From the NCBI RefSeq assembly GCF_900166625.1, contig NZ_LT800499.1, positions 3,940,541-4,004,540 of the forward strand: 64,000 nt of DNA. The letters run 5' to 3'. Shown here piece by piece: positions 1 to 64,000 of this stretch (position 1 is the first letter of the stretch; every line of letters starts with the position of its first letter). The translations under genes were made by a program, and so were the position numbers. The notes below the pieces were generated by a model. The model was not told where the DNA came from. It ran no database searches and saw nothing but the letters and a program-made list of their open reading frames with translations. The stretch is from Halobacillus massiliensis (GTDB taxonomy: Bacteria > Bacillota > Bacilli > Bacillales > Halobacillaceae).

Positions 1-1161
<1,161 letters not shown>

Positions 1162-1286
1162 GTAGTTTGACTTGCTCATTTGCACACCGAATGTGCTTCT
1201 TAAAAAATTCGATCTATATAATATAGAAAGAAATGTTTTGACGTACTGGTTGGTTCGTTCAGTTTTCAAAGATCAAATTGTCTTAA

Positions 1287-1363
<77 letters not shown>

Positions 1364-1385
1364 CAATATCACATCTAGTAAATAA

Positions 1386-1459
1386 TGGAGCGGGTGAAGG
1401 GAATCGAACCCTCATCATCAGCTTGGAAGGCTGAGGTTTTACCACTAAACTACACCCGC
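1386..1459 (-). tRNA. tRNA-Gly (TCC)
   Basis: Cloverleaf of 74 nt with anticodon TCC in the loop CTTCCAA and an encoded CCA. It lies between Pro and Ile in the array. Confidence 0.97.
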
Positions 1460-1509
1460 ATATAAAGTTTAATTGATAAGTAGATTTTTTAGCATCGATA
1501 GAACTCTCA

Positions 1510-1586
1510 TGGTCGGGAAGACAGGATTCGAACCTGCGACCCCTTGGTCCCAAACCAAGTGCTCTACCAAGCTGAGCTACTTCCCG
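1510..1586 (-). tRNA. tRNA-Pro (TGG)
   Basis: Cloverleaf of 77 nt with anticodon TGG and an encoded CCA. A 50-nt AT-rich spacer separates it from Gly. I saw no clear promoter in that spacer. Confidence 0.97.
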
Positions 1587-1594
1587 TAAGTAAA

Positions 1595-1671
<77 letters not shown>

Positions 1672-1682
1672 AAAACATATTA

Positions 1683-1771
1683 TGGTGCCGAGGGCCGGAC
1701 TCGAACCGGCACGGTGGAAACCCACCGCAGGATTTTAAGTCCTGTGCGTCTGCCAATTCCGCCACCCCGGC
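1683..1771 (-). tRNA. tRNA-Leu (TAA)
   Basis: Class II tRNA of 89 nt with a long variable arm, anticodon TAA and an encoded CCA. Only 11 nt separate it from the following Arg, leaving no room for a separate promoter. Confidence 0.97.
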
Positions 1772-1821
1772 ACGACACTTGCTAGTAAGGTTTGTATCTT
1801 ATATCACGGTTGTAAGTAAAA

Positions 1822-1896
1822 TGGAGCGGAAGACGGGATTCGAACCCGCGACCCCCACCTTGGCAAGGTGGTGTTCTACCACTGAACTACTTCCGC
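1822..1896 (-). tRNA. tRNA-Gly (GCC)
   Basis: Cloverleaf with anticodon GCC in the loop TTGCCAA and an encoded CCA. It is a second glycine isoacceptor in the same array. Confidence 0.97.
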
Positions 1897-1902
1897 GTAA
1901 AA

Positions 1903-1984
1903 TGCGGGTGGAGGGACTTGAACCCCCACGCCGTGAAGCACTAGATCCTAAATCTAGCGTGTCTGCCAATTCCACCACACCCGC
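1903..1984 (-). tRNA. tRNA-Leu (TAG)
   Basis: Class II tRNA of 82 nt with anticodon TAG. The 3' CCA is not encoded: the acceptor stem is followed by A and then TTTT. An identical gene body lies at 7861-7942. Confidence 0.96.
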
Positions 1985-1991
1985 TAATAAA

Positions 1992-2067
1992 TGGTGAGCC
2001 ATGGAGGGCTCGAACCTCCGACCCTCTGATTAAAAGTCAGATGCTCTACCAACTGAGCTAATGGCTC
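1992..2067 (-). tRNA. tRNA-Lys (TTT)
   Basis: Cloverleaf of 76 nt with anticodon TTT and an encoded CCA. The same tRNA recurs at 7951-8026. Confidence 0.97.
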
Positions 2068-2089
2068 TTAACGAAAAACAAGGACTAAA

Positions 2090-2165
<76 letters not shown>

Positions 2166-2169
2166 AAAA

Positions 2170-2245
2170 TGGTGGAGGATGCAGGGCTCGAACCTGCGAC
2201 CCCTTGCTTGTAAGGCAAGTGCTCTCCCAGCTGAGCTAATCCTCC
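2170..2245 (-). tRNA. tRNA-Val (TAC)
   Basis: Cloverleaf of 76 nt with anticodon TAC and an encoded CCA. It begins about 11 nt after the 3' end of 5S rRNA, so it must be processed from the rRNA precursor. Confidence 0.97.
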
Positions 2246-2256
2246 GGATTATGTAA

Positions 2257-2371
2257 GGTATGGCAGCGTCCTACTCTCACGGGGGTAAACCCGACTACCA
2301 TCGGCGCTGAAGAGCTTAACTGCTGTGTTCGGCATGGGAACAGGTGTGACCTCTTCGCTATCGCCACCAAA
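2257..2371 (-). rRNA. 5S ribosomal RNA
   Basis: The reverse strand begins TTTGGTGGCGATAGCGAAGA and ends GACGCTGCCATACC, the usual Bacillaceae 5S termini. It is about 115 nt. It lies 131 nt after the 23S gene and runs straight into tRNA-Val with no terminator between. Confidence 0.95.
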
Positions 2372-2502
2372 CCTTATTTTTTAGGGACAAGATATATTAT
2401 ATTGTCCTTTTGGGAAAATATCAAGGGTTTTTAAAAACTTTTTAAATAAACCCTCAAAACTGGATAAGACTGCTTTCTATCAAACCACGAAAGAATTAAA
2501 AG

Positions 2503-5425
<2,923 letters not shown>

Positions 5426-5579
5426 CATCTTCGTGAAAAGACTTTTTCTTACGTTGGTTTGATGTCTTGTCATATCTTATCCAGTTTTCAAGGTTCACAA
5501 GTTTGAGAGTTTGATCTCTCAAAACTGAACAACCAATCCAGTACGTTTTCCGAAGGAAACGGCGCAAACGCCGCTCCTT

Positions 5580-7156
<1,577 letters not shown>

Positions 7157-7281
7157 GTAGTTTGACTTGCTCATTTGCACACCGAATGTGCTTCTTAAAA
7201 AATTCGATCTATATAATATAGAAAGAAATGTTTTGACGTACTGGTTGGTTCGTTCAGTTTTCAAAGATCAAATTGTCTTAA

Positions 7282-7358
<77 letters not shown>

Positions 7359-7380
7359 CAATATCACATCTAGTAAATAA

Positions 7381-7454
7381 TGGAGCGGGTGAAGGGAATC
7401 GAACCCTCATCATCAGCTTGGAAGGCTGAGGTTTTACCACTAAACTACACCCGC
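7381..7454 (-). tRNA. tRNA-Gly (TCC), second copy
   Basis: Identical to 1386-1459. Anticodon TCC, CCA encoded. Confidence 0.97.
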
Positions 7455-7504
7455 ATATAAAGTTTAATTGATAAGTAGATTTTTTAGCATCGATAGAACT
7501 CTCA

Positions 7505-7581
7505 TGGTCGGGAAGACAGGATTCGAACCTGCGACCCCTTGGTCCCAAACCAAGTGCTCTACCAAGCTGAGCTACTTCCCG
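7505..7581 (-). tRNA. tRNA-Pro (TGG), second copy
   Basis: Identical to 1510-1586. Anticodon TGG, CCA encoded. Confidence 0.97.
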
Positions 7582-7589
7582 TAAGTAAA

Positions 7590-7666
<77 letters not shown>

Positions 7667-7686
7667 TTATTGAAGCGACATATTCT

Positions 7687-7715
7687 AATATATCATGCTT
7701 CAGCTTGTGTTGCAA
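7687..7715 (-). promoter_or_regulatory. Sigma-A promoter of the Arg-Pro-Gly-Ile-16S-23S-5S unit
   Basis: The -35 box TTGCAA (7710-7715) and -10 box TATATT (7687-7692) are separated by exactly 17 nt. They lie 20 nt upstream of tRNA-Arg. It is the closest upstream promoter to the complete 16S gene. Confidence 0.8.
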
Positions 7716-7738
7716 GAACTTTTTTAAAAAAACTTTAG

Positions 7739-7822
<84 letters not shown>

Positions 7823-7860
7823 TAATTGATTAAGTAATTCCCTAAAGCTTAATTACTAAG

Positions 7861-7942
7861 TGCGGGTGGAGGGACTTGAACCCCCACGCCGTGAAGCACT
7901 AGATCCTAAATCTAGCGTGTCTGCCAATTCCACCACACCCGC
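7861..7942 (-). tRNA. tRNA-Leu (TAG), second copy
   Basis: Same gene body as 1903-1984, with anticodon TAG and no encoded CCA. Confidence 0.96.
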
Positions 7943-7950
7943 AAAATGAA

Positions 7951-8026
7951 TGGTGAGCCATGGAGGGCTCGAACCTCCGACCCTCTGATTAAAAGTCAGA
8001 TGCTCTACCAACTGAGCTAATGGCTC
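7951..8026 (-). tRNA. tRNA-Lys (TTT), second copy
   Basis: Same as 1992-2067, with anticodon TTT and CCA encoded. It is the first gene behind the promoter at 8096-8124. Confidence 0.97.
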
Positions 8027-8095
8027 TTAATGAAATGTTAGATCTCATAAGTCTGTTACTTATTTTATTTAAAGCTTGTTTAAAGCACAAGAACT

Positions 8096-8124
8096 ATCAT
8101 ATAACTTTCAAAAAGGTTTGTCAA
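8096..8124 (-). promoter_or_regulatory. Sigma-A promoter upstream of tRNA-Lys
   Basis: A perfect -35 box TTGACA (8119-8124), a 17-nt spacer and -10 TATGAT (8096-8101). It sits in the 116-nt gap between tRNA-Gln and tRNA-Lys and would boost transcription of Lys-Leu-Leu and, by read-through, the rRNA unit. Confidence 0.85.
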
Positions 8125-8142
8125 CCCTTTTCACACATAAAA

Positions 8143-8217
8143 TGGCTGGGCCAGCTGGATTCGAACCAGCGCATGACGGTACCAAAAACCGTTGCCTTAC
8201 CGCTTGGCTATGGCCCA
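8143..8217 (-). tRNA. tRNA-Gln (TTG)
   Basis: Cloverleaf of 75 nt with anticodon TTG in the loop TTTTGGT and an encoded CCA. Confidence 0.97.
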
Positions 8218-8223
8218 CCTAAA

Positions 8224-8300
8224 TGGCGGTCCGGACGGGACTCGAACCCGCGACCTCCTGCGTGACAGGCAGGCATTCTAACCAACTGAACTACCGGACC
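8224..8300 (-). tRNA. tRNA-Asp (GTC)
   Basis: Cloverleaf of 77 nt with anticodon GTC and an encoded CCA. As I recall, the B. subtilis trnS array lacks Asp at this place (Glu is followed by Gln). Confidence 0.97.
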
Positions 8301-8323
8301 CAAACCTAAATGTATGTAAAAAG

Positions 8324-8395
8324 TGACCCGTACGGGATTCGAACCCGTGTTACCGCCGTGAAAGGGCGGTGTCTTAACCGCTTGACCAACGGGCC
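8324..8395 (-). tRNA. tRNA-Glu (TTC)
   Basis: Cloverleaf of about 72 nt with anticodon TTC. The acceptor stem is followed by A and then CTT, so the full CCA is not encoded. Confidence 0.95.
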
Positions 8396-8411
8396 ATATT
8401 CAAAAATGTAA

Positions 8412-8502
8412 TGGCGGAGAAGGAGGGATTTGAACCCTCGCGCCGCTTGCGCGACCTACACCCTTAGCAGGGGCGCCTCTTCAGCCACTTGAGTACTTCT
8501 CC
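8412..8502 (-). tRNA. tRNA-Ser (GCT)
   Basis: Class II tRNA of 91 nt with a long variable arm, anticodon GCT and an encoded CCA. Confidence 0.96.
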
Positions 8503-8506
8503 GTAA

Positions 8507-8581
8507 TGGCTCCACAGGTAGGATTCGAACCTACGACCGATCGGTTAACAGCCGATTGCTCTACCACTGAGCTACTGTGGA
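8507..8581 (-). tRNA. tRNA-Asn (GTT)
   Basis: Cloverleaf of 75 nt with anticodon GTT and an encoded CCA. It is the first gene of the array, directly behind the tandem promoters. Confidence 0.97.
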
Positions 8582-8617
8582 ATAATTTTCAAACTCGCAA
8601 TGTCAGCGACGTTATAT

Positions 8618-8740
8618 ATAATATAACATTTGAAAGCTTGTGTCAATAAGTTTTATGTAATTTTCATCGTGCAGCTTGTCAACTCTTGGTCCCTTTGTTC
8701 AGGGCTTATTTAATTTAACACGGACTACATATTTCGTCAA
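8618..8740 (-). promoter_or_regulatory. Three tandem sigma-A promoters of the tRNA/rRNA array
   Basis: Each has a 17-nt spacer. The one nearest the tRNAs has TTGACA (8641-8646) and TATTAT (8618-8623). The middle one has TTGACA (8677-8682) and TACATA (8654-8659). The distal one has TTGACG (8735-8740) and TAAATT (8712-8717). The nearest is very strong by consensus and the distal one is weaker. Tandem promoters are usual for rRNA and tRNA operons. Confidence 0.75.
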
Positions 8741-8747
8741 TGGATTT

Positions 8748-9194
8748 TTACTGTTTTTTTAACTTTCCTTTACATTTTCCACAAACGTAGCGTGTAGTAT
8801 TGATTTTACGCTTCCTGCGATAGGTTTGGCCGCAGTCGGTACATTTATAAAAAATGGCTTTTTCTATATCAGAAGGAAGAGGTTTGCAGAATCGCGGCGA
8901 TCCTGTTTTTTTTAAAAGATCCTTAAATTCTCGATCTCCATGAGAAAATCCCTTTCCTTCTATATGAAGATGGTAATGGCAAAGCTCATGTTTAATAATT
9001 CCCTGAAACTCCTGTTCCCCGAGTTCGTTTAAATACTTTCCATTAAGCTCAATGATTCGTTTTGATGGGATATATCTTCCGCCGGTCGTACGAAGTCTGG
9101 GATTGATAATTACTCGATCAGCAAAGGGCTTCCCGAAAAAATCCAGAGAGATTTGGTTTGTCCATTCCTGAAGCTGTTTCTCAGTCATTGTCAA
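8748..9194 (-). CDS. SprT-like zinc metalloprotease-fold protein
   Basis: A 148-residue SprT family protein, equivalent to B. subtilis YdcK by family and position. The HExxH zinc site HELCH is at residues 69-73. A C-terminal zinc ribbon has CTDC (118-121) and CGKC (138-141). The family includes the eukaryotic DNA-protein crosslink protease Spartan, but the role of the short bacterial form is not established. The TTG start is chosen because AAGGA lies 9 nt upstream; an ATG two codons later is the alternative. The gene lies between the tRNA array and cmpA, which is divergent. Confidence 0.88.
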   Translation of the reverse strand: MTMTEKQLQEWTNQISLDFFGKPFADRVIINPRLRTTGGRYIPSKRIIELNGKYLNELGEQEFQGIIKHELCHYHLHIEGKGFSHGDREFKDLLKKTGSPRFCKPLPSDIEKAIFYKCTDCGQTYRRKRKINTTRYVCGKCKGKLKKQ

Positions 9195-9271
9195 TTTGAC
9201 ACATCCTTCTTCCTATTCGCATAAATTATTATAAATCGGATGATTCCTAAATTCAAAGGGAGGAGATTTCT

Positions 9272-9382
9272 GTGCCCCGTTGGTTACAGAAACAAATGTC
9301 CAACGCATTTTTGAATAAGGATAAGTATCAAATTAAAATGTTGAATCAATGCTGGTATTTCTACAGGCATCGTTTAAGATAA
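9272..9382 (+). CDS. cmpA: Cortex morphogenetic protein CmpA (36 aa)
   Basis: A micro-gene that length filters miss. It starts with GTG at 9272, 6 nt after the strong ribosome binding site GGGAGGAG, and ends with TAA at 9380-9382. The peptide begins MPRWLQKQMSNAF and contains the block NQCWYFYRHR. It resembles the 37-residue B. subtilis CmpA, which links spore coat and cortex assembly with the ClpXP quality-control pathway. As I recall, the B. subtilis gene lies at the same place, between ydcI (tex) and ydcK. It is the only plus-strand gene in this part of the window, which fits separate control during sporulation. Confidence 0.88.
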   Translation: MPRWLQKQMSNAFLNKDKYQIKMLNQCWYFYRHRLR

Positions 9383-9409
9383 AAGCAGATTGCTGAATCG
9401 CAATACATT

Positions 9410-9441
9410 TAAAAAACCTGGAAGACAGATTGTCTTCCAGG
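9410..9441 (-). terminator. Terminator of tex
   Basis: An 11-bp stem CCTGGAAGACA/TGTCTTCCAGG with a short loop (9417-9441). On the minus strand it is followed by TTTTTT. It starts 10 nt after the tex stop codon. Confidence 0.88.
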
Positions 9442-9450
9442 CGTTCATGT

Positions 9451-11604
9451 TTATTTATTAAGCATCGTCAGTGCAATACGCTGCTTTTGCGTATCAACCT
9501 TTTCTACCCAGACAGTGACAACATCACCGACGGCCACCACATCCATCGGATGCTTTACAAATTTGTTCGACAACTTCGAAATATGGACAAGTCCGTCCTG
9601 TTTCACTCCGATATCTACAAATACTCCAAAATCGACTACGTTTCGCACCGTTCCCTCTAGTTCCATTCCCTGTTCAAGATCTTCCATAGAAAGAACGTTT
9701 GTTTTTAGTAATGGTTTAGGGAGATCATCTCTTGGGTCACGACCTGGTTCAGCCAATGCTTTTACAATATCCCGTAATGTCGGCTCTCCTGTTCCAAGCT
9801 TTGCTGCCATTTCTGACAAATCTATTGTAGAAAGCTTATCCTTCACTTCCCCTTTTCCAATATCCGCGGGAGAAGAGTGGATTTCTTTTAACAACGCATA
9901 AGCCGTTTTATAGGACTCCGGGTGAATGGATGTTTTGTCGAGTGGTTCCTCTCCCTCCAAAACACGAAGAAAACCGATACTCTGTTCAAAAGTTTTTGCA
10001 CCAAGACGGGGAATCTTCTTCAGCTGCTTGCGGCTTGTAAACTTACCTACCTCTTCTCTTTGCTTAACGACATTGTTGGCAACTGCTTTACTTAAGCCAG
10101 ATACGTATTGCAAAAGAGATGAGGAGGCTGTATTTACATTAACCCCTACCTGGTTTACGGCTGTTTCAACGACAAACGTTAAGGATTCATTCAGCTTCTT
10201 CTGTGTAACATCGTGTTGATATTGTCCCACTCCAATTGATTTCGGATCAATTTTCACAAGCTCGGCCAGTGGATCTTGAACTCTGCGGGCGATGGATACA
10301 GCACTACGTTCTTCAACCTGCAGATCTGGAAATTCTTCGCGTGCCAGCTTGGAAGCAGAATATACACTTGCTCCGGCTTCGTTTACGATCATATAGGCGG
10401 CCTTCAGGCCATGTGACTGAATCATGTCAGCAATAAACTGTTCTGTTTCTCTTGACGCCGTCCCATTCCCTACAGCAATCAGCTCTATCGGGTATTGATC
10501 GAAAAAACCTTTAATTGTATTCTCTGCTCCTTTCACATCATTTCGAGGAGGTGTTGGATAAATAACCGCAATTTCAAGCACCTTCCCTGTTTCATTGATG
10601 ACGGCAAGCTTACAGCCTGTACGAAAAGCAGGGTCTACACCAAGCACCATTTTCCCTTTTAACGGATGCTGCAGCAGCAGGCTCTTTAAGTTGCTTGAAA
10701 ATACTTCAATCGCTTGCTCCTCAGCTGTTTCTGAAAGTGAGCTGCGTATTTCTCTTTCAATAGATGGCTGAATTAAACGCTTATAACTGTCTTCGATCGC
10801 CCATTCCAGGATTCCCCGATGTTTGGTATCAACAGACCGTTTAATGATTTTATTTTTTAAATACTCCATAATCGTCTCTTGGGGAGGATGGATGGATACT
10901 TTTAATATGTTTTCTTTTTCCCCACGGTTTAAAGCAAGAATACGGTGGGAGACAATTGAACGGATAGGCTCTTGGTAGTCATAATACATTTCAAAGATGG
11001 ACTTTTCGTCTTTTTCTTTATCCTTCTCTTTGGATTCGATCGTTCCTGAACGAAATGTTTTCTGTCTGATGCTCTCCCTGTAGGCTGGATCATCTGAGAT
11101 CCACTCAGCCAGGATATCATTTACTCCTTCTGTTACGTCTTCTACCGTATGTAACTCGTGTTCTTCGGAGAAAAATTTCTCAGCTTCTGCTTCATAATTA
11201 AAAGGCTGCTGTTCCCAAACCTTCAAAGCTAAAGGTTCAAGTCCTTTTTCTTTAGCGACTGTAGCACGTGTTCTTCTTTTCTGCTTATAAGGACGATAGA
11301 GATCTTCTACTTTCTGCAGTTTTGTCGCACTTTCAATTTCTGACTTTAGCTCATCTGTCAGTTTTCCCTGTTCTTCAATAAGCCGTGTAACTTCTTCCTT
11401 TCGCTGAGAAAGGTTTTGTACATAATTCCATTGATCTTCAATTGCTTTAATTTGCACTTCATCTAGTCCGCCTGTCATTTCTTTTCGATAGCGGGCGATG
11501 AACGGAACAGTATTTCCATCTGCTAATAATTGAATTACTTGCTCTATAGGCTTTACAGCAATGCCGGTTTCTTTTCCTACCAGCTGAATATGTTTATCAC
11601 TCAA
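9451..11604 (-). CDS. tex: Tex family S1 RNA-binding protein
   Basis: A 717-residue Tex protein (YdcI type), a nucleic-acid-binding factor linked to transcription. The order of parts is the helical Tex N-terminal domain, a YqgF/RNase H-like domain starting near the GVDPAFRTG segment, helix-hairpin-helix elements including KIPRLGAKTF, and a C-terminal S1 domain over about the last 70 residues (VDFGVFVDIG, DGLVHIS). The length is normal. The start is TTG, with AGGAGG 7 nt upstream; there is no nearby ATG. It follows the sigma-B operon on the same strand but has a terminator before it, so it is probably transcribed separately. Confidence 0.95.
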   Translation of the reverse strand: MSDKHIQLVGKETGIAVKPIEQVIQLLADGNTVPFIARYRKEMTGGLDEVQIKAIEDQWNYVQNLSQRKEEVTRLIEEQGKLTDELKSEIESATKLQKVEDLYRPYKQKRRTRATVAKEKGLEPLALKVWEQQPFNYEAEAEKFFSEEHELHTVEDVTEGVNDILAEWISDDPAYRESIRQKTFRSGTIESKEKDKEKDEKSIFEMYYDYQEPIRSIVSHRILALNRGEKENILKVSIHPPQETIMEYLKNKIIKRSVDTKHRGILEWAIEDSYKRLIQPSIEREIRSSLSETAEEQAIEVFSSNLKSLLLQHPLKGKMVLGVDPAFRTGCKLAVINETGKVLEIAVIYPTPPRNDVKGAENTIKGFFDQYPIELIAVGNGTASRETEQFIADMIQSHGLKAAYMIVNEAGASVYSASKLAREEFPDLQVEERSAVSIARRVQDPLAELVKIDPKSIGVGQYQHDVTQKKLNESLTFVVETAVNQVGVNVNTASSSLLQYVSGLSKAVANNVVKQREEVGKFTSRKQLKKIPRLGAKTFEQSIGFLRVLEGEEPLDKTSIHPESYKTAYALLKEIHSSPADIGKGEVKDKLSTIDLSEMAAKLGTGEPTLRDIVKALAEPGRDPRDDLPKPLLKTNVLSMEDLEQGMELEGTVRNVVDFGVFVDIGVKQDGLVHISKLSNKFVKHPMDVVAVGDVVTVWVEKVDTQKQRIALTMLNK

Positions 11605-11665
11605 AACGAGTCCTCCTCATCTGTCGATCTACCTTATATTGTATCAAACCTTACACACTTAATAA

Positions 11666-11703
11666 GGGATCTTATTCATGAATTTTTCCAAGAATAAGAT
11701 CCC
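11666..11703 (-). terminator. Terminator of the sigma-B operon
   Basis: A 12-bp stem GGGATCTTATTC/GAATAAGATCCC with a 14-nt loop, just after the rsbX stop codon. The T tract on the minus strand is short (TTATT). Confidence 0.75.
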
Positions 11704-11704
11704 T

Positions 11705-12304
11705 TTATTTATAACTCATGGCAATAAGTGTCGTATCGTCATCAATACTATTACCATAAAGCTCTTTATATTGCTGAGTCATTACTTCCGGATTTGTTGA
11801 ATTTATATGCTTTGCCGATAATTTCCGATCCTGTACACCGTCGGAAAACATAAGAAACATCATTCCTCGTTCAGCTTTGCCTCGGCTCACACGTAATTTT
11901 CGAGGGTATCCGGCCAAATATCCTGCAAGCGGAATATTTCGGCTCCTTTTCCCTTCCTGATCTATGATAATAATTCCGATATTCCCAATAGAGGAATAGG
12001 AATAGGTTTGTTCCGTAAAGTCGATATTAAGTATGCCTAGCACAACTCCGCGTTTGCCAAGTAAAGCATCATTGCATTTAGTAATAATCGACTCAATCTC
12101 CAAGTCAGGGTACTTTTCAATAACATCCATAACAGCCTGCGAAGATTCGCTTGCCAGCTCTCCGCTTCCTAAACCGTCCGCAATCGCACATACAAACTTT
12201 CCATCTGTCTCTTTGTAGTAATAACTATCTCCACAATAATAATTCCCTTTTTTCGCCTTCTGATAAATGGAGACAGCTACTTTAGCTGCAGAGTCCGCTT
12301 CCAC
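11705..12304 (-). CDS. rsbX: RsbX phosphatase, sigma-B negative feedback
   Basis: A 199-residue PPM/PP2C-type serine phosphatase. In the sigma-B network RsbX dephosphorylates RsbS and RsbR and so resets the stressosome after stress. Metal-binding motifs are visible: GDSYYY near the N terminus, AIADGLGSGE, FSDGVQD and the C-terminal DDDTTL. The start is GTG and overlaps the sigB stop by one base (TAGTG), which indicates translational coupling. It is the last gene of the operon. Confidence 0.93.
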   Translation of the reverse strand: MEADSAAKVAVSIYQKAKKGNYYCGDSYYYKETDGKFVCAIADGLGSGELASESSQAVMDVIEKYPDLEIESIITKCNDALLGKRGVVLGILNIDFTEQTYSYSSIGNIGIIIIDQEGKRSRNIPLAGYLAGYPRKLRVSRGKAERGMMFLMFSDGVQDRKLSAKHINSTNPEVMTQQYKELYGNSIDDDTTLIAMSYK

Positions 12305-13083
12305 TAAAAAGCCTCAACCGATTCTGCCTGTAAGGCTTCTTTTAGTTTTCGAAGAGCTCGACGCTGAAGGCGAGAAACGTGCATTTGTGAGATACCCAGC
12401 CTTTCTCCGGTATCTTTTTGGCTCAAATTCTCAAAATACGTACACTGAAGAATTTCCTGTTCGCGTTCACTCAAGATGGGCAATACTTTCTGAAGCAGCA
12501 TTTTCTGATCAATTTGATCATAGCCGCCTTCCGGATTCCCAATCAGGTCAAGAATCGTCACTGTACTTCCATCTGAATCCGCTTCAATTTTCCTATCAAC
12601 AGAAAGAGCTTTATAGCTTTTGCCCATTTCCATTGTTTCCAGTACATCTTCTTCAGAAACTTCAAGATAATCAGCAATTTCAAGAACAGAAGGGGAACGC
12701 TGCAAGTCGCTTGTCAGCTCTTCTGCTGCTTTTTTTATCTTTGGACCAAGTTCTTTAATCCGACGCGGAACGTGTACACTCCAAGTTTTGTCGCGGATGA
12801 AACGTTTTATTTCTCCAATGATTGTCGGTATTGCAAAAGATTCGAATGATTTCCCAAACTCAGGGTCATACCGTCGAATCGCAGCAAGCAGACCTAACAT
12901 CCCCACTTGGACAAGGTCCTCATGAATCGTACTGTTTTTTGAATACTTACGGGCAATGGATTCGACTAAATCATTATAAGTTAAGACGATTTTTTCCTGG
13001 ATTTCTTCATCTCTTGGATTTTCTTGTAAAAATGCGATCCATTCATAAACCTCATCATTGTGATGTTGAGATTTTGTCGCCAT
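12304..13083 (-). CDS. sigB: RNA polymerase sigma factor SigB
   Basis: The general stress sigma factor, 259 residues from the chosen start. Region 2 carries the block SFESFAIPTIIGEIKRFIRD and the C terminus carries a region 4 helix-turn-helix (LGISQMHVSRLQRRA). It directs the general stress regulon when released from RsbW. The ORF is open up to 13104, but the ATG at 13083 is chosen because GAGGTGG lies about 6 nt before it. The start overlaps the end of rsbW by 29 nt, as coupled genes do. A conserved 6-gene run precedes it. Confidence 0.95.
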   Translation of the reverse strand: MATKSQHHNDEVYEWIAFLQENPRDEEIQEKIVLTYNDLVESIARKYSKNSTIHEDLVQVGMLGLLAAIRRYDPEFGKSFESFAIPTIIGEIKRFIRDKTWSVHVPRRIKELGPKIKKAAEELTSDLQRSPSVLEIADYLEVSEEDVLETMEMGKSYKALSVDRKIEADSDGSTVTILDLIGNPEGGYDQIDQKMLLQKVLPILSEREQEILQCTYFENLSQKDTGERLGISQMHVSRLQRRALRKLKEALQAESVEAF

Positions 13084-13531
13084 CCTGCCCCACCTCATTT
13101 TCATGAAGGTATTTTGTCATCAAGACAATAACTCCATATTTGCTGTTAATCTCAACTTTATCCATAAGGGCATCAATTAAGAAAAGTCCGAACCCGCCTT
13201 CCCGCAGTTCGCCGATATCATCATTGTGCTGGTAAGGTCCGATATCTTCCTTAATTTCACCCAGATTAAAGCTTCCGCCATGGTCGGCTACCATTACTTC
13301 AAGGCGGTCCTTATAAACTCCAAAGCCGATGGTGATCTCACCTTCGCCTGTTTCCTTATAAGCATGCTTCACAGCGTTCGTAATCGCTTCAGAAATCGCT
13401 ACCTTTAAATCTTCAATTTCTTCATAACCAAACCCCATACGATTAGCGATTCCAGAGGTACTCAAGCGCACAACACCCACATATTCAGCTTTAGCAGGAA
13501 CTTTCACCTCAACAAAATCAAATGATTCCAT
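13055..13531 (-). CDS. rsbW: RsbW anti-sigma-B factor and kinase
   Basis: A 158-residue GHKL-type serine kinase. It binds SigB in unstressed cells and phosphorylates RsbV. The N box is EAITNAVKHAY, followed by the G1 box VADHGGSF and the G2 box GGFGLFLI. It starts two bases after the rsbV stop and overlaps sigB. The three genes rsbV-rsbW-sigB form the core partner-switching unit. Confidence 0.96.
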   Translation of the reverse strand: MESFDFVEVKVPAKAEYVGVVRLSTSGIANRMGFGYEEIEDLKVAISEAITNAVKHAYKETGEGEITIGFGVYKDRLEVMVADHGGSFNLGEIKEDIGPYQHNDDIGELREGGFGLFLIDALMDKVEINSKYGVIVLMTKYLHENEVGQDGDKISTSQ

Positions 13532-13533
13532 GA

Positions 13534-13863
13534 TTACATTCCACCTTGTACTTTATTCTCAATGTCCATAATCTCGGTTAATCCAGTGATTTTAAACAAA
13601 CGGTAAACTCTATCCTGCATATTCACAAGCTTTAAAGAAGTGTCATGCTCCTTTGTAGATTTAAGAGCGCTGATAAAAACACCAAGCCCTGTAGAATCCA
13701 TATAGTTTACGTCCTGCAGGTCTACTTCCACTGTCTGGCCGTTTTCTTTAGTAAGAGGGAGCAGCGTATCTTTCAGCTTCGGTGCTGTAAATGCGTCTAC
13801 CTCTCCGGAAAGTGCCACTCCGGCTATATTTTCTTTATTTGTAACATCAATTGTTAAATTCAT
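13534..13863 (-). CDS. rsbV: RsbV anti-anti-sigma factor
   Basis: A 109-residue STAS-domain protein. Unphosphorylated RsbV binds RsbW and releases SigB. The phosphorylation site is Ser57 in NYMDSTGLGVF. It is the first gene behind the internal sigma-B promoter (13910-13935) and has a GGGGAGG ribosome binding site upstream. Confidence 0.96.
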   Translation of the reverse strand: MNLTIDVTNKENIAGVALSGEVDAFTAPKLKDTLLPLTKENGQTVEVDLQDVNYMDSTGLGVFISALKSTKEHDTSLKLVNMQDRVYRLFKITGLTEIMDIENKVQGGM

Positions 13864-13909
13864 CTCGTATGCCTCCCCTTGAATCTTAAAAAAGTTCAGT
13901 AGAGTAAAA

Positions 13910-13935
13910 ATACCCGGTCGGATATTATTCTAAAC
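13910..13935 (-). promoter_or_regulatory. Sigma-B promoter before rsbV (autoregulation)
   Basis: The -35 box GTTTAG (13930-13935) and -10 box GGGTAT (13910-13915) are separated by 14 nt, close to the sigma-B consensus GTTTAA-N12..15-GGGTAT. The -35 box overlaps the rsbU stop codon. As I recall, B. subtilis has its sigma-B promoter at the same place. Confidence 0.88.
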
Positions 13936-14940
13936 CTTTCTCTTTAAAATTATTAATGTAAAATCATCTCGCAGGTAGAAATCCTGCAGCCGCTCAAAAT
14001 GCTTATACACTTGCTCGACTGTTTCCTGAGCCGGGAGATGAGAATATTTTCTAATAATCTCAAGGACCTCATCTTCTTCTATAAAGCGGTCCCCCTGCCT
14101 GCACTCTGTTACACCGTCCGTAAGCAGTATCACCATATCACCAACATTAATCTGCTGAGAGCACTGCTCGTAAGTAGCTTCAGATGAGACACCCAGGACA
14201 AGTCCTGAAGCGTCGATTTCTTCAAACTCATCCTTCTGACTATTGTAGTAATAACCAGGCTCATGGCCGGCAGAGGAAAATCTGAAGACGTGATCCTGCA
14301 TATTATATAATCCGTAAAACATCGTAACAAACATACTGGCATCCACGTTTCGTTCCACCACGCGGTTTAAACTGCCTAAGATGACACCAGGATCCATCAA
14401 GTTTTCAGGAAAGCTGTCCATTGAATATTTAATCATGGACATACAAAGTGCAGCAGGGACGCCTTTACCAACTACGTCAGCAATGGCTATACCAAGAGAA
14501 CCATCTTCATCTTTTACGAAGTGATAATAGTCTCCGTTCATCTGCTTAGAGGGGACGCTTACCGCTCCTACTTCCAGACCGTCAAACTCCGGTTTTTCTG
14601 TAGCAAGCAGCGTCTGCTGCATATTAGCAGCAACAGAAATTTCCGACTTCAGTTCAAGCTGTCTTTCCCTCAGAGCCTGATACTCTTGATAAGCCAATCC
14701 ATAAGAAATCATCGTCTCTAGAAGGAAATCCATGGAAGACTGAATATATTCAGGCATATCAGGGTATAGTTGCTGTAAAGACTCAATGTGTACATTAATT
14801 ATTTCTTCGGGAGAAATGTTCTGCTGCATTGAGTGCTTACTAAATTGTTCAGCCTGATAAAGAGCCTGCTCATCTTGTGTCTTTATATATTGGTGCATTA
14901 ATTCTTTATAATTTTCCAAATCGAGTTTAAGCGTACTCAT
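13930..14940 (-). CDS. rsbU: RsbU phosphatase, environmental stress activator
   Basis: A 336-residue protein phosphatase that dephosphorylates RsbV when activated by RsbT. Residues about 1-85 form the helical RsbT-binding region. The PPM phosphatase domain has metal-binding motifs GDYYHF, AIADVVGKG, LTDGVTE and DDFTLI. It lies 12 nt after rsbT and ends at the internal sigma-B promoter. Length is normal for RsbU. Confidence 0.95.
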   Translation of the reverse strand: MSTLKLDLENYKELMHQYIKTQDEQALYQAEQFSKHSMQQNISPEEIINVHIESLQQLYPDMPEYIQSSMDFLLETMISYGLAYQEYQALRERQLELKSEISVAANMQQTLLATEKPEFDGLEVGAVSVPSKQMNGDYYHFVKDEDGSLGIAIADVVGKGVPAALCMSMIKYSMDSFPENLMDPGVILGSLNRVVERNVDASMFVTMFYGLYNMQDHVFRFSSAGHEPGYYYNSQKDEFEEIDASGLVLGVSSEATYEQCSQQINVGDMVILLTDGVTECRQGDRFIEEDEVLEIIRKYSHLPAQETVEQVYKHFERLQDFYLRDDFTLIILKRKV

Positions 14941-14952
14941 CGTATCCCCCCT

Positions 14953-15360
14953 CTATCGGAGCCATTTAACGACTTTGATTTCGGTCCCCTTGCCATATTC
15001 AGAGAATATATTAAAATCATCCATTAATCTTTTTACCCCCGGCAGCCCTGCTCCAAGACCGCCCGATGTGGAAAATCCGTCTTCCATTACTAGGCTTAAT
15101 TCTTTAATTCCGGGTCCATCATCCATCGCAATAATGGTGATCCCTTTTTGATTCATATCTTCAATTGGTTCAAAGCAGATCTTTCCTGTCCCTGCATACA
15201 AATAAATGTTTCTCGCTAATTCGGAGATAGCGGTCGCAATTCTGGCCTGGTCCACTGTTCCAAAGCCAATCTTTCTGGCAATATCACGGCCAAGCTGTCT
15301 TGCGCCTACAATATCCCACTCTTTTTTGATATTGACACAGGATTGGATATCCATTCTCAC
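14953..15360 (-). CDS. rsbT: RsbT switch kinase of the stressosome
   Basis: A 135-residue GHKL kinase. It phosphorylates RsbS and RsbR in the stressosome and then leaves to activate RsbU. Motifs are [20 protein letters not shown] and [11 protein letters not shown]. Its start overlaps the rsbS stop by 4 nt. An upstream ATG at residue 1 and another at residue 3 are both possible. Confidence 0.95.
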
Positions 15361-15722
15361 TCCTCCAATTCCTGTCGCAGTTTGATCAATCCTTGTTCAA
15401 GATCCAGGGCAGTTGGGACATCCTGCAAATGAATTCCCAGGTCAATTAAAGTCATGGCTACAGCAGGCTGGATTCCAGTGAGAACCACTTTGGCCCCCAT
15501 TAGGTCAGACATTGTGACTACATCACCAAGAACCTTTGCGATAAAGGAATCAATAATATCAACAGACGTTAAATCGATGACAACGCCTGTAGATCCACTT
15601 TCATGAATTTTACTTAATAAATCCTCCTGAAATTGAATGGCCGTTTGGTCGTCCAGATCAATTTGAATCGAAATCAGCAGGTAGTTATGAAGCTTTAAAA
15701 TAGGTATTCTCACTGTTATCAC
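15357..15722 (-). CDS. rsbS: RsbS stressosome scaffold protein
   Basis: A 121-residue single STAS-domain protein. The phosphorylated serine is Ser59 in SVDIIDSF, at the same number as I recall for B. subtilis RsbS. It overlaps both rsbRA (4 nt) and rsbT (4 nt). With RsbR proteins it forms the stressosome core. Confidence 0.95.
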
Positions 15723-16588
15723 TCCCCGTCCAGAGAATCAATTAGCTTTTCTATATCTTTTTCTTTATCTTGTGTTTGTTCAATGGTGCGGTTGGTTAAT
15801 TCCAGGGCCGTTTGGAAGCCTTTGCGAAGCGAGCTCTTTGTAGGGAACTTTCCAAGATCGATCCCCAGATTAACGATCGTCTGCGCAATTTCCGGACGAA
15901 TACCTACCAGAATGCAGCGTGAACCGATCAGACGCACGGCTTCTGCTGCCTGAATAATGTGATGGGCCACCATTGTATCTACTACTGGAACACCTGTAAT
16001 ATCGATAAGCACAACTTCTGCATTATGCTTAATGACGCCATCTAACAGGTTTTCCATAATAAGTTTAGCTCTTTCTGTATCAATTGTGCCAATCAACGGC
16101 ATAATTGTTATGTTTTCCATAACAGGAATGAGCGGGGCGGACAGCTCCTGCAGAGCAACTCTCTGCAAAGACACAATGTTTTCCCAGCTTCCCGAAAATT
16201 CGTTAACGAGCTTATTTATTACAGGGTCCACCCAGTTATCAACCTGGCGAAGGACCTCCCCGAAGTACTTAGAATCCACCTGATCTGATCGCTGCAGAAT
16301 AAATTCAGTGATCACCCGGCGAAAGACTTGCATTCCATCAGTTAAGTAACTGAGCGGCCAGCCAAGATTAATCAGACGCTCTGAAAAATCCTCCAGCTCC
16401 AACGAAATTCCATCTTTCTCAATACTGGAGAAAATAACGTTAACGAATTCCCTGTTAGTATTTTCAAAAAGCTCGTCCGATATAGACGAAGTATATTCGC
16501 TGGACTTCTTGCTGTTCACTTCTTCCAGCCACATTTTTACGATATCATCGCTGTATTCAATAACCATTCCTTTTAATCTCTTGTCCAT
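15719..16588 (-). CDS. rsbRA: RsbRA stressosome sensor
   Basis: A 289-residue RsbR co-antagonist. The N-terminal half (about 1-150) is the divergent non-haem globin-like sensor region. The C-terminal half is a STAS domain with both candidate phosphothreonine contexts ([11 protein letters not shown] and [10 protein letters not shown]). The ATG at 16588 is chosen because GTGGAGG lies 7 nt upstream; the longer ORF to 16630 has no good binding site. It is the first gene of the sigma-B operon. The C-terminal extension after the STAS domain is acidic. Confidence 0.94.
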
Positions 16589-16688
16589 TAATAAACCTCC
16601 ACTTAACCCGATCTTATATTCCCCGTTCATAGCTATACAGGTATAATATTAACAAATATGCTGTATTTTTTGTACTCATTAGTTCTAT

Positions 16689-16716
16689 TCTATACTTTTT
16701 CCTAACTTCTCGCCAA
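16689..16716 (-). promoter_or_regulatory. Possible sigma-A promoter of the rsbRA operon
   Basis: A -35-like TTGGCG (16711-16716) and -10 TATAGA (16689-16694) with a 16-nt spacer. It lies in the gap between the ndoA terminator and rsbRA. The match is moderate. Confidence 0.45.
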
Positions 16717-16745
16717 CTCAATAAGTTATTTCAACTATTTACCAT

Positions 16746-16783
16746 ACAAAAAGCAAAGCTGCCCTTATCAGGCAGCTTTGCTT
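16746..16783 (-). terminator. Terminator of ndoAI-ndoA
   Basis: A perfect 13-bp stem AAGCAAAGCTGCC/GGCAGCTTTGCTT with a 7-nt loop (16751-16783), followed on the minus strand by TTTTT. The ndoA stop codon overlaps the first arm. Confidence 0.92.
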
Positions 16784-17132
16784 AAAAATCAATCAGTCCT
16801 AAACTAATTTGTAAGGCTTCATTGACCTGTTTCATCATCGGCTCATCAAGCTGTGTGATTTTATCGGTCAAACGCTGTTTATCAATCGTTCTGATTTGTT
16901 CCAATAAGATAACAGAATTACGTTCAAAACCATATTTCTTTGCATCGATTTCAACGTGTGTGGGAAGTTTGGCTTTTTGGATTTGTGCCGTAATCGCGGC
17001 GATAATTACTGTGGGGCTGAAACGATTCCCGATATCGTTTTGCAGAATGAGTACAGGGCGCACTCCTCCCTGCTCAGATCCTACAACAGGGGACAAATCA
17101 GCGAAATAAACATCTCCTCGTTTGACTATCAC
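16782..17132 (-). CDS. ndoA: EndoA toxin (MazF family mRNA interferase)
   Basis: A 116-residue MazF-type endoribonuclease. It cleaves mRNA at short specific sites (UACAU in B. subtilis) and is neutralised by NdoAI. The sequence is almost that of B. subtilis EndoA ([41 protein letters not shown]). The ORF extends to 17141, but the GTG at 17132 is preferred: GGGGTG lies 8 nt upstream and the length then equals the B. subtilis protein. It starts 5 nt after the antitoxin stop. Confidence 0.95.
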
Positions 17133-17137
17133 CGATT

Positions 17138-17413
17138 TCACACCCCGCTCACTAATTGCTCCAGGGTGTGATCTGCCTCCTCTTCGGCCTGAAACGCTTC
17201 TGAAGCGATGTTAAGATTAATTTTAGCCATTTCCATATAGCCACGTCTCATTGATTCTCTAATATGGCGCTGTTTCTCTTCACGCAGATACATTTTCGTC
17301 GCTTTACACATGAAATCGCTCCGATCACTATTTTCCTCTTGAACATGTCCATCTAATTCTACCAAAAGGTTACTCGGAATCCGAATCACAATTTCTCGCA
17401 TGCTGTCGGACAC
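17138..17413 (-). CDS. ndoAI: NdoAI antitoxin (CopG/MazE-like)
   Basis: A 91-residue ribbon-helix-helix antitoxin of EndoA. The N-terminal half holds the RHH DNA-binding segment ([16 protein letters not shown]). The C-terminal half carries the well conserved toxin-binding region [15 protein letters not shown] and ends LVSG, as in B. subtilis. The GTG at 17413 is chosen, with GGAGG 9 nt upstream, matching the B. subtilis MSES start; an ATG at 17419 is too close to the binding site. The longer ORF to 17482 lacks support. Confidence 0.92.
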
Positions 17414-17473
17414 TACCATACACCTCCACCATCTTCTCCCAAAAGAAACCAGTCTAATTAAATTCCAATTTAA

Positions 17474-17502
17474 TCTTATCATCAGGCCGTGTCTATTGCA
17501 AA
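17474..17502 (-). promoter_or_regulatory. Sigma-A promoter of ndoAI-ndoA
   Basis: A -35 box TTGCAA (17497-17502), a 17-nt spacer and -10 TAAGAT (17474-17479), about 60 nt upstream of the ndoAI start. Confidence 0.65.
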
Positions 17503-17578
17503 GGAGTCTTTGGTTTTTTTCGTGAAAGATGTAGCCTGGCGTCAGTATGCTATAGGACTTTCTGCATAAATATCTAAC

Positions 17579-18730
17579 CTATAAAGAATTCTCTACTTCT
17601 ACTTTATGCCCGTTTTCCAAATACATTCGTGGAATTCTCCGGCCAAGCATACAAGGCACTTCATAATTAATGGTTTCTAAATAACCCGCTACATCATCCG
17701 TATGCACTTTTTCATTTCCTTGCTTTCCAATTAATGTAACCTGACTTCCCAAAGAATATTCCTTGTCTAGCTTAATCATACATTGGTCCATACAGATACG
17801 CCCTACAATCGGGTGTTTTTTTCCATCAACCAAAACTTCAAAGCCTTGAAGTTTTCGGATCCATCCATCGGCATAACCGATAGGAATAGTCCCAATCCAC
17901 TCTTCCTTCTTCGCCTGATATGTCGCTCCGTAGCTTAAACTGTCTCCAGGATTTACTTTTTTAACGTGTACCAGTCTGCTGTGCAGGGACAAAACGGGTT
18001 TTAAGTCAATCGGCTGTTCTTCTTTTACATCAGGTGATGGATAAAGCCCGTACATACTGATTCCAAAACGTACGAAGTGTTTCATCTGTTCTGGAAACCG
18101 CATGCTTGCCGCACTGTTCCCTGTATGCATCTCCACTTCATCCGGCCAGTTTGCTTTTAAATAAGCTGCCATTTGATCAAAACGCTTCACCTGTTCGTTA
18201 TAGTAGAAAGTGTCGTTTTCATCTGCCGTGGCAAAATGGGTAAATACTGCTTCTAATTTCAATTTTTCATGCTGCTTAATTCCCGCAAGCAGCCTGTCCA
18301 TTTCGTCAGTTGACCGGATACCGATTCTTCCCATTCCCGTATCCCACTTCATATGAAGACGGAGTGGTTTTTTTAAATCCGGAAGTGACTCCAGCCATTC
18401 TTCTTGAAAAACCGTAACGGCAATGTCATGTTCTGCTGCGATCACTGCATCCTCCGGCCGCGTCCAGCCCATAACAAGAATTGGAGCTGTCAGCCCAGCT
18501 TCCCGAAGCTTTAAAGCTTCATCAAGCAAAGCAACGGCTAGCCGCTCAGCTCCGGCATCCAGCGCCTTTTTGGCCACCTGTATATCGCCATGACCGTAAG
18601 CGTTTGCTTTTACAACCGCGTAAATGCCAGTATCGGGCCGCAGCCGCTGTTTTAGTTGTTTTATATTAAATGCAATATGGGACAGCTCTACCTCTGCCCA
18701 GGTATCTCTGTAATAATTCTCTGCTGACAC
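17579..18730 (-). CDS. alr: Alanine racemase
   Basis: A PLP-dependent racemase that makes D-alanine for peptidoglycan; 383 residues from the chosen start. The PLP lysine lies in VVKANAYGHG (near residue 41). The catalytic tyrosine lies in SLSYGATY and other marks are GTIPIGYADG and CMDQCMI. The GTG at 18730 is chosen because it gives the N terminus MS-x4-YRDTWAE, as in B. subtilis Alr, and the G-rich binding site is better spaced; TTG at 18736 is the alternative. It has its own promoter. It is followed by the toxin-antitoxin pair. Confidence 0.95.
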   Translation of the reverse strand: MSAENYYRDTWAEVELSHIAFNIKQLKQRLRPDTGIYAVVKANAYGHGDIQVAKKALDAGAERLAVALLDEALKLREAGLTAPILVMGWTRPEDAVIAAEHDIAVTVFQEEWLESLPDLKKPLRLHMKWDTGMGRIGIRSTDEMDRLLAGIKQHEKLKLEAVFTHFATADENDTFYYNEQVKRFDQMAAYLKANWPDEVEMHTGNSAASMRFPEQMKHFVRFGISMYGLYPSPDVKEEQPIDLKPVLSLHSRLVHVKKVNPGDSLSYGATYQAKKEEWIGTIPIGYADGWIRKLQGFEVLVDGKKHPIVGRICMDQCMIKLDKEYSLGSQVTLIGKQGNEKVHTDDVAGYLETINYEVPCMLGRRIPRMYLENGHKVEVENSL

Positions 18731-18766
18731 TTCCAAGCGCCCCCTGTTCTAAATGCTGTCTTTCTT

Positions 18767-18795
18767 ATTATTGAACGTTAAAAAAAACGTGTCAA
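18767..18795 (-). promoter_or_regulatory. Sigma-A promoter of alr
   Basis: A perfect -35 box TTGACA (18790-18795), a 17-nt spacer and -10 AATAAT (18767-18772). The spacer contains a small inverted repeat AACGTT/AACGT. Confidence 0.75.
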
Positions 18796-18868
18796 CTATA
18801 GGAAGCGGCGCTTATACATGCTGCCGGTTAGATAACAAATCCTTTTGGTTCTTGACATTTTCCTCTTA

Positions 18869-18899
18869 GAAAAAAATAAAAGCAGACCGTTAAGCCTGC
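18869..18899 (-). terminator. Terminator of ydcC
   Basis: Stem GCAGGC/GTCTGC with a 6-nt loop (18882-18899, one G-T pair), followed on the minus strand by TTTTATTTTTTT. It separates the acpS-nnr-ydcC unit from alr. Confidence 0.8.
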
Positions 18900-18914
18900 C
18901 TGCATTTTGTACAT

Positions 18915-19970
18915 TTATTTAACCGAATATCCGTTCACCGAATCAGCTACAGCTACTAGTTCTTCCTGTGTCAATTCATTACTGGCAACGTGATAAGTCG
19001 TATCTCCCTTAGTCCATTCAAGTTTTTGATTGGATAAGGCACCCACTGATCCATCGGATAACTGCACAAGATCACCATTTACCGCAACCGTTTCTCTGGC
19101 ACTTGCCGGCTGCGTTACAGCTGATTCCTGGATTAGTGTAAAGTCTTTTTCTCCTTTATACGTCATAATGGTTCTTGTACCATTCTCTGTCGTTACTTCC
19201 TGTTCATCAAAAAGACTGGAGCCAAAGGTTTCTTCAGGATAAAGAACTTCAGCGTCAGCAGACTCTTCAGATGATTCCTCTGGTTCTGTCGGCTGCTCTT
19301 CTGTTGCGTTTACGGCCGTATCTTCTGTACTGCCCATCGCCATGTTTTCATCGACATCAAAGTCTGTTTCCTTAAAGGAATCGTTCTGAGCAAAGTTAGA
19401 GAACTGTACTTCTACGATGGAGGCTGAATCTTTATCCAGTACTTTGACCATGACAGGCGCGTATGTTTTCTTATCGAAGTAAACTTCCTGGAATGGCAGT
19501 GACTGATTGTTTTGGTAGTTGGTTTTCGTCTTAAAGACGTAATGATTGTCCGTCGTATTAAACTCGGCTTCACTATCGGCTTTTATGTCTCTAATCAGTG
19601 AGTCGAGCAAGTATGGCTGGCTTGTGTTTTCCGGCCAGTCGCTCTGGAATTTGAAACTCTTATTCAGCGCCGGTGTAAGTACAAACACACCGCTGTTATT
19701 CTTTAGGATGATTTGACTGCCTTTTTCATCTCGATCACTGGCAAGCTCCACTTTATAGAAATCTTTCTTTTTGTGGGAGATTTGAATCTGATATTTTTGA
19801 TCTTCTTTACCGGTTTTCATCGTCATCGTTGCGTCTGTTTTATAACCAGCCATCTCCGCCTGCTGTTCTTCGAGTTTTTTCACGACATCTTCTCTGGATT
19901 GTTCTCCACAAGCACTGAGCACAAGAAGGAAAGTCATGATCATTAAGAAAAGGATCGGGAAACGCTTCAT
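18915..19970 (-). CDS. ydcC: LolA-like outer-surface lipoprotein, YdcC type
   Basis: A 351-residue predicted lipoprotein. A signal peptide of about 20 residues ends in the lipobox LSAC (Cys21). The body resembles the LolA/LppX-like fold and carries the YdcC hallmark of sporulation-associated lipoproteins of Bacillus. An acidic, low-complexity linker lies near residues 215-245 (rich in E, T, P, S). AAAGGAG lies before the ATG. It follows nnr with a 60-nt gap. The exact function is unknown. Confidence 0.85.
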   Translation of the reverse strand: MKRFPILFLMIMTFLLVLSACGEQSREDVVKKLEEQQAEMAGYKTDATMTMKTGKEDQKYQIQISHKKKDFYKVELASDRDEKGSQIILKNNSGVFVLTPALNKSFKFQSDWPENTSQPYLLDSLIRDIKADSEAEFNTTDNHYVFKTKTNYQNNQSLPFQEVYFDKKTYAPVMVKVLDKDSASIVEVQFSNFAQNDSFKETDFDVDENMAMGSTEDTAVNATEEQPTEPEESSEESADAEVLYPEETFGSSLFDEQEVTTENGTRTIMTYKGEKDFTLIQESAVTQPASARETVAVNGDLVQLSDGSVGALSNQKLEWTKGDTTYHVASNELTQEELVAVADSVNGYSVK

Positions 19971-20031
19971 CTTGATTTCAACTCCTTTGTCTCTTCTCTG
20001 ATGACAAAGGGAACGTTACCCAATGGATGAT

Positions 20032-21522
20032 TTAAGAAAATGTACGAAGTGTCTGGGACAGCCCTTCAATCAGGTCACTGGCCAAAAGCCCTCTCATCGA
20101 ATGCTCTTCAGCGGTTAAGTGTTCAGCGGTCAGACCGTGAATCACACAGCCATTGGCTAAAGCGTCAAACACAGAATCGGATTGCAGCATGAGAGCCAGC
20201 AGCACTCCTGACAGTACGTCTCCGCTTCCGCCTTTTGCCAGCCCGGCATTTCCCGACGTATCGACACGCTGTCTGCCATCCGGGGCAGTGATTATCGTGT
20301 TCGGTCCTTTGAGCACAACATATACTCCATAACGACGGGCAAAATCTCGGCTGATGGAATAAGGAGAAGCGAGAATCTCTGGAATCGAATGGCCGGTTAA
20401 GTGAGCAAATTCCCCAGGGTGCGGAGTTAAGACGATCGGACGGTTCGGACCAGGCATGGTTCCTAACTTTTCTTTAAAATGGTAGAGTCCGTCTGCATCG
20501 ATAAGCAGCGGGCCTTCCGTCCCATTGATAAGCTCATCTAGTAAAAAGGAACTCTTTTCCTCTCTGCCGATTCCCATACCGAAAGCCACACCGTTAAACC
20601 CTGAAAAATCAGCAGCCTCCGCTCCGATAGGCAGATACGTTGCTTCCCGGACAAACGATGAGACGAGCGGGACAGCCTCTTCAGGTGTGGCTACTGTCAA
20701 CAAGCCGATACCGCTTCTCAGCGCCGCCCTTGCCGTCATGGCAATTGAGCCAGGCATATGAAAGGCGCCGCCTACGGCTAATCCTTTGCCATGGCTGCCT
20801 TTATGAGATAATGCTTGTCTGTCAGGCAAGGTCGCTTTCACATCATCCGCTGTCCAATGGCTGCATTGAGGATTGGAAAGAATAGTAGAAGGCAGACCGA
20901 TTTCAACAACCCTCCATTCGCCATAAAAAGGGCTTGTATGTTCAAGGAACACACTCTGCTTCGGGGCCGCAATGACTGCCGTAAAATCGGCTTGAATGCC
21001 TTTAAAATCATTTATTCCTTCGTCAGCTGGCACACCGCTTGGAATATCAACAGCAATCGTATAGGCCTGATGTTCATTAATGATAGGAACAATTTCAACA
21101 AAGGGCGGCCGAAGACTTCCCTTCACCCCAATCCCTAACATCGCATCAATAATGACATCAGCCTTATGCAGCTCTTTTTCCCATGATGAAAGATCCTCAA
21201 AAGGGTGAACGGTATACCCTGATTGGACATACAGTTTTTTATGAACAAGCGCATCCCCTTTAATTTTTTCATCTGGCACGACCTGCCAGGCCTGTACATG
21301 ATAACCGCGATTTTTTAGAGTTCGTGCGATAACAAAGCCGTCCCCTCCATTATTTCCTCCGCCGATTAATACCATTACCTGATCATTAGGCTGAATCTTG
21401 CTTTCCAGCTCTTCGCATACAGCACGGCCGGCGTTTTCCATAAGCATAGATCCCGGCATTCCAGCCGTCTCAATAGCGAGGCGATCCCATTCGTACATTT
21501 CCTGTGCGGTCACAATATCCAT
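20032..21522 (-). CDS. nnr: Bifunctional NAD(P)H-hydrate epimerase / ADP-dependent dehydratase
   Basis: A 496-residue repair enzyme that restores hydrated NADH and NADPH. The N-terminal YjeF domain (about 1-215) is the epimerase and has GGGNNGGDG at 54-62. The C-terminal ribokinase-like domain is the dehydratase, with LTPHPGEFAHL and GSGDVLSG. A good binding site (GGAGGGAACG) precedes the ATG. It lies between acpS and ydcC, a common order in Bacillaceae outside B. subtilis. Confidence 0.95.
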   Translation of the reverse strand: MDIVTAQEMYEWDRLAIETAGMPGSMLMENAGRAVCEELESKIQPNDQVMVLIGGGNNGGDGFVIARTLKNRGYHVQAWQVVPDEKIKGDALVHKKLYVQSGYTVHPFEDLSSWEKELHKADVIIDAMLGIGVKGSLRPPFVEIVPIINEHQAYTIAVDIPSGVPADEGINDFKGIQADFTAVIAAPKQSVFLEHTSPFYGEWRVVEIGLPSTILSNPQCSHWTADDVKATLPDRQALSHKGSHGKGLAVGGAFHMPGSIAMTARAALRSGIGLLTVATPEEAVPLVSSFVREATYLPIGAEAADFSGFNGVAFGMGIGREEKSSFLLDELINGTEGPLLIDADGLYHFKEKLGTMPGPNRPIVLTPHPGEFAHLTGHSIPEILASPYSISRDFARRYGVYVVLKGPNTIITAPDGRQRVDTSGNAGLAKGGSGDVLSGVLLALMLQSDSVFDALANGCVIHGLTAEHLTAEEHSMRGLLASDLIEGLSQTLRTFS

Positions 21523-21579
21523 TCGTTCCCTCCTACCCGCATTACCATGCTATGAATAAATGTATGTAAATATGTCCAC

Positions 21580-21936
21580 TCACACTTCCTCCAGGACGAC
21601 TTGAGCGACGGCCTGATGCCGGCTGTGAGAAATAGCAGCCCAGATGATGTAATTATCAAAGCCTGATACTTTCATCTGTGGCGCTCCTTTAGCATCAGGA
21701 AGCACTTCCATGTCCTGAAAGCTTAATCGGCCAATGCCAGTACCCACCGCTTTAGCAAAGGCTTCTTTCACCGCAAATCGGCCGGCTAAGAACTCTACCT
21801 GCCGCTGGCCATTTAAGTTATGAAAAATCCGCTGCTCTTCTTCAGTTAATATTCGTTGAACCAATCGTGGATTTCGACTTATACTTTCATTAATACGCTC
21901 GAGGTCAATCAAATCCACACCAATACCTTTAATCAT
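21580..21936 (-). CDS. acpS: Holo-acyl-carrier-protein synthase
   Basis: A 118-residue phosphopantetheinyl transferase that activates acyl carrier protein. Metal and substrate motifs are GIGVDLIDLERI and EFLAGRFAVKEAFAKA, followed by SHSRHQAVAQV. The second ATG (21936) is preferred over 21942 because AAGGGAAG then has a normal spacing. It starts the acpS-nnr-ydcC unit and is divergent from the rhomboid gene. Confidence 0.95.
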   Translation of the reverse strand: MIKGIGVDLIDLERINESISRNPRLVQRILTEEEQRIFHNLNGQRQVEFLAGRFAVKEAFAKAVGTGIGRLSFQDMEVLPDAKGAPQMKVSGFDNYIIWAAISHSRHQAVAQVVLEEV

Positions 21937-21969
21937 GTTCATCTTCCCTTTTCATTAGATGTTTGTAGT

Positions 21970-21994
21970 ATACCCGATCTTTCCCATGTTAAAA
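21970..21994 (-). promoter_or_regulatory. Possible sigma-B promoter of acpS
   Basis: TTTTAA (21989-21994), a 13-nt spacer and GGGTAT (21970-21975). The -10 box is perfect for sigma-B and the -35 box has one mismatch. It lies 34 nt before the acpS start. Confidence 0.4.
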
Positions 21995-22017
21995 AAGAAT
22001 ACTAGATTAGAATTTTG

Positions 22018-22046
22018 ATTATAGTAGAAATAGAATACTTTTTAAA
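22018..22046 (-). promoter_or_regulatory. Possible sigma-A promoter of acpS
   Basis: A -35-like TTTAAA (22041-22046), a 17-nt spacer and a perfect -10 TATAAT (22018-22023). Confidence 0.5.
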
Positions 22047-22061
22047 AAGGAGAACCCGCTC

Positions 22062-22823
22062 ATGTTTGTTCGCACGGAAAGCTTTCAGGAATTTTTAAAA
22101 TTTTATCCGGTCGTTTCAATTCTCGTTGCCATCAACCTCGGCTTATGGCTGTTTATAGATATATTACAGTTAGGGCCGGCCTTGGAATTTTACCGATTTG
22201 GCATTGGGAATAATTATTTACTGGGGCAAGGAGAATGGTGGAGAATCATCACCCCGATTTTTTTACATGGCGGCTTTACTCACGCGCTGTTTAACTCATT
22301 CTCGCTTGTATTATTCGGCCCCGCCTTAGAGCAGATGCTCGGCAGAGTTAAGTTTATCATTGTTTATATGGCAGCTGGAGCGTTCGGTAATATCGGTACT
22401 TATTTAATTGCTCCTGACGCCTTCTATCTTCATCTCGGAGCGTCTGGAGCCATATTCGGTCTTTTTGGTGTTTATCTATTTATGTTTTTCAATCGAAAAG
22501 AGCTTCTTGGACCGGCTAATTCACAGATTGTCATGGTTATTTTGATACTCGGCCTGTTTATGACGTTTACTCGCCCTGGGGTTAATGTATGGGCGCACCT
22601 GTTTGGTCTGATTGGCGGTTTCGCCCTGGCTCTTCCGCTCCTTAAAGGAGCACGGCCGTTTTCACTCTGGCAGAACCGGGCCAAACATTCTAACAACAGT
22701 GGGGATATTGCTTTTAATCCGAATCGGTGGAAGCGGAAGCAGACGTTTAATACTTACGGTAAATATATTTTCTGGGGAGCGATTATCTTTCTTGTGGCTC
22801 TCGCTTTGTTTAGCAGGCTTTAA
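22062..22823 (+). CDS. Rhomboid family intramembrane serine protease
   Basis: A 253-residue membrane protein with about six or seven transmembrane segments. Catalytic features are the GASG box with Ser128 (126-129), His179 in NVWAHLFG, and HGGFTHALFN (69-78), which supplies oxyanion residues. It matches the position of B. subtilis ydcA, next to acpS. The substrate is not evident. AAGGAG lies before the ATG. A terminator follows. Confidence 0.92.
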   Translation: MFVRTESFQEFLKFYPVVSILVAINLGLWLFIDILQLGPALEFYRFGIGNNYLLGQGEWWRIITPIFLHGGFTHALFNSFSLVLFGPALEQMLGRVKFIIVYMAAGAFGNIGTYLIAPDAFYLHLGASGAIFGLFGVYLFMFFNRKELLGPANSQIVMVILILGLFMTFTRPGVNVWAHLFGLIGGFALALPLLKGARPFSLWQNRAKHSNNSGDIAFNPNRWKRKQTFNTYGKYIFWGAIIFLVALALFSRL

Positions 22824-22850
22824 GTCCTTCCAGTCAGTATCAGTAAAAAG

Positions 22851-22878
22851 CCCTTGGAATTACTCCGAGGGATTTTTT
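22851..22878 (+). terminator. Terminator of the rhomboid gene
   Basis: An 8-bp stem CCCTTGGA/TCCGAGGG with a 5-nt loop (22851-22871), followed by ATTTTTTT. Confidence 0.88.
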
Positions 22879-22943
22879 TAGGGAAGAGCTTTTCATTTTA
22901 GGATGAGCATAGACTGTGCCATTTACTATAGTAAGAGAAACAA

Positions 22944-23250
22944 GGCTGGGAAATAACTCGCATTCCGCGGGGAGCCGATGAGCTAGCTCGTTCCACTCGC
23001 GGCTCTCATCCTGGCTCTATCTCCCTGCAGGAGTCTCGCCATTCCCCAGCCTCTTTACCGTTGAGGGTGGAAACGGAACTCTGTAGTTTCAGTAACCGTT
23101 CTAATGAAAATAGGCTTTCCTTACCCAATGTTCCGTTACACAAAATAAGATAAAGGGCCAGGGGAAACGGCGAGACTCCTATGGGAGGATAGAACAGTGT
23201 GAGATCCTGGAAGGCTAAAAGCCCGAGGAAGCTCACCGTTGCCCAAGGTT
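22944..23250 (-). repeat. Composite intergenic repeat, locus 1 (inverted, B module shortened)
   Basis: The A module (22944-23051) is on the minus strand and has 11-bp ends of the GGCTGGGAAAT type. A 103-nt centre with TAACGGAAC-like ends follows. The B module (23155 to about 23250) is on the plus strand, begins GGGCCAGGGGAAACGGCGAG and is cut short at its right end. It lies between the convergent rhomboid and cshA genes. The same arrangement occurs at three other sites. No gene is visible in 22879-23310. Confidence 0.85.
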
Positions 23251-23310
23251 TCTAAAACAAGATTAACGGCTCAATCATCCTCTTTAAGCAAGAATCAAAG
23301 ATAAGCAAAA

Positions 23311-23345
23311 AAATCCCCCGGAAAAAACTTCCCGGGGGATTTTTC
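23311..23345. terminator. Bidirectional terminator after cshA
   Basis: An 11-bp stem AAATCCCCCGG/CCGGGGGATTT with runs of T on both strands. It ends cshA on the minus strand and would stop transcription entering from the repeat region. Confidence 0.88.
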
Positions 23346-23353
23346 TTAGTTAT

Positions 23354-24832
23354 TTAGTTAGAGCTTCTGTTTTTCTGGAAACTTCTGTTGCTCTTCCCTT
23401 TGAAATTACGGGATTTTTGTTTATTAAATGGACGCTTGCCATCTTTACGATATGGCTTCTTGCCGCTGCTGCCTTTTCCTTTTCCACCGCCGCGCTGGGC
23501 ACCCTTCACACTGATCGGCTGCACAGAGCTTAGACGGACAGGAACTTCACTGCGCTCTTTCGTCATCAATTTCAGAGCAGCAGCTATGATTTCGGAAGCA
23601 TCATGCTGTTCTAAAAGTTCATTCGCAGAGTTTTGGAACTTGGAAAGATCCTGCTGCTCCATAGTCTCTACCAGGTTTTCAACAGCTACCTGCTGCTGAC
23701 CACGGCGAGCTTCATCAGAAGATGGAACGCTCATACGTTCAACTTGCTTCTTCGTCAACTTCTCAATTAAGTTAAGCTGTGCTTTTTCCCGCGGAGTGAC
23801 AAAAGAGACGGATATCCCTTTACGTCCAGCACGTCCCGTACGTCCAATACGGTGGACATAGCTTTCAGGATCCTGCGGAATGTCAAAATTATAAACATGG
23901 GAAACATCTGAGATATCCAGGCCACGCGCTGCTACATCTGTAGCTACAAGGATTTCGATACGGCCTTTTTTAAATTTATTCAGCACAGACATCCGCTTGC
24001 CTTGCGTTAAATCTCCGTGGATTCCTTCAGCACGAAAGCCTCTAGCCTGCAGTCCATCAGACAGCTCATCGACACGGCGCTTCGTGCGGCCGAATACGAT
24101 CGCTAAAGCTGGAGCTTGAATGTCGAGCAGGCGAGTCAGAGTATCGAACTTATGCTTTTCAGGGATCTCCACATAATACTGTTCAATATTTTCGACCGTC
24201 ATTTCTTTTGCTTTTACTTTTACTTCTTCTGGACTCTTCATAAGAGTTGTAGCGATATTACGGATTTCTTTAGGCATTGTTGCTGAGAAAAGAAGCGTCT
24301 GACGATGCTCCGGCAATGCTTTAAGAATATCACGGATATCATCGATAAAGCCCATGTTCAGCATTTCGTCTGCTTCATCGAGTACCGCTGTGTGCACGTT
24401 CTCCAGTTTGATGGTTTTACGGCGAATATGGTCGAGAAGACGTCCAGGAGTTGCTACAACTACATGGTTGTCTTTCAATGCACGGATTTGACGATCCATA
24501 TTGGATCCACCATAAATAGGAAGGGTACGAATCCCTTTAAATTTACCCAGACGGTTGATTTCTTCAGCCACCTGAATGGCAAGTTCACGTGTTGGGGCTA
24601 CAACAAGCCCCTGAACTTTGCGAATATCCTTATCGATTTTTTCGATCATCGGAATACCAAACGCTGCTGTTTTTCCCGTACCAGTCTGTGCCTGGCCGAT
24701 GACATCTTTGCCTTGTAACCCAAGTGGTATTGTTTGCTCTTGAATCGGTGTAGTTTCTTCAAAACCCATAGTGTCTAATGCTTTTAAGACAGGCTTTGAC
24801 AAACCTAATGAATTAAATGTTGTCACTTCCAT
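23354..24832 (-). CDS. cshA: DEAD-box RNA helicase CshA
   Basis: A 492-residue ATP-dependent RNA helicase of the RNA degradosome and ribosome assembly. Motifs are AQTGTGKT (48-55), [21 protein letters not shown] and [14 protein letters not shown] basic, glycine/lysine-rich tail from about residue 430 is typical of CshA. The ATG follows GGAG. The 5' leader is unusually long and holds a terminator-like hairpin, so leader control is likely. Confidence 0.95.
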
Positions 24833-24994
24833 ACTCCTTTATATATATAAAATGAAACTTCGTTCTCTAAAACGGGCAGTTGATCGTATCATTAAGGAGA
24901 TGCAGAATCCTCCGTTTATGCTCCGCTTCAGCTGCAAGGGAGACCGCCCCTGTCAGATCACGAAATCGTCTACCTCTATTATGATTAGGACATG

Positions 24995-25034
24995 TAAAAA
25001 AAGCCTCCAGTATATTTCTGCTACGGAGAGGCTT
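24995..25034 (-). terminator. Terminator-like hairpin inside the cshA leader
   Basis: On the minus strand, arms AAGCCTC and GGAGGCTT enclose a loop of about 18 nt with one bulge (25001-25034) and are followed by seven T. It lies about 50 nt after the proposed start of transcription and about 160 nt before the cshA start codon. It could be an attenuator or could end a short RNA. The stretch 24833-25169 holds no convincing gene. Confidence 0.6.
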
Positions 25035-25086
25035 CCAAAAACCCTGCCTGATAGATTCATTCATCATAACACACATAGCATAATTA

Positions 25087-25115
25087 ATTCTACACATTTT
25101 TGTTATGCTTTTCAA
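25087..25115 (-). promoter_or_regulatory. Promoter upstream of the cshA leader
   Basis: A -35 box TTGAAA (25110-25115), a 17-nt spacer and -10 TAGAAT (25087-25092). It would give a 5' leader of about 250 nt for cshA. Confidence 0.55.
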
Positions 25116-25169
25116 TCGTATCAATGATAAAATTAAGAAAGCCATTTAATTGTAAAGGGGGATGTTCCT

Positions 25170-26087
25170 ATGGAAAAACCTCCATTTCATCCATATATTC
25201 TTTTATTTATCGGTGTTTTATCCATTTCAACCTCAGCCATATTTGTAAAATTAGCCGGGGACGCTCCAGCATCCATTACTGCTTTTTACCGATTGTTTAT
25301 CGCCTTTTTAATCCTTGCCCCCTATGTAGTCGCTAAGCATATGAAAGATTTTTTAAACATTCAGTGGAAAGACTGGGTGTTTGCAGGAATGTCAGGAATT
25401 TTTCTGGCTCTTCATTTTATTTTGTGGTTTGAATCATTAAATTATACTTCTGTCACTAGCTCTGTCGTATTAGTTTCCATGCAGCCAATTTTTGCCTTTG
25501 TTGGAACGTTCTTGTTCTTTCATGAAAGATTTTCAGCAGGAGCCGTACTCAGTATGCTGATCGCCATCACCGGAAGCGTCATCATTGGCTGGGGAGATTT
25601 TCAGGTAAGCGGAATTGCATTACTTGGAGACTTACTTGCACTTTTAGGAGCTGTAACTGTAACCGGTTATTTCCTTGTAGGCCAAGACTTAAGAAAAAGG
25701 CTTTCCCTTACCTCCTATACATTTGTCGTTTATGGAGTAGCCGCTCTAAGTCTGTTGATTTATAATATTGCCTTACAGGTGCCTTTGGCAGGTTATTCAT
25801 CTGATCAGTGGATGGTATTTTTAGCACTTGCCATTATCCCAACTTTTTTCGGACATTCTATATTTAACTGGTCCTTAAGGTGGGTGAGTGCTTCAAAAAT
25901 TTCAATGAGTATTTTAATTGAACCCATTGGAGCTTCCATATTAGCGTACGTTATCCTGGATGAAATTATTTCTTCCTCCCAGTGGCTTGGCGGTTCCATC
26001 GTATTATTTGGATTGATGCTCTTTATTATCAGCACAAAAAAAATGAGGAAGCCCAAAATAACCCACCTTCCGGAAAAAGGTGAATAG
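25170..26087 (+). CDS. EamA/DMT family transporter
   Basis: A 305-residue integral membrane protein with about ten hydrophobic segments in two EamA repeats, the drug/metabolite transporter design. A typical motif is FAGMSGIFLALHFILWF. The substrate cannot be read from sequence. AAAGGGGG lies before the ATG. It is divergent from cshA and is followed by its own terminator, so it is a single-gene unit. Confidence 0.88.
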   Translation: MEKPPFHPYILLFIGVLSISTSAIFVKLAGDAPASITAFYRLFIAFLILAPYVVAKHMKDFLNIQWKDWVFAGMSGIFLALHFILWFESLNYTSVTSSVVLVSMQPIFAFVGTFLFFHERFSAGAVLSMLIAITGSVIIGWGDFQVSGIALLGDLLALLGAVTVTGYFLVGQDLRKRLSLTSYTFVVYGVAALSLLIYNIALQVPLAGYSSDQWMVFLALAIIPTFFGHSIFNWSLRWVSASKISMSILIEPIGASILAYVILDEIISSSQWLGGSIVLFGLMLFIISTKKMRKPKITHLPEKGE

Positions 26088-26095
26088 TTTTTTTG
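26064..26095 (+). terminator. Terminator of the EamA gene
   Basis: Stem CACCTT/AAGGTG (26064-26082), followed by AATAG and eight T. The hairpin overlaps the last codons of the gene. Confidence 0.65.
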
Positions 26096-26142
26096 TTATC
26101 CAAAAACAGATAAATAATTAACTTTTGAGAGCAGGTGAAGAA

Positions 26143-27012
26143 ATGGTAATTCAAATGATTATTGATGGCGGAGCAGACCTGCCACAATCTATGATCGATA
26201 AGCATCAACTAAAAGTCGTACCCCTTAATATCCATTTTGGGGAAGAACAATATAAAACAGGTGTAACGATGGACTTGCCCACCTTTTACAAAAAGCTTGA
26301 AGAAACGGATATCTGGCCGTCTTCCTCCTCACCAAGCCCGCAGGATTTTTATGAAAAATATAAAGAAGTGGACACGGCCCAGCCTATCCTCGTCCTCGCC
26401 CTGACGCAAGGCTTAAGTTCAACCTATAACAGCGCACGGATTGGACGTGATATGCTGCTTGAAGAAGAACCTGATCGAGAGATTGCCGTTTTAAACACGA
26501 AGACCGCTTCCTGCGGCATTGCCCTGTTGGTTGATGAAGCTGCAAGAAAAATAGAAGAAACCTCTGATTTTTCAAGTATAGTCGCACATATGGAAAAGAG
26601 GATCGAGCAGACAACAACACTGTTTGTACTTAAAACACTTGAGAACGTCATCCGCGGGGGACGGCTCGATCGTGTGAAAGGCACGATTGCCAAGACACTT
26701 AATATAAAGCTGTTAATGAAAGCTACTGATGATGAGGGGTCTATTGATGTTACAGAAAAAGTACGCGGGAATAAAAAAGCGATCCGCCGTTTCATCGAGC
26801 AAATCGGGGAATATGCCCATCAATTTGAAAATAAAGTGATTGCCTTATCTCACAGTAATGATGAAGCCTATGGAAAGAAAATTCTACAAATGATTAAAGA
26901 AAAATATCCTTTCAAAGATTCAATATTTACAGAAACAGGACCTTTAATATCAACCTATGCCGGAGACGGCGGTCTTGTTATCGCCTTTTTCCGCGATGAT
27001 CAGGACAGGTAA
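26143..27012 (+). CDS. DegV family fatty-acid-binding protein (FakB-like)
   Basis: A 289-residue DegV protein. Members bind a fatty acid and, as FakB, present it to the kinase FakA for phosphorylation. The N terminus has IDGGADLP, near the family IDSGADLP. Later marks are SSSPSPQDF, TQGLSSTYNSA and FVLKTLENVIRGGRL. The ATG at 26143 is chosen for AGGTGAAG just upstream; the ORF is open to a TTG at 26125. FakA is not in the window. Confidence 0.88.
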   Translation: MVIQMIIDGGADLPQSMIDKHQLKVVPLNIHFGEEQYKTGVTMDLPTFYKKLEETDIWPSSSSPSPQDFYEKYKEVDTAQPILVLALTQGLSSTYNSARIGRDMLLEEEPDREIAVLNTKTASCGIALLVDEAARKIEETSDFSSIVAHMEKRIEQTTTLFVLKTLENVIRGGRLDRVKGTIAKTLNIKLLMKATDDEGSIDVTEKVRGNKKAIRRFIEQIGEYAHQFENKVIALSHSNDEAYGKKILQMIKEKYPFKDSIFTETGPLISTYAGDGGLVIAFFRDDQDR

Positions 27013-27015
27013 TGG

Positions 27016-27052
27016 AAAATCCACCCTCTAAATGACGGGGTGGATTTTTTCT
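27016..27052 (+). terminator. Terminator of the DegV gene
   Basis: A 10-bp stem AAATCCACCC/GGGTGGATTT, followed by TTTTCTT. It is 7 nt after the stop. Confidence 0.88.
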
Positions 27053-27059
27053 TAAAAAA

Positions 27060-27764
27060 TTATAGGTCTACGGCAAATTTCAGAACATTCTCGAATAAGA
27101 CGTCACAATCTTCTCCGTGACAGATTAAATGCTTCGATTTCGGCAGAAACACTACTTCTTTTACAGGCGATTTAATCTCTTTCTCAAGGAAGTTAGCTGC
27201 TTTACTTGGCACCATCCCATCAAGCTGCCCTTGCATTATCAGCGTTGGGCATTGAATATCTTTTAAATATGGTTTCGTAAATTCCACACAGCGCATAAAC
27301 TCGAGGCTGGAGAGTAAATGAGTCTGGGTAACCTTCGTCCGGTAACGCAAGTATAAATCATTTGAAGACAATACCCCTTTCCAAGCATCCCCTGCCATTC
27401 CGAAAATGTCTTTAACCATTTGACTGAAACTAATATATTTTAAAGCTGCTGAGAGGAGAATCAGCCGGTCTACTTTATACTTAGCTGCCAAATAAGAAGC
27501 AATCATTCCGCCCATCGAAAAACCGATTAAAACGATATGATCGTATTCTTTTTTTAATTCAATGAGAGCGAGCTCCGCCGTCGCGATCCACTCCTGGTAA
27601 TAGTGGCCTCTTAAATTAAGGCGCTCTCCATGGCCAGGCAATGTTGGGGCCTCAATGTGCCATTTGGTGTACTCTTTTAAATAGTCGACGAGTGGTTCCA
27701 CTTCGGCCGGACTTCCTGTATATCCATGAATACATAAACAAGCCGTTGACAATTTCTTCACCAT
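27060..27764 (-). CDS. Alpha/beta hydrolase, carboxylesterase type
   Basis: A 234-residue hydrolase of the thermostable carboxylesterase/monoacylglycerol lipase group (Est30-like). The nucleophile elbow is GFSMGG with Ser83. The acid is likely in QGQLDGMVP and the histidine in KSKHLICHGED. HGYTGSP near residue 13 forms the oxyanion region. It is a soluble protein with no signal peptide. It likely shares the hairpin at 27016-27052 with the convergent DegV gene. Confidence 0.9.
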   Translation of the reverse strand: MVKKLSTACLCIHGYTGSPAEVEPLVDYLKEYTKWHIEAPTLPGHGERLNLRGHYYQEWIATAELALIELKKEYDHIVLIGFSMGGMIASYLAAKYKVDRLILLSAALKYISFSQMVKDIFGMAGDAWKGVLSSNDLYLRYRTKVTQTHLLSSLEFMRCVEFTKPYLKDIQCPTLIMQGQLDGMVPSKAANFLEKEIKSPVKEVVFLPKSKHLICHGEDCDVLFENVLKFAVDL

Positions 27765-27840
27765 CTTTCCTCATTTTGAAACATATACCCTCTTCAAGTG
27801 TAGTCCTTTATATCTATTATCATATAGATCTTTACCTATG

Positions 27841-27870
27841 TAAAAAGGGAGCGTTTTTAGCGCATCCCTT
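27841..27870 (-). terminator. Terminator of the YppG-like gene
   Basis: Stem AAGGGA-GCG/CGC-TCCCTT with one mismatch, followed by TTTTTAC on the minus strand. The stop codon of the gene lies in the loop. Confidence 0.75.
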
Positions 27871-28288
27871 TAACAAACGTTCCTATTCCTTTAACCACCG
27901 GGGAAACCTGCTTAATCGTCTGCATGACCTGCCCTGTCGTATTCATCATTTTGTTGAAATCCAGCTGGCCTTCATCATCCTGGAAATATGACATCAAGTT
28001 CTTTTTTGTGTATCCATTGGCTTCCCCTTCATTGTAACCTCCATACCCATAACCATACATGTAGGAAGGGTCGTATGCCTGCTGCCAGCCATACATTTGA
28101 TTAGTCCCCGCACTGCTGTCCTGTGCTGAAAAAGCCGGCTGTGCTTGAGGAATGGTGTAAGGCATATAAGATGTCTGCTGTGTCTGATTCATATCCTGGG
28201 TTGTATAAGGAATAAAGTTTCTGTACATCTGCTGATAAGAAGGGGTATAGGGTGGCTGCCAATAATAATTATTTGAGTTTGAATACAT
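27857..28288 (-). CDS. YppG-like spore coat protein
   Basis: A 143-residue protein with a tyrosine-, glutamine-, proline- and glycine-rich N-terminal part (about 1-92, with YMYGYGYGGYNEG). The conserved C-terminal block is LMSYFQDDEGQLDFNKMM...GIGTFVKGMR. This block is typical of the YppG family of coat proteins of Bacillus. No transmembrane segment is present. Upstream, an ACAC...CATAGGC arrangement loosely resembles a mother-cell sigma promoter, too weak to call. Confidence 0.8.
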   Translation of the reverse strand: MYSNSNNYYWQPPYTPSYQQMYRNFIPYTTQDMNQTQQTSYMPYTIPQAQPAFSAQDSSAGTNQMYGWQQAYDPSYMYGYGYGGYNEGEANGYTKKNLMSYFQDDEGQLDFNKMMNTTGQVMQTIKQVSPVVKGIGTFVKGMR

Positions 28289-28346
28289 AAGAAGTCCACC
28301 TTTGCTAATTACTACTACAGCCTATGCCCATACCCTATATAAAGTG

Positions 28347-28377
28347 TAAAAAAAACAAGTGATTATAAAATCACTTG
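28347..28377 (-). terminator. Terminator of the glutaredoxin-family gene
   Basis: Stem CAAGTGAT/ATCACTTG (28356-28377), followed by eight or more T on the minus strand, 6 nt after the stop. Confidence 0.9.
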
Positions 28378-28382
28378 GTATT

Positions 28383-28664
28383 TTATGAAAAGTTATAATG
28401 ATTAAGATGCTGGTATTGTTCTTTATCTTGAATGCCAAATATTCGCTTAAGCTTTCGCTCCTGGTAACCGAGCACTTTCTCATCGTCAATAAAAGTTGCC
28501 GGTGTACCGTATACGTTCTGTCTTTGAAGTTCTTTAAAGTAGGTTTTATTCTCTGAGATATTTTTCTCTTCAAAATCGATATCCCATTCCGAAAGCTTTC
28601 CTATGACCTTCTCACATTGAGAGCACCCGTTACTTGTATAAACAACAACTTTATGCTGACTCAT
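28383..28664 (-). CDS. Glutaredoxin family protein
   Basis: A 93-residue thioredoxin-fold protein. It has the dithiol motif CSQC after the first strand (KVVVYTSNGCSQC) and the cis-proline motif YGTPATF. It probably reduces disulfides or mixed low-molecular-weight thiol disulfides. Bacillaceae of this type use bacillithiol, so a bacilliredoxin-like partner role is possible but not shown. It is a single-gene unit with its own terminator. Confidence 0.88.
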   Translation of the reverse strand: MSQHKVVVYTSNGCSQCEKVIGKLSEWDIDFEEKNISENKTYFKELQRQNVYGTPATFIDDEKVLGYQERKLKRIFGIQDKEQYQHLNHYNFS

Positions 28665-28761
28665 AGTTGAACCTCCTTTACCTGACCTGCACTCTGTGTC
28701 ACCATTTTAATACCCGCCTCATTTACATAATAAACATCTTCTTGACACATCACTGTAATAA

Positions 28762-29388
28762 TCATCGAATATCCTCAATCAACTGATCTCCGGAGACTAA
28801 ATCGTAACTTTTTTGCTCTGATTCAGGAACTTCCAGCAGATGGACAATGGCCGCAGCCACATCTTCTCTTGGAATATCCCCAAAATCATCTATATGTTCC
28901 TTCAATGTCACCTTTCCTGTCCCTTTATCGTTGGTGAGCATTCCCGGCCTGACAATTGTATAATTAATTCCCGCTTGTCTTACATGTTCATCTGCTCGGT
29001 GTTTTGCAAACAGGTAATGACGAATTTCTACAGGGGCTGACTCCGGTCGGTCTGCAGCCATTGAGCTTAACATAATAAAACGCTGAACCCCATAAGCTTT
29101 CGCTTTTTCAATCGATTTTATGGCACCCTCCTGGTCTATAAGAATCGTTTTGTCGGGACCCGTATTCGGTCCAGACCCTGCAGCAAAAATGACTGCATCT
29201 ATATTATAAAAAGCATGATCGATTTCTTTTTCAAGGTTAGCAAGCACCGTAGAAGCTCCCTGTTCTTCAAAGTAAGGCACCTGATCCGTATCTCTAACCA
29301 TTGCTACAGGCTCATGACCGTTTTCCATTAACTTCTGAACAATATTCTTTCCTACTTTACCATTGGCTCCAATAACTAATACGCGCAA
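28762..29388 (-). CDS. NAD(P)-binding SDR protein (YhfK/NmrA-like)
   Basis: A 208-residue atypical short-chain dehydrogenase. It has the Rossmann motif VIGANGKVGKNIV at the N terminus, FAAGSGPNTGPDK after the fourth strand, and RPGMLT near the C-terminal part, as in the YhfK/NAD(P)H-binding group. The TTG at 29388 is chosen: GAGGGGG lies 8 nt upstream and the Rossmann strand then starts at residue 2. The longer ORF from 29406 is unlikely. The substrate is unknown. Confidence 0.87.
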   Translation of the reverse strand: MRVLVIGANGKVGKNIVQKLMENGHEPVAMVRDTDQVPYFEEQGASTVLANLEKEIDHAFYNIDAVIFAAGSGPNTGPDKTILIDQEGAIKSIEKAKAYGVQRFIMLSSMAADRPESAPVEIRHYLFAKHRADEHVRQAGINYTIVRPGMLTNDKGTGKVTLKEHIDDFGDIPREDVAAAIVHLLEVPESEQKSYDLVSGDQLIEDIR

Positions 29389-29466
29389 TTCTGCCGCCCC
29401 CCTCATTAATTTACAAAATATACCTTTTATTTTCCCGGAATTTGCAGAATTTAAACACCGCTCCTA

Positions 29467-29504
29467 AAATAAAAAGCCGCCTGTATCCAAAGAGATACAG
29501 GCGG
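29467..29504 (-). terminator. Terminator of the ABC-F gene
   Basis: An 11-bp stem CCGCCTGTATC/GATACAGGCGG (29477-29504), followed on the minus strand by CTTTTTATTTT. Confidence 0.92.
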
Positions 29505-29509
29505 TATAA

Positions 29510-31324
29510 TCAGCTTTCCAGCCACTGGTTATATAAATTCTCAATTCTCCTTTTCAAGGTATGACGTCTATTTCCTGATTCTTCAGAAGCCAGCTGATTC
29601 TCTAACTCCTCAATTTGCTGTTCATAGCTTTTCATTTGTTTTTCATGGCTTCTCGTTTGCTGCTGTTTATGTGTTTTTTTGACTTCCTTCTTTAGTCTAT
29701 TTTCTTCAAGCAGTTCTTCCCAGCGGCTGCGGGTTTGCTGATAGTTTCCTAAAAAACGGTGAAGCTTGCCGTCGACTAAGTAGGCAGTTTCATTAAAGCA
29801 CTGATTTAAAAAGTAGCGGTCATGCGATATTCCAATTATGGTACCAGAGAACCCTTTTAAAGCTTCTTCAAGCACTTCCTGTGATTCAATATCTAAATGG
29901 TTGGTCGGCTCATCCAAAACGAGCAGGTTAATTCCTATATGCATAAAAACAGCTAACTGCAGCCTCATTCGTTCCCCACCGCTTAAGTGGCCGATATTTT
30001 TAAACACATCGTAGCCATAAAACATAAAGCCTGCGAGGATGTGGCGGGCCTGCCCTTCAGTTACAATGACATGTTCTCTGAAATAATCAATCAGTCGGCA
30101 ATTGTCTTCAATCCCCTGAAGCGGGTGCTGAGGAAGATAGCCCACTTGAATGGAGGAACCTTGTTGAACTTTCCCCTTATCTGCCTTGAGCTCACCGAGC
30201 AGAATTTTTATAAAAGTAGACTTACCGCTTCCATTTGTCCCAATGACAGCCAGCCGATCCTGAAAGCGAAGGTGCAGAGAAACATCTTTAAGAACATGGT
30301 TATCATCAAAACTGATACCAACATTTTCAGCAAGCAGTACGTTCTCCCCGCTTCGCTCCTTCATTTCCAGAGCCAGGTTCATGCGTTTTGGATCAATTAT
30401 CGGCCGATCCATTTTCTCCATGCGCTCAAGAGCCCGCTCCATACTTTTCGCCTTTTTAAAAAGTTTCTCATTCGGAGGGTTGGCTTCATTCGCCCACTGC
30501 CGCAAACGCCGGATGGCTTCCTTCATTTTTTTAATCTTCTTCTGCTGCTCCTGGTACTGGTGAAATTCCGCCAGCAGCTTCTCTTCTTTCTGCTTCTCAA
30601 AAGAGCTGTAATTTCCTTTGTAACGCTCTGTATCACCTGATTCAACATCAATGATGGTGTGTACGACAGCATCAAGAAACTCCCGGTCATGCGAAATAAT
30701 GCATACAGCTCCCTTGTATTCCTGCAAGTACTTTTCAAGCCACTCAATCGCATGAAGATCCAGGTGGTTTGTCGGTTCATCAAGGAGAAGGATATCCGGT
30801 TTTTCGAGCAGTATTTTTCCGAGAGACAGCTTTGTTCTCTCACCGCCGCTTAAGCGGCTGACCGGCTGATCCAGCAAATGATGGATGTGAAGTCCGTGTG
30901 CGACCTTCTGTACCATGGACTCCATTTCATATCCGCCTTTTTCCGTAAATTGTTCCTGTATTTCACCGTATTTCTTTAATGCTTTTTCCAGGCAGTCTGG
31001 ATCAATCATTTCCTTCTCAAGCTTCTTCATGTCATCGAGCATTTGATGAAGTTCCTTAAATGCACTCATCAAATAAGCCGTTCCGTTATCATCAAATGTT
31101 TCTGAAATCTGCTTCAAATAACCAATTGTGAGTCCTTTCTTAATAAACAGATTCCCGCCGTCAAGCGATTCTTCCTTTGTGATCAGCTTAAATATTGTGG
31201 TTTTTCCACTCCCGTTTCTACCGACTAACCCGACTTTCTCTCCTGCATCAATTTCAAAGTTCAGGGATTCAAAAATAACTTTTCCCCCGATTATTTTATA
31301 AGCATCTTTCAGCGTAATATTCAT
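29510..31324 (-). CDS. ABC-F family ATP-binding protein (ribosome-associated)
   Basis: A 604-residue protein with two ABC ATPase domains and no membrane segment. Walker A of domain 1 is GRNGSGKT (35-42) and of domain 2 is GTNGSGKST. Signature motifs are LSGGERTKLSLG and LSGGERMRLQLA. The interdomain linker is long, charged and helical, and the C terminus is a glutamine- and lysine-rich coiled coil. ABC-F proteins act on the ribosome, either in translation or by displacing antibiotics (Vga, Msr, VmlR types). The ATG at 31324 follows AGGAGG at 7 nt. The attenuator leader upstream favours an antibiotic-response role. Confidence 0.9.
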   Translation of the reverse strand: MNITLKDAYKIIGGKVIFESLNFEIDAGEKVGLVGRNGSGKTTIFKLITKEESLDGGNLFIKKGLTIGYLKQISETFDDNGTAYLMSAFKELHQMLDDMKKLEKEMIDPDCLEKALKKYGEIQEQFTEKGGYEMESMVQKVAHGLHIHHLLDQPVSRLSGGERTKLSLGKILLEKPDILLLDEPTNHLDLHAIEWLEKYLQEYKGAVCIISHDREFLDAVVHTIIDVESGDTERYKGNYSSFEKQKEEKLLAEFHQYQEQQKKIKKMKEAIRRLRQWANEANPPNEKLFKKAKSMERALERMEKMDRPIIDPKRMNLALEMKERSGENVLLAENVGISFDDNHVLKDVSLHLRFQDRLAVIGTNGSGKSTFIKILLGELKADKGKVQQGSSIQVGYLPQHPLQGIEDNCRLIDYFREHVIVTEGQARHILAGFMFYGYDVFKNIGHLSGGERMRLQLAVFMHIGINLLVLDEPTNHLDIESQEVLEEALKGFSGTIIGISHDRYFLNQCFNETAYLVDGKLHRFLGNYQQTRSRWEELLEENRLKKEVKKTHKQQQTRSHEKQMKSYEQQIEELENQLASEESGNRRHTLKRRIENLYNQWLES

Positions 31325-31347
31325 TTGTTTTCCTCCTAAAGGCAAAC

Positions 31348-31382
31348 AAAAAAAGCCCAAGGCCTCACAGGACCTTCGGCTT
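31348..31382 (-). terminator. Attenuator hairpin in the ABC-F leader
   Basis: On the minus strand, arms AAGCCGAAGG and CCTTGGGCTT enclose a 10-nt loop (31353-31382) and are followed by seven T. It ends only about 12 nt before the ribosome binding site of the ABC-F gene and lies downstream of a short leader ORF. It is in the right place for premature termination. Confidence 0.82.
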
Positions 31383-31406
31383 TTAGACGTTCGCAGTCTG
31401 AAATAA

Positions 31407-31422
31407 GGTATGAGACGTTATC
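31407..31422 (-). promoter_or_regulatory. Leader segment complementary to the leader-peptide start
   Basis: The plus-strand sequence GGTATGAGACGTTATC here is complementary, with a small bulge, to the segment at 31531-31548 that spans the leader start codon. Pairing of the two would sequester the leader start. When free, the ATACCTT part could pair with AAGGT in the first arm of the attenuator. Confidence 0.5.
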
Positions 31423-31433
31423 ATTTTTTCTAT

Positions 31434-31538
31434 TTAACTGCTAAAAATGGGCATACTTCCCCCTTGTACAGTTAAATCATGAAAAAGCGCACGATTGATA
31501 TATAATAATTCACGATCAATAACGTGCTTTGATAACAT
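31434..31538 (-). CDS. Leader peptide of the ABC-F gene (34 aa)
   Basis: A short ORF on the minus strand that starts with ATG at 31536-31538, 8 nt after AGGAGG, and ends with TAA at 31434. The peptide begins MLSKHVIDRELLYINRALF. Its start region can pair with 31407-31422 just before the attenuator. As known for vmlR and Listeria lmo0919, ribosome stalling on such a leader under antibiotic can prevent termination. The ORF is inferred from signals; no homology is claimed. Confidence 0.65.
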   Translation of the reverse strand: MLSKHVIDRELLYINRALFHDLTVQGGSMPIFSS

Positions 31539-31600
31539 CCTTCATACCTCCTTTCTCTGCCTTTAGTTGATTATAGTATAACGCAAATGAACAAGGTGTG

Positions 31601-32062
31601 CTAGTTCAATTTAGCCGCATAAATCCCGAGCTTTTTCAACAGTTCAATGGCCTGCTTCTTTTCCTCATCTTTCAGACCATCGGTAATCTTCTCGATCTGC
31701 TGCCAATGATCAGGAAAAATGTCGTGCAGGAGCTGTTTCCCCGTATCATTAATTGACGCATACGTAATCCTTCGATCATTCGGATCAGGAACTCTTTCAA
31801 TGTAACCTTTTTTCTCAAGCTTATCTACAACGTACGTAATACTGCCGCTGGCAAGTAAAATCTTTTCCCCAATTTTTTGAAGCGGCTGTTCTCCTTCATG
31901 ATACAGCAGCTCCAATACTCCAAATTCGGTCGGATTGAGCCCGTATCTTTGAATATCGTCTTTTACAAGGTCCGAAATTGCGCGATTCGCTTTGGATAAG
32001 ACAACAAACAATTTTAATGACGGATCCTGTTTTTTTCTAAGGTATGATTCCTGTTCGTCCAT
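31601..32062 (-). CDS. MarR family transcriptional regulator
   Basis: A 153-residue winged-helix regulator. The DNA-binding part includes LQKIGEKILLASGSITYVVDKLEKKGYIER, with the wing at PDPNDRRITYA, the standard MarR signature. The ATG at 32062 is chosen for the purine-rich AGAGGAAGAGG upstream; a GTG at 32083 is possible. It precedes the ABC-F gene on the same strand (about 60 nt to the leader ORF). The pair may be functionally linked, though the ABC-F leader appears to have its own control. Confidence 0.9.
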   Translation of the reverse strand: MDEQESYLRKKQDPSLKLFVVLSKANRAISDLVKDDIQRYGLNPTEFGVLELLYHEGEQPLQKIGEKILLASGSITYVVDKLEKKGYIERVPDPNDRRITYASINDTGKQLLHDIFPDHWQQIEKITDGLKDEEKKQAIELLKKLGIYAAKLN

Positions 32063-32134
32063 ATTCCTCTTCCTCTCATCCACCCTATTTCTTACGTTTA
32101 ATATAACAAAGAATCAAAGATTCCTAAAGTATTA

Positions 32135-32169
32135 CAGAAAAAAACCCGCTTCCTTAATGTAAGCGGGTT
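32135..32169 (-). terminator. Terminator of the lipid kinase gene
   Basis: A 9-bp stem AACCCGCTT/AAGCGGGTT (32143-32169), followed by seven T on the minus strand. Confidence 0.9.
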
Positions 32170-32175
32170 CTTGAT

Positions 32176-33120
32176 TCAAGAAGATTCAGTCTGTGTGCGC
32201 CCTTTCTCTACATTTCTCATGACTTCAGGGTCAGGTGAAAGAAAGGTGAAATGATCTTCAAGGACTTTAATGTGTGACGGGGTTGTTCCTTTAATCTCTC
32301 CATCCATATCAATTTCCTGAGGTACTTCCACATCGACAAAGATCTCTTTGCCGCTTGCATACGTCAATTCCTGGAAACGTTCAGGTTCGGCAGCTGGATT
32401 ATTCATGGCGAGAAGCTCCCGAAAAAGAGTAAGGTTTGAATTTTTTATCATTAAAACATCCAGCATATTATCCTCTGGAGTGGAATCAGGGAGCGGCACT
32501 TGACGTGTGCCAATAAACCGCCCATTCATAATGAGGATCATTACCGCTTCATCCCTGTACACCTCTCCATCGACTTTTACAGTAAAGCGGAATGGATCAG
32601 CCTGATTCATCGTTTTAAAAGCACTGATAAAGTAGCTGAGGACTCCAAAACGGTCCTTCTGATTTTCATCAATATTAGTAGATGTCTCTGTAATTAAACC
32701 GATCCCCCAGAAATTAATAAAATAATCATCGTTGGATTGTCCGGCATCCACTTTTACTTCTTGACCGTTAATTACACCGCGGGCCGCCTGCTGCATGTCC
32801 TGAGGAGTTCCAAGAACACGGCTGAAGTCATTACAAGTGCCGCCGGGAAGCACTCCAATTACAGGGCGCGGTTCAATTTCTGCTAAACAGTTTATACATT
32901 CATGAATGGTTCCGTCCCCTCCCAGAATGAAAAGGACATCAATGGTTGAGGCATATTCACAACAGGTTTTCTTAAACTCGTCCAGGCTTTCTGTCTGGAT
33001 TACAGTGAGTTCCTTTACCTCTTGAGAGATAATTGGGAGTGTTACTCCGAGATTATCTTCAAGTTCTCCGTTACCTGCGTTTCCGTTATATAAAAATAAA
33101 CCACGTTCATAACGAGGCAT
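32176..33120 (-). CDS. Diacylglycerol kinase family lipid kinase
   Basis: A 314-residue member of the DgkB/YegS/BmrU lipid kinase family. It has the ATP-binding motif LGGDGTIHE, the substrate-side motif LPGGTCNDFSR, and YNGNAGNG at the N terminus. Members phosphorylate diacylglycerol or related lipids at the membrane surface. A second member of the family lies at 46443-47327, so the roles of the two paralogues may differ. The family name is firm; the substrate is inferred. Confidence 0.88.
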   Translation of the reverse strand: MPRYERGLFLYNGNAGNGELEDNLGVTLPIISQEVKELTVIQTESLDEFKKTCCEYASTIDVLFILGGDGTIHECINCLAEIEPRPVIGVLPGGTCNDFSRVLGTPQDMQQAARGVINGQEVKVDAGQSNDDYFINFWGIGLITETSTNIDENQKDRFGVLSYFISAFKTMNQADPFRFTVKVDGEVYRDEAVMILIMNGRFIGTRQVPLPDSTPEDNMLDVLMIKNSNLTLFRELLAMNNPAAEPERFQELTYASGKEIFVDVEVPQEIDMDGEIKGTTPSHIKVLEDHFTFLSPDPEVMRNVEKGRTQTESS

Positions 33121-33328
33121 AACTTATCCTCCTTCTGTGCACTTCTATCTAATATTGTTTCCTAAAAACTGGGGTGCAAAACATTATCTGCTTTACCCAT
33201 AGGCTCCACGAAGGCTGATATTATCTCTTTCTTGAGAGGATAAGGAGAGACCTGTTTTTTAAATTTGTGAGTAGAGAGATTCTCATCTAAAGGGGAAGAG
33301 AGTTCCGTTTACCTTGATATAGAAAACC

Positions 33329-33652
33329 GGGCCAGGGGAAACAACTCGCTTTCCATGGGCGAACGCTGAGCTTCCTCAGGCTAAAGCCTTCCGGGATCTC
33401 ACCCTGTTCTTTCCTCCCATAGGAGTCTTGTCGTTTCCCCTGGCCCTTTTTCTTTTTGAGAGTAACGGAACATTGAGTAAGAAAAGATCATTTCCTTAAT
33501 AGTGATTACTGAAAATACAATATTCCGTTTAACGACCAATGGTAAAGAGGCTGGGAAATGGCGAGACTCCTGCAGGGAGATAGAGCCAGGTGAGATCCGC
33601 GAGTGTAACGAGCTAGCTCACCGGCTCCCCGCGGAAAGCGAGCTATTTCCCA
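33329..33652 (+). repeat. Composite intergenic repeat, locus 2
   Basis: B module on the minus strand (33329-33446, ends GGGCCAGGGGAAA/TTTCCCCTGGCCC), a 102-nt centre with ACGGAACATT...ATATTCCGT inverted ends, then an A module on the plus strand (33549-33652, right end decayed). A further degenerate B-like module lies at about 33685-33800. The 134-codon ORF across 33502-33906 is made of these repeats and is not taken as a gene. The rest of 33121-33991 holds no visible gene. Confidence 0.85.
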
Positions 33653-33991
33653 TACTCGATTCCTCTTATACAGTAAACGGAACAGTCTTTTTAAAGAAGC
33701 CTCCTGATGGAACACCGAACAAGGGCGAGGCCCCAGAAGGCTTTTGCCTGAACAAACTCAATGTCCGCCCATGGAAAGGGAGTCTTTTCCCAGGCCAGAG
33801 TCTCAAAAATAACCAAACGGAATGGGAAATCTCCAGTGAATTAAAGAAGTCCACAGAATTAAGCTTAGACACAAAATACAACATTTCCCACCATGTAAAG
33901 CAGTAATTTACCAATTTTTGATAAACTTTCATAGAAAGATTAAAAATTTTCAGTTAAACTAAAGGATACATGGATTGAGGAAGGTGACGTC

Positions 33992-34666
33992 ATGACATAC
34001 TCTATTAATCTGTTAAAACTTCTCACCCGCAGGCGGGAGCAGATATACGCTTTACAAAAAGCAGAAAAACTAAAAAAAGGCTGGCTCGTGTTCTTTATCT
34101 TACTTATTCTGACTCTCCTTACATACATATGGACATCCTGGATTGGTCTGGGTACAGAACCATTATCCGGAGATATAAATATACTCAGCCGTGTTGATTA
34201 TGAGCTGCATAAGGTTTGGTTTTTGATCGGAAGGGCCGCCTTTTCCGTTGTCCTACTCTTAGGAGTTCTCTACTTCACTCCTTTCATTTACTGGATCTTC
34301 TTTGACTTACACTATAAAAAAGTGGTCACTATTCAAATGACTGTTTGGCTTATAATGCTTCTTGAACGTATCACCTGGATACCTCTTATGGTCTTTTTTG
34401 GACTGGACTGGTATGTCTCTCCTTTTTCATTTGGGGTGGTTGCATCTTATGTCACTTCTATCGAATGGCTGATTTACTTCTTCGGTTGTCTATCTATTTT
34501 TCAGCTTTTTATTATCTGGTTCCAAATTTATTGCATTACCCGTTTATCAACTTCGAGAAAGTGGTGGATCATTACTGGTGTTCTTTTATGGAATCTTATT
34601 TTATTTGCGGGAACAGCAGGCTTATCCTATTTTGACCACTCGATCGTTACACTACTTCTTTCCTAA
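33992..34666 (+). CDS. Multi-pass membrane protein, partner of the HlyD-like adaptor
   Basis: A 224-residue protein with about five hydrophobic segments (near 30-50, 78-105, 112-135, 150-180 and 195-220) after a basic N terminus. GAGGAAGGTGA precedes the ATG. It ends 14 nt before the adaptor gene, so the two form an operon. The layout resembles the yknW-yknX part of the B. subtilis yknWXYZ operon, where YknW is a membrane protein, but I cannot confirm the family. Confidence 0.6.
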   Translation: MTYSINLLKLLTRRREQIYALQKAEKLKKGWLVFFILLILTLLTYIWTSWIGLGTEPLSGDINILSRVDYELHKVWFLIGRAAFSVVLLLGVLYFTPFIYWIFFDLHYKKVVTIQMTVWLIMLLERITWIPLMVFFGLDWYVSPFSFGVVASYVTSIEWLIYFFGCLSIFQLFIIWFQIYCITRLSTSRKWWIITGVLLWNLILFAGTAGLSYFDHSIVTLLLS

Positions 34667-34680
34667 AAGGGTGAATGGTA

Positions 34681-35934
34681 ATGAGGAAGAATCTAAGAAA
34701 AAGAATATTACTAGCCGTCCTGCTTCTTTTCACAGCAGCCAATATCCTGCTCCTTTACTTTGACTCTGGGGAGAAAGTGGAAAGAAAGGCTTACATAAAC
34801 AGCTGGTCCGGTACTTTTACTGATGATTTACAGGAAACATTACATATGCGAGGGGTTTTTGCAGCGGCAGAGAACAGCCCTGTATATTTTGAGGATGAAA
34901 ATGGCTCCTTTGATGATTTTCTCGTAAATGAAGGCGATGAAATTGCTGAAGGGGATGATCTTTACACGTATCAAGTCACTGACTATGAGCAACAGACAGA
35001 GGCATTACAGCTTGAGGCCGGAAAACTACAGGAAGAGATTGCTGCTATTGATACATATGTTCAAGAAATGGAAGCCGCCTCTTTAGAAGAACAAGAGAGC
35101 GAATCTTTTGGCATTCCGTCTTCAGGAGAGGATGAGGATAAAGAACAGGATCAAGCTTCTTCGGCCGCCGCCCAAATAATTAAAGATGAAGCCATTGCTG
35201 AAAAAATAAAAGAGCGGTCACAGATGGAAGCACAGCTTACGATGGTGGAAGAGGAGCTAGAGCAGCTTACTTCAACAGGACAGACGATAACCGTCCAAAG
35301 CCCTGTGGCCGGAGTAGTCACCGGCCTTTCTGAAACTTTAGAGGATCCCTTATTAACCATTTCTTCAACTGACCTTCTTGTCAAAGGGCAGCTGAGGGAG
35401 AAATATAGAAAACTTGTGGAAGAACAAATGGCTGCTGCAATAACGCTGGCGGATGACGGGAAATCGACCGAAATGGAAGGTACTGTTACCAAAATTCATA
35501 CTTTTTCAGATAATACTAATGCTAATAAAGTGAGTAAGTACCCTGTAGAAATTACTATTCCGGAAGTGTCTGAAGAAATACTTCCTGGTTATCATGCGGA
35601 TGTTGATATTATCACATCAGAATCAACGGATGCTTTAGCAGTGCTTGAGCCTGCTCTCAAAACTGAAGAGCAGCCGTATGTCTGGCAGATGAACAAGGAT
35701 GGAAGAGTTTATTATAAACAAGTCGAGACTGGACTAAGAGATGACGGACGCATAGAAATCGTGAATGGGATTGAAGAAAATACAAAGCTTGCTGTTTCAG
35801 AAAAAAATCACTATCGAAACGGTATCCCTTTTATTACAAGAATGGACCTGGACCAATTACACGTAAAAAAAGTAGGAAAGCAGTCGGCTTCGGTAATTAA
35901 AGAAAACCTATTTTTAGGACTGTTTAACCGGTAG
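34681..35934 (+). CDS. HlyD-like efflux adaptor protein
   Basis: A 417-residue membrane-anchored adaptor. One N-terminal transmembrane segment (about 10-28) is followed by a beta-barrel/lipoyl part, then a long coiled coil (about 95-200) broken by an acidic E/D/S-rich linker, then the second lipoyl half with VQSPVAGVVTGL, and a C-terminal barrel. Such proteins link an ABC permease to the outside. The ATG at 34681 has AAAGGG at normal spacing. No ABC ATPase or permease is next to it: the next gene is separated by a terminator. Confidence 0.8.
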   Translation: MRKNLRKRILLAVLLLFTAANILLLYFDSGEKVERKAYINSWSGTFTDDLQETLHMRGVFAAAENSPVYFEDENGSFDDFLVNEGDEIAEGDDLYTYQVTDYEQQTEALQLEAGKLQEEIAAIDTYVQEMEAASLEEQESESFGIPSSGEDEDKEQDQASSAAAQIIKDEAIAEKIKERSQMEAQLTMVEEELEQLTSTGQTITVQSPVAGVVTGLSETLEDPLLTISSTDLLVKGQLREKYRKLVEEQMAAAITLADDGKSTEMEGTVTKIHTFSDNTNANKVSKYPVEITIPEVSEEILPGYHADVDIITSESTDALAVLEPALKTEEQPYVWQMNKDGRVYYKQVETGLRDDGRIEIVNGIEENTKLAVSEKNHYRNGIPFITRMDLDQLHVKKVGKQSASVIKENLFLGLFNR

Positions 35935-35951
35935 CTTGGAATATGAAAAAG

Positions 35952-35984
35952 GCAGGTGGACCGCCGGTCGGCCTGCTCTTTTTT
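35952..35984 (+). terminator. Terminator of the adaptor operon
   Basis: An imperfect stem GCAGG...GACC/GGTC...CCTGC with a short loop, followed by CTTTTTT. Confidence 0.8.
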
Positions 35985-36128
35985 ATATAAAAGTTAACCA
36001 TCTTTAAAAACCTTTTACCTCTTTAAAAACAGTCCCGTGTTTTAATCTCAGTCTTTTGTTAAAAAACTTTGCAAAAAATCCTTCCTCATGACACGATATA
36101 AAAGAAATCGTTGAAAAAGGGGCGGCTA

Positions 36129-37136
36129 ATGATGAAATTAAGTGTACTTGATCAATCCCCTATTCTTTACGGGATGACACCTCAGCAAGCATTACAGCAG
36201 ACAACAGAGCTTGCCATAATGGCAGATAAATTAGGTTACCACCGGTTCTGGGTCGCAGAACATCACAGTACGCACACACTGGCTGGATCTGCGCCCGAAA
36301 TATTGGCTACACACCTGCTCGGCCAAACGAAGAGAATCCGAGTTGGAACGGGTGGTATCCTTCTTCCCCATTACAGTTCCTATAAAATTGCAGAAACCTT
36401 CAGGCTGCTGGAAACATTATACCCTCAGCGTGTTGATCTGGGAATCGGTCGGGCTCCGGGCGGAATGCCAAACGTGAATCTTGCCCTTAATAAAGGCAGG
36501 CTTCCACGCCTCGAGAATTATCCCTCCCAGGTCCGTGAATTAATATCTTATCTTCACGGAGAAGACCCAGAAGGTATGGGCATCCATGCCTCTCCTTCCG
36601 GTTATACTACCCCTCCTGTCTGGATGCTCGGCTCCAGCGGCACAAGCGCCAGGACAGCGGCAGAGATCGGTGTTTCCTATTCGTTTGCTCACTTTATTAA
36701 TGGCTACGGCGGAGCAAAAGCGATGAAGCGCTATATCGATTACTTCCAGCCTTCATTACAGCAAAGTAAGCCAGCTGGAAATGTTTCTATATTTGTCGTC
36801 TGTGCCGAGAGCGATGCAGAAGCTGAATACTTGGCTGCCAGTCTCGATCTGGCTTTATTAAAAATTGAGCAAGGGGAGCTTCGTTCACATTTTCCTACCC
36901 CTGATGAAGCCTTTAACTATTCATACACAATGTTTGAAGAAAAGCAGATTGCAGAAAATCGAAGCCGCATTATCGTAGGCTCTCCTAATAAAGTAAAAGA
37001 CGGAATTGAAAACCTGGCCGAGTATTATAATGTCGAAGAAGTAATCATTAATACAATTGTTTCACCATTTGAAAATCGACTTCAGTCTTATCAACTTCTT
37101 TCAGAGGCTTTTCAGTTAACAGAAAATGTTATGTAA
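36129..37136 (+). CDS. LLM class flavin-dependent oxidoreductase
   Basis: A 335-residue luciferase-like monooxygenase. It begins MMKLSVLDQSPI and carries the typical segments FWVAEHHS, RVGTGGILLPHYS, VDLGIGRAPGG and PPVWMLGSSG. It binds FMN (or F420 in other groups) and acts as a monooxygenase or reductase; the substrate is unknown. The start is placed at 36129 because AAGGGG is upstream; the ATG at 36132 is equally possible, and the TTG at 36111 is too early. It is followed after 14 nt by the VOC-fold gene. Confidence 0.9.
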   Translation: MMKLSVLDQSPILYGMTPQQALQQTTELAIMADKLGYHRFWVAEHHSTHTLAGSAPEILATHLLGQTKRIRVGTGGILLPHYSSYKIAETFRLLETLYPQRVDLGIGRAPGGMPNVNLALNKGRLPRLENYPSQVRELISYLHGEDPEGMGIHASPSGYTTPPVWMLGSSGTSARTAAEIGVSYSFAHFINGYGGAKAMKRYIDYFQPSLQQSKPAGNVSIFVVCAESDAEAEYLAASLDLALLKIEQGELRSHFPTPDEAFNYSYTMFEEKQIAENRSRIIVGSPNKVKDGIENLAEYYNVEEVIINTIVSPFENRLQSYQLLSEAFQLTENVM

Positions 37137-37150
37137 GAGGAGGTTCTCAT

Positions 37151-37801
37151 ATGTTAGCTTTTGATCATCTTGTCATATCTTCTGCAAATCCAATATCCGA
37201 TCGGCAGAAGCTTTTAGAGGAATACCAGCTGAAAGGAGTCCAGGGGGGAAAGCATTCTCTTTGGGGAACTTATAATGAGCTGTGTTACTTCTCCAATGAC
37301 TGTTACGTTGAATGGCTTGGAATGGACTCTCAGGTAACAGCCTCCAAGTCGGATAACCCGCTCATTCAGGAGTTTAATCAAACGTTTGACCAAGGAATAA
37401 ACCGTCCCTTCCAATTTGCCTTAAGAACTAATGATATGGAAAGCTACCTCCGACATTTTCAAGATAAAGACATTCCGTACAGCGGCCCTTTTGCCGGTGA
37501 GCGGAAGCGGCCGGATGGATCGCTGTTAAAATGGCGGATGCTGTTTCCAAAAGGTTCTGTTTCTCCCCTCCCTTTTCTCATTGAATGGGAAGGAAAAAAC
37601 ATACCTTCTTCTGCTAATGACATCAATTTGGAACGATTCCTTGAACTTAGAATCGGCAGTTCAGAACCTGAAAAAATGCTGGCTGATTTTAAAGATATTT
37701 ACCGTTTCGGCCAGCCGGTCGGCCAATTGGAAAACGGCAGATTACTAATAACTAAAGGAGAAGGGATTACGGCTGTTTTTAACTCATTTCAAATTAATTA
37801 G
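37151..37801 (+). CDS. VOC/glyoxalase-like domain protein
   Basis: A 216-residue protein beginning MLAFDHLVISSANPI, which fits the VOC superfamily, glyoxalase-like PF13468 group. Two modules are likely, with the FALRTNDMESYLRHF segment opening the second. Functions range from dioxygenases to resistance proteins, so none is assigned. GAGGAGG precedes the ATG. It is probably cotranscribed with the LLM gene, which suggests a shared small-molecule oxidation task. Confidence 0.78.
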   Translation: MLAFDHLVISSANPISDRQKLLEEYQLKGVQGGKHSLWGTYNELCYFSNDCYVEWLGMDSQVTASKSDNPLIQEFNQTFDQGINRPFQFALRTNDMESYLRHFQDKDIPYSGPFAGERKRPDGSLLKWRMLFPKGSVSPLPFLIEWEGKNIPSSANDINLERFLELRIGSSEPEKMLADFKDIYRFGQPVGQLENGRLLITKGEGITAVFNSFQIN

Positions 37802-37838
37802 GACGATCCTGCCCTAACGGAGGCGGGATCGTCCTTTC
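37801..37838. terminator. Bidirectional terminator between VOC and DUF2164 genes
   Basis: Stem GGACGATCC/GGATCGTCC, extended by CCGCC-type pairing, with TTTCATTT on the plus strand. It ends the LLM-VOC operon and can serve the convergent gene. Confidence 0.75.
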
Positions 37839-37858
37839 ATTTAGACTTTCACCTTTAA

Positions 37859-38113
37859 TTATCGCTTGGGGCGCCCAGCGGTCCTTTCCAGAGAAAGTAA
37901 GTCTTCGTCCAGATTGATCACCTTCTGCTCCACCATTTGTCTCGCATCATAAATTCCTTTGTTATACATAAACGGCCCCAGTTCTTCTACCATAAAGTGA
38001 AGAAGCTGGCCGGCTGCGAATTCTCCTAAAGGCTCCATTCGTTCAATCTCGAAGTATTCCTGAATACGATCGATCATATATTTCTTTTGTTCAGTCGATA
38101 ATGAAGGATTCAT
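37859..38113 (-). CDS. DUF2164 family protein
   Basis: An 84-residue acidic helical protein. It has the family-like segments FAAGQLLHFMVEELGPFMYNKGIYDA and a conserved Leu/Glu-rich N terminus. I take it as DUF2164, a small family of unknown function common in Bacillus. GGAAGTGATG precedes the ATG. It is a single gene. Confidence 0.75.
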   Translation of the reverse strand: MNPSLSTEQKKYMIDRIQEYFEIERMEPLGEFAAGQLLHFMVEELGPFMYNKGIYDARQMVEQKVINLDEDLLSLERTAGRPKR

Positions 38114-38434
38114 GTCATCACTTCCTTTTTACGTAATCGTATCATATAACTATGCATCAGGGGGCCTAATTTATAGGCTGACACACAGCGGAGACGCTCT
38201 TTCATTATTATCATATAATACATAATTATTAATCTTGCCAAAGATAAGATATGACAAAATGGAGCAAATTTGCCTAAAATCTCTTATAATAAAGCTAATA
38301 AGCTGATGAAGCCGTTATTTATGTACTGCCTTCCACCATCGTCCTTCCAAGGGTTTAGAGAATTTGAATCATACTGTCCGGCTTTCAATCCTCGTCTGTT
38401 TAAACTTAATGAAGGAAAATATGAGGTGGTTCAA
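38114..38434. other. Intergenic region between DUF2164 and TVP38 genes
   Basis: This AT-rich 321-nt stretch holds the two divergent 5' regions. A TATAAT (38284-38289) on the plus strand has no convincing -35 box at the right distance. No gene, tRNA or riboswitch was recognised. The upstream extension of the next ORF (from 38270) lies in it and is not accepted as coding. Confidence 0.5.
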
Positions 38435-39082
38435 TTGAGCAAAAGTGCCGTATTACGAGGGACTATACTGCTACTGTTGTTTGCTGCTGTCGCCTGGTTT
38501 GTAAGGTATCACCTGGATTTATCTCCTCGGGAAATCCGCAATTACATTTTATCCTATGGCATGTGGGGGCCGTTAGTCTTTATCGGCATGTACACACTTG
38601 GGCCTTTTATCGCCTTTCCTATATCCATTTTATCTTTAGCGGCTGCTTTTACTTATGGTGTCTGGCCGGGAATGCTTTATATTGTTCTTGGAGCTTCAGG
38701 AGCCGCAGTTGTTGGATTTATTATGGGGAAATGGTTCAGTGATTCGATCATAAAGATTCCTCACACACCAAAAATGGAAAATCTATATGACCGTATGGAA
38801 GCAAACGGGTTCCTTTATGTACTCACACTAAGGCTGATTCCAGTGATTGGTTATAATGTGCTGAGCTATGCTGCTGGTATCGCCAAGGTCAGATGGCTGC
38901 CCTTTCTAGCCGCAACATTAATCGGACTAATTCCCGGCACCCTTGCCTACTGCCTAGTTGGAAGCAGCTTGGCTGAAGGTGATTTGAGTTTCGTGCTTGC
39001 AGGTCTTTCGATTTTGGCATGGGTAAGTCTTGCCATTTTCCTTTTCAGGAAAAAAGTTTTTACATTATTAAAATTAAAATAA
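38435..39082 (+). CDS. TVP38/TMEM64 family (DedA-like) membrane protein
   Basis: A 215-residue membrane protein with about six hydrophobic segments. The SNARE-associated/DedA-type core is seen in GPLVFIGMYTLGPFIAFPISIL, the re-entrant G-rich segment YIVLGASGAAVVG and LRLIPVIGYNVLSYAAGI. Relatives of the wider DedA fold move lipid carriers across the membrane; the role of this branch is less clear. A TTG start at 38435 is chosen because GAGGTGG lies 5 nt before it; the ORF is open to 38270, but that part is hydrophilic and unlike the family. Confidence 0.88.
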   Translation: MSKSAVLRGTILLLLFAAVAWFVRYHLDLSPREIRNYILSYGMWGPLVFIGMYTLGPFIAFPISILSLAAAFTYGVWPGMLYIVLGASGAAVVGFIMGKWFSDSIIKIPHTPKMENLYDRMEANGFLYVLTLRLIPVIGYNVLSYAAGIAKVRWLPFLAATLIGLIPGTLAYCLVGSSLAEGDLSFVLAGLSILAWVSLAIFLFRKKVFTLLKLK

Positions 39083-39127
39083 GGCGTTTTCCTTGAATGA
39101 AAGGAAAAACGCCTTATTGGTATTTTT
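39079..39127. terminator. Bidirectional terminator after the TVP38 gene
   Basis: A long stem AATAAGGCGTTTTCC/GGAAAAACGCCTTATT (39079-39119), followed by GGTATTTTTTT on the plus strand. The stop codon of the convergent oxidoreductase gene overlaps the right arm. Confidence 0.85.
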
Positions 39128-40157
39128 TTATAAAACTTTCATTTCTTTTTCTCTTATGCTTCCACGCCCTGTGGCTGTGTTTTTGTATCTTACCATAGAG
39201 AAAAAGACCTTTTTCATTCCCTGTAGATATAATAGATATAGTATTACTCTTAGGCTTAAATGGCTGAAGAGGACTTCCTTTCGCATAGCTTTTCAAGTTC
39301 TCAAATAATACAGCTCCCTGCTTAACTGCTTCCTCCCCCTTTTTATACCACTCCCTGTCAGCATCTATCGATACCCATTTTCCGGCTCCAAACATAAAGG
39401 GGTAATCTTTAATTTGCAGAGTATCTGTAATGAGAGGAAAGCCTTGATCATCGGTTGCCAGGCCGGATTTTGTGTAAACATTCTGTGCCTGTCTTTCTTC
39501 CAGCCATAATAAATCACTGTGCCTGATCCGATTGTTGGACTCAGTCAGCACAAAGTCATCATAAAGTTCCTTTACCTTCTCCTGTTCCCAAAACTGCACA
39601 CCTGCATTTTTTAAAAGGAAGCGGAGCTTTTTGTCAGCTCCTTTCCTCCCTGAGGAGAAAACGTTTGAGGAAGTAACAAGACGGACATAACCTGCTAACT
39701 TATTTTGATTTTTATAAGCTTGCAAGGACAGAGCCAGTTCGGTGGCAGCCGTGCCCTCGCCGACAATTAGGGGAAATGGAGCTTCTCTTAAGCTTGGAAT
39801 CTGCTTTATGAGGGCGCTGGCGGACTGGTCAGAAGTAAAATCATCTGTGCCCAGATCAAAGCTGATTACATCAAAGGGATAAACCGCCCCTCCTTCACAA
39901 CGAAGCTTTTTTCGAACAGGATCAACAGATGCGGCTCTTTTTTTCACAAAATATACGCCTGAGCGCTTGGCCAGCTGTTCTACATTGATCCGAATATCTT
40001 CTTCCTTATATAATCCTTCCGCATAATCTGGAATCATTTCTGAGTGATAATAAAATTTTGATGGGGAGAGAAGGCAAACATCCACATCATTTATTGGATT
40101 TTCTCCATGTTGATAAATAACTTCTAAATGGGCCTGTCCTGCCCCTACTAGTAACAC
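39114..40157 (-). CDS. FAD-dependent pyridine nucleotide-disulfide oxidoreductase (NDH-2-like)
   Basis: A 347-residue flavoprotein. It begins at an FAD Rossmann motif LLVGAGQAHLEV, has SPSKFYYHSEM as in NDH-2/Sel1-N type proteins, and a second Rossmann segment PLIVGEGTAATELALSL. The C-terminal end is strongly basic. The start is unclear: GTG at 40157 has no good binding site, while GGGAGGGG lies 6 nt before an in-frame CTG at 40169, giving four more residues (RRRV) that fit the family N terminus. The electron acceptor is unknown. Confidence 0.8.
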   Translation of the reverse strand: MLLVGAGQAHLEVIYQHGENPINDVDVCLLSPSKFYYHSEMIPDYAEGLYKEEDIRINVEQLAKRSGVYFVKKRAASVDPVRKKLRCEGGAVYPFDVISFDLGTDDFTSDQSASALIKQIPSLREAPFPLIVGEGTAATELALSLQAYKNQNKLAGYVRLVTSSNVFSSGRKGADKKLRFLLKNAGVQFWEQEKVKELYDDFVLTESNNRIRHSDLLWLEERQAQNVYTKSGLATDDQGFPLITDTLQIKDYPFMFGAGKWVSIDADREWYKKGEEAVKQGAVLFENLKSYAKGSPLQPFKPKSNTISIISTGNEKGLFLYGKIQKHSHRAWKHKRKRNESFIKKYQ

Positions 40158-40195
40158 TCTTCTTCTCAGAAAGAACCCCTCCCTTAAGTCTTACG

Positions 40196-40232
40196 CTTTT
40201 AAAAACACCCACATGGCTAAGCCATGTGGGTG
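40196..40232 (-). terminator. Terminator of the thioredoxin gene
   Basis: A 12-bp stem CACCCACATGGC/GCCATGTGGGTG with a 3-nt loop (40206-40232), followed by TTTTTAAAA on the minus strand. Confidence 0.92.
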
Positions 40233-40239
40233 CACAGTT

Positions 40240-40557
40240 TTACAGTTTTTCTTGTAAAAAGGCTTGAACTTCCTCTGGAGTTTTAGCATACGCACTATGA
40301 AGATGGCCGATTTTTTCACCCTTTTGGAAAATAAGAATGCTTGGAATTCCCATAACTTCATATTTATCCGCCGCTTCAGGCAGTTGATCACGATTTACTT
40401 CATACCACTTATAGCCTTTGTACTCTTCAAGAATATCACCGATAAACATGTCCATTCTGCGGCAATCCGGACACCAGTCCGCATGATATTTAATAATAAC
40501 CGGCTGCTCGCTTTCAATTGTTTGATCAAATACATTCTGTTGTTGAATCGGTTCCAT
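40240..40557 (-). CDS. Thioredoxin family protein
   Basis: A 105-residue thioredoxin-fold protein with active site WCPDC and cis-proline segment GIPSILIF. The CPDC dipeptide differs from the usual CGPC, which changes redox potential and suggests a specialised disulfide partner. The ATG at 40557 has AAGGAG 9 nt upstream; the ORF is open to 40665, but that part overlaps the next gene and lacks a binding site. It ends in the hairpin at 40196-40232. Confidence 0.88.
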   Translation of the reverse strand: MEPIQQQNVFDQTIESEQPVIIKYHADWCPDCRRMDMFIGDILEEYKGYKWYEVNRDQLPEAADKYEVMGIPSILIFQKGEKIGHLHSAYAKTPEEVQAFLQEKL

Positions 40558-40630
40558 AAAATAATGCTCCTTTTTACGTTCATTTGCTACATATGATACA
40601 TGGTATTCGAACGAATGTCTTAATTCCTGC

Positions 40631-41446
40631 TTATTTATATTCCACTCTACCAAGGAGCCATGCACTTAGCAACCCGCCTATGAATGTTACAAGACTGAGG
40701 ACTAGTAGAAAAGTTGAACCAGGAATACCGGGAAAAATAACAAACACAGAACCTACGACTAACCCGATGATAAGAGCAAAAGTAGCGGATGTATAGTTTT
40801 CAAGAAAGTAATTGATAATCTTACTCATAAAAATAATCCCCACTGCTACACCTGCACCTACTGTCAAAATAATATCAAACTGCAGATTCGCCACTCCAGA
40901 AATAATCGTGCTGTACATGCCAATAAGCAGTAAGATAAAGGAGCCGCTGATTCCAGGAAGAATCATGGCACTGCTGGCCAGCCACCCTGAGAAGAAAAGT
41001 CCAATATATGAAGCAAGCGTTAAATTCGTCATTGGGTCACCTTCACTTGTTTGAAAGAAAGCCATCGATCCAACTAGAATAACTCCAATCAGCAGAATAA
41101 CATAATGCCTGCCTTCAAAATTATGCTTCATATCCGCTTTGTGTGTTAAATATGGGATCACACCGATGATTAAGCCTAAAAAGAAAAACTGAGTCGGACC
41201 CGGGTAATGCTCGAACAGCCATTCAATTAGATTAGCGAGCATAAGAATAGAGAAAATGATGCCTGCCCCAAGAGGAAGCAGAAATTTTAAATGCTTCTTC
41301 CACTCTTTGCTGAAGAAACCGTTAATCGCTTCAATCAGCTGATCATAAATCCCTAATACGACAGCGATCGTTCCTCCGCTGACACCAGGTATAACATCGC
41401 TGGCACCCATTAAAATGCCGCGGTAAATATTCTTCCATCTCCACAT
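40631..41446 (-). CDS. popT: DUF368 membrane protein, PopT-type undecaprenyl phosphate translocase
   Basis: A 271-residue protein with eight or more hydrophobic segments in two related halves. Each half has a P-G-x-S-G-G-type motif: GASDVIPGVSGGTIAVVLG and ILPGISGSFILLLIG. DUF368 proteins were recently shown to return the lipid carrier undecaprenyl phosphate across the membrane (PopT). The gene symbol follows that work and is inferred from family only. It lies upstream of the thioredoxin gene on the same strand. Confidence 0.82.
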   Translation of the reverse strand: MWRWKNIYRGILMGASDVIPGVSGGTIAVVLGIYDQLIEAINGFFSKEWKKHLKFLLPLGAGIIFSILMLANLIEWLFEHYPGPTQFFFLGLIIGVIPYLTHKADMKHNFEGRHYVILLIGVILVGSMAFFQTSEGDPMTNLTLASYIGLFFSGWLASSAMILPGISGSFILLLIGMYSTIISGVANLQFDIILTVGAGVAVGIIFMSKIINYFLENYTSATFALIIGLVVGSVFVIFPGIPGSTFLLVLSLVTFIGGLLSAWLLGRVEYK

Positions 41447-41544
41447 TATTATTATTCTCCTTCTCCATAACGATCTCTATGTTTATCTAAACCTATTATA
41501 TTTTATCAAAAAACTTCTGGTAATATGGCAGTTTTTATGAAAAT

Positions 41545-42111
41545 TTAATACAGCAGCTTTTCCAGCCAGTGGTGCTTCGGCTGGTGCTGGATTAATGCCT
41601 GCTTCAACCATTCCTTTTGACGTTCATTCAAATGTGGAAAAACACTTTTAAAATCATGTTCATCTTTATCATTTGTATTTTTCGCTTTATAGAGGAGTAC
41701 AATCTCAGGGTTTAAATAAGGAATCCCCTGCTCAGAATGTAAATTCATATGGGCAAGCGGGAACGTTATTTCTTCATCTCTGCGGAATACCCAGTTTTCC
41801 TTGTTTTTCCAGTTAAGGAGGATCTCCAGCCTGGCCTCCTCCCTGTGAGCATGAATCTCATGAATGTGCTCTTCCAGGGGCTCCTGCAGGTTATTCTCAA
41901 TTATCCGGGATTTGTCGCTGATATACGTTTCCCAGCTGTTCAACAGCTGGGATAGCTGTGGAAGCTCCTCCCTGAACACAGCAGCCTCAATGTCTCCATG
42001 TTCCCTTGTCTCTTCGCCGATATGTAAATCAATCGCCCAGCCGCCAGCGACCATCCATTTCCCTTCAAATGTTTCGAAAAATTGTCTCATCTGCAGACAC
42101 GGTTCAAACAT
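41545..42111 (-). CDS. Nucleotidyltransferase-fold protein (AadB/LinB-like)
   Basis: A 188-residue protein with the segments WMVAGGWAIDLHIGEETREHGDIEAAVF and LEILLNWK. The first gives the G[GS]-x9..15-DxD-type metal site of the nucleotidyltransferase superfamily seen in aminoglycoside (2'')-adenylyltransferase-like and lincosamide-type proteins. The ATG at 42111 follows AAGGAGG at 6 nt. Antibiotic modification is possible, but many chromosomal relatives have no known substrate. Confidence 0.75.
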   Translation of the reverse strand: MFEPCLQMRQFFETFEGKWMVAGGWAIDLHIGEETREHGDIEAAVFREELPQLSQLLNSWETYISDKSRIIENNLQEPLEEHIHEIHAHREEARLEILLNWKNKENWVFRRDEEITFPLAHMNLHSEQGIPYLNPEIVLLYKAKNTNDKDEHDFKSVFPHLNERQKEWLKQALIQHQPKHHWLEKLLY

Positions 42112-42133
42112 ACAGACCCTCCTTTTATAATAA

Positions 42134-42162
42134 TGTACCAGGAACCGACAGGGTACCTGGTA
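42134..42162. repeat. Inverted repeat GTACCAGG...CCTGGTAC
   Basis: Eight-base arms GTACCAGG and CCTGGTAC flank a 13-nt loop between two minus-strand genes. There is no T run on the minus strand, so it is not a typical terminator. It may be an operator or a small repeat. Confidence 0.5.
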
Positions 42163-42174
42163 CAAAAACTCTGT

Positions 42175-43026
42175 TTAGTTTTCCAAAAATAATTGCTTAT
42201 AATTCCTGATAAATTCCTTCAAATTGCGCGGCTCACGCTGCAGAATCTTCTCAGCATCCAGGCTGGTTGTTTGAAAATAACCGTTCTTAGCCGAAGTATA
42301 AATATTAGCCTGCTGTTTAGCTAGCGAACTGCGGTATCCATTTTCATAACAATATTCAAGAAATTGGTGCTTTGTCAGGTTGGAGTACGTAATTTTTTTC
42401 TGTAATTCTTCAGAAAAAAGCTCAGCGGCCTCATACATAGTAATAGCCTCTTTCCCTGTTATCTTGTACACATCTTTAGCAGTCGATGAATTTCTCAACA
42501 TCATTAAAATAATCTCTGCAATATCCCGGCTGTCAACAAAACTAATTTTCGCCGAGCCAGCTGGAGCATTGATCTCCTGTTTTTCTCTAATCGGCTGGAT
42601 TTGATATTTTAAAAAATCCTGCATAATATGACTGGCTCTTAAGATTGTGTAATTGAAACCAAGTTCCATAATTGCTTTTTCTATCTTACGATGGGGGAGA
42701 AAACCCATCCGCTCTGCTCCGAGAACAGATAGAAAAACTAATCGTTCAACCCCACACTCTTTTGCTGCTTTCATTGCATTTATAATAGGCTGAACATCCA
42801 CAATATTAGATGGCCTTGTTAGAAACCAGCGCTTGATTCCTGTGAATGTCTGTTCAAAGGTAGATTCTTTTTCATAATCAAATTCCACACAGTCCGCTAA
42901 GCTGTTGTTTAACATTTCATTCGCCTGCAGCGGGGCACGGCAACCAGCACGAAAAGGAATGTTTTCTTCAAGAAGCCAGCCTGCCAGCTCGCTTCCCACA
43001 AAACCTCTAACCCCTGTAATAAGCAT
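42175..43026 (-). CDS. NAD(P)-binding protein, NmrA family
   Basis: A 283-residue Rossmann protein with ITGVRGFVGSELAGWLL at the N terminus, RPSNIVDVQPIINAMKAAKECGVERLVFLSVLGAER in the middle, and FVDSRDIAEI, as in NmrA/quinone oxidoreductase-2-like proteins. Members sense the NADP state or reduce quinones and other small molecules. GGGGGAAAAG precedes the ATG. It is upstream of the nucleotidyltransferase gene. Confidence 0.87.
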   Translation of the reverse strand: MLITGVRGFVGSELAGWLLEENIPFRAGCRAPLQANEMLNNSLADCVEFDYEKESTFEQTFTGIKRWFLTRPSNIVDVQPIINAMKAAKECGVERLVFLSVLGAERMGFLPHRKIEKAIMELGFNYTILRASHIMQDFLKYQIQPIREKQEINAPAGSAKISFVDSRDIAEIILMMLRNSSTAKDVYKITGKEAITMYEAAELFSEELQKKITYSNLTKHQFLEYCYENGYRSSLAKQQANIYTSAKNGYFQTTSLDAEKILQREPRNLKEFIRNYKQLFLEN

Positions 43027-43106
43027 GGTCTTTTCCCCCTTCGCTTAGCTTTCTACTTAATACTTCCACTAAAAAGGATACTTCTAATCATATAATTGCC
43101 TATTAC

Positions 43107-43718
43107 CTAGAAAACTTGTGAAATTAAATACCAGACATTCCAGAGGGATAAGAGGGTCACCATCATCTTTTCAGCGGATGAACCCGTTCTGATCGTAAGA
43201 ATAAACCGAAAATACTTTTTCGACAGCGGATAGAAGATGGGAATCCCCCGCTTTGTTAAGTAATCGCCTAGCAAGTGGGAGACTACTCCTACTATGAACC
43301 CTGCAAAATAGTATGGCGGTACTTCAAAGAAAAAAGTAATCACCATATGATAAAAAAACAGGAGTCCAATAAATACAACAGAGTGGGTCATTTTTCTATG
43401 ACTTTTTACCATGATGAGTAACGGAAATGTCAGCATCACAAAAACTTTCAGCTGTTCTCTGTACGTTTCTAAATAATCCGGGGCAAAAAGATATAGAGAA
43501 GCGGCTGCCAGCAGTATGTACATAAGGCCTCTCCAAAACTTACGTCCTAATGTCGAGCTTGGTGTGTCAATATCAGGCAGAAGTGAACCGAACAGCACGA
43601 ACACAAAAAACAATATCGTTTCAAGAGTACTACTTGGGATAAAATCTACCTGAGGTAAAAGGGTAATAGCTATTAAGCCTGCTGTTACTCCAACAGTTTG
43701 GTGACCAGATGCCATCAT
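43107..43718 (-). CDS. YdjM family membrane-bound metal-dependent hydrolase
   Basis: A 203-residue protein with about five hydrophobic segments. The conserved metal-binding residues are in SGHQTVG, LPDIDTPSSTLGRKF, KSHRKMTHS and SHLLGDYLTKRGIPIFYP. This pattern is typical of the YdjM/DUF457 family, induced by SOS in some bacteria. The reaction is unknown. The start may be either of two adjacent ATG codons. Confidence 0.88.
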   Translation of the reverse strand: MMASGHQTVGVTAGLIAITLLPQVDFIPSSTLETILFFVFVLFGSLLPDIDTPSSTLGRKFWRGLMYILLAAASLYLFAPDYLETYREQLKVFVMLTFPLLIMVKSHRKMTHSVVFIGLLFFYHMVITFFFEVPPYYFAGFIVGVVSHLLGDYLTKRGIPIFYPLSKKYFRFILTIRTGSSAEKMMVTLLSLWNVWYLISQVF

Positions 43719-43749
43719 AATTGTATATATACCTCAACTTTCAAGAATT

Positions 43750-43778
43750 AAGCCCCGATTCGACAGGAATCGGGGCTT
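43750..43778. terminator. Terminator between YdjM and HesB-like genes
   Basis: A 12-bp stem AAGCCCCGATTC/GAATCGGGGCTT with a 5-nt loop. The T run is better on the plus strand (TTTTATT) than on the minus strand (TTAATT). Confidence 0.7.
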
Positions 43779-43820
43779 TTATTATCTTATCCCATAAAAT
43801 TATTTCCGTAAATACGGTCG

Positions 43821-44105
43821 TTAACAGTCCTTCTCTGGAAGTCCATGCATTTGGAATTTAGGTCCTTCCATCGTAGACTTTCCATCAATCGTCAGGTTCT
43901 CTGTTAAATGGAGAATTCTCCGATCGACAGCTACAGGAATAGAATTAATATGAAGAATCTCATCGTCCGCTTCCGGTTCAGAAATCGTCATCCCAATATC
44001 CGGCTCACCACATCCATAGCCGGCAAAATACAAGCGCAAACTCCCTGATCCGACATCATCCAATAAATCATCAAGGAGTTCACGGGCTTCGTCTGTAATT
44101 CTCAT
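43821..44105 (-). CDS. HesB/IscA-like iron-sulfur biosynthesis family protein
   Basis: A 94-residue protein with RITDEARELLDDLL at the N terminus and GYGCGEPDIGM, followed by a DGKSTMEGPKFQ segment. It belongs to the HesB-like group of small Bacillus proteins. Only some of the three cysteines of true A-type carriers are visible (Cys32 and the last residue), so cluster binding is not certain. AAGGAGAG precedes the ATG. Confidence 0.75.
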   Translation of the reverse strand: MRITDEARELLDDLLDDVGSGSLRLYFAGYGCGEPDIGMTISEPEADDEILHINSIPVAVDRRILHLTENLTIDGKSTMEGPKFQMHGLPEKDC

Positions 44106-44192
44106 CTTTTATTTTCTCTCCTTAAACATACTCCTATCTTTAGTATGAGGCATTGTGTGTTTTTATTGCACTAAACTGCTCATAATAAACCA

Positions 44193-44231
44193 CGATAAAA
44201 AAGCCTCCATGCAAAGGAGGCTTTTTTATCG
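44193..44231. terminator. Bidirectional terminator after ohr
   Basis: A perfect 16-bp inverted repeat with GCCTCC/GGAGGC at its core, a 7-nt loop and A/T tails on both sides. It ends ohr on the minus strand. Confidence 0.9.
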
Positions 44232-44237
44232 TAATCA

Positions 44238-44657
44238 TTATACAGCTTTTGCATTTAGCTCAACATCAATGTTACCACGAGTGGCCTTGGAGTAAGGACA
44301 GAAATCATGGGCATCCTTTACAAGCTTCTCTGCTTCTTCCTGTGAAACACCTTTCACATTGACATTTAAAGTAACACCGATTTTAAAGCCATTATCAGAC
44401 TCATCTTTTATAAGACTAACATCAGCTGTTGTTTCGGATTCTATGTCCTTCTTCTGTTTGCTTGCCACCAAATTAAGAGCTCCGTCAAAGCATGCGGAGT
44501 AGCCTGCTGCAAACAGCTGTTCAGGGTTGGATCCTGTTTCATTACTATCGTTTCCTGGCATAACCAGATTTACGTCAATAATACCGTCATCTGATTTTAC
44601 CTGACCTTCACGGCCGCCTTGTGCTGTAGCATGAGAAGTAAACATTACATTACTCAT
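44238..44657 (-). CDS. Organic hydroperoxide resistance protein, Ohr family
   Basis: A 139-residue OsmC/Ohr peroxidase that reduces organic hydroperoxides. The two reactive cysteines are Cys56 in YSACFDGAL and Cys120 in DFCPYSKATRGN. A conserved NPEQLFAAGY precedes the first. The ATG at 44657 follows GGAGT; the ORF is open to 44687. No OhrR-type regulator adjoins it. Confidence 0.93.
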   Translation of the reverse strand: MSNVMFTSHATAQGGREGQVKSDDGIIDVNLVMPGNDSNETGSNPEQLFAAGYSACFDGALNLVASKQKKDIESETTADVSLIKDESDNGFKIGVTLNVNVKGVSQEEAEKLVKDAHDFCPYSKATRGNIDVELNAKAV

Positions 44658-45107
44658 TATACTCACTCCTTGATTATTAGAAATCATTCACAAATATAAT
44701 GTACCTCAAATAGATGGTCACTAAACCTTTATACTTTTTTTGAAAGTCCGTAGTCGACTCAGGCGCCATTTTCACATTTTCTGTAGAATAAATGCAAGTA
44801 TGGCAGCATTATCTATAAATCCAAACAAAATTAGAAAGTCGGTGCAACGGAAAGATGAAGCAGTCAAAGAACAAAAAGAATAGCCGCCAGCTTATCTTTC
44901 ATATTTACCTCTGGAGAAAGAAAACATTTAATAAGAAACGGTTCAATGTTAACCAGAAATTTTATTCTTCACCAAAGCTTCCTCAAATAACTTCTCTTTT
45001 CCTTCTTCTGTCACAATTGCTTATTGCCTACGTATGATTTAACATAATGAGTATCAGCCACATATTATATCAGGCACCATCCGAACGAACAAAGGAGAGA
45101 CCTTGTC
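44658..45107. other. 450-nt intergenic region with a possible gene remnant
   Basis: No complete gene is supported. On the minus strand, 44949-45014 reads as a 21-codon in-frame end of a charged helical protein (TEEGKEKLFEEALVKNK) ending in TAA, with a stop codon shortly upstream and no binding site. It may be a decayed gene end. The plus-strand ORF 44855-45037 is K/N-rich with a poor binding site and is not accepted. Confidence 0.35.
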
Positions 45108-45647
45108 ATGAAGATTCTGCTTCTTAACGGCACAATCGTCGGCAGTAAAACAAAATCACTGTTAAATGAAATCGAAAGATATATTCATAAACTAAATAAA
45201 GGCTACGAGACCTCTATTATTTACTTAGAAGATTACCAAATGGAATTTGTAGATGGGCGCCCTGTTGAGGAATATAATGAGGAAATGCAGCAGCTGATCC
45301 GTCAGGTGGAAGAAGCGGACGCTTACGTGATTGCTACACCGATTTTCCAAGGGTCAATTCCCGGCACTTTAAAAAACCTTTTGGACGCTATTTCTCCAAG
45401 GGCTATGCGTCATAAGCCTGTCTCGATTGTAGCCAACGGAGGAACACTGCAGCATCATCTAGTCATCGAAAATCAGTTGAAACCAATCCTTAACTATTTC
45501 CGCTGCCTTGTGACCCCAAATTACGTGTATACCCACACTAATCATTTTTCTACTCAAGGTGAATTAATCGATGAAGACGTTCATAATCGGCTTCGGGAAA
45601 TGACCGACGTCTTTCATCAGTATATTGAAATGAGCAAAAAAATTTAA
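45108..45647 (+). CDS. NAD(P)H-dependent FMN reductase family protein
   Basis: A 179-residue flavodoxin-fold reductase. The N terminus MKILLLNGTIVGSKT matches the FMN phosphate loop, and ATPIFQGSIPGTLKNLLDAI is the typical second FMN segment. The group includes azobenzene reductase and SsuE-type reductases. CAAAGGAGAG precedes the ATG. It is a single gene closed by a bidirectional terminator. Confidence 0.88.
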   Translation: MKILLLNGTIVGSKTKSLLNEIERYIHKLNKGYETSIIYLEDYQMEFVDGRPVEEYNEEMQQLIRQVEEADAYVIATPIFQGSIPGTLKNLLDAISPRAMRHKPVSIVANGGTLQHHLVIENQLKPILNYFRCLVTPNYVYTHTNHFSTQGELIDEDVHNRLREMTDVFHQYIEMSKKI

Positions 45648-45650
45648 AAT

Positions 45651-45682
45651 AATATCCCTCCTTGATTTAAGGAGGGATATTT
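45651..45682. terminator. Bidirectional terminator
   Basis: A 13-bp stem AATATCCCTCCTT/AAGGAGGGATATT between the FMN reductase (plus) and the transglycosylase (minus), with TTCTTTT on the plus strand. Confidence 0.85.
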
Positions 45683-45685
45683 CTT

Positions 45686-46303
45686 TTATCCGAGCACTTT
45701 CCTTATGTAATTTTGCGTTTCTTTAAACGGAGGGATGCCTTCATATTTATCAACATTTCCCGGTCCTGCGTTATACGCAGCTAAGGCCATTTCCTTATTA
45801 CCATTATAACGGTCGAGCATTTGTTTAAGATATTTTGTTCCACCAATAAGATTTTCCCATGGGTCAAGAGAGTTCTTTACACCAAGACCTGCTGCAGTTT
45901 TTGGCATAAGCTGCATTAACCCTTGAGCACCGGCAGGGCTGACAGCTTTAGGATTAAAATTAGATTCAGCCTTAATCACGGATCGTACGAGGTTTTCATC
46001 AAGATCATTCACCCTTGCTGCTTTGCTTATTAAATCGTTTAAAGAAGAATTATCTGATGCTTTCAGTTCTGAATTTACGGAAGGCTTTTGAACAGGGGGA
46101 AGAGGCTGCATAAAAGCATTTGGGCGCATTATTCGTAAGGCAGGTGCTGAAACAGCTTCTGTCTGATTCAGATATTGCTGAAATGATTGAAGAATTGATT
46201 GAAACTGGGCGCTTGAGCCCGGCGTAGTTTGCGAAGGCCTTTCTTGCTGCTTCAACGATATGGCCTGCATATGTATCATTGATTGCACCCTGCTATATTC
46301 CAT
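45686..46303 (-). CDS. Lytic transglycosylase (SLT domain), YjbJ-like
   Basis: A 205-residue peptidoglycan lyase. Residues about 1-85 are a Q/S/P-rich region without a clear signal peptide. The SLT domain starts near 88 and has the catalytic Glu113 in [11 protein letters not shown], then [10 protein letters not shown] and [14 protein letters not shown]. subtilis YjbJ has the same plan. GGGGTGAA precedes the ATG. Confidence 0.9.
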
Positions 46304-46442
46304 TTGTTCACCCCGACTCTCCTGTTTTCTTTATTTTACCGGAGCTGAAAAAAATAGACAACTAGATCTCCGTTTCAACCCGAAAAAACTAAAAGAGCCG
46401 GAGGATTATTCTTTCAAGAGCCTCCCTCACCTGAAGAGGCTG

Positions 46443-47327
46443 CTATTTTACAATCACTTCTATATGCTCTGGTTTTACCTCAATAGACACAGGAAGCTCG
46501 TCTCCCTCTTCACCATCCACATTTGTATGAAGGTTTTTATCGGATGATATTCGAAGCTTCTTCGCTGTGAAATACTCCACATCCTTATCGTTTTTAATGC
46601 TTCCTCTTAATACTGATGTAATGATAGAAGCCAGCCTGATCATATTAACTTCTTTAATTGCATAACAGTGTAAAACTCCGTCATTCACCTTTGCCTCCGG
46701 GGAAAGCCGTTCAAATCCACCCGTTGATTTCGTTAAAGCCGCCAGGAATAAAAAGGAATCCCCTTCCCAGACTTTATCATCATATTCTACGCTAAGCGGA
46801 TAGGATTGACTGGAAGCCAGTGTTTTAATCCCTTCAATAAAGTAGGCGAGAGAACCAAATTTCGTTTTCTGTTCAGGAGAAACTTCAAAGGTAGCCTCTG
46901 CAATAGCCCCTACGGCTACAATATTCACAAAATATTGTTGGTTAAATTTCCCAACATCTACTTTCTTCGTACGGTCTGACCGCAGAACTTCAATGGCTTC
47001 CTCAGGGTTAAGAGGCAGGTCTAACGCTCTGGCAAAATCATTGACGGTTCCTAAAGGAATGACGCCCAGTCTGGGACGATGAGCTTGACCCACCATTCCG
47101 TTAATCGTTTCGTGGAGCGTCCCGTCTCCTCCTAAGGAGACGACTAAGTCTATTTCCCCTTCACAAGCTTCTATACAATAATTGGTGGCATCAAACTCTT
47201 TTTTCGTCTTCACCGTCTGAAGCTCATAGTCTTTCTCTCGAAGAATCTCTTCTATTTTATCTACATAATGAACCGCTTCTTCCTTACCGGAAGAAGGGTT
47301 CACAATAATCATAGCTTTCTTAGGCAA
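46443..47327 (-). CDS. Diacylglycerol kinase family lipid kinase, second paralogue
   Basis: A 294-residue member of the YegS/BmrU/DgkB family. It starts KKAMIIVNPSSGKEEA and has LGGDGTLHETINGM, IPLGTVNDFARAL and SPEAKVNDG. The start is TTG with AAGGAGG 9 nt upstream. It is longer conserved at the N terminus (VNPSSG) than the copy at 32176-33120 (YNGNAGNG). The two GNAT genes follow upstream on the same strand. Confidence 0.88.
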   Translation of the reverse strand: MPKKAMIIVNPSSGKEEAVHYVDKIEEILREKDYELQTVKTKKEFDATNYCIEACEGEIDLVVSLGGDGTLHETINGMVGQAHRPRLGVIPLGTVNDFARALDLPLNPEEAIEVLRSDRTKKVDVGKFNQQYFVNIVAVGAIAEATFEVSPEQKTKFGSLAYFIEGIKTLASSQSYPLSVEYDDKVWEGDSFLFLAALTKSTGGFERLSPEAKVNDGVLHCYAIKEVNMIRLASIITSVLRGSIKNDKDVEYFTAKKLRISSDKNLHTNVDGEEGDELPVSIEVKPEHIEVIVK

Positions 47328-47350
47328 AAGCGCCCCTCCTTGCTTGCTTC

Positions 47351-47782
47351 CTATTTGGCAGTATGAATTTTTATATGATTGAAAGTTTGAAAGAATTCCC
47401 TTCCATAGCTGCCAGGTACTTCTGCATGGATGCTTTGGATGTTCTGACTTTCCATCCAGCTTCTCATGGATGCCATAAGCTGTGTTCCGATGCCTTCACG
47501 TCTGTAAAATTCCTCAACGTATATTTCACGAATCCACCCTTCAGTGTCTTCGAGCGTTCCAAAAATATAGCCGATCATACGTCCTGCCATTTCAGCAACA
47601 AAAAGACGTCGATCCGCTTGATCATTAAATAAGTGTTCAGCCGCCCAGTCTTTTCTTTCTCTTAACTGCTCTGTTCTCTGCGGTTCACCCATCTGTTCAT
47701 CGACAAGCTTTGCCCAGTCAATAGCATATCTTGTTACATGCACTAAGTCCTTAGGCTCCGGCTCTCGAACAAGAACCGACAT
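47351..47782 (-). CDS. GNAT family N-acetyltransferase
   Basis: A 143-residue acetyltransferase. The acetyl-CoA binding part is IYVEEFYRREGIGTQLMASM, after the strand RMIGYIFGTLED. The acceptor is unknown. AGGAGGGCGA precedes the ATG. It is between the lipid kinase gene and a YjdJ-like GNAT gene, probably in one operon of three. Confidence 0.87.
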   Translation of the reverse strand: MSVLVREPEPKDLVHVTRYAIDWAKLVDEQMGEPQRTEQLRERKDWAAEHLFNDQADRRLFVAEMAGRMIGYIFGTLEDTEGWIREIYVEEFYRREGIGTQLMASMRSWMESQNIQSIHAEVPGSYGREFFQTFNHIKIHTAK

Positions 47783-47798
47783 AAAATCGCCCTCCTAT

Positions 47799-48071
47799 TT
47801 ATTTCTCCAGCACATCCTGAAATTCAGAGTGTTCATCGATCACTGTCTTCGCGAATGAACATACAGGTTTAATTTTTAAGCCATGCTCTCTGGCGAAGTT
47901 AACGGCATTTTCCACCAGTTCTGTAGCCAGGCCTCTCCCTTGCTCTGTTTCCGATACTTGTGTGTGAGTAATAACCATGAAGGATCCTTCTTGCTCATAA
48001 GCCAGTTCTGCCACTCTCTGCTCATTATCTTCTATATAAAAAATTCCATTGTCTCTTTGTATTGTTTTCAC
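47799..48071 (-). CDS. YjdJ-like small GNAT domain protein
   Basis: A 90-residue short acetyltransferase of the GCN5-related PF14542 type. Its compact core is MVITHTQVSETEQGRGLATELVENAVNFAREHGLKIKPVCSFA, and the cysteine near residue 70 is conserved in the family. The start is GTG with AAGGGTG upstream. It is the first of the three-gene run. Confidence 0.85.
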   Translation of the reverse strand: MKTIQRDNGIFYIEDNEQRVAELAYEQEGSFMVITHTQVSETEQGRGLATELVENAVNFAREHGLKIKPVCSFAKTVIDEHSEFQDVLEK

Positions 48072-48172
48072 AGATATTCACCCTTTCTTCACTTATATAC
48101 CCGTAACCTTTTAAGGCTATTCAATGATTAGAGGAAATTAATTTGTTAGAATATAAAAAAAGAGGTGAAACG

Positions 48173-48955
48173 ATGACAACTACTATTGCTATTATTCAAA
48201 TGGATATCGAGTTTGGCGATCCTGAAACAAACCGTAATAACGCTCTGCCCCGTATAAGAGAAGCCGCCGAAAACGGTGCAGAAATTATCCTGCTCCCTGA
48301 GCTGTGGACAACAGGATATGATCTTGAACGTTTTGATGAAATTGCTGAACCTTTAGATGGACCCACCCATAAAATGATGGCCGATCTTGCAGAAGAATAT
48401 GGGGTAACTGTTGGAGGATCAGTGGCCGAGGATGATCATGGCGATTACTACAATACATTTGTCGCTTATAACCACGAGAGAGACATGGTCCTTAAATACC
48501 GTAAAGTCCACCTGTTCCGGTTAATGAACGAAGAGAAATTTCTTCATGCCGGATTTCATAAAGGAAACTTTGTTGTCGGTAATACACTTGCAGCAGGGGT
48601 TGTATGTTATGATATTCGTTTTCCAGAATGGATTCGCACTCATATGTTAAATGGAGCCCGCGGGCTTTTCGTCGTGGCGGAGTGGCCAAAGCCGCGTGTC
48701 GAGCACTGGCGCAATCTGCTGATCAGCCGAGCGATTGAGAATCAATGTTTCATTATCGCCTGCAACCGGACAGGTGCCGATAAGAACAATGAATTCGGCG
48801 GGCATTCCATTGTTATTGACCCTTGGGGGAATGTAGCGGCTGAAGCTGGAGATGGTGAAGAAATCTTATATTGTGAGGTCGATTTTTCCCGGGTAGAAGC
48901 AATTCGTGAACAGATTCCTATCTTCCAGGACCGCCGGCCAGACTTATACGAATAA
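48173..48955 (+). CDS. mtnU: Carbon-nitrogen hydrolase, MtnU-like omega-amidase
   Basis: A 260-residue nitrilase-superfamily amidase. The catalytic triad is Glu43 (LPELWTTGYD), Lys111 (YRKVHLF) and Cys145 (VCYDIRFPEW). As I recall, the C-terminal segments EWPKPRVEHWRNLL and AIENQCFIIACNRTG are very close to B. subtilis MtnU (YkrU), encoded in the methionine salvage cluster. It probably deamidates alpha-ketoglutaramate-type products. The ATG at 48173 follows GAGGTGAAAC. The mtnE-like gene lies 3.4 kb downstream, not adjacent. Confidence 0.85.
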   Translation: MTTTIAIIQMDIEFGDPETNRNNALPRIREAAENGAEIILLPELWTTGYDLERFDEIAEPLDGPTHKMMADLAEEYGVTVGGSVAEDDHGDYYNTFVAYNHERDMVLKYRKVHLFRLMNEEKFLHAGFHKGNFVVGNTLAAGVVCYDIRFPEWIRTHMLNGARGLFVVAEWPKPRVEHWRNLLISRAIENQCFIIACNRTGADKNNEFGGHSIVIDPWGNVAAEAGDGEEILYCEVDFSRVEAIREQIPIFQDRRPDLYE

Positions 48956-49038
48956 TAAATAGGGCTGCTTAGTCGTTAATGACTCTAGCAGCCCTTAGTT
49001 TCTAAGATGCTGTTCCGGTTGCCTGAATATGGAGAACC

Positions 49039-49671
49039 GGGCCTGGGGAAAGACTCGCTTTCCATGGGCGAACGGTGAGCTTCCTCGGGCTTTTAGCCCT
49101 CCGGGATCTCACCCTGTTCTTTCCTCCCATAGGAGTCTCGCCGTTTCCCCTGGCCCTTTATGTTTTTTGGGGTCACAGAACACTGAGTAAGAAATGACGA
49201 TTTCCTTACTCAAATTACAGCGTTCCGTTTATACGCCCAGTGGTAAAGAGGCTGGGAAATGGCGAGACTCCTGCAAGGAGATAGAGCCGTGGTGAGATCC
49301 GCGAGTGCAACGAGCTAGCTCACCGGCTCCCCGCGGAAAGCGAGCTATTTCCCAGCCGCGTTTCTCCACTCATAATAAACGGAACCGACTGTTTTCCCTG
49401 CAGAAACAAGAGAAATGACGAGACTCCTGCAGGGAAATAGAGCCAGGATGAGATCCGCGAGTGCAACGAGCTAGTTCACCGGCTCCCCGCGGAAAGCGAG
49501 CTATTTCCCAGCCGCGTTTCTCCACTCATAATAAACGGAACCGGCTTTTTTCGTTCCAGAAACAAAAGAAATGTCAAGACTCTTACAATGGAGATAGAGC
49601 CAGGGTGAGATCTGCGAGTGTAACGAGCTAGCTCACCAGCTCTCCGTTTAAAAGCGAGCTATTCCCCAGCG
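49039..49671 (+). repeat. Composite intergenic repeat, locus 3, with two extra A modules
   Basis: B module on the minus strand (49039-49156), a 93-nt centre, an A module on the plus strand (49250-49357), then two more A-type copies in the same direction (about 49409-49513 and 49561-49671). The last is decayed. The linkers between the A copies are nearly identical (about TTCTCCACTCATAATAAACG), so the unit A plus linker has been duplicated in tandem. No gene is visible in 48956-49726. Confidence 0.88.
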
Positions 49672-49726
49672 TTGATAAACGGAACAGCTCGTTCTTTTTC
49701 ACCATTGAGAGAACGAGAAACACGAA

Positions 49727-49751
49727 AAGCCGGAGACGATCACTCCGGCTT
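49727..49751 (-). terminator. Terminator of nos
   Basis: A 9-bp stem AAGCCGGAG/CTCCGGCTT with a 7-nt loop that includes the stop codon, followed by TTCGTGTTTC on the minus strand. Confidence 0.7.
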
Positions 49752-50813
49752 CCAATCTTTATAGGCTTTTTCCTGGTAAAAATAATTAGGTGAATCCATC
49801 CGATTATTAAATGACTGGTGAAAGACCTCTGTTGTAGCTGGGGAAACAGGCGGAATAAGCCATGTCCAATCGCCTGTGGCTTCCCTTCCGCACTGTATCT
49901 CTTTATTTTGAAACAGCTGAAATTGTTTAGCTGCACTGTGGTGATCTACGATGCTGACTTTATCCTCTTTATAGGAATGAATAACGGCCTGATTGAGTTC
50001 AATTAACGCCCTGTCCTTCCAAAGAGACGTACTCCTTCTCGTATTAAGTCCCATTGCTTCTGCAACTGCCGGAAGCATATTATAACGGAATTCATCAGCA
50101 AGGTTTCGAGCTCCAATTTCCGTCTCCATGTACCAGCCGTTAAAAGGAGCCGCTTTGTAATTTACTCCGCCGATTTCAAGCCTCATATCAGATATAATCG
50201 GTACGGCATACCATTTTAAATTGAAATCAGCAAACCAGTCATATTCAGGATGACGAAGAGGTACTTCCACAATGATATCTTTTGGGATTGAAAACCATTT
50301 AGGAGGACGATTTCCTATTTGAATAACGAGTGGTAGAACATCAAAGCTGGTCCTTTCACCTTCCCAGCCAAGTTCCCGGCACTTAGTTGTAAATTCAACA
50401 GAAGCTGGATCGCCAATAATACCTTCTTCATTTTCATATCCTGCATAACGAATCAGCTGGTGATTCCATATTTTTATTTCTAATTCAGGGTTGAAAACAC
50501 TGATTGTGGAACGCACTTTTCCTTTGTTTGTTGCATATTCGATATGATAAAATAACGCATCACGTATCTCTTCTTCGGTTTTTAAGCCGCGGCAGTCCTG
50601 AACCTGAAGGCTGTCCCAAAACAGCCGGCCGATGCAGCGGTTACTGTTTCTCCAGGCTGTCTTCGCCCCATACTCCAGCTCTTCAAATGTATGATCATAC
50701 ATTCCTGCATGCTTAATCGAATCCTTGACTTCAGCTATCCTCTTTTCTATTTGCGAGGACTTCCCCAGTTCTGTGTAACACTGATGTATAAAAGCTTCTG
50801 CTTCCTGCTGCAT
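49740..50813 (-). CDS. nos: Nitric oxide synthase oxygenase
   Basis: A 357-residue bacterial NOS, the oxygenase domain alone, which makes nitric oxide from arginine with reducing power from separate flavoproteins. The haem-thiolate Cys60 is in AWRNSNRCIGRLFW. Other family marks are SVEFTTKC, PPKWFSIPKD, WYAVPIISDMRLEIGG and FNGWYMETEIGARN. Length is normal (B. subtilis about 363). The 3' end is a hairpin at 49727-49751. A flavoprotein gene precedes it on the same strand. Confidence 0.97.
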   Translation of the reverse strand: MQQEAEAFIHQCYTELGKSSQIEKRIAEVKDSIKHAGMYDHTFEELEYGAKTAWRNSNRCIGRLFWDSLQVQDCRGLKTEEEIRDALFYHIEYATNKGKVRSTISVFNPELEIKIWNHQLIRYAGYENEEGIIGDPASVEFTTKCRELGWEGERTSFDVLPLVIQIGNRPPKWFSIPKDIIVEVPLRHPEYDWFADFNLKWYAVPIISDMRLEIGGVNYKAAPFNGWYMETEIGARNLADEFRYNMLPAVAEAMGLNTRRSTSLWKDRALIELNQAVIHSYKEDKVSIVDHHSAAKQFQLFQNKEIQCGREATGDWTWLIPPVSPATTEVFHQSFNNRMDSPNYFYQEKAYKDWKPE

Positions 50814-50878
50814 GACTCTATCCCTCTCATAGTTCTTTTGCCCTTATACTACCACAAGCAGAGGAAATACTTCGAAGG

Positions 50879-52207
50879 TTATGTTGCTTTTCTTGCTGCC
50901 TGCTGGATAGGGTCCCACACACTGTTATACGGTGGAGCATAGGAGAGGTCCAAGTCAAGAAGTTCATCAATTGTCATTTCATGATAAAGGGCTGTAGCCA
51001 GGACATCTGTCCGTTTGTCTACACCTTCTTCACCAATAATCTGCCCTCCTAGTAGCTTTCTTGATTTTTCATTGTACAAAAGCTTCAAGGTTATTTTGTT
51101 TTTAGCATAATAACCAGCGGCATGGGTAGATTCGACAGAAACTGTTCGATAAGGTATATGCTCCTGCTCCGCTTCACGGCAGGATATCCCTGTACGCCCC
51201 AATGTCAAAGAGAAAAACTTTAGGATTGAGGTACCAGTAATGCCCTGGAAACTTTTATGGATATTCACCATATTTAAACCGGCAATCTGGCCTTGCTTAT
51301 TCGCATGAGTTCCAAGGGGTATGTAATCATGTCTCTCTTTTATTCGGTGATATTGAGTAGCACAGTCTCCAGCCGCATAAATATCCATAATACTCGTTTC
51401 CATAAAGCTGTTTACCTGGATGGCATCATTATAGCTTTTATAAATCCCTGTACCTTCGAGAAACTTTGTATTTGGAGTAACTCCAACTGCAAGAAGAACA
51501 TGGTCACATGTATACTTACCCTTATCTGTGATTACACTTTGAACTCTTTCCTCACCTTCAAAGCCTTCGACTGACTCTCCAAGAGAAAGCTCTATGCCAT
51601 TGCGATCAGCTTCTTCATGAATGAGAGCGGACATTTCAGGGTCAAAAATCTTTGCAAGCTCTCCGCTTCGATCAATTAGTCGGACTTTTTTCCCTAAGTT
51701 CACGAGGTTTTCTGCCATTTCCAGTCCGATATAGCCTCCGCCTACGATCGCGACACGCTCGACACTTTTATCTAAGTCTCTCATAATCGCCTCTGCATCC
51801 GGGATAGTTTTTAAAGGAAAAATGCCTTCAAGATTAATTCCTTCCCACGGAGGCAGGATTGGATCCGCACCTGTAGCGATCAAAAGCTTGTCATACTTCA
51901 CTTCGAATTCCTTTTCTTCCTCGTGATCATACCCGTGAACAATCTTTTGATCACAGTCCACTTTTGTCACTTCCTGATGAATTCTTGCATCAATTCCATG
52001 CTTCTCCCGAAAGGTGTCAGGAGTGCGGGCAATTAAGTCTTCAGATGAATTGACCTCTCCTCCTATTAAATAAGGAAGCCCGCACTGGCCATATGAATAC
52101 ACTCCTCCTCGTTCAAGTGTAATCACTTCATGCCCTTTACTATTTCGAACGATCTGCATCGCTGCACTCATTCCGGCAGCATCCCCGCCGATAATTACAA
52201 TTCGCAC
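50879..52207 (-). CDS. CoA-disulfide reductase family flavoprotein
   Basis: A 442-residue FAD/NAD(P) disulfide reductase. The FAD motif is IIGGDAAGMSAAMQ, the redox cysteine is Cys42 in YSYGQCGLPY, the NAD(P) motif is VAIVGGGYIGLEMAENL, and YAAGDCATQY binds FAD. The single cysteine after GQ fits CoA-disulfide reductase/NADH oxidase types. The GTG at 52207 is chosen, with AAGGAG 8 nt upstream; an ATG at 52213 is too close. It lies 65 nt upstream of nos and may be cotranscribed with it. Confidence 0.88.
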   Translation of the reverse strand: MRIVIIGGDAAGMSAAMQIVRNSKGHEVITLERGGVYSYGQCGLPYLIGGEVNSSEDLIARTPDTFREKHGIDARIHQEVTKVDCDQKIVHGYDHEEEKEFEVKYDKLLIATGADPILPPWEGINLEGIFPLKTIPDAEAIMRDLDKSVERVAIVGGGYIGLEMAENLVNLGKKVRLIDRSGELAKIFDPEMSALIHEEADRNGIELSLGESVEGFEGEERVQSVITDKGKYTCDHVLLAVGVTPNTKFLEGTGIYKSYNDAIQVNSFMETSIMDIYAAGDCATQYHRIKERHDYIPLGTHANKQGQIAGLNMVNIHKSFQGITGTSILKFFSLTLGRTGISCREAEQEHIPYRTVSVESTHAAGYYAKNKITLKLLYNEKSRKLLGGQIIGEEGVDKRTDVLATALYHEMTIDELLDLDLSYAPPYNSVWDPIQQAARKAT

Positions 52208-52338
52208 ATCCATCACTCCTTCTAACATAGTTATACCCTTAAATTGTCACGCTAAAAATCCGCCCTTTACAAATTCATCCCCCCACGTTAGTATGAATTA
52301 TTAAACTTTTCAAAAAACGAATCGGAAGGTAGGAGTCT

Positions 52339-53514
52339 ATGAAACAATTCAATCAGTCTGAATCCATAAAACGGTTGCCTGATCAGTTTTTTGCCAAGCT
52401 TGTTGACAAGCTGAATACATATCGTAAGCAAGGCCATGATCTTATTAACCTGGGACAGGGAAACCCCGATCAGCCAACCCCTGACCACATAGTTGAAGCC
52501 TTACAAAAAGCTGCCGAAAATCCTGTCAATCATAAATACCCGCCTTTTCATGGGTTTGATCACTTAAAGGAAGCAGTAGCTGCGTACTATAAGCGTGAAT
52601 TTGATGTCGATGTGGATCCAGAAAAAGAAGTAGCCATTTTATTTGGCAGTAAAGCCGGACTCGTGGAACTAAGTCAATGTTTTCTAAATCCGGGGGATAT
52701 TGCGCTCGTGCCTGATCCCGGCTATCCGGATTACTGGTCAGGCGTAGCTCTGGCTGACGGAGTCATGGAGCCGCTGCCGCTTCTTGAAGAGAATGCATTT
52801 CTTCCGGACTACAGCGACATTGATCCGGAAGTTCTAAAGAAAGCGAAGCTTATGTTTCTTAATTATCCTAATAACCCTACTGCTGCTGTTGCAAACCGTG
52901 AGTTTTTTGAAGAAACGATTGAAGTAGCTGATCAGAACGATATATGTGTCGTTCATGATTTTGCTTATGGCGCCATCGGTTTCGATGGGGACAAGCCTCT
53001 AAGCTTTTTAGAAATGCCAGGAGCTAAAGATGTTGGAGTTGAAATATATACAATGTCGAAAACTTATAATATGGCAGGATGGCGAATCGCTTTTGCAGTT
53101 GGAAATCACAGTGTTGTCGACGCCCTCGAGCTGATCCAGGATCACTATCACTGCAGTCTTTTTGGAGCGGTCCAGGATGCAGCGGCTACAGCACTGCTTG
53201 AATCCCAGAAATGTGTGGAGGATTTACAGAAAACCTATGAGGAGCGCCGTAATATCCTACAGGAAGGGCTGCGGGAAGCTGGCTATGAAACGGCTCCTTG
53301 TAAGGGATCCTTTTTTATGTGGCTGAAGGTTCCTGATGGTTTTACTTCTGAGACATTTGCCGATGCCCTTCTCGAAGAAGTGGGACTGTTTGTCGCTCCC
53401 GGCATTGGATTTGGAAAGTATGGAGAGAACTATGTAAGGATAGGACTAAACAATTCTCACGAAAGCTTAAAGGATGCTGTCCAGCGGTTTAAGAAGTTCA
53501 AACAGCAGACATAG
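52339..53514 (+). CDS. mtnE: PLP-dependent aminotransferase, MtnE-like
   Basis: A 391-residue class I aminotransferase. The PLP lysine is Lys241 in YTMSKTYNMAGWR. NLGQGNPDQPTPDHIVEAL and NYPNNPTAAVA are as in the methionine-salvage transaminase MtnE (YkrV) of B. subtilis, from memory. It would transaminate 4-methylthio-2-oxobutyrate to methionine. LL-DAP or glutamine transaminase types are alternatives. GGAAGGTAGGAG precedes the ATG. It is a single gene with its own terminator. Confidence 0.8.
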   Translation: MKQFNQSESIKRLPDQFFAKLVDKLNTYRKQGHDLINLGQGNPDQPTPDHIVEALQKAAENPVNHKYPPFHGFDHLKEAVAAYYKREFDVDVDPEKEVAILFGSKAGLVELSQCFLNPGDIALVPDPGYPDYWSGVALADGVMEPLPLLEENAFLPDYSDIDPEVLKKAKLMFLNYPNNPTAAVANREFFEETIEVADQNDICVVHDFAYGAIGFDGDKPLSFLEMPGAKDVGVEIYTMSKTYNMAGWRIAFAVGNHSVVDALELIQDHYHCSLFGAVQDAAATALLESQKCVEDLQKTYEERRNILQEGLREAGYETAPCKGSFFMWLKVPDGFTSETFADALLEEVGLFVAPGIGFGKYGENYVRIGLNNSHESLKDAVQRFKKFKQQT

Positions 53515-53516
53515 AA

Positions 53517-53551
53517 AATCCGCCGAGGCGATATGTCTCCGGCGGATTTTT
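53517..53551 (+). terminator. Terminator of mtnE
   Basis: Stem AAATCCGCCG/CGGCGGATTT with a loop of about 14 nt, followed by TTCATG, just after the stop. Confidence 0.82.
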
Positions 53552-53562
53552 CATGTAGTTTT

Positions 53563-53600
53563 AAAAAAGCGCGTGAACTATAATATCTCACGCGCTTTTT
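53563..53600 (-). terminator. Terminator of the aldehyde dehydrogenase gene
   Basis: A 13-bp stem AAAAAGCGCGTGA/TCACGCGCTTTTT with an 11-nt loop, followed by TAAAAC on the minus strand. Confidence 0.85.
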
Positions 53601-53627
53601 ACACTCTTTGAGTCTCTCTTTCTATAC

Positions 53628-55082
53628 TTAAAACGGAAACTCCCGATAACCATCCATTACACCAATCCACTTCACAGTTGTAAACTTATCAAGTGCCCAC
53701 TGGCCTCCGAATCTTCCAAGACCTGACTCTTTTTCTCCGCCAAAAGCAACGTGGGCTTCATCATTTACAGACTGATCATTAACGTGAATCATTCCTGTTT
53801 TGACCTGCTTGGCGACTTTCACTCCGCGCTCTATATTTTCTGTAAAAACAGAGCCGCTTAATCCGTAAGGTGTATCATTGGCTACTTGAATGGCCTCTTC
53901 TTCATTCTTCACCTTTATAATGACAGCTACCGGGCCAAACATTTCATTTTTAGCCGCCGGCATATCATTTGTTACATGGGTGAAAAGTGTCGGTTCGAGC
54001 ACATTTCCGTTGACGTTTCCACCTGTAATCAACTCTGCGCCTTGATCCTTCGTTTTCTGGATTTCATCCTGAAGCCGCTCGACCGCGCCTTTATTAATCA
54101 GTGGACCAATTACAGTGTCTTGATCTTCAGGGTTTCCTGCTTTTAAGCCTTCAACTTTCTCCCTAAAGGCATCGACAAACTTGTCATGAATGTTCTCATG
54201 GATAATGATCCGGTTTAAAGACATACAAATCTGGCCCTGGTGAAGGAAATTTCCGAAGGTTCCTGCTTCTACTGCCTTTTCTATATCCGCATCATCGAGG
54301 ACGAGCATTGCATTGTTGCCGCCAAGTTCGAGTGCCGTATCTTTTATATGCTTCCCGGCAAGCTCTCCGATATGGCTTCCGACTTCAGTTGATCCTGTAA
54401 ACGAAATAAGTTTTGCCGAAGGATGTGTAACAAATTCATCACCAATTTCAGAACCTCTCCCGACGACGACGTTTACCGTTCCTTTTGGAAATCCTGCTTC
54501 TTCCATTAAATCAGCAATAAGAAGACCTGAAGTTACTGGTGTATCAGATGCAGGTTTAATAACGATGGTGTTTCCTGTCGCTAATGCAGGAGCAGCTGAG
54601 CGCATGGCTAAGTGAAATGGGAAATTCCATGGCCCGATGATTCCTACCACTCCCTTAGGCGCCCGATAGACTCTGTTTTCCTTTCCGGGAGTATTCGACG
54701 GCAAAATCTGGCCGGTCATTCTGGTTGGAAAAGAAGAAGCTTCTTTTGTTATAGCCATTGCCGCTTCGAATTCCACCTGGGCTTTCACCTGAGTACTTCC
54801 AGCCTCTTTCGTCAGCCAGTCGATAATTTCGCTTTTTCTATCTTTCATTACGGTTATCAGCTTATCAAAATACCCTTCAACTTCGGCAGGGGGCAGCCCT
54901 TCCCAATTACTCCTTGCATCCTCTGCTGCCTGATAGGCTTCATTTAAATCTTCCGCATTTGCTGAAGGAATCGTTGTAATTGTTTCATTTGTATAAGGAT
55001 TTATATTTTCAACAGTTTTCTCACTGGATCCTTTTTTCCATTCTCCATTGATGTATTGCATTGCCCACTTCTGTGAACTCAT
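53628..55082 (-). CDS. NAD(P)-dependent aldehyde dehydrogenase
   Basis: A 484-residue aldehyde dehydrogenase. The catalytic Cys286 is in HQGQICMSLNR and the general base Glu252 is in LELGGNN. The cofactor segments are IGPWNFPFHLAMRS and FTGSTEVGSHIGE. The sequence is nearest to benzaldehyde/vanillin dehydrogenase-type members with the C-terminal HVAFGGEKESGLGRFGG. The physiological aldehyde is unknown. GGGAGGG precedes the ATG. Confidence 0.93.
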   Translation of the reverse strand: MSSQKWAMQYINGEWKKGSSEKTVENINPYTNETITTIPSANAEDLNEAYQAAEDARSNWEGLPPAEVEGYFDKLITVMKDRKSEIIDWLTKEAGSTQVKAQVEFEAAMAITKEASSFPTRMTGQILPSNTPGKENRVYRAPKGVVGIIGPWNFPFHLAMRSAAPALATGNTIVIKPASDTPVTSGLLIADLMEEAGFPKGTVNVVVGRGSEIGDEFVTHPSAKLISFTGSTEVGSHIGELAGKHIKDTALELGGNNAMLVLDDADIEKAVEAGTFGNFLHQGQICMSLNRIIIHENIHDKFVDAFREKVEGLKAGNPEDQDTVIGPLINKGAVERLQDEIQKTKDQGAELITGGNVNGNVLEPTLFTHVTNDMPAAKNEMFGPVAVIIKVKNEEEAIQVANDTPYGLSGSVFTENIERGVKVAKQVKTGMIHVNDQSVNDEAHVAFGGEKESGLGRFGGQWALDKFTTVKWIGVMDGYREFPF

Positions 55083-55148
55083 TAAAAATCCCTCCCAAAA
55101 ATAGGTTCACAGACAAATGTTCCCGACTACTATTCTTGATTAAACATT

Positions 55149-55601
55149 CTAACGCGCAGGAGGCATTTTCAATACCATATCTACATGGGGAATATTATCT
55201 TCCAGATAAACGTCCGTTACTTCTTCGAAACCGAATGATCGGTAAAAATCTCTTAAGTATTCCTGTCCATGAAGCTGAACAGCAGACACTTCCCATTCAT
55301 AAAGCGTCATTAGCGCCGTATTCATCAATTTTCTTCCATAACCTTTTCCTCTAGCTTCCTGTGTCACTAGTACACGTCCAATTGAATAATATTCGTCCGG
55401 TTTTTCTGGCGGAACGATGCGACAATAAGCTACAATATCGCCGTTATCTTCCTTCCATATATGTGTACACTCCTCATCCCGTCCATCAACTTCCTCATAT
55501 GGACAATTTTGTTCAACAACAAAAACCTGTGTACGAATTCGAAGAATGGTATATAGCTCTCTTTTCGTTAAATCATCAAACATTTTTTTATTCCAGCCCA
55601 C
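55149..55601 (-). CDS. GNAT family N-acetyltransferase, ElaA type
   Basis: A 150-residue acetyltransferase. The ElaA-type N terminus is LYTILRIRTQVFVVEQNCPYEEVDGRDEE, and the acetyl-CoA motif is VLVTQEARGKGYGRKLM. ElaA-like proteins have no confirmed substrate. GAGGAGG lies 7 nt before the GTG start. It is a single gene. Confidence 0.9.
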   Translation of the reverse strand: MGWNKKMFDDLTKRELYTILRIRTQVFVVEQNCPYEEVDGRDEECTHIWKEDNGDIVAYCRIVPPEKPDEYYSIGRVLVTQEARGKGYGRKLMNTALMTLYEWEVSAVQLHGQEYLRDFYRSFGFEEVTDVYLEDNIPHVDMVLKMPPAR

Positions 55602-55785
55602 TTAAGAACCTCCTCTGGTGCAATTAGTATCAGATTGCCTGTTCGTTTAAATTATATACCTTCGGGTAAATTAAGGTAGCCAAAATTTGTCCATTCCCCC
55701 CTTAGATGTAATCACTTTATATTCATTCTATATTATGATATTTATGAACACATACACACATATTGAAATAAGGAGGCGGTTTAGC

Positions 55786-56679
55786 TTGGGACATCACCAT
55801 CATCAGGACCATACAACCGGAAACATTAAAGTAGCATTTTTTCTTAATTTTTTCTTTACTATTATTGAGTTAATTGGCGGTATTTTAACAAATAGTATGG
55901 CTATTATTTCAGATGCTCTGCATGATTTAGGGGATTCCCTGTCATTAGGACTCGCCTGGTTTTTACAAAACTTTTCAAAAAAGCAAAAAAACCAGCAGTT
56001 CTCGTTCGGTTATAAGCGATTTTCTTTATTGGCCGCTTTAATTAACAGTACGGTGCTAATAATCGGCTCCTTCTTTATTTTAACTGAGGCTGTACCCAGG
56101 CTGCTAGATCCACAGCAGCCCCATACTGTTGGAATGATGGGGCTTGCCGTCCTCGGTATTTTTGTGAATGGAGCAGCAGTTTTTAAACTTCGCAGCGGTG
56201 AATCAATGAATCAGAAAGTTATCAGCTGGCACCTGCTGGAAGACGTTCTCGGGTGGGCAGCCGTGTTAATTGTCAGTATCGTAATGACGTTTGCCGACCT
56301 GCCCATCCTTGATCCAATTGCGTCGATTTTAATTACCCTTTACATTTTATATAATGTTATCCTTAACTTAATTAAAACGATGCGTCTGTTCCTTGAGGCA
56401 GTACCAGAGAATATTAATTTAAACGACATTATTCGTAAGATTCAGCAGCTTCCATCTGTACAGTCCACCCACCATACTCATTTATGGTCACTCGATGGAG
56501 AGCACCATGCTTTTTCCACACATGTCGTTGTGCCTGCCTCTTCAAATAAAGAAGATCTATGCGCTATTAAGGAACAGGTGAAACAGGCAGTAAGTCACAT
56601 TCATCTCGATCATATGACGATTGAAATCGAATATGAGGATGAGTACTGTTCGATGAAAGAAAATGAAAAAGGAGGCTGA
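55786..56679 (+). CDS. czcD: Cation diffusion facilitator (zinc/cobalt efflux), CzcD-like
   Basis: A 297-residue CDF exporter with six transmembrane segments. A His-rich N terminus (GHHHHQDH) is followed by a first segment with HDLGDS, the conserved H-x3-D metal site, and the cytoplasmic C-terminal domain with THLWSLDGEHHAFSTHVVV. The start is TTG at 55786, with AAGGAGG 9 nt upstream; the ORF is open to 55687, but that part is unlike the family. It is followed by the ArsR-type sensor gene only 3 nt after the stop, so they are cotranscribed. Confidence 0.92.
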   Translation: MGHHHHQDHTTGNIKVAFFLNFFFTIIELIGGILTNSMAIISDALHDLGDSLSLGLAWFLQNFSKKQKNQQFSFGYKRFSLLAALINSTVLIIGSFFILTEAVPRLLDPQQPHTVGMMGLAVLGIFVNGAAVFKLRSGESMNQKVISWHLLEDVLGWAAVLIVSIVMTFADLPILDPIASILITLYILYNVILNLIKTMRLFLEAVPENINLNDIIRKIQQLPSVQSTHHTHLWSLDGEHHAFSTHVVVPASSNKEDLCAIKEQVKQAVSHIHLDHMTIEIEYEDEYCSMKENEKGG

Positions 56680-56682
56680 CCT

Positions 56683-56997
56683 ATGGATGACCACCCTTTT
56701 TACTCCAAAGACTTGGACGAAGAAACATTGTTTGTCGTCACCCAAACCTTTAAAGCTCTATCAGATCCGACGAGGGTGAGAATCTTAAACCTTCTCTTTG
56801 AAAAAGAGTATAGTGTGAACCAAATTGCTGAGAATCTTCACCTCAGACAATCTACCGTTTCCCACCAGCTGCGTTTCTTAAAAAATTTAAGACTTGTGAA
56901 ATACCGCAGAGAAGGAACCACTATGTATTATTCCCATGATGATGAACACGTCATTAATGTGCTCCAGCAAATGATTCAGCATGCCCTGCACCACTAA
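56683..56997 (+). CDS. czrA: ArsR/SmtB family metal sensor, CzrA-like
   Basis: A 104-residue winged-helix repressor. DNA-binding helices are [24 protein letters not shown]. The last helix carries Asp-x-His, ten residues and His-x2-His ([18 protein letters not shown]), exactly the alpha-5 Zn/Co site of CzrA and SmtB. It therefore is likely to sense excess zinc or cobalt and derepress its own operon. No cysteine metal site is seen. Operator search upstream was inconclusive. Confidence 0.92.
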
Positions 56998-57034
56998 AAA
57001 AGCTGCTTCCCACAATGAAGGGAAGCAGCTTTTT
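56997..57034. terminator. Bidirectional terminator after czrA
   Basis: A 15-bp stem AAAAAGCTGCTTCCC/GGGAAGCAGCTTTTT with an 8-nt loop. It serves czrA and the convergent gene. Confidence 0.92.
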
Positions 57035-57035
57035 C

Positions 57036-57461
57036 TTACATTTCTAAAGTTTGCGGTGTTTTCTCTTCAGCGTTCATCAGGCGTATCGTTTCAGGGTAAA
57101 TTTCAAGCACGATATATTCAGGATCTTCTTTTCCGTTAAACCATCGATCCATATGGTCATTCCAAAGCCAATCTTTAATTTTTTGATCTTCCCTGATTTT
57201 TGCCTGGCCTTCTACTTCAAGATAGGTATCCCCAAAGCCTTCTCCTTCATAACCAAGGAGGATATGGACATTTGGGTTCTCATCAATTTCATCAGCCTTG
57301 TGAGTCTCTCTGTTAGTCGGAGTGTAAAACGTGAACTCATCATCATTTGAAAACGTCATATAACGAGTATGCGGCTTTCCCTGCTTTACAGATGCCAATG
57401 TTCCGATTTTGTGCTGCTCCATAATATCATATATTCTCTTCTTTAATTCTTCTTGATTCAA
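57036..57461 (-). CDS. Pyridoxamine 5'-phosphate oxidase-like, general stress protein 26 type
   Basis: A 141-residue split-barrel flavin-binding protein. Segments GTLASVKQGKPHTRYMTF and VHILLGYEGEGFGDTYLEVEG match general stress protein 26 (YdaG) of Bacillus. The TTG at 57461 is chosen, with AAAGGAG 7 nt upstream; the ORF is open to 57542 with a divergent N-terminal part. YdaG is a sigma-B target in B. subtilis, but I could not find a good sigma-B promoter here. Confidence 0.83.
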   Translation of the reverse strand: MNQEELKKRIYDIMEQHKIGTLASVKQGKPHTRYMTFSNDDEFTFYTPTNRETHKADEIDENPNVHILLGYEGEGFGDTYLEVEGQAKIREDQKIKDWLWNDHMDRWFNGKEDPEYIVLEIYPETIRLMNAEEKTPQTLEM

Positions 57462-57600
57462 AGTAATTCTCCTTTCTAAGTAAAAACTTATCTTTAGTTT
57501 TCCTGTAAAAAGGAAAATATAAACATCATAATACTTTCGCATCGAGTGGCTTAATTGTTAGCATTAATGGGAAATAGACATTGAGACAGGAGGGATAGAC

Positions 57601-58326
57601 ATGCGTTCGGGAAATCCAGTATTAAATGATAAAATTTTTTCCAGAGAAAATACTTCCGGAAGATCTATGAGCTTTGGAGGCACAATAAGTAAAACCACCT
57701 TATTGTTTCTCTTTTTATTAGGTACCGCCGGGTATACATGGTATCAATATGAACAGGGTGCCGATGTAAGAACAATGATGATGATCGGACTTGTCGGGAG
57801 CCTGATTTTTGCCTTAATTACTATTTTCATTAAGAAAGCCGCCCCTGTAACTGCACCAATTTATGCGGCCCTTGAAGGCTTTTTTATTGGAGGGCTGTCC
57901 TCTATTCTTGAATCCATGTATTCAGGAATCGTTCTTCAGGCTGTATCGATCACTTTTGGCATAATGGCCGGATTACTGATTCTTTACTCACTGAGAATTA
58001 TCCGGGTTACTCAAAAATTCAGGAAAATGGTGATTGCCGCAACCCTCGGTATTTTAATCGTTTACTTAATAAACTTTGTTTTAAATATATTTTTCAATTC
58101 CCAGGTTCCTTACCTTCACTCAAATGGATGGATAGGTATTGGCATTAATCTCTTCATAGCCGGAATCGCCGCTTTAAATCTCGTTCTGGATTTTGATTTT
58201 ATTGAACGGGGAGTCAGACGAAGAGCTGCTAAGCATATGGAATGGTATGGAGCATTCGGGCTTATGATTACGCTTGTATGGCTGTATCTGGAGGTTTTGA
58301 GGCTGTTGCAGAAGCTGAGGAGATAA
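57601..58326 (+). CDS. Bax inhibitor-1/YccA family membrane protein
   Basis: A 241-residue protein with about seven hydrophobic segments. The YccA-type core is APIYAALEGFFIGGLSSILE, and FDFIERGV...KHMEWYGAFGLMITLVWLYLEVLR is the typical C-terminal part with the pH-sensitive aspartates of the family. Relatives modulate membrane proteases or calcium leak. GGAGGGATAG precedes the ATG. Single gene. Confidence 0.9.
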   Translation: MRSGNPVLNDKIFSRENTSGRSMSFGGTISKTTLLFLFLLGTAGYTWYQYEQGADVRTMMMIGLVGSLIFALITIFIKKAAPVTAPIYAALEGFFIGGLSSILESMYSGIVLQAVSITFGIMAGLLILYSLRIIRVTQKFRKMVIAATLGILIVYLINFVLNIFFNSQVPYLHSNGWIGIGINLFIAGIAALNLVLDFDFIERGVRRRAAKHMEWYGAFGLMITLVWLYLEVLRLLQKLRR

Positions 58327-58450
58327 TAATTGATTAAAACGCCGTTCATTATGACAAACATGTAACAATTGTAACAAAAATGAAATAATAGGTTTATAAT
58401 AAACTAATTCTATATTACACTAAGGGCAGTACATTTTTTGGAGGCTCACC

Positions 58451-59305
58451 ATGTTGGATAAAGTGAAACATCATCAAAAAAAGTTTATATGGATTACGAT
58501 TTTATCCTTCGTAATGGGAGCATCCCTATTCTTTTTGAGCTCTACACCAACACGCTCCGAGCCGCCGTCTGTCGTGACACCAACTGTATTTGTACACGGT
58601 TATAAAGGCGGTCCTGGATCCTTTAATACAATGCTCGATCGATTCGAAGATAATAATTGGGGAAAGAAGCGAATGGTCATTTACGTAACGTCAGAAGGTA
58701 CAGTTAGAATTCGCGGAGGCATTCCTCATGACATGAATCCTTTCATACAAATCATTTTTGAAAATAACCGGGCAAGCATCGCTGATCAGACAAACTGGTT
58801 AAGAACCATTATGACGACCCTTCGACACGATTATGCGATTACACAGGTTAACTTAGTCGGTCATTCTATGGGCGGATTGGCATCCACTAACTTTCTGCTA
58901 AACAACCAGAAAGGCGATTATCCTGGAGTCCAGAAGTTAATCACAATCGGCAGTCCTTTTCTGGGAATTGGCCAGATGGAGTATTTTAATATAAATACAG
59001 GAGAAGCAACAGTAGACCTGCAGATAGAATCCAACGCCTTAGCTACAATGTTAAACAGTAAAGAGAATTTCGATGAAGAGATCCAGGCTCTTGCCATTGC
59101 AGGAGTTATCAATGAAAACGACCGAGAAGAAGAACATTGGGATGGACTTGTTACGAAGCAAAGTGCATTTGGCCTTCAGGGGATTGTTCCAGCTAAAAAC
59201 TATAATGCACTCGTGTTTACCGGTCCCGCAGCGACTCATTCAGGGCTGCATGAACATGAAGGTGTAGACAAAGCCGTGGCTGAATTTTTATGGAACATAC
59301 ATTAA
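58451..59305 (+). CDS. DUF915 alpha/beta hydrolase, exported lipase-like
   Basis: A 284-residue predicted secreted or membrane-anchored hydrolase. An N-terminal hydrophobic segment lies at 12-33. PTVFVHGYKGGPGSF forms the oxyanion region and GHSMGG (137-142, Ser139) is the nucleophile elbow. His in ATHSGLHE is a likely catalytic residue. The substrate is unknown. TTGGAGG precedes the ATG. A direct repeat TGTAAC-AAT-TGTAAC lies about 90 nt upstream. Confidence 0.88.
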   Translation: MLDKVKHHQKKFIWITILSFVMGASLFFLSSTPTRSEPPSVVTPTVFVHGYKGGPGSFNTMLDRFEDNNWGKKRMVIYVTSEGTVRIRGGIPHDMNPFIQIIFENNRASIADQTNWLRTIMTTLRHDYAITQVNLVGHSMGGLASTNFLLNNQKGDYPGVQKLITIGSPFLGIGQMEYFNINTGEATVDLQIESNALATMLNSKENFDEEIQALAIAGVINENDREEEHWDGLVTKQSAFGLQGIVPAKNYNALVFTGPAATHSGLHEHEGVDKAVAEFLWNIH

Positions 59306-59356
59306 AGAGGAGAACTCCCCGGTAAAAGGAGCTCTCACTTGAGAGCAGCTGTTATT

Positions 59357-59393
59357 AAAAGTTCCTTCACCTTTCTTGTGGAGGAACTTTTTT
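59357..59393. terminator. Bidirectional terminator after the DUF915 gene
   Basis: Stem AAAAGTTCCTTCAC/GTGGAGGAACTTTT, followed by TTATTTAT on the plus strand. Confidence 0.85.
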
Positions 59394-59395
59394 AT

Positions 59396-59920
59396 TTATA
59401 AATCTTGATAATCCCGCTTAACCACTCCTCCAATTGCACTCATAGTCTCATCTTTAAAATCCATAGGTACGGGCTGTGCGGATGGGTCTCTATAATAATA
59501 TTCCTTTTTGTCTTTTTGAGGTTGATATCCTAATTTCACTAACTTTTCCCCAAGCGAGTCCGGGATTTTGTCAATTCCGGATTGCTCCTTGAAATAATCT
59601 GTTGGATAAATTTTCACATCTACATCCCCTGCCCCCGCATGAACGACAAACAAATCCCTTGGCTGCTGAGTAATCCACTGACCTTTGGAAAACACAGAAA
59701 TACGAATTTTTTCAAGAGACGATATTCCTTCCAGATTTATCCCGAAAATTTCCATTATAACTCTTCGGACCTCAGACGGTGAGATTTTCTCGCCATAGTC
59801 CATCAAATATAAGTCCATTACTTGGACCTTGGATAAGTCTTTTATACAGGTCTTTGTGGCACAATTTCCATCCTGTCTGAGCGACCGCTCTACACGCCTG
59901 ATTATCTCTTCTGAATACAT
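59396..59920 (-). CDS. Uncharacterised protein (174 aa)
   Basis: I do not recognise this protein. It is soluble, slightly acidic, with no signal peptide. Two cysteines lie close together (Cys19 and Cys25: NCATKTC), followed by an E/K-rich middle with EIFGIN and VMDLYLMDYGE. The ORF starts with ATG after a weak GGGGAG. It lies alone between the DUF915 gene and repeat locus 4. Codon use looks like the neighbours, so I take it as real. Confidence 0.6.
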   Translation of the reverse strand: MYSEEIIRRVERSLRQDGNCATKTCIKDLSKVQVMDLYLMDYGEKISPSEVRRVIMEIFGINLEGISSLEKIRISVFSKGQWITQQPRDLFVVHAGAGDVDVKIYPTDYFKEQSGIDKIPDSLGEKLVKLGYQPQKDKKEYYYRDPSAQPVPMDFKDETMSAIGGVVKRDYQDL

Positions 59921-60358
59921 GTGATAATACTCCCCTTTTTTAAAGTTAACCTCTCTAATTAGTTATTCTCCAAATGGAACTTAAACCCTGCAATATTCTA
60001 CAAAAGTTGACAAGAAAACGGAACCTTTAGCTCATGACGGTTACTGGAACATTCTATTTTTGATCTTTTATATTATTTACCCGATTTACATACGCTTTCA
60101 CAAATAATTATCGTGGTTATTTTATGATTATTTGGTTATTTTTACTTAAAAGGCCTTCAGGAACCTGTTTTAAGTCTCTCAAGTGGGGAAAGTTAATTTC
60201 TTTTCTCATTATTATGAAAGCCGAGACGGGGGAATGACCTGCTATTCATGAGCGAACGGTGAACTTTCAGGCTAATGCAATCCACCCTTGGTCTGTACTC
60301 CCATCTTTCTTTCTCAAAAAAGGTGACCTCTGTTCCGTTTGCCTGAATATAGTGAACC

Positions 60359-60687
60359 GGTCCGGGGGAAACAACTCGCTTTCCATGGGCGAACGGTGAG
60401 TTTCCTCAGGCTAAAGCCTTCCGGGATCTCACCCTGTTCTTTTCTCCCATAAGAGTCTCGCCGTTTCCCCCGGCCCTTTATGTTTTTTAAGAGTAACGGA
60501 ACATTTAAGAATAGGGGATCGATCTCATGAGAGAGCTTACTGAGATTACAGCGTTCCGTGTCCACTATTCATGGTAATGCGGCAGGGAAATGGTGAGACT
60601 CCTGCTGGGAGAAGAGCCATGGTGAGATCCGCGAGCACAGCGAGCTAGCTCACGAGCTCCCCGCGGAAAGCGAGCTAATTCCCAGCC
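60359..60687 (+). repeat. Composite intergenic repeat, locus 4
   Basis: B module on the minus strand (60359-60476), a 104-nt centre, then an A module on the plus strand (60581-60687). Decayed relatives flank it: a B-like piece at about 60220-60320 and an A-like piece at about 60747-60835. The region 59921-60900 holds no visible gene; the ORF 60314-60565 is repeat sequence. Confidence 0.87.
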
Positions 60688-60901
60688 TCTTTGCTTCTTT
60701 CCAAAGTAAACGGAACAGTCTTTTCTCTTTTTTAAAAGTGAGAAAGTGAAAATGCGACAATCTTAAACTTCTTCAGGGAGATACAAAGTGAGACCCGTGT
60801 GTGCAACGATCTCACCGGCTCCTAAAACAGAGTAAGGGAAATTAAACTCATATTACAGGAAACGGAAGAAGCTGTGGAATGTTACTTGATAGGTTTTTAT
60901 A

Positions 60902-60928
60902 ATAAAAAAGAGCCGGGCATCCGGCTCT
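60902..60928 (-). terminator. Terminator of tcyP
   Basis: An 8-bp stem AGAGCCGG/CCGGCTCT with a 4-nt loop (60909-60928), followed by TTTTTTATT on the minus strand. Confidence 0.9.
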
Positions 60929-60935
60929 TCGAAGG

Positions 60936-62330
60936 TTAGATAGCAATATCTTTTTCAATTGCTTTTGGATCATTAAATTTCTCCCGATTGAATTTCCCAA
61001 GAATTCTTGAGGTCATCGTCCCTGAAGTCATTGCACCGTTTACATTTAAAGCGGTACGTCCCATATCAATTAACGGTTCTACGGAAATCAATAGGCCGGC
61101 TAATGCTACAGGAAGGTTCATGGATGATAACACAATAAGGGCAGCAAACGTAGCTCCTCCCCCTACACCGGCAACTCCAAATGAACTAATTCCAATTAAA
61201 AGAATTAATTGAATTAAAAATCCAGGACTCAGCGGATCAATGCCTACAGATGGGGCGATCATAACGGCAAGCATTGCAGGATAAATACCAGCACACCCAT
61301 TCTGTCCGATGGTGGCACCAAAAGAAGCAGACATATTGGCCGTTCCTTCGTCGACTCCGAGGCTGTTTTTCTGAGCTGAAATATTTAAAGGGATGGTTCC
61401 TGCACTAGATCTTGAAGTGAAAGCAAATCCTAATACCGGGAGCACTTTTCTTAAATACATAAACGGATTTAGTCCGCTTAATGCAATCAGTGCAAGGTGA
61501 AGAATAAACATAACGAGTAAGGCCGTATATGAAGCGAGAACAAATTTTCCAAGTTCTAGAATTCCGGCTACATTCGTCTGTGCTACAGTATTCGCCATCA
61601 ATCCCATAATTCCAATTGGAGTCAGTCGGAGGATTAATGTCACTATTCTCATGACGACAGCGTAAACCGCTTGAACACCTTTCGTGAAGACTGCAGCCTG
61701 CTCGGGGTTTTTTCTTCGGAGCCCAAGTACGGCAATGCCGACAATTGCTGAAAAGATAACTACAGCGATTGTAGAAGTCGCACGTTCACCTGTCATATCT
61801 AGAAACGGATTGGCAGGAATGAATTCAAGAATCTTTTCAGGTGTGCTCATATCCTGAAGATTTCCTAAATTCTCCTCCATATAAAGACCTCTGTCCTGTT
61901 CCTCTTGACCGGCTTCGATCTGGTCGGCATTTAAGTCAAATAAAAGCGAGCTTCCGACACCTACAAGGCCTGCCGCCATTGCCGTAGTGACTAGAATCCC
62001 AATAATCCATCCAGACATTCTGCCCAGCTCTGAAGCTTTCTCCAAATTAATAATTGCCTGGATGATAGATACCATTACAAGTGGAATGACGATCATCATC
62101 AGTAGTTTGACATAGCCGCTGCCCGCCAAACTGTACCAGTCTGTCGTCTGAGCTGCGATTTTGGATTCTGCACCAAACGCGGTCTGCAAATAAATACCTA
62201 AAATGATTCCAAATCCAAGACCTGCAAACACGCGTTTACTGAACGAAAAACTTTTTTGCTGCATTTTAATCAAGACAGCAATCAGAGCCACTAAAACCGC
62301 AACGTTTACAACTACTAATAATGTACTCAT
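60936..62330 (-). CDS. tcyP: L-cystine transporter TcyP (DAACS family)
   Basis: A 464-residue sodium-dependent cystine symporter with about eight membrane helices and re-entrant hairpins. Family signatures are FTSRSSAGTIPLN and the conserved GATIGQNGCAGIYPAML, and the total length equals B. subtilis TcyP (about 463). It takes up cystine as a sulphur source. AAGGGAGCTACACC precedes the ATG. It is a single gene with a terminator and a likely CymR-type site upstream. Confidence 0.93.
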   Translation of the reverse strand: MSTLLVVVNVAVLVALIAVLIKMQQKSFSFSKRVFAGLGFGIILGIYLQTAFGAESKIAAQTTDWYSLAGSGYVKLLMMIVIPLVMVSIIQAIINLEKASELGRMSGWIIGILVTTAMAAGLVGVGSSLLFDLNADQIEAGQEEQDRGLYMEENLGNLQDMSTPEKILEFIPANPFLDMTGERATSTIAVVIFSAIVGIAVLGLRRKNPEQAAVFTKGVQAVYAVVMRIVTLILRLTPIGIMGLMANTVAQTNVAGILELGKFVLASYTALLVMFILHLALIALSGLNPFMYLRKVLPVLGFAFTSRSSAGTIPLNISAQKNSLGVDEGTANMSASFGATIGQNGCAGIYPAMLAVMIAPSVGIDPLSPGFLIQLILLIGISSFGVAGVGGGATFAALIVLSSMNLPVALAGLLISVEPLIDMGRTALNVNGAMTSGTMTSRILGKFNREKFNDPKAIEKDIAI

Positions 62331-62380
62331 GGTGTAGCTCCCTTCTTGCGTTTAATAAAATATGAGTGCTGCTCAAAACT

Positions 62381-62404
62381 AATAATTCCGATAAGATGTA
62401 TCAG
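62381..62404 (-). promoter_or_regulatory. Possible CymR operator of tcyP
   Basis: On the minus strand the sequence ATACATCTTATCGGAATTAT resembles the core of the CymR consensus (AT...AT..GGAATT). It lies 10-30 nt after the -10 box of the tcyP promoter, where binding would block transcription. The match is partial and from memory of the consensus. Confidence 0.35.
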
Positions 62405-62413
62405 CATTCATAT

Positions 62414-62442
62414 TATTTAAACTTAATTTAAATCTATGTCAA
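62414..62442 (-). promoter_or_regulatory. Sigma-A promoter of tcyP
   Basis: A perfect -35 box TTGACA (62437-62442), a 17-nt spacer and -10 TAAATA (62414-62419). Confidence 0.55.
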
Positions 62443-62471
62443 TATTGAAGTAAACATCCTTGTTAGAAAGA

Positions 62472-62498
62472 AAAAATGCGCCAGAAGCGGCGCATTTT
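62472..62498 (-). terminator. Terminator of the two methyltransferase genes
   Basis: A 9-bp stem AAATGCGCC/GGCGCATTT with a 6-nt loop (62475-62498), followed by TTTC on the minus strand, 9 nt after the stop. Confidence 0.82.
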
Positions 62499-62507
62499 TG
62501 TTCCTGC

Positions 62508-63194
62508 TTATTCAACTGGTTTCTTTAAGATAAATACCCACATAAACGTTAAGGCCTGCTGTAAGTCACGCGGGAAGCTTGAGAGGTCTTTCCCTTCCGC
62601 CTCCCGCTTCCATACACCGTGTCCATCAATCAGTTCCCAGCCCGATTCTAAAGCTAACTGCTCAAACTCCCATGGCATCATCGTATTACAGATGACTTCC
62701 TCTCCGTATACGCGACGATAACTGTTTACTCTGGGTTTTGCTGTTGGCCCAAGGATCCCAATACACAAATTGCCGCCAGGCTTTAATATGCGCTTCATTT
62801 CCTTTAATCCTTCTGCTGGAACTTGCACCCATTCGAGACTGTTTATCGCCATAATTGCATCAAAGCTGTCATCCTTTAATGGAAGCGATACAAGATCGCC
62901 CTGAACAAATTGAAGCTTGTCTTCTTCCAACCTGCTTTTTGCACGTTTGATCATGTCCTCTGATATATCCACTCCAGTTACATTAAAACCAGTTTGAAAG
63001 AGCTTAAATGAGCCATATCCATCGCCACACCCGAGATCGGCCACAGTGCTTCCTTTTTCTATATACTGTTCCATAAAGGGAATGATTGTCTTCCGGCTGC
63101 CGCTGTCCCACATGGCACGGCTGTTGGTATTCCAAAATTCAGCTCGTTCATCCCACTGTTTTTCTGCCTCTTTATGCCAATTAAAAGATTTCAT
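62508..63194 (-). CDS. Class I SAM-dependent methyltransferase
   Basis: A 228-residue methyltransferase. Motif I is VADLGCGDGYGSFKL, and FDAIMAINSLEWVQVP and LKEMKRILKPGGNLCIGI follow at the usual spacing. It lacks a domain that shows the substrate. TAAGGAG lies before the ATG. It lies 13 nt after the second methyltransferase gene. Confidence 0.92.
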   Translation of the reverse strand: MKSFNWHKEAEKQWDERAEFWNTNSRAMWDSGSRKTIIPFMEQYIEKGSTVADLGCGDGYGSFKLFQTGFNVTGVDISEDMIKRAKSRLEEDKLQFVQGDLVSLPLKDDSFDAIMAINSLEWVQVPAEGLKEMKRILKPGGNLCIGILGPTAKPRVNSYRRVYGEEVICNTMMPWEFEQLALESGWELIDGHGVWKREAEGKDLSSFPRDLQQALTFMWVFILKKPVE

Positions 63195-63207
63195 TTTTTT
63201 ATTCTCC

Positions 63208-63954
63208 TTACTTTCGAGCTTTTAATATAAAGGTAGCAGGTACTTTACTCGCTTTAAAAGAAGAATAATAACGTTCCGAGTAAAACACATCTTCTTCAGA
63301 ACACTCGCACTCAATAAGCCTTTCTATCGTAAACCCTGCTTGAATGAGTTCATTTATGTAGGTACTCATCGTTCTCCGTTTCATTACAGCCTGAATACCC
63401 TCTTCTTTAAAGCTGTCAAAGACCCGATCCTGAGAGCTGGAGTAAGCCTGCTCCACTTCTATTCTACCTTCTTTGACATCCAATGTCGGGTAAAAAGGAT
63501 GCTCCCAGCTGAATACAAAGATTCCTCCCTTTTTTAAAGAGGAATACACTAAAGATAAAGTTTTTGGTAAATCCATCGTCCAGCCAAGAGCGTAAATTGA
63601 GTAGACGATATCGAAATGGTTACTTGGAAGTATCCCCTTTGCTTCTTCCATCGGACAGCAATGCAGGGAAACATATTCATAGGGGAGAAGCTTTCTTGCC
63701 GTTTGCAGCTGAGCCTCCGAAATATCAACTCCCCATAATTCTTTTGCTCCTTTATTTCTAACATATTCTAAAGAATGGCCGCTTCCACATCCAATATCAA
63801 GCACAGCAGTCTGATTGATATTTCCGAGCAGCTGAAGCTCTTCTTCATTTTGGCTATAGGGTCCGTAAAAAGGTAAAGCATCTTTTCCGTTAAAATGCTG
63901 AGCGATCGAATTCCAGCAGTTTTTATTAATGGTTAACGCCTTTTCTGCATCCAT
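63208..63954 (-). CDS. Class I SAM-dependent methyltransferase, second gene
   Basis: A 248-residue methyltransferase. Motif I is VLDIGCGSGHSLEYV, followed by WGVDISEAQLQTARKLLP, FDIVYSIYALGWTMDLPK and LKKGGIFVFSWEHPFYP. The C-terminal part (about 165-248) ends in an ordinary motif for small-molecule methyltransferases. GAGAAAGGTAGG precedes the ATG. The two genes form an operon with a shared terminator and may act on related substrates, though they are not close copies. Confidence 0.92.
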   Translation of the reverse strand: MDAEKALTINKNCWNSIAQHFNGKDALPFYGPYSQNEEELQLLGNINQTAVLDIGCGSGHSLEYVRNKGAKELWGVDISEAQLQTARKLLPYEYVSLHCCPMEEAKGILPSNHFDIVYSIYALGWTMDLPKTLSLVYSSLKKGGIFVFSWEHPFYPTLDVKEGRIEVEQAYSSSQDRVFDSFKEEGIQAVMKRRTMSTYINELIQAGFTIERLIECECSEEDVFYSERYYSSFKASKVPATFILKARK

Positions 63955-64000
63955 GAATATCCTACCTTTCTCCCTATAAAATTCGATATTGAAATAAGCG

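What the first reader, a model, noticed from the sequence alone, without database searches (positions are those of the whole stretch)
29510..31560. Leader peptide plus attenuator in front of an ABC-F gene
A 34-codon ORF with its own AGGAGG binding site (31434-31538) precedes a terminator hairpin (31348-31382) that ends about 12 nt before the ABC-F ribosome binding site. The leader start region (31531-31548) is complementary to 31407-31422, and the latter's ATACCTT can pair with AAGGT in the attenuator. This gives mutually exclusive folds, as in ribosome-mediated attenuation of vmlR and lmo0919. The peptide sequence itself, with a run LLYINRALF, is not one I know. A MarR gene lies upstream.
Basis: partly seen in the sequence, partly recalled or inferred. 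Interest (0 to 1): 0.7.

Follow-up and report, generated by a model that had tools for sequence, protein, structure and literature searches.

The report
Leader switch before an ABC-F gene
Upstream of a ribosome-protection-like (ABC-F) gene lies a conserved RNA switch with a tiny leader gene, related to the Listeria RNA rliI; it carries a short hairpin motif that recurs in front of many unrelated genes resembling antibiotic-resistance genes, where it may make RNA polymerase wait for a ribosome.

Summary
In detail: the 34-codon leader ORF, the helix pairing its start region (31531-31548) with 31407-31422, and the terminator (31348-31384) are real. All 32 family orthologues fetched carry them; the helix covaries, and codons 2-21 are conserved as a peptide. 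The element matches Rfam RF01487 (rliI, Listeria) over its full length, below the gathering score; a review reports rliI as a putative conditional terminator before lmo2760. A covariance model hits 181 of 397 genomes of the order. It fits the NusG pause consensus in most relatives outside the family, imperfectly in the window. As a pattern it occurs 98 times in 299 genomes of the order; the scrambled-loop control gives 0. In named genomes 89 of 100 hits with a scored downstream ORF precede ABC-F, Erm, RlmA-type, Cat, Vat/CatB-like, MFS or MATE genes. Inducer, pausing and resistance are untested. New variant of a known kind.

The parts
29510..31324 (-). ABC-F gene, 604 aa, the presumably regulated gene
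   Evidence: NCBIfam NF000355 444.7 bits over cut-off 380; below the listed Vga, Sal, Msr, Lsa, OptrA and CplR cut-offs
31434..31538 (-). leader ORF, 34 codons
   Evidence: ORF with SD in 46 of 50 fetched ABC-F loci; codons 2-21 pN/pS 0.44 in frame vs 0.80 and 1.12 in the other frames, 0.08 and 0.30 in two subgroups
31547..31554 (-). Shine-Dalgarno of the leader ORF, AAAGGAGG
   Evidence: sequence
31531..31548 (-). 5' strand of helix P1 (covers SD edge and start codon)
   Evidence: covarying helix, 97.3% of cells paired in 32 relatives
31407..31422 (-). 3' strand of helix P1 (anti-antiterminator)
   Evidence: as above
31488..31529 (-). hairpin P2 (AAGCACG...CGTGCG)
   Evidence: 89.6% (outer) and 75.8% (inner) of cells paired
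31433..31476 (-). hairpin P3, outer stem TTTAACTG/CAGTTAAA
   Evidence: 91.0% of cells paired in 32 relatives; covariation in 41 divergent rows
31449..31463 (-). cap of P3, GGGGGAAGTATGCCC, conserved GGG..GT.TG.CC
   Evidence: cap pattern matched in all 47 window-type ABC-F loci L001-L047; cap codons pN/pS 1.75 in frame, i.e. not selected as peptide
31438..31448 (-). T-run after the cap, ATTTTTAGCAG (one mismatch to the NusG pause motif TTNTTT)
31402..31411 (-). possible antiterminator strand ATACCTTATT
   Evidence: weak (-6.2 kcal/mol, p 0.2)
31348..31384 (-). intrinsic terminator hairpin and T-run
31332..31337 (-). Shine-Dalgarno AGGAGG of the ABC-F gene
   Evidence: sequence
31601..32083 (-). 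MarR-family regulator gene directly upstream
   Evidence: Pfam PF01047 69.4 bits

Best explanation
The region is a ribosome-controlled transcription attenuator of the rliI type in front of a chromosomal ABC-F gene. Shown by comparison: a conserved leader peptide under coding selection; helix P1, which covers the leader's start codon and the edge of its ribosome site; hairpin P3 with a sequence-conserved cap; a terminator in front of the gene. Inferred: after making the cap and T-run, RNA polymerase pauses (NusG-dependent in most relatives outside the family), about 15 nt before it starts the P1 3' strand, so a ribosome can start the leader ORF before P1 closes it. Without a drug the ribosome finishes and leaves, P1 and the terminator form, and transcription stops. 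When an inhibitor of the large ribosomal subunit holds a ribosome (or a queue) over the start region, P1 cannot form, the freed strand interferes with the terminator kinetically, and the ABC-F gene is transcribed. The ABC-F protein then presumably protects the ribosome.
For: Conservation of ORF, SD and spacing (46 of 50 loci; ATG-to-cap distance a multiple of 3 in 45 of 46). Purifying selection on codons 2-21. P1 and P3 covariation. P1 also found in divergent families (18 of 33 at p<0.05). Model R1 hits 181 of 397 genomes of the order; of 20 best copies fetched, 19 have a window-type ABC-F downstream and one runs off its contig. Full-length kinship with rliI, reported as a putative conditional terminator of lmo2760. 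Cap plus T-run geometry equals the published NusG pause consensus, and the host's NusG has N and T at 81-82, the residues named for the T-rich motif in B. subtilis. A pause that lets a leader peptide start before its SD is hidden is shown for tlrB; vmlR has a NusG pause too, and a TTNTTT site was noted in msrDL.
Against: The antiterminator is weak and does not beat the terminator at equilibrium. In the window's own family the T-run after the cap is often lost: TTNTTT in 6 of 32, mean 3.2 T of 6, against 47 of 73 and 5.4-5.8 T of 6 in the other groups; the window has ATTTTT. In vmlR a mutation of the pause hairpin SL-2 behaved nearly like wild type. The conserved peptide part RA[IL]F[H]D lies too far from the start for a ribosome there to cover P1 directly, so its role needs queueing or another effect. 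No expression data for this organism.
Confidence: 0.62

Rival explanations
1. Ribosome-mediated attenuation exactly: P1 and the ATACCTT/AAGGT antiterminator are the whole switch, and the cap hairpin has no own role.
For: Leader ORF, P1 and terminator conserved; known ABC-F attenuators work this way (vmlR passages; cplR passages); vmlR SL-2 mutant nearly wild type.
Against: Cap loop conserved at RNA level while codons change, conserved also where it is untranslated or out of frame and before unrelated genes; antiterminator weak.
Confidence: 0.2
2. The element is a riboswitch-like aptamer that binds a small molecule directly; the ORF is secondary.
For: Multi-stem structure with sequence-conserved loops; strong z-score.
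Against: Coding selection on the ORF; the cap sits before genes that resemble resistance genes for different drug classes, which share no one ligand but share the ribosome as target.
Confidence: 0.08
3. The RNA acts mainly in trans as a small RNA, as first reported for Listeria RliI.
For: RliI binds lmo1035-lmo1036 mRNA and its overexpression lowers it, according to the review.
Against: Position next to a window-type ABC-F gene in 21 of 23 rliI hits, window included; leader ORF directly before the gene in the 32 family orthologues fetched.
Confidence: 0.05
4. The cap is only an inherited remnant that spread with resistance genes and is not selected.
For: Many contexts could share descent; resistance leaders may recombine (inference).
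Against: GT.TG kept in all 47 window-type loci and in three separate ABC-F clades while flanks, frames and uORFs differ; scrambled-loop control 0 of 299 genomes.
Confidence: 0.05

Closest known systems
RliI, Listeria (Rfam RF01487)
   Same: Full-length match 1-239 and, in alignments of relatives, the same layout of outer helix, two inner hairpins and terminator; stands before an ABC ATPase gene (lmo2760); RF01487 hits stand before window-type ABC-F genes in 21 of 23 cases, window included.
   Different: Score 29.2 bits, below the gathering score 45; Rfam lists it as an sRNA; no leader peptide is mentioned in the passages I saw.
vmlR leader, Bacillus subtilis (PMC9226507, passages)
   Same: uORF hidden in an anti-antiterminator helix, terminator before an ABC-F gene, NusG TTNTTT pause with a putative pause hairpin.
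   Different: Three-codon uORF (MIN) against about 34 codons; the window's protein passes no named subfamily model; SL-2 as described (GCUAUUU) does not look like the GGG-CCC cap.
lmo0919/vgaL leader Rli53 (PMC8079631, passages)
   Same: Anti-antiterminator over a short ORF, lincomycin-induced read-through.
   Different: Three-residue ORF; no sequence kinship tested here.
tlrB (yxjB) leader, Bacillus subtilis (PMC6851288, passages)
   Same: A NusG-dependent pause gives time to start the leader peptide before its SD is hidden. A cap-motif hit (L116) stands before an RlmA-type gene.
   Different: Nine-residue RYR peptide, downstream 23S methyltransferase; whether tlrB has this cap was not checked.
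ermK/ermD leader (MTHSMRLRFPTLNQ; PMC4335068, passages)
   Same: The cap motif follows an ORF of this type in several fetched Erm, RlmA-type and Msr-like contexts.
   Different: Different peptide; the cap lies after the stop codon there.
'ABC-leader' Fig. 4e of Naville and Gautheret 2010 (PMC2965389, passages and section 9 read)
   Same: Predicted attenuator in bacilli 15 nt upstream of an ABC gene of unknown specificity; may be this element.
   Different: Its alignment is in a supplement that I could not read, so identity is unverified.

Membership tests
uORF-controlled attenuators of resistance ABC-F genes (vmlR, vgaL, cplR type) | Short ORF with SD before the gene, conserved in relatives | tested here: met
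   46 of 50 loci; pN/pS
uORF-controlled attenuators of resistance ABC-F genes (vmlR, vgaL, cplR type) | Anti-antiterminator helix overlapping the ORF start, and an intrinsic terminator before the gene | tested here: met
uORF-controlled attenuators of resistance ABC-F genes (vmlR, vgaL, cplR type) | Antiterminator that displaces the terminator when the ribosome is held | tested here: inconclusive
   strand present but weak; terminator 0.59 with the start blocked, 0.61 free
uORF-controlled attenuators of resistance ABC-F genes (vmlR, vgaL, cplR type) | Induced by a ribosome inhibitor; the gene confers resistance | not testable with these tools
   needs expression and MIC data
Rfam RF01487 rliI | Score at or above the gathering score of 45 bits | tested here: not met
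   29.2 bits, E 5.2e-6, model 1-239; best relative L009 39.2; 0 of 348 class genomes over the cut-off
Rfam RF01487 rliI | Same position before an orthologous ABC gene | tested here: met
   21 of 23 RF01487 hits (window included) next to ABC-F homologues; Listeria itself not fetched by name, lmo2760 from the review
NusG-dependent RNA polymerase pause | RNA hairpin directly upstream of TTNTTT at -11 to -6 | tested here: inconclusive
   consensus as; exact TTNTTT directly after the cap in 6 of 14, 15 of 20, 11 of 20 and 15 of 19 outside the family, 6 of 32 in it; window ATTTTT
NusG-dependent RNA polymerase pause | NusG with N81-T82 in the host | tested here: met
   N and T at 81-82 of the host NusG in its own numbering
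NusG-dependent RNA polymerase pause | Measured pause | not testable with these tools
   needs RNET-seq or in vitro transcription
Named resistance ABC-F subfamilies (Vga, Sal, Msr, Lsa, OptrA, CplR) | NCBIfam cut-off of the subfamily | tested here: not met
   of the 25 best of 193 listed models only the general NF000355 is passed

The most novel reading that the evidence does not exclude
The cap hairpin GGG-R-N-N-M-GT-N-TG-YCC followed by a T-run is a portable RNA/DNA module, a dedicated polymerase-pause or coupling signal with a required loop sequence beyond the generic NusG T-motif. Bacilli have reused it in the leaders of many unrelated genes that resemble resistance genes for drugs acting on the large ribosomal subunit (ABC-F of several clades, Erm, RlmA-type, CatA, Vat/CatB-like, Mef-like and other MFS, MATE). 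The motif itself would then predict genes induced by ribosome inhibitors.
Probability: 0.5. Interest if true: 0.75.

Novelty: new variant of a known kind. Interest (0 to 1): 0.62.

Why it matters
It ties a Listeria 'sRNA' family to a leader-peptide switch for ABC-F genes found in nearly half of the sampled genomes of a large order of Bacilli. It also gives a short sequence signature that marks leaders of genes resembling ribosome-drug resistance genes. The authors of the vmlR study wrote that a systematic search for NusG pause motifs may uncover NusG in other inducible resistance; this motif makes that question directly testable by Term-seq, RNET-seq and reporters, and could flag unknown inducible genes.

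Tried and rejected
Rfam at gathering score: no RNA family at the leader; only the relaxed search showed rliI, and among 18 relatives given to the relaxed search 7 matched rliI. RNAalifold on 41 divergent leaders found only P3 and the cap, not P1, probably because the P1 strands are out of register between families; P1 was therefore counted in one family and by duplex energy elsewhere (33 of 34 leaders, L040 dropped for lack of a T-run). For P3 over 41 rows one measure is not above chance: 6 pairs with double changes, reached by 66 of 500 shuffles; the others are.

Peptide-level reading of the cap was rejected: in-frame pN/pS 1.75 (0.26 in frame +1, 1.86 in frame +2); cap out of frame in L047; untranslated in Erm-type leaders; in 15 loci of genus g153 the cap lies 82 nt from the start, out of frame, and 14 of the 15 ORFs stop before it. 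The idea that the cap is universal in Firmicutes was rejected: outside the order only 2 of 391 genomes in the phylum sample have it (5 of 398 in all; the other three, window included, belong to the order). Of these two, G1033 precedes an MFS gene and G1030 looks like a repeat at contig ends.

Background of the cap pattern: 9 of the 100 scored genome-contig hits lie before unrelated genes and 18 of 118 had no ORF of 150 aa starting within 1.2 kb. Six viral-contig hits showed no resistance-like ORF among the few that I printed (judged by eye) and four of them share one repeat. The strict 22-letter pattern matches only 8 of the 32 family loci, because the family has lost the T-run. The looser pattern GGG-9N-YCC-N-T5-A hits 135 of 150 genomes, so the loop, not the hairpin, carries the specificity. 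A sigma-70 scan found no promoter on the minus strand. The ABC-F function could not be narrowed by PDB sequence search: best hits are YheS, Uup, EttA and PoxtA.

Dar et al. 2016 was not held, so its rliI data come from the review.
Full report
What is there. On the minus strand, between a MarR gene (31601-32083) and an ABC-F gene (29510-31324), lies a leader of about 230 nt. It holds a 34-codon ORF with AAAGGAGG 8 nt before its ATG, a long-range helix P1 (31531-31548 with 31407-31422), two inner hairpins (P2, P3) and an intrinsic terminator that ends 10 nt before the ABC-F ribosome site. The fold is far more stable than shuffles (-78.2 kcal/mol, z -7.6, 0 of 200).

The gene. The ABC-F protein passes NCBIfam's general model for ribosomal-protection-like ABC-F proteins (444.7 bits, cut-off 380) and none of the named subfamilies listed. 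In the sample, 32 of the 37 genomes of the window's family (window included) have a close orthologue (57% identity or more). Three other ABC-F-like genes of the same genome that I fetched carry no cap motif in the fetched stretches.

Conservation. I fetched 50 ABC-F loci. In 46 of 50 an ORF with SD stands before the gene. The four without are L045, whose cap is present but whose ORF was not found, and L048-L050, paralogues at 40-44% identity with another leader. All 32 loci of the window's family have it. The distance from ATG to the P3 cap is 75, 78, 81, 84, 87 or 90 nt in 45 of 46 and 77 in L047. In 26 family leaders without indels, codons 2-21 have pN/pS 0.44 in frame against 0.80 and 1.12 in the other frames; in two subgroups (10 and 16 sequences) the in-frame ratio is 0.08 and 0.30. 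So the peptide, with a core like LxYxxRA[IL]F[H]D, is selected as a peptide. For helix P1, 97.3% of cells pair. Over the whole structure 11 pairs have changes on both sides (5.5 in shuffles, at most 7 in slid versions). P3 covaries over 41 divergent rows (45 double-change cells against 15.0 shuffled, although the count of such pairs, 6, is reached by 66 of 500 shuffles). In 33 divergent leaders P1 beats shuffles at p<0.05 in 18.

Spread. A covariance model (R1) finds the element in 181 of 397 genomes of the order, 64 of 135 genera. Of 20 strong copies fetched (L051-L070), 19 precede a window-type ABC-F gene (47-63% identity) and L066 runs off its contig. Of 26 weaker hits in 21 genomes I fetched 20 (L071-L090): 16 precede one MFS transporter type (54-100% identity to the copy in L087), including a copy in the window's own genome (G000:C2:3634671; Pfam MFS_1). 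Those have a different leader peptide but the same P3 cap. The other four are L080, L085 and L088 (ABC-F) and L077 (no clear target).

Known kin. Rfam RF01487, the Listeria sRNA rliI, matches the leader over its whole model at 29.2 bits (gathering score 45; E 5.2e-6) and 7 of 18 relatives at up to 39.2 bits (alignments). Searching 348 genomes of the class with RF01487 gives 23 hits, none over the gathering score. In 21 of the 23 (window included) a window-type ABC-F gene lies downstream; L250 (a shorter stretch) and L261 show none. In the 15 loci of one genus (g153) the leader ORF starts with GTG and reads ...HLYILRAIFHDV[AV]; the cap lies 82 nt from the start, out of frame, and 14 of the 15 ORFs stop before it, yet the cap is conserved. 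A review (passages seen) reports RliI first as a trans-acting RNA and later, by term-seq, as a putative conditional terminator of lmo2760, an ABC ATPase gene. Naville and Gautheret 2010 show an 'ABC-leader' in bacilli 15 nt before an ABC gene of unknown specificity, which may be the same element; its alignment was out of reach.

The cap. The top of P3 reads GGGGGAAGTATGCCC in the window. The cap search pattern (GT and G[CT]C positions required, so their invariance is partly by construction) matched in all 47 window-type loci L001-L047, which were found by protein homology. Within it, codon first positions vary while third positions stay: in-frame pN/pS of the cap codons is 1.75. So the RNA (or DNA), not the peptide, is conserved there. 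In relatives outside the family the cap is followed by a T-run: 5.4-5.8 T in 6 positions on average, exact TTNTTT in 47 of 73. In the window's family it is degenerate (3.2 of 6; 6 of 32; window ATTTTT).

The cap elsewhere. The pattern GGGRNAMGTNTGYCCNTTTTTA gives 98 hits in 85 of 299 genomes of the order. The reversed pattern and a scrambled-loop pattern give none. A looser hairpin-plus-T pattern is common (135 of 150 genomes), and by eye about 30 of its roughly 150 listed hits (a capped list) have the GT.TG loop. By sequence clustering of the first such ORF these are: 70 ABC-F; 6 in an Erm cluster (one, L205, tested by hmmscan: over the Erm cut-off); 1 RlmA-type methyltransferase; 4 of the MFS type above (by sequence; L118 scanned); 2 Mef-like MFS (L126 tested, L208 by clustering); 1 CatA; 1 CatB/Vat-like; 1 FexA-like; 1 MATE; 2 other MFS; 2 methyltransferases of unknown role; 9 unrelated. 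Several scores are below NCBIfam cut-offs (RlmA, CatA, CatB/Vat, FexA, Mef and the other MFS), so these names are likenesses. The 70 ABC-F proteins range from 63% to 30% identity to the window's. A tree of 43 rows, with 30 of the 70, puts cap-bearing genes in at least three separate supported groups, one of them Msr-like. Leaders of the ermK type (ORF MTHSMRLRFPTLNx, a peptide listed in PMC4335068) carry the cap after their stop codon. Outside the order the cap is rare: 2 of 391 other genomes in the phylum sample, one of them before an MFS gene. Six viral contigs carry the pattern without a recognised target.

What the cap probably does. A 2025 review gives the NusG pause consensus as TTNTTT at -11 to -6 with an RNA hairpin 11-12 nt upstream of the paused end. 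A hairpin directly followed by T6 has that geometry. The host's NusG has N and T at positions 81-82, the residues named for reading the motif in B. subtilis. In the tlrB leader such a pause gives time to start the leader peptide before a hairpin hides its SD. P1 would hide the start here, and its 3' strand begins 26 nt after the cap, about 15 nt after the predicted pause, so a pause at the cap is well placed. This is inference; no pause was measured. A loop sequence is not part of the published pause consensus as given there, so its conservation is unexplained. In vmlR a mutant of the putative pause hairpin behaved nearly like wild type, while the T-motif mutant did not, which speaks against a simple hairpin role.

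Problems. The proposed antiterminator averages -7.3 kcal/mol against -5.3 for shuffles (6 of 32 at p<0.05) and -19 for the terminator. In divergent families it is -8.0 against -6.3 (6 of 33). With the start region masked, P1 disappears, but the finished terminator still forms (0.59 against 0.61) and the antiterminator reaches only 0.21 before the terminator's second arm exists. The switch must be kinetic, or part of it is not understood. The conserved RA[IL]F[H]D codons lie beyond the reach of a ribosome that blocks P1, unless ribosomes queue.

Literature searched for prior reports. None of the passages that I opened describes a shared cap sequence in resistance leaders; I read no paper whole. 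Most subscription papers are not held, so this is not proof of novelty. A TTNTTT site in msrDL and the pauses of vmlR and tlrB are already in print.

Verdict.

Noticed in passing
L087 (G000:C2:3634371-3637800), element at about 300-520: Second copy of the P3 cap with a different leader ORF (MHTFTVDIKVVKKYLVFMMSIFGISVVLGTSLSFFS) in front of an MFS transporter in the window's own genome; the same pairing recurs in 15 other fetched loci of related genomes.
   Followed up: partly
L101 5285-6022 and L176: The cap stands before a methyltransferase-domain protein of unknown role (Pfam Methyltransf_25 for L101); it could be an unrecognised resistance-type enzyme.
   Followed up: no
L048, L049, L050: A paralogous ABC-F clade (40-44% identity) has a quite different leader with terminator-like hairpins of its own and no cap.
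   Followed up: no
L142, L264-L267: A repeat (ttcaccaaGGGGAAAGTCTGCCCTTTTTTAgaag) in a Lachnospiraceae genome and four viral contigs matches the cap pattern, perhaps by chance.
   Followed up: no
window 1-8581: Two rRNA operons (one cut by the window start) with clusters of tRNA genes between and after them.
   Followed up: no
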